Below are positions 1-10,088 of a stretch of DNA of 10,088 bases, piece by piece. The translations under genes and the position numbers were made by a program. The first letter of the stretch is position 1; every line of letters begins with the position of its first letter. The notes under the pieces are model-generated. The model saw nothing but the letters and a program-made list of their open reading frames with translations, made no database searches and was not told where the DNA came from. Source of the stretch: Oscillospiraceae bacterium (GTDB lineage: Bacteria > Bacillota > Clostridia > Oscillospirales > Oscillospiraceae); the NCBI GenBank assembly GCA_031280325.1, contig JAITGW010000103.1, positions 1-10,088 on the forward strand, written 5' to 3'.

Positions 1-570
1 CCATTTTTTAAGCTGATCGCGGCTGTACACCGCTCCGGTCGGATTGTTCGGCGAGCAGATATAGATCGCGTCGGCTCTGACGCTCTCGTCCGGCATGGGA
101 AGAAAACCGTTCTCCTCCGTTGCGTTCATATACAGTATCCTGCGCCCGTTCATCACATTCGTGTCAACATATGCCGGAAACACGGGGTCGGGTATGAGCG
201 CAGCCGCGTCATCCGCGAAAAGGTCAAGGATGTTTCCAACGTCGCTCTTGGCTCCGTCGGAGAGGATGATCTCGTCAGCCTCCACTGTCACGCCCTTCGC
301 GGCGTAATACCCCGCGATCGCCTCCCTGATGAACGGATATCCGACGCCGCCGTCGTCATATCCGCGAAACGTCGCTTCATCTCCCATTTCGCGCACGGCT
401 CTCTCCATCGCCGCCGTAACAGCCGGAACGATCGGGCGCGTAACGTCGCCGATTCCAAGGCGGATAACGTCCGCGTCCGGGTTGGCGGCGCGGTAATCTC
501 CGAACCTTTGGGCAATTGTCTTGAACAGATAACTGTCCTTAAGCTCAAAAAAATGTCTGTTTGCTCTCAT
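1..570 (-). CDS. dapL: LL-diaminopimelate aminotransferase (DapL), N-terminal 190 residues, cut by window edge
   Basis: PLP-dependent class I/II aminotransferase. DapL converts tetrahydrodipicolinate to LL-diaminopimelate in one step with glutamate as amino donor, in the cytosol. The start at 570 (MRANRHFFELKDSYLF) follows GGAGGG at 577-582 with 6 bases between. Visible family signatures are RLGIGDVTRP near residues 37-46, FRGYDDGGVGYPFIREAI near 68-85, LIPDPVFPAYVDTNVM near 126-141, and CSPNNPTG near 173-180, which helps bind the cofactor. The PLP lysine lies further on, outside the window. The family is about 390-410 residues long, so roughly half is present. It starts 13 bases after the nadE stop, so it is almost surely co-transcribed, and it supplies the substrate of the DapF region encoded upstream. 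Other class I aminotransferases are less likely because the N-terminal KDSYLF and GDVTRP segments are DapL-like. Confidence 0.9.
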   Translation of the reverse strand, partial: MRANRHFFELKDSYLFKTIAQRFGDYRAANPDADVIRLGIGDVTRPIVPAVTAAMERAVREMGDEATFRGYDDGGVGYPFIREAIAGYYAAKGVTVEADEIILSDGAKSDVGNILDLFADDAAALIPDPVFPAYVDTNVMNGRRILYMNATEENGFLPMPDESVRADAIYICSPNNPTGAVYSRDQLKKW

Positions 571-583
571 GTTCCGCCCTCCG

Positions 584-1312
584 TTAATTCCCGGTATAAG
601 TGATGATCGGGCTGAGCTTGTGCAGCGCCTTTTTATGGAAGCTCTCGATGAGCGCCTTATCAACCTCCGCCGCGGTGCCGTTTAACAGATATGCGTCGAT
701 TTTCGCGTATGTGATGCCCATTTCGTCCTCGTCTGTCTGCCCGTCAAACAGCGCGGCGGACGGCGCCTTTGCCAGCACGGCGTCCGGCGCGCCGAGAAAG
801 CGCAGAAATTCATAAATCTCCGTCACGGTAAGGTCTGCGATCGGGTTAAAGTCATGCGCGCCGTCGCCCCATTTGGTGAAATAGCCCATATACGCCTCGC
901 TGCGGTTCCCGGTTCCGGCGACAAGGCGGTTCTCGCTCGCCGCGACGGCGTACAGCGTCATCATGCGAAGGCGCGGCGAGATGTTCGCCCCCGCCATGGG
1001 CGCCACATCGATGATGTTCTCAAGCGTTGATATAAATTTCTCCTTGACCTCCGCAAGTCCAAGCTCTCGCGTCGCGATCGCGAATTTCTCCGCGACCTCA
1101 AGCCCGTCGCGCCTGTCAGCGTCGAAATTGCGCGTCGAGATCGGCATAACAAGTCCGACAGTGTTGTCGCACGCTTTTTTGCAAAGGATCCCCACCAGCG
1201 CGGAGTCCTTTCCTCCGCTGTTGCCGTATACGATGCCGGACGCGCCGGATTGCGCCAAAACACCCTGGATAAACTTAACTCGTCCCTCAAGCTCCTTTTG
1301 ATAATCCCTCAT
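584..1312 (-). CDS. nadE: Ammonia-dependent NAD+ synthetase (NadE)
   Basis: Makes NAD+ from nicotinic acid adenine dinucleotide, ATP and ammonia, the last step of NAD synthesis, in the cytosol. The 242-residue protein is one adenine-nucleotide alpha-hydrolase domain. It has the PP-loop SGGKDS at residues 32-37, NISPRLRM at 110-117, GTGNRSE at 133-139, FTKWGDG at 145-151 and GQTDEDEMG at 191-199, all typical NadE signatures. There is no N-terminal nitrilase (glutaminase) domain, so free ammonia is the expected nitrogen donor. The length is near that of short single-domain NadE proteins. The start at 1312 follows AAGGGAG. The gene sits 38 bases after the dapF stop and 13 bases before dapL, so an NAD gene interrupts the two diaminopimelate genes. 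Its link to them may simply be shared dependence on nitrogen supply (inference). Confidence 0.93.
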   Translation of the reverse strand: MRDYQKELEGRVKFIQGVLAQSGASGIVYGNSGGKDSALVGILCKKACDNTVGLVMPISTRNFDADRRDGLEVAEKFAIATRELGLAEVKEKFISTLENIIDVAPMAGANISPRLRMMTLYAVAASENRLVAGTGNRSEAYMGYFTKWGDGAHDFNPIADLTVTEIYEFLRFLGAPDAVLAKAPSAALFDGQTDEDEMGITYAKIDAYLLNGTAAEVDKALIESFHKKALHKLSPIITYTGN

Positions 1313-1350
1313 CTGTGATCTCCCTTCGTACAGTTCTGATTTTGCAGCCG

Positions 1351-2190
1351 CTAAACCTCTATCGTGCCATCGTACACCTTGACGCAGTTTCCGGTCATGT
1401 ACACCGCCTCGTCGGTATAGTTAATTACAAGCTCCCCGCCGGGAGACATTATGCGCACGTCGGCGCCCTTTTCGCAGTGTCCGTTCAGAACCGCCGCGAC
1501 GACGGACGCGCACATTCCCGTGCCGCAGGCGAGCGTTTCGCCGCTGCCCCGCTCCCACACGCGCATTTTCAGCGTATTTTTGTCGATAACCTTAACAAAC
1601 TCCGCGTTCACGCGATCCGGGAAAAGCTTGTCATGCTCAAACTCCGGTCCGATTCTCTCAAGGTCAAGCGTGTCCGGCTCGTCAACAAACAAAACAGCGT
1701 GCGGATTGCCCATCGACACGCAGGTAATCTCCCGCTCCTGCCCCGCAATACTCACGCGGCGCGCAACAACCGTGTCCCCGCCGAGCGCGACGGGAATGTT
1801 CTTCGGATTAAGCTCCGCCTTGCCCATGTTTACGCGCGCCGCCGAAACCTGACCGTTCTGCTTATACAGCTCAAGCTCGCGCAAGCCGCTCTTCGTCTCG
1901 ATCGTGAGCCTGTCCTTGCGCACAATGCCGTTATCGTAAAGGTATTTCGCGACGCAGCGGATCGCATTGCCGCACATACCGCCCTCACTGCCGTCAAGGT
2001 TGAACATCCGCATACGCGCGTCGGCGACGTCGCTTCGCATAATAAGCACAACACCGTCCCCTCCGATTCCGAAATGGCGGTCAGCCAGAATAACCGACAG
2101 CGACTCCGGGCAGTTTATCTCCCTGTCCCACGCGTTGATGTAGATATAATCGTTGCCCGCGCCGTGCATTTTCGTAAAGTCCAGCTTCAT
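1351..2190 (-). other. dapF: dapF region with its own start codon and ribosome binding site inside the fused frame
   Basis: The ATG at 2190 begins MKLDFTKMHGAGNDYIYI, the normal N-terminus of DapF. It is preceded by AGGAG with 7 bases of spacing, a proper ribosome binding site. The product from here would be 279 residues, the usual DapF length, with nothing missing at either end. So a stand-alone DapF could be made by internal initiation whether or not the CarB frame reads through. A second in-frame ATG lies 15 bases upstream, but the AGGAG directly follows it, so 2190 is preferred. This is listed as an alternative product of the fused frame, not as a second locus. Confidence 0.6.
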
Positions 2191-5100
2191 GCGCTCACTC
2201 CTCATGGCGTTGATGTCAACAAGCTCCGTATTGATTTCATTATACCCTGAAAGCAAACTTTCCGCAAGGGCGTCCGCCGTGTCAAGACTCGTCAGGCACG
2301 GAATGCCCAGCGTCGTCGCGCGGCGTCGGATTTTCACGTCGTCGGCGGCGGGATTGCGGCCCGTTTCGGACGTTGATATGATATACGCCAGTTTACCGCT
2401 TTCAATTACGCTCATTGTGTTGTTTTTCGGCGACTCGCTTATTTTATTGACGGTGTTTACGCGCAGTCCGCTCTTTGTAAGCTCGTTTGCCGTGCCGCTC
2501 GTGGCGTACAGCTCAAAGCCCAGCCGCGCCAGCTTCTTTGCGATCTTCGCGATTTCCGGCTTGTCGGAGTCGCGGACGGTGATGAACACGCCGCCCTTTT
2601 TTTGCAGCTTATAGCCCGCCGCGACAAGCCCCTTATACAGGGCTTCTTTAAGCGTCTTGCCTACGCCGAGAACCTCGCCCGTGCTTTTCATCTCAGGGCC
2701 GAGCTGCGTATCGACGTCCGTAAGCTTCTCAAATGAAAACACCGGAACCTTGACGCACGTGTACGGCGGCGTTTTGTATACGCCGGGAGCATATCCCATT
2801 TCGCGTATGCTTATTCCAAGGCTCGCTTTTGTCGCGGCCTCGCACATGTTGATCCCCGTTACCTTTGACAGATACGGAACGGTGCGCGACGCGCGCGGAT
2901 TGACCTCAATGACGTAAACCTCGTCATCCATAACGATATACTGGATATTTATCAGCCCGCGCGCGTTGATTTTCATGCAGATGCTGCGCGTTTCCTGATA
3001 AATGCGCTCGGCAAGTCCGTCGTCGATGTTGATGTTCGGATATACCGCAATAGAGTCGCCGGAGTGTATGCCCGTGCGCTCGATATGCTCCATAATCCCG
3101 GGGATCAGCACGTCGCGCCCGTCGCAAATCGCGTCAACCTCAATCTCGCGCCCCGACAGATATTTGTCGATCAGCACCGGGTTATCCTGCTTTGCTCGCA
3201 GGATAATTTCCATATACTCTGTCACGTCAGCGTCGCTGCCGGCGATAATCATATTCTGCCCGCCAAGGACATAGCTCGGCCGAAGCAGGACGGGATATCC
3301 AAGCTTTGCCGCCGCGGCAAGCGCCTCCGCCGCCGTCATGACGGACAGCCCCACCGGGCGCTTGATGTTCAGCTCTTCAAGCACGGCGTCAAACCGCGCG
3401 CGGTCCTCACACATGTCGATTGTATCCGCGCTCGCCCCGATGATGCTCACACCGAGGGCAGCCAGCGCCGGCGCGAGCTTGATCGCGGTGCCTCCGCCGA
3501 AAGCGACGATGACGCCCTCAGGCTGCTCAACCTCGACAACCCGCATAACGTCCTCAATCGTCAGCGGCTCGAAATACAGCCTGTCGGCGGTGTCAAAGTC
3601 CGTGGATACCGTTTCGGGGTTGTTGTTGATAATTATGACCTCATACCCAAGCTCCTTGAGCGTCTGGCAGCAGTGGACGCAGGCATAGTCAAACTCAATC
3701 CCCTGTCCGATCCGAATCGGACCGGAGCCAAGCACGATAACGCGCGGCTTTGTGCTGCGCCTGGCGAATTCCAGCGCCTCGTCCTCCGCGCCGTTCGGTA
3801 TTGAATAGAAATACGGCGTTTCGGCGGAAAATTCCCCGCCGCATGTATCAACCATCTTGTACACGGGCGCGTTTTCCGGCGCGGGACCCTCGTCAAGGAT
3901 TTTCTTCAGCTTGTGCAAGAACCAGCGGTCAATTTTCGTAAGCGCAAATATCTCGTCAACGGCATACCCGCGCCGCATAGCTTCATACACGACAAACAGG
4001 CGTTCGTCAGTCACGCGCGCAAGCTCTTCCGCAAGCTTTTCGTCAGTATATCTCTGCACCGATGGCAGCTCAAGCGAGCGCAGTCCGATTTCAGCTCCGC
4101 GCACAGCCTTCAGCAACGCGGTTTCAAACGTATCGGCAATCGCCATGACTTCGCCGGTAGCCTTCATCTGCGTGCCGAGATCGCGCTTTGCGTATACAAA
4201 CTTGTCAAACGGCCATTTGGGAAACTTCACCGCGACATAGTCAAGCGTTGGTTCAAACGCCGCGTATGTTTTGCCCGTAACCGCGTTCGGAATCTCGTCG
4301 AGCGTGTAGCCGATCGCGATTTTTGTCGCAACCTTGGCGATCGGATAGCCCGTCGCCTTGCTTGCGAGCGCGGATGAGCGCGACACGCGCGGATTGACCT
4401 CGATGACGCGGTATTCAAACGAATTCGGGTCAAGCGCGAACTGAACGTTGCACCCTCCCTCTACCTTCAGCGCCTGTATGATATCGAGCGACGCCGTGCG
4501 CAGCATCTGATACTCACGGTCAGCAAGCGTCACAGCCGGGGCTATGACAATACTGTCGCCGGTATGGATGCCCACGGGATCGAAGTTTTCCATGGAACAG
4601 ACGGCGATGACGTTTCCGATTTTATCACGCATGACCTCGAACTCAATCTCTTTCCAGCCGGCGACGCTCATCTCAATGAGCACCTGTCCGATCGGTGATA
4701 GCGCCATTCCGTTCGCCGCGATATCGCGCAGCTCCTTTTCGTCGGCTGCAATTCCGCCGCCGCTTCCGCCGAGAGTGAACGCCGGGCGGACAATTACGGG
4801 ATACCCATGCTCGGCCGCAAAGTCAAGCGCTGTATCCAGCTCAGTCGCCACAACGGAGGGAATTACGGGCTGTCCGATCTCTTCCATCGTGTCCTTAAAC
4901 ATCTGGCGGTCCTCCGCCTTGTCAATCGTTTCCGGCGACGAGCCAAGAAGCCGAACTCCGTATTTTTCCAGCGTTCCGTCCCGCGCAAGCTGCATACAAA
5001 GCGTAAGCCCCGTCTGCCCGCCAAGTCCGGAGAGGATCGAGTCCGGGCGCTCCTTTTCGATTATGCGGCGAATCGTGTCACGCGTCAGCGGCTCGAGATA

Positions 5101-5292
5101 AATCTTGTCCGCCATCGCGCTGTCTGTCATAATCGTCGCGGGGTTTGAGTTGACAAGCACGATCTCAAGTCCGTCTCCGCGGAGAATACGGCACGCCTGC
5201 GTTCCGGCATAGTCAAACTCCGCCGCCTGCCCGATGACAATCGGCCCGGAGCCGATGACGAGAACCTTTTTAATGGATTTATCAAGTGGCAT
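1351..5292 (-). CDS. carB-dapF: Carbamoyl-phosphate synthase large chain joined in frame to diaminopimelate epimerase (CarB-DapF)
   Basis: One open frame of 1313 residues. Residues 1-1034 are CarB, which uses ammonia from CarA, bicarbonate and two ATP to make carbamoyl phosphate for pyrimidines and arginine. They hold two homologous ATP-grasp halves: the first with GSGPIVIGQAAEFDYAG at 14-30, R129, R169, E215, H243, Q284, E298 and N300; the second with GSGPIRIGQGIEFDYAC at 522-538 and EVNPRASR at 796-803. An MGS-like regulatory domain covers about 899-1015. Residues 1035-1313 are a full-length DapF (279 residues), which epimerises LL- to meso-diaminopimelate, with both catalytic cysteines (C73 in MCGNAIRC and C222 in ACGTGMC, DapF numbering). 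The start at 5292 follows GGAGGATAAGCAAC. No stop separates the parts. Residues about 1015-1034 form the linker. The second half has FGGG where FGGQ is usual. The fusion could be real, or the result of one lost base near 2245-2247. Domain calls are certain; the single polypeptide is not. Confidence 0.85.
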   Translation of the reverse strand: MPLDKSIKKVLVIGSGPIVIGQAAEFDYAGTQACRILRGDGLEIVLVNSNPATIMTDSAMADKIYLEPLTRDTIRRIIEKERPDSILSGLGGQTGLTLCMQLARDGTLEKYGVRLLGSSPETIDKAEDRQMFKDTMEEIGQPVIPSVVATELDTALDFAAEHGYPVIVRPAFTLGGSGGGIAADEKELRDIAANGMALSPIGQVLIEMSVAGWKEIEFEVMRDKIGNVIAVCSMENFDPVGIHTGDSIVIAPAVTLADREYQMLRTASLDIIQALKVEGGCNVQFALDPNSFEYRVIEVNPRVSRSSALASKATGYPIAKVATKIAIGYTLDEIPNAVTGKTYAAFEPTLDYVAVKFPKWPFDKFVYAKRDLGTQMKATGEVMAIADTFETALLKAVRGAEIGLRSLELPSVQRYTDEKLAEELARVTDERLFVVYEAMRRGYAVDEIFALTKIDRWFLHKLKKILDEGPAPENAPVYKMVDTCGGEFSAETPYFYSIPNGAEDEALEFARRSTKPRVIVLGSGPIRIGQGIEFDYACVHCCQTLKELGYEVIIINNNPETVSTDFDTADRLYFEPLTIEDVMRVVEVEQPEGVIVAFGGGTAIKLAPALAALGVSIIGASADTIDMCEDRARFDAVLEELNIKRPVGLSVMTAAEALAAAAKLGYPVLLRPSYVLGGQNMIIAGSDADVTEYMEIILRAKQDNPVLIDKYLSGREIEVDAICDGRDVLIPGIMEHIERTGIHSGDSIAVYPNINIDDGLAERIYQETRSICMKINARGLINIQYIVMDDEVYVIEVNPRASRTVPYLSKVTGINMCEAATKASLGISIREMGYAPGVYKTPPYTCVKVPVFSFEKLTDVDTQLGPEMKSTGEVLGVGKTLKEALYKGLVAAGYKLQKKGGVFITVRDSDKPEIAKIAKKLARLGFELYATSGTANELTKSGLRVNTVNKISESPKNNTMSVIESGKLAYIISTSETGRNPAADDVKIRRRATTLGIPCLTSLDTADALAESLLSGYNEINTELVDINAMRSERMKLDFTKMHGAGNDYIYINAWDREINCPESLSVILADRHFGIGGDGVVLIMRSDVADARMRMFNLDGSEGGMCGNAIRCVAKYLYDNGIVRKDRLTIETKSGLRELELYKQNGQVSAARVNMGKAELNPKNIPVALGGDTVVARRVSIAGQEREITCVSMGNPHAVLFVDEPDTLDLERIGPEFEHDKLFPDRVNAEFVKVIDKNTLKMRVWERGSGETLACGTGMCASVVAAVLNGHCEKGADVRIMSPGGELVINYTDEAVYMTGNCVKVYDGTIEV
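2239..2267 (-). promoter_or_regulatory. Possible internal sigma-70-type promoter for dapF-nadE-dapL
   Basis: On the minus strand a perfect TATAAT (2239-2244) lies 17 bases after TTGCGG (2262-2267). The -35 box matches only three of six consensus bases, and there is no extended -10 TGn. Transcription would start near 2232, leaving a leader of about 42 bases before the dapF ATG with the AGGAG intact. It lies in the last codons of carB, a plausible place for a promoter that uncouples dapF-nadE-dapL from carAB. Found by eye; a chance TATAAT is possible in any 10 kb. Confidence 0.35.
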
Positions 5293-5398
5293 GTTGCTTA
5301 TCCTCCGTTATATCCGTACATCTGTAATTATCAAGCCAGCATCGGCATAATCTTCCGGCAAATCCCGCACGCCGAACGGCAATCGCCTATATCCGCGG
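5293..5398 (-). other. Gap between the radical SAM gene and carB (106 bases)
   Basis: This is the longest gap between genes in the window. It ends with the carB ribosome binding site GGAGG at 5302-5306. A short self-complementary GCCGTTCGGC is present at 5371-5380, but no T-run follows, so it is not an intrinsic terminator. A promoter-like TTGATA/TATAAC pair is present but badly placed relative to the ribosome binding site. Nothing else was recognised. Confidence 0.5.
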
Positions 5399-5848
5399 TC
5401 ACGCCACGCCGCGCCGCGCGGCATAAGCTATCAGCGCCGCGACGCCGCCGTTCGTCAGCGCGGCAAGCTCCGGGCGGCCGCGCGGGTCATAGCGGTCGAT
5501 GATCGGCAGAATATCCTCCTCGCAGACATTTCCGACAGAAAGCGAGCAGCACAGCCGCACTTCCCCATCCGCCTCTATGGAGAGCGACTCAAGCCTGTCA
5601 AGCCTGCTCGTATACGGCATTGCGCCGCACGGCGCCGACAAATCCAAAGTCTCTCCCTGCGGAAAATATTCCGCGAGACAGCGCAGCGCGTTTCCTGCGG
5701 GAAAGATCACGTTCCCTCCGGAGGCAGATATACCAACGCCGGCAAAGCTTTTCAGAATCTCCCGCGTCGCCTCGTTGTACGGATTGCCGTCGCTCTCGCT
5801 CACGAGCCACACGGGGTGTACACGCAGACGCGCAATCCCCTCTGACAT
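5399..5848 (-). CDS. C-terminal fragment of the broken radical SAM protein (149 residues from its first ATG)
   Basis: This is the continuation of the radical SAM protein in the second frame, which is open upstream to the frameshift near 5930; 5848 is only its first ATG. No ribosome binding site stands before that ATG, which argues against independent translation. The part contains LSAPCGAMP, RLCCSLSVGNVC and a YDP segment followed by a glycine-rich helix (NGGVAALIAYAARRG). The paired cysteines could bind an auxiliary Fe-S cluster (inference). It ends at TGA 5399-5401, 106 bases before carB. Confidence 0.55.
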   Translation of the reverse strand: MSEGIARLRVHPVWLVSESDGNPYNEATREILKSFAGVGISASGGNVIFPAGNALRCLAEYFPQGETLDLSAPCGAMPYTSRLDRLESLSIEADGEVRLCCSLSVGNVCEEDILPIIDRYDPRGRPELAALTNGGVAALIAYAARRGVA

Positions 5849-5924
5849 GAGCGAGCGCGCAAACGCAAGCGCCGGCTCTAACGGTATATACTCCTGATGA
5901 AAGGCGTCCGCGCTGAGCAGAACA

Positions 5925-6269
5925 TCATTTCACTCCCGCCGCGCACAGCCTTGCTGCGGTTCGCTCAATTTCAGCCGCGTCCCGCGAAAAGAAGCCGTTC
6001 GTGATCAGCTGACGCGCCTCAACTCCGCAAGCCCGCGCCGCCTCGTGTATCTCGCAAACCGCATCCGGATACAGCAACGGCTCTCCGCCGAAGGTCATTA
6101 CGGACTTCACCGCGTATCTCCCGGCTGAGCTGCGCACGGCGCGCGAGGCAGCCTTGGCGTCTATTCCTCCGCCGTAACCGCTGACCGCCGCCTCAGAGCA
6201 GTGTCCGCACCTCCCGGTACAGGCGCGGGTGACGATGAACTCCGCGCGTTTTATCTCAGCAAACGCCAT
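5925..6269 (-). CDS. N-terminal fragment of the broken radical SAM protein (114 residues)
   Basis: Carries the radical SAM cluster motif CTGRCGHC at residues 17-24 and GGEP at 61-64, then runs into TGA at 5925-5927 just after the AAA run. At 114 residues it holds only the first part of the TIM-barrel-like core and would probably not fold into a working enzyme alone. The start at 6269 is the only good ATG upstream of the motif and has AAGGGAG before it. Confidence 0.7.
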   Translation of the reverse strand: MAFAEIKRAEFIVTRACTGRCGHCSEAAVSGYGGGIDAKAASRAVRSSAGRYAVKSVMTFGGEPLLYPDAVCEIHEAARACGVEARQLITNGFFSRDAAEIERTAARLCAAGVK

Positions 6270-6283
6270 GCCGCTCCCTTCCG

Positions 6284-7366
6284 CTACCGCGCCTCCATCA
6301 TCGCCGTGAATTTGTCGAACAAAAACGTCGTGTCACGCGGTCCGGCGCAAGCTTCGGGGTGGAACTGTACGGAGAATACCGGCGCATTTTTATAAATCAC
6401 GCCCTCGTTTGTTCCGTCATTTACATTCACAAACCACTCCCGCGCTGTCGTCTTGTCAATACTCTCCGAAACGACGGCGTAGCCATGGTTCTGCGTCGTA
6501 ATATATGTCCGCCCGCTGCCCATCTCCTTTGCGGGCTGATTCCCGCCGCGGTGTCCGTACTTGAGCTTTTCAATCGAGAATCCGTGCGCCAGCGCGAGAA
6601 GCTGATTGCCGAAGCATATGCCGAAAATCGGAATCCCAGATTTGCACAGCGTTTTGAGATTTTCGATAATCACCGAATTCTCAGTATCGCGCGGGTCTCC
6701 CGGTCCGTTTGAGAGCATAATTCCGTCATAGCCGCCCTCGATTACGGCGCGCGCCGGGGTGTCGTGCGGAAAAACCGTGACCTCGCACGATCTCCTCAGG
6801 AGCTCGCGCTTAATGTTCTCCTTGAGTCCGTAATCCATAAGCGCGACGCGGCGGCGCGCCGTCTCAGGCCGCTCCGAATACACGGTTTTTGTGGAGCACT
6901 CCGCAACGGCGTCCTTGATTCGGTACACGCGGATGTCGTCCGTCACGCGATCCGGCTTAACATTTGTTATTTTCCCGTTCATAACGCCGGACTGCCGTAT
7001 CAGCTTCGTAAGCCTCCGCGTATCAATGCCGTACAGTCCGACGACGCCGTGAGATTTCAAAAAAACGTCAAGACTTCCCTCGCTCCGAAAATTAGAGGGG
7101 TCTTGACACCATTGCCGCACTATATATCCTTTCGCCGCGGGCGCGGCGCTCTCAAAATCCGCCGGTATCACGCCGTAATTTCCGATAAGCGGAAACGTCT
7201 GCGTGATTATCTGTCCGTAATAGCTCTTGTCGGTCAAAGTTTCAAGATACCCCGTCATTCCCGTGGTGAACACTGTCTCACCCGTGACCTCTCCGACCGC
7301 GCCAAAGGAATAGCCCTCAAACATTTCGCCGTTTTCAAGTAGTAAATACGCCTTTTGCCTGTCCAT
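6284..7366 (-). CDS. carA: Carbamoyl-phosphate synthase small chain (CarA, glutaminase subunit)
   Basis: Hydrolyses glutamine and channels the ammonia to CarB. The 360-residue protein has the N-terminal CarA domain (about 1-150; TVFTTGMTGYLE at 31-42, YGIDTRRLT at 112-120) and a class I glutamine amidotransferase domain (about 172-355). The domain shows LSNGPGDP at 218-225, nucleophile Cys251 in GICFGNQLLALAHG, TQNHGYAV at 291-298, and His336 and Glu338 in FHPEA, completing the Cys-His-Glu triad. The usual GHQ after the nucleophile is GNQ here. The start at 7366 (MDRQKAYLLLENG) matches the family N-terminus and follows GGGAGG with 7 bases of spacing; the frame is open to an ATG at 7435 inside the previous gene, which is less likely. 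CarA is followed by the broken radical SAM gene, then carB, so the two subunit genes are not adjacent. Confidence 0.94.
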   Translation of the reverse strand: MDRQKAYLLLENGEMFEGYSFGAVGEVTGETVFTTGMTGYLETLTDKSYYGQIITQTFPLIGNYGVIPADFESAAPAAKGYIVRQWCQDPSNFRSEGSLDVFLKSHGVVGLYGIDTRRLTKLIRQSGVMNGKITNVKPDRVTDDIRVYRIKDAVAECSTKTVYSERPETARRRVALMDYGLKENIKRELLRRSCEVTVFPHDTPARAVIEGGYDGIMLSNGPGDPRDTENSVIIENLKTLCKSGIPIFGICFGNQLLALAHGFSIEKLKYGHRGGNQPAKEMGSGRTYITTQNHGYAVVSESIDKTTAREWFVNVNDGTNEGVIYKNAPVFSVQFHPEACAGPRDTTFLFDKFTAMMEAR

Positions 7367-7424
7367 ATCTATCCTCCCGCCCCTCCGTGCATTCATAAAG
7401 CCGCGCGCGTCATTCGCCGCGCCG

Positions 7425-7988
7425 TCACATCTCATACGTCCTCAAAATCGTCTCAGCGATCCCGCGCCGCGAGACGCGCATATCCATCGCCTGCCGCTCG
7501 ATATATTTGTGCGCCTCCGGCTCGGTCATCTTCATGTTCGCAATCAGCAGACACTTTGCCCGGTCGATGACGCGTATATCCTCAATTTTCTGCTGGAGCT
7601 TCAAATTTTCCCGCCGTATTATCGCAAACCGCGCGCGGGACGCCTCCGCAAGCTTTACAGCGCCCCAAAATGTTGTCCGGTTCAGCGGCTTTGACACCGT
7701 AAGTATACCATACTCCGCAAGCTTTTCGGAGGTCTCCATGAAAATTTCATCTTTTACGATGAGTATCACCTCACCGGAAAGGCGCTCCGCAAGTCTTTTC
7801 GCAAGTCCGTCGCCGCGCTCGTCCGCAAGCGGCGCGTTGATGACAAACATGTCAAATTCCGACGCGGTAAGCAGTCTGCGCGCTTCTCCGGCCGTCGTAA
7901 CCGACGCCGCGCGCTCTATCCCCGGAAGCATCGCGCGGATCTGCTCCGCGCTTTTTTCCGTCGGAGATATGATAAGCACGCTATCCAT
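7425..7988 (-). CDS. ANTAR-domain RNA-binding regulator with a degenerate receiver domain
   Basis: 187 residues: a CheY-like receiver fold (about 1-115), a coiled linker rich in charged residues (about 118-140), and a C-terminal ANTAR domain (about 130-187; KIEDIRVIDRAKCLLIANMK and the MTEPEAHKYIERQAM segment). ANTAR proteins bind paired hairpins in nascent RNA and block terminators. In clostridia, ANTAR regulators of this type sit beside glutamine synthetase genes and control nitrogen genes. The receiver lacks the phosphoacceptor aspartate (Asn51 in FVINAPLADE) and the N-terminal acidic pair (SPT at 8-10), but keeps the lysine (K100 in VSKP). So phosphorylation is not expected, and control by a partner or ligand is more likely (inference). 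Its ATG lies inside the preceding gene with an 8-base overlap (ATGGATAG) and only a weak ribosome binding site, so translation is probably coupled. Confidence 0.87.
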   Translation of the reverse strand: MDSVLIISPTEKSAEQIRAMLPGIERAASVTTAGEARRLLTASEFDMFVINAPLADERGDGLAKRLAERLSGEVILIVKDEIFMETSEKLAEYGILTVSKPLNRTTFWGAVKLAEASRARFAIIRRENLKLQQKIEDIRVIDRAKCLLIANMKMTEPEAHKYIERQAMDMRVSRRGIAETILRTYEM

Positions 7989-8826
7989 TCGCCGCGCTCG
8001 ACACCAGCTTCAGGATTTCCTTGTACGGATTGCACTTTGCGGGCAGATCCGTGTCCCGCATGGCGGCTTTGCCTCCGCGCGCGCTGACCGCGACGCGAAG
8101 CGCGAGCTTGCTTTCGGGCAAAAGCGCCGCGCCGTTCAGGGCTTCCAGCGACGCGAGTCCGTTCTGCCCCGCTACCGCGCCGACAACCGTCTTGAACGTT
8201 TGAATATTGTCCGCCGCGCACAGCGCGTCCGTCTCCGCAAGCGCAATCGTGTTCTGTCCCGGTCCCGCGGCGTGATACGACGCGATCGTCGAAACCGACA
8301 TTTCGGAAAGGTACGAGCATATCTCGCGCCGCACGTTCTCTCCCTTGTCCCTTGGAAAAATGTCAAAATAGCCCCCGTCGTCAAACGGTCTGTCCGTCGG
8401 ATTACCATCGGAATCCGTGCGAAACAGGTAAAAATCAGCCGAAACCAGGATCCTCAGCGTAATTCCCAGCAAATCAAGCTCCTCCGCCGCCGCGCGCAGA
8501 CGAGAGCGCGTGTCATACGGCGCCGTCACGCCGTCATGTCCGCGTATCTCACAGTAAAGCCGTGCGACGCGCCCGTGTGACGGGCGCCAGGGCAGAACCG
8601 AAAGCGTCCCCGGATCGGGAAAAAGCAGCGCGCTCCCGCCGCCGAAGCCCTCGAACTCTGCCGCGTTAAACTCCATCCCCCGCTCAAACGCGCGCGGCAA
8701 GCAATCCGGCGCGAGCGAGATGTTCTTCACCGCCCCGGTCAGATCCGTAAACGCAAGACGGATAAATTTAACGTCGCTGTCGCGATCCTTCACAAAACGC
8801 AGAACATCCTCGGTTGAGTTGCGCAT
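7981..8826 (-). CDS. Short glutamine-synthetase homologue lacking the catalytic core; probable pseudoenzyme
   Basis: 281 residues; bacterial type I glutamine synthetases have about 440. Residues 1-105 match the N-terminal beta-grasp domain (FIRLAFTDLTGAVKNI at 21-36, LFPDPGTLSVLPWRP at 68-82), and 106-225 match the start of the catalytic domain (GGYFDIFPRDKGENVRREI at 151-169, ADNIQTFKTVV at 205-215). From about 238 the protein aligns by eye with the far end of the catalytic domain (SKLALRVAVSARGG, then CNPYKEILKLVSSAANG, compare SPLIRIPASRG and ANPYLALSVLLAAGLDG). This implies an internal deletion of about 100 residues, including the NGSGMH segment. Residues at metal and ammonia positions are changed: Asp50-type to N54, E129 to S129, E131 to D131, E212 to A186, E220 to T193. 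Synthetase activity is therefore not expected. The start at 8826 follows AAGGAG. A sensing role with the overlapping ANTAR gene is plausible but unproven. Confidence 0.82.
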   Translation of the reverse strand: MRNSTEDVLRFVKDRDSDVKFIRLAFTDLTGAVKNISLAPDCLPRAFERGMEFNAAEFEGFGGGSALLFPDPGTLSVLPWRPSHGRVARLYCEIRGHDGVTAPYDTRSRLRAAAEELDLLGITLRILVSADFYLFRTDSDGNPTDRPFDDGGYFDIFPRDKGENVRREICSYLSEMSVSTIASYHAAGPGQNTIALAETDALCAADNIQTFKTVVGAVAGQNGLASLEALNGAALLPESKLALRVAVSARGGKAAMRDTDLPAKCNPYKEILKLVSSAANG

Positions 8827-8868
8827 TAGACTCTCCTTTTTTATGGCGCGAAATCCGCCGGCGCGAGT

Positions 8869-8889
8869 GAGCTGCTGCAGAGCAGACTC
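8869..8889 (-). other. Hairpin between the GXGXG gene and the glutamine-synthetase homologue
   Basis: Directly after the stop codon of the preceding gene, the minus strand reads GAG-T-CTGCT-CTGC-AGCAG-CTC. This can form a 5-bp stem with a 4-base loop, extended by 3 bp across a bulged T. No T-run follows, so it is not an intrinsic terminator. It might protect or separate message segments. The alternative six-base loop (TCTGCA) has the G expected at position 4 of ANTAR target loops but not the A at position 1. Confidence 0.4.
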
Positions 8890-9618
8890 TCAGTTCGCTG
8901 TGTACATTTGCTTGTATGGGTTTGCCGCGTTGGGCGTGAGGACGTAATATTTGCTGCCCAGAAGCTCATTTGCGTCCTCACCGAATAGCGACGCGAAGCG
9001 CTTTAGGTATTCCGATATCGACACAACTTCCTCCGCCGCAGCCACGGCGCAGGCGACCTGACTCGGCAGTCCCTCCGGCGCGGCATCGCAGCGGATGAAG
9101 ATCTTCCCGCCGTGCATTCCCGTTCCGGTAAACCCGCCGATCTCCGGCTTGCCGCCGCTGCCCAGGCCGAGAACAATCAGCAGTCCGCCAGCCATGTATT
9201 CGCCAAGAAAGCTTCCGGTGCCGCCGCCGACGACAATGACCGGCCGCTTGTCGAGATACTGCTTCATGTGTATCCCCGTGCGATAGCCGGAGTCTCCCTT
9301 AACGTAAATAATCCCGCCGCGCATGGCATAGCCCAGCGCGTCTCCCGCTCTGCCGTGGACAATAATTTCACCGTCGTTCATCGTGTCGCCGACGGCGTCC
9401 TGCGCGTTGCCTAAAACCTCGACAAACGCGCCGTCAAGATAGCAGCCAAGCGCGTTTCCCGGCGTGCCGCTGATTTTAATGCGTTTGTCGCTCGTCGCGG
9501 ACGCCGCGATGAACCGCTCACCAAAGCTGTTCCGTATCTCAATATCGCCCGTCGCGGCGCGCACGGCGTCGTTAAGCGCCTGAAATCCAAGCTCAAAGGC
9601 CGAAAAAACCGTACTCAT
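8890..9618 (-). CDS. GXGXG-domain protein, like domain 3 of the glutamate synthase large subunit
   Basis: 242 residues forming a right-handed beta-helix of the GXGXG family, found as the C-terminal domain of the glutamate synthase alpha subunit, as separate subunits in split glutamate synthases, and in FwdC of formylmethanofuran dehydrogenase. Repeated G-x-x-G-x3-G units are visible: GTPGNALGCYLDG at 51-63, GNAQDAVGDTMNDG at 70-83, GRAGDALGYAMRGG at 89-102, GDSGYRTGIHM at 108-118, GGGTGSFLGEYMAGG at 131-145. In glutamate synthase this domain links the glutaminase and FMN domains structurally; it has no catalysis of its own. The start at 9618 follows GGGGAGG. It begins 2 bases after the oxidoreductase stop, so the two are tightly coupled. 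The FMN (synthase) and glutaminase parts are not in the window; they would be expected upstream, beyond 10088. Confidence 0.88.
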   Translation of the reverse strand: MSTVFSAFELGFQALNDAVRAATGDIEIRNSFGERFIAASATSDKRIKISGTPGNALGCYLDGAFVEVLGNAQDAVGDTMNDGEIIVHGRAGDALGYAMRGGIIYVKGDSGYRTGIHMKQYLDKRPVIVVGGGTGSFLGEYMAGGLLIVLGLGSGGKPEIGGFTGTGMHGGKIFIRCDAAPEGLPSQVACAVAAAEEVVSISEYLKRFASLFGEDANELLGSKYYVLTPNAANPYKQMYTAN

Positions 9619-9620
9619 AG

Positions 9621-10088
9621 TCAGCGTTCCTCCCCAAGATACTCTTTTCGCACTTTGCCGGAGAACGCCATAAGTCCCGGTCTCTTCGCGATTTTCTCAA
9701 AATCGATCGAGGAGAGCGGCGTCCCCTCCCGTATAAGGCTTGTATAGATTCCCGCGCGGTCATATGCCGGAATATCGCCCGCTTGCGGGTGTTTGTCGCC
9801 AATGAGGATAAAACCGATAAGCCTGTCGTTATCGTAAAACAGCTTCTTATAATTTGTCCCGTCGCGGTATTCATAAACGCTGCCCGTATAACTGCCCGCC
9901 GATAGGATATGCTTGCCAAAAAATCCGATCGCGTTGCACGGAAAGGCTTTTGTGAACGTGAACGCCACGCCCGCCATGTTTATCCCGGCGCATTCTCCCT
10001 GTAAATACGCGTTCGGCAGCACCGCCATTACCTTTGTGTCGCCGGTGACGACGTCACGGCTTTCAGTACAGTCCCCCGCGGCATAAAC
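9621..10088 (-). CDS. FAD/NAD(P)-dependent oxidoreductase, C-terminal 155 residues, cut by window edge
   Basis: The frame is open to the window edge and the gene clearly begins further upstream. The first visible residues, VYAAGDCTESRD, are the second FAD-binding motif (AAGD) of pyridine nucleotide-disulphide oxidoreductases, which lies about two-thirds of the way into such proteins. The rest, including YRDGTNYKKLFYDNDRLIGF, is a C-terminal domain of the kind seen in nitrite-reductase-like and rubredoxin-reductase-like enzymes. The ATG at 10028 falls after the AAGD motif, so it is not the start. Next to a GXGXG gene, it probably supplies electrons from NAD(P)H to a split glutamate synthase (inference from context). 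It ends at TGA 9621-9623, 2 bases before the next start. Confidence 0.82.
   Translation of the reverse strand, partial: VYAAGDCTESRDVVTGDTKVMAVLPNAYLQGECAGINMAGVAFTFTKAFPCNAIGFFGKHILSAGSYTGSVYEYRDGTNYKKLFYDNDRLIGFILIGDKHPQAGDIPAYDRAGIYTSLIREGTPLSSIDFEKIAKRPGLMAFSGKVRKEYLGEER

Follow-up and report, generated by a model that had tools for sequence, protein, structure and literature searches.

AmiC, the partner of the ANTAR protein AmiR, binds amides, and the receiver of AmiR is not known to be phosphorylated. Lengsin, a glutamine synthetase (GS)-like pseudoenzyme of vertebrates, is a eukaryotic lens protein that has the GS fold without GS activity and is not known to involve an ANTAR protein. 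The AmiC-AmiR and NasS-NasT complexes show how a partner can hold such an ANTAR protein, and the partner in NasS-NasT binds nitrate (according to the accessible part of PMC3795266). NitR of Clostridium saccharobutylicum NCP262 (Stutz et al., 2007, as cited in PMC6316151) induces the GS/GOGAT genes on nitrogen limitation by antitermination, and its mechanism is described as incompletely understood in the available portion of PMC6316151. The ANTAR targets described by Ramesh et al. are hexaloop hairpins with A1 and G4 that overlap a terminator, and they were reported to occur upstream of glutamate synthase genes (PMC3369931, accessible sections).

Here we describe a locus from an Oscillospiraceae bacterium in which a dead, cut-down type I GS would work as the regulatory partner of an ANTAR antiterminator encoded by the overlapping gene, a reading to which we assign a probability of roughly 0.6. 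Among the papers listed by a literature search that covered few subscription papers, there was no bacterial GS pseudoenzyme and no GS-like partner of an ANTAR protein, which is weak evidence that the joining of the two is novel.

The GS-like gene and its product

The window, that is, the whole stretch of DNA analyzed (10,088 nucleotides), is one entire contig of a 1.1-Mb genome that is 64% complete. The GS-like gene (7981..8826, on the minus strand, as are all window features given below) was defined from the ORF list, Pfam, alignment, and a structure model; it starts with ATG, encodes 281 aa, and is preceded by an AAGGAG ribosome binding site read straight from the sequence (8833..8838). Its stop and the start of the ANTAR gene (7425..7988; 187 aa; Pfam and structure matches) overlap by 8 bases according to the ORF coordinates (7981..7988), and the intact frame, the good ribosome site, and the overlap with the next gene pointed out in the initial annotation were all seen. 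Upstream lie the genes for the GXGXG (C-terminal) domain subunit of a split glutamate synthase (8890..9618; PF01493 and synteny) and for a pyridine-nucleotide/FAD oxidoreductase subunit of the same operon (9621..10088; Pfam and synteny), which is truncated by the contig end and has a full-length relative at L034:5252-6532. carA (6284..7435; Pfam and synteny) lies downstream of the GS-like/ANTAR pair, as it does in six of the eight loci fetched from the genus, being absent at L034 and L040.

Several other features of these loci were observed. carB and dapF form a single 1313-aa frame in the window (1351-5292), in which the carbamoyl-phosphate synthase large subunit is fused to diaminopimelate epimerase, and the fusion was matched at full length as one stretch in L033, L036, L038, and L039 and also in L047, from another genus. 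A radical SAM protein (window 5399-6269) seems to be broken into a 114-aa frame, which holds the first part of the domain, and a separate 149-aa frame, for which no Pfam match was found. An adenylosuccinate synthetase gene is located within the glutamate synthase operon in genus members L033, L034, L036, L037, and L038, as identified by Pfam for L034 and by the same start for the others.

Judging from its sequence, the product of the window gene is a type I GS fold that is shortened and catalytically dead. It comprises the GS N-terminal beta-grasp domain (residues 18-94), a first part of the catalytic domain (104-224), and a short tail (240-281), and the beta-grasp and catalytic barrel fold of type I GS was recognized in it. 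Pfam matched Gln-synt_N and only positions 2-133 of the 344 of Gln-synt_C, and the TIGR00653 (GlnA) score was 111.8 bits versus a cut-off of 429. The AlphaFold model was compact and GS-like (mean pLDDT 91.9; 42 of the 53 rows of the input alignment were longer members, which possibly pulled the model), and it matched solved GS structures, 4s0r and 7tfa among them, across the entire length. In the numbering of E. coli GlnA without Met, D50, E129, E131, E212, and E220 are replaced by N54, S129, D131, A186, and T193, exactly the five replaced acids that the initial annotation had named. The metal ligands E129, E131, E212, E220, H269, and E357 correspond to S, D, A, T, A, and R, and the positions from H269 through R359 are all replaced or deleted in the alignment.

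A gap of about 100 residues including NGSGMH had also been described. Residues are indeed missing, but in two pieces, with 60-64 gone internally and 86-87 at the C-terminus relative to the full-length L043 and L079, and the NGSGMH strand is retained in place (residues 240-249, KLALRVAVSA) with its motif letters lost, as seen in the alignment and the model. The internal junction, placed approximately at residues 249-255 (8062..8082) from the alignment, the gap counts, and the model strands 240-249 and 255-262, is flanked by the strand standing in for the NGSGMH strand and by the strand/helix that contains CNPY. Four of the six short rows measured had a single internal gap of 60-73 residues and a C-terminal loss of 83-87, while L035 and L036 had several smaller gaps rather than one.

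E212, E220, and H269 are absent, and R321, E327, R339, and R344 are gapped, in all 14 short members examined, the gap at R321 being alignment-dependent (another alignment puts R at 321 in L035 and L036). D50, E129, and E131 are retained in 7, 8, and 3 of the 14, respectively, and the letters matching R355, E357, or R359 in a few short rows are isolated and lie in the poorly aligned tail. Because the residues of the classical GS site are gone in all 14, the sensing of glutamine or ATP, suggested at the outset, was judged unlikely for that site. The same losses bear on the idea that the GS-like protein catalyzes some reaction other than that of GS. Some GS relatives do use other acceptors, as does a glutamate-methylamine ligase among the matches, but with these residues missing from every short member such an activity is hardly credible.

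Nine of the 12 genus genomes (63-95% complete; 63-80% for the three others) carry the short gene, and the same-length homologs sharing the deletion beside an ANTAR gene that the initial annotation had proposed to look for do exist in other genomes. Because these genomes carry the same short form, an assembly error or local deletion was rejected; homologs are not all full length, since the deletion recurs in relatives as long as the window protein, and full-length ones with intact ligands exist in other genera. A protein search gave ten other proteins that share this architecture (264-292 aa) and then a jump to longer matches (best 120 of 3958), and the short proteins with organism names among these best 120 were all from Oscillospiraceae. 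In the best rows of a scan of 400 family genomes, short frames belonged to genus members, to G248, and to G126, where the frame runs off the contig. In the genus member L040 (1996-2901), proline-rich near-repeats are inserted after about residue 60 of the GS-like protein.

The GS-like gene is under purifying selection in the one pair compared (L035/L036, which does not include the window gene), with a dN/dS (NG86) of 0.099 for the whole gene, 0.095 for the N-part, and 0.102 for the tail; the neighboring genes of this pair gave 0.082 (ANTAR), 0.081 (CarA), 0.034 (GXGXG), 0.108 (FAD), and 0.046 (ferredoxin). Together with the confident predicted fold, this one-pair value, which is far from 1, agrees with the earlier statement that the gene does not look like decay, and a pseudogene was judged unlikely on the same two grounds. 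The frame might be retained for translational coupling to the ANTAR gene, with the protein itself functionless, as the stop/start overlap in the window and the close spacing in several relatives would allow; however, the low ratios in both parts of the protein in that pair, the 61 invariant columns among 14 short rows (42-59% identical to the window protein), and the confident fold make this very improbable.

Pairing with the ANTAR gene and catalytic residues of longer relatives

A same-strand ANTAR gene follows the GS-like gene in 78 of the 80 genome-scan loci, which lean to close relatives because they are the best of 587 (L072 repeats L038), and the two loci without it are contig edges, L138 and L148 ending 102 and 170 bases past the GS-like frame; the tie to the ANTAR gene assumed in the initial annotation is thus borne out. 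The gap between the two genes is ~440 bases in L093. ANTAR is also next in all 17 loci from the genome searches that have a GS-like gene of this family, that of L048 being truncated by the contig end. Among 99 genomes, the window's own included, the GS-like gene was found in 44 and an ANTAR match in 43 of these 44, with a threshold of E<=1e-50 between the partner class and canonical type I GS that was chosen after viewing the match lists. G013 (L157) has a degenerate GS-like gene (E212Q, E220A, H269G) and no ANTAR match in its genome, and G026 and G017 have the ANTAR gene and no recognized GS-like gene; because there are exceptions both ways, the two are not strictly interdependent. In two genomes viewed, the canonical type I GS (L158 and L159) is also beside a more distant ANTAR gene, from which it appears that the pairing may be older than the loss of catalysis.

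Conserved neighbors such as the GS-like and ANTAR genes may share only expression. The GS-like protein could, for example, belong to the split glutamate synthase, or to another enzyme of the operon, as a subunit with a structural or chaperone role, with the nearness of ANTAR reflecting joint nitrogen expression only. The gene adjoins glutamate synthase genes in the window and in six of the eight fetched genus loci, and its protein is under selection in the one pair, both of which fit, but GXGXG glutamate synthase was present in only 44 of the 80 scan loci (some of them cut upstream by contig ends) against 78 with ANTAR, and we consider such a subunit unlikely.

Among the 79 longer members scanned, at least one of the six metal ligands is lost in 22 and at least two in 14, and the flap residue E327 is K in 40, E in 30, R in 4, and another residue in 5. 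When 110 rows, including hand-picked ones, were scored, 27 (E. coli included) retained the six metal ligands together with D50, R321, R339, R344, R355, and R359, three of these 27 having D or A at E327; another 41 kept the metal ligands with K or R at E327, and a metal ligand was lost in 42, of which 15 are short rows. Strong metal-ligand losses outside the genus were seen in L098 (Pseudoruminococcus massiliensis), L143, L090/P0039, L087/L091, and L082, and in a Lachnospiraceae-type group (L086/L097/L113/L119/L124/L140/L142). Most full-length members on the shorter side (~390-410 aa; e.g., L042, L044, L046, L048, L049, and L051) have lysine at E327, and members of this size also lack ~35 C-terminal residues of those of 435-440 aa.

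The tree requires at least 14 changes to a "dead" state, a soft number from a quick tree with weak inner branches, in which some single changes possibly represent weak effects or sequencing errors. Six rows (P0039, P0044, P0053, P0054, P0103, and P0012) had been added for looking odd or different, P0053 then being dropped, and L072 (the contig of L038) was left out as well. Because the tree is weak and these rows were added by hand, we prefer the 22 of the 79 scan loci to this count. A type III-sized second GS was present in all of the 20 genomes checked, 15 of which have metal-ligand losses. Since dead copies occur with such a second GS throughout, the GS activity of the ANTAR-paired gene looks dispensable, though the gene keeps its place next to ANTAR.

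A core trimmed in almost the same way is found in another genus, in a 259-aa GS-like protein of G248 encoded beside ANTAR (L152:3478-4257). In the free tree of 44 rows (L035, L036, L093, E. coli, L072, and P0053 left out), this protein fell among the E327-to-K rows with an SH-aLRT of 96. One clade of G248 and the genus was not rejected in the AU test (p 0.72), the tree constrained to this clade scoring 18.8 log units higher, and because the test keeps the single clade, two independent excisions were dropped as a claim.

Leader elements before glnN and the proposed switch

The window ANTAR protein has a receiver-fold domain, a long helix (residues 104-152), and an ANTAR domain (130-182; PF03861, 59.5 bits), and it was matched to Rv1626 and to EutV (structure 6wsh). 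Position 51, which is aligned with the phospho-aspartate of Rv1626, is N in the window protein and in 89 of 96 ANTAR proteins and D in 1 of the 96; none of the 96 has an acid at position 8, where the acidic pair would begin (S, T, C, or A throughout), and at least 7 carry D at position 9. From these residues, we take the receiver to be a pseudoreceiver without the usual phosphorylation site, so that the ANTAR protein should be switched by something else, and the GS-like protein is its one near-constant neighbor.

Of 33 regions upstream of glnN, 26 (for the genus, 8 of 10) had a hexaloop (A1/G4) hairpin with a terminator, a count that is partly post hoc because the rule was loosened after the leaders were read; the same rule was satisfied by 1 of the 246 regions upstream of seven control genes and by at most 0.0027 of shuffled sequences. 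Such an element was also seen upstream of GATase2 (10 of 17 regions) and of the GS-like gene (9 of 96), with none among the 5 and 8 regions, respectively, that come from the genus. The typical genus leader (L066) consists of GCGAAC-AATGGT-GTTCGC and a long hairpin ending ...ACCATTTATTTTTT, followed by the glnN start. In the window's own genome (L041), the element cannot be seen because the glnN contig starts 48 bases before the start codon, within which a T-run resembles the other leaders. A second hexaloop hairpin was seen in L044, L077, and L110; in the genus, no second hairpin of the known motif was identified.

A first, strict dual-hairpin scan gave no matches; a second one, with a terminator, gave 4, one of them within a coding region, versus 0.33 in shuffles, and a third gave 15 versus 0.0 in shuffles, four of the 15 not being before a recognized gene. 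No such RNA family was found in seven loci by an Rfam gathering search. A genus-wide pattern search gave 20 matches versus 7 in the reversed control, with 9 before glnN, 1 before an ABC transporter ATPase gene, 4 in a repeated coding site, and 6 elsewhere. The ABC transporter ATPase gene (ABC_tran and TOBE_2), presumably of the polyamine type, is preceded by an ANTAR-type hairpin and terminator at ~1500-1580 of L161 (G006:C46). GAACAATGACGTTC recurs in L169, L172, L173, and L177, from four genus genomes, apparently inside one conserved coding region, and is probably not a leader. Judging from the leaders as a whole, the target of the ANTAR switch is likely glnN, the real GS gene of the cell.

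In the 12 genus genomes (63-95% complete), the search turned up no full-length type I GS, which speaks against the initial suggestion that the GS-like protein senses the true synthetase, as far as a type I enzyme is meant; on the same ground, the idea that it poisons a type I GS oligomer was rejected. Of the 12, 11 have another GS, which aligns with glnN starting at its first residues; Pfam places this GS in type III (glnN) in the window's own genome (L041), and the same holds for L044. The GS-like protein could act directly on this GlnN as an inhibitor, decoy, or mixed-oligomer subunit, since GlnN is the sole full-length GS found in the genus, the leader element precedes glnN, and, outside the genus, the sequence fetched for at least 15 of the 80 scanned loci includes a glnN start. 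GlnN is, however, a distant GS of ~700 residues, and in all nine genus genomes the short gene is on a different contig from glnN and has ANTAR adjacent to it, so that direct action on GlnN seems quite unlikely. The GS-like protein may contact the type III enzyme or ANTAR.

The best reading is that the GS-like protein controls the antiterminator in the fashion of AmiC-AmiR, through a putative contact. The GS-like protein would bind the pseudoreceiver or the coiled coil of the ANTAR protein, and this contact would change with a nitrogen signal that is read somewhere other than at the lost classical site; the free or activated ANTAR dimer would then bind the A--G-- hexaloop hairpin in the glnN leader and block the terminator, with the true, type III GS being made as the outcome of antitermination. 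The contact, the ligand, and the direction of control are what we infer here. In the simplest account, the type I GS of the pair long had a second job on ANTAR, the type III GS took over catalysis, and the genus shows what remains of GS when only the ANTAR-related job is selected. We would give even odds to the broader view that GS-ANTAR is a Clostridia-wide two-protein nitrogen switch with GS as the sensor of an unphosphorylatable antiterminator, in which catalysis was repeatedly lost while the pairing was kept and, in the genus, the catalytic block was excised to leave a minimal GS-fold sensor controlling the expression of the type III GS.

If this is true, an enzyme has been caught becoming a regulator, with intermediate stages in living relatives (ligands intact, flap residue swapped, metal ligands lost, and catalytic block excised), nearly all of them beside the same ANTAR partner. 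ANTAR systems would gain another kind of partner protein, a way in which the NitR-type antiterminators of Clostridia read nitrogen would be suggested, and many Clostridia genes annotated as glutamine synthetase may make no glutamine. The proposal is testable in named strains with altered copies, i.e., Pseudoruminococcus massiliensis (L098), Pseudobutyrivibrio ruminis (L140), and, with milder alteration, Acetanaerobacterium elongatum (L132).

Comparison with described systems

The window protein shares with lengsin the GS fold, here predicted to be without GS activity. P0007 carries the name lengsin in its source database, which is probably an automatic label.

As in the NitR system of C. saccharobutylicum NCP262, the regulator is an ANTAR antiterminator, which in the case of NitR induces GS/GOGAT genes, and the canonical type I GS of L158 and L159 beside a more distant ANTAR gene is a further likeness; unlike that system, so far as the available text of PMC6316151 describes it, the one here has a cut-down, dead GS as partner, full-length GS was found only as type III, and the element precedes glnN. 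In the GS-TnrA and GS-GlnR systems of Bacillus and its kin, to which the matched structures 4s0r and 7tfa belong, GS controls a nitrogen regulator by contact, as is proposed here, but that GS is an active, feedback-inhibited enzyme and its regulator binds DNA (PMC6316151, same portion), whereas our GS-like protein has no active site and the regulator would bind RNA. EutV resembles the window ANTAR protein in its receiver, coiled coil, and ANTAR domain and in the A1/G4 hexaloop overlapping a terminator, but EutV is phosphorylated and its RNA has a dual hairpin (PMC3369931, accessible sections), in contrast to N51 in the window protein and to the second hairpin not identified in the genus.

The GS-like gene adjoins the ANTAR gene (78 of 80 and 17 of 17 loci), just as the partner genes do in AmiC-AmiR and NasS-NasT. 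The partners of these two systems resemble periplasmic binding proteins in the part of PMC3795266 available, whereas the partner proposed here has the GS fold. By this analogy, GS-ANTAR may work like AmiC-AmiR and NasS-NasT without being one of them.
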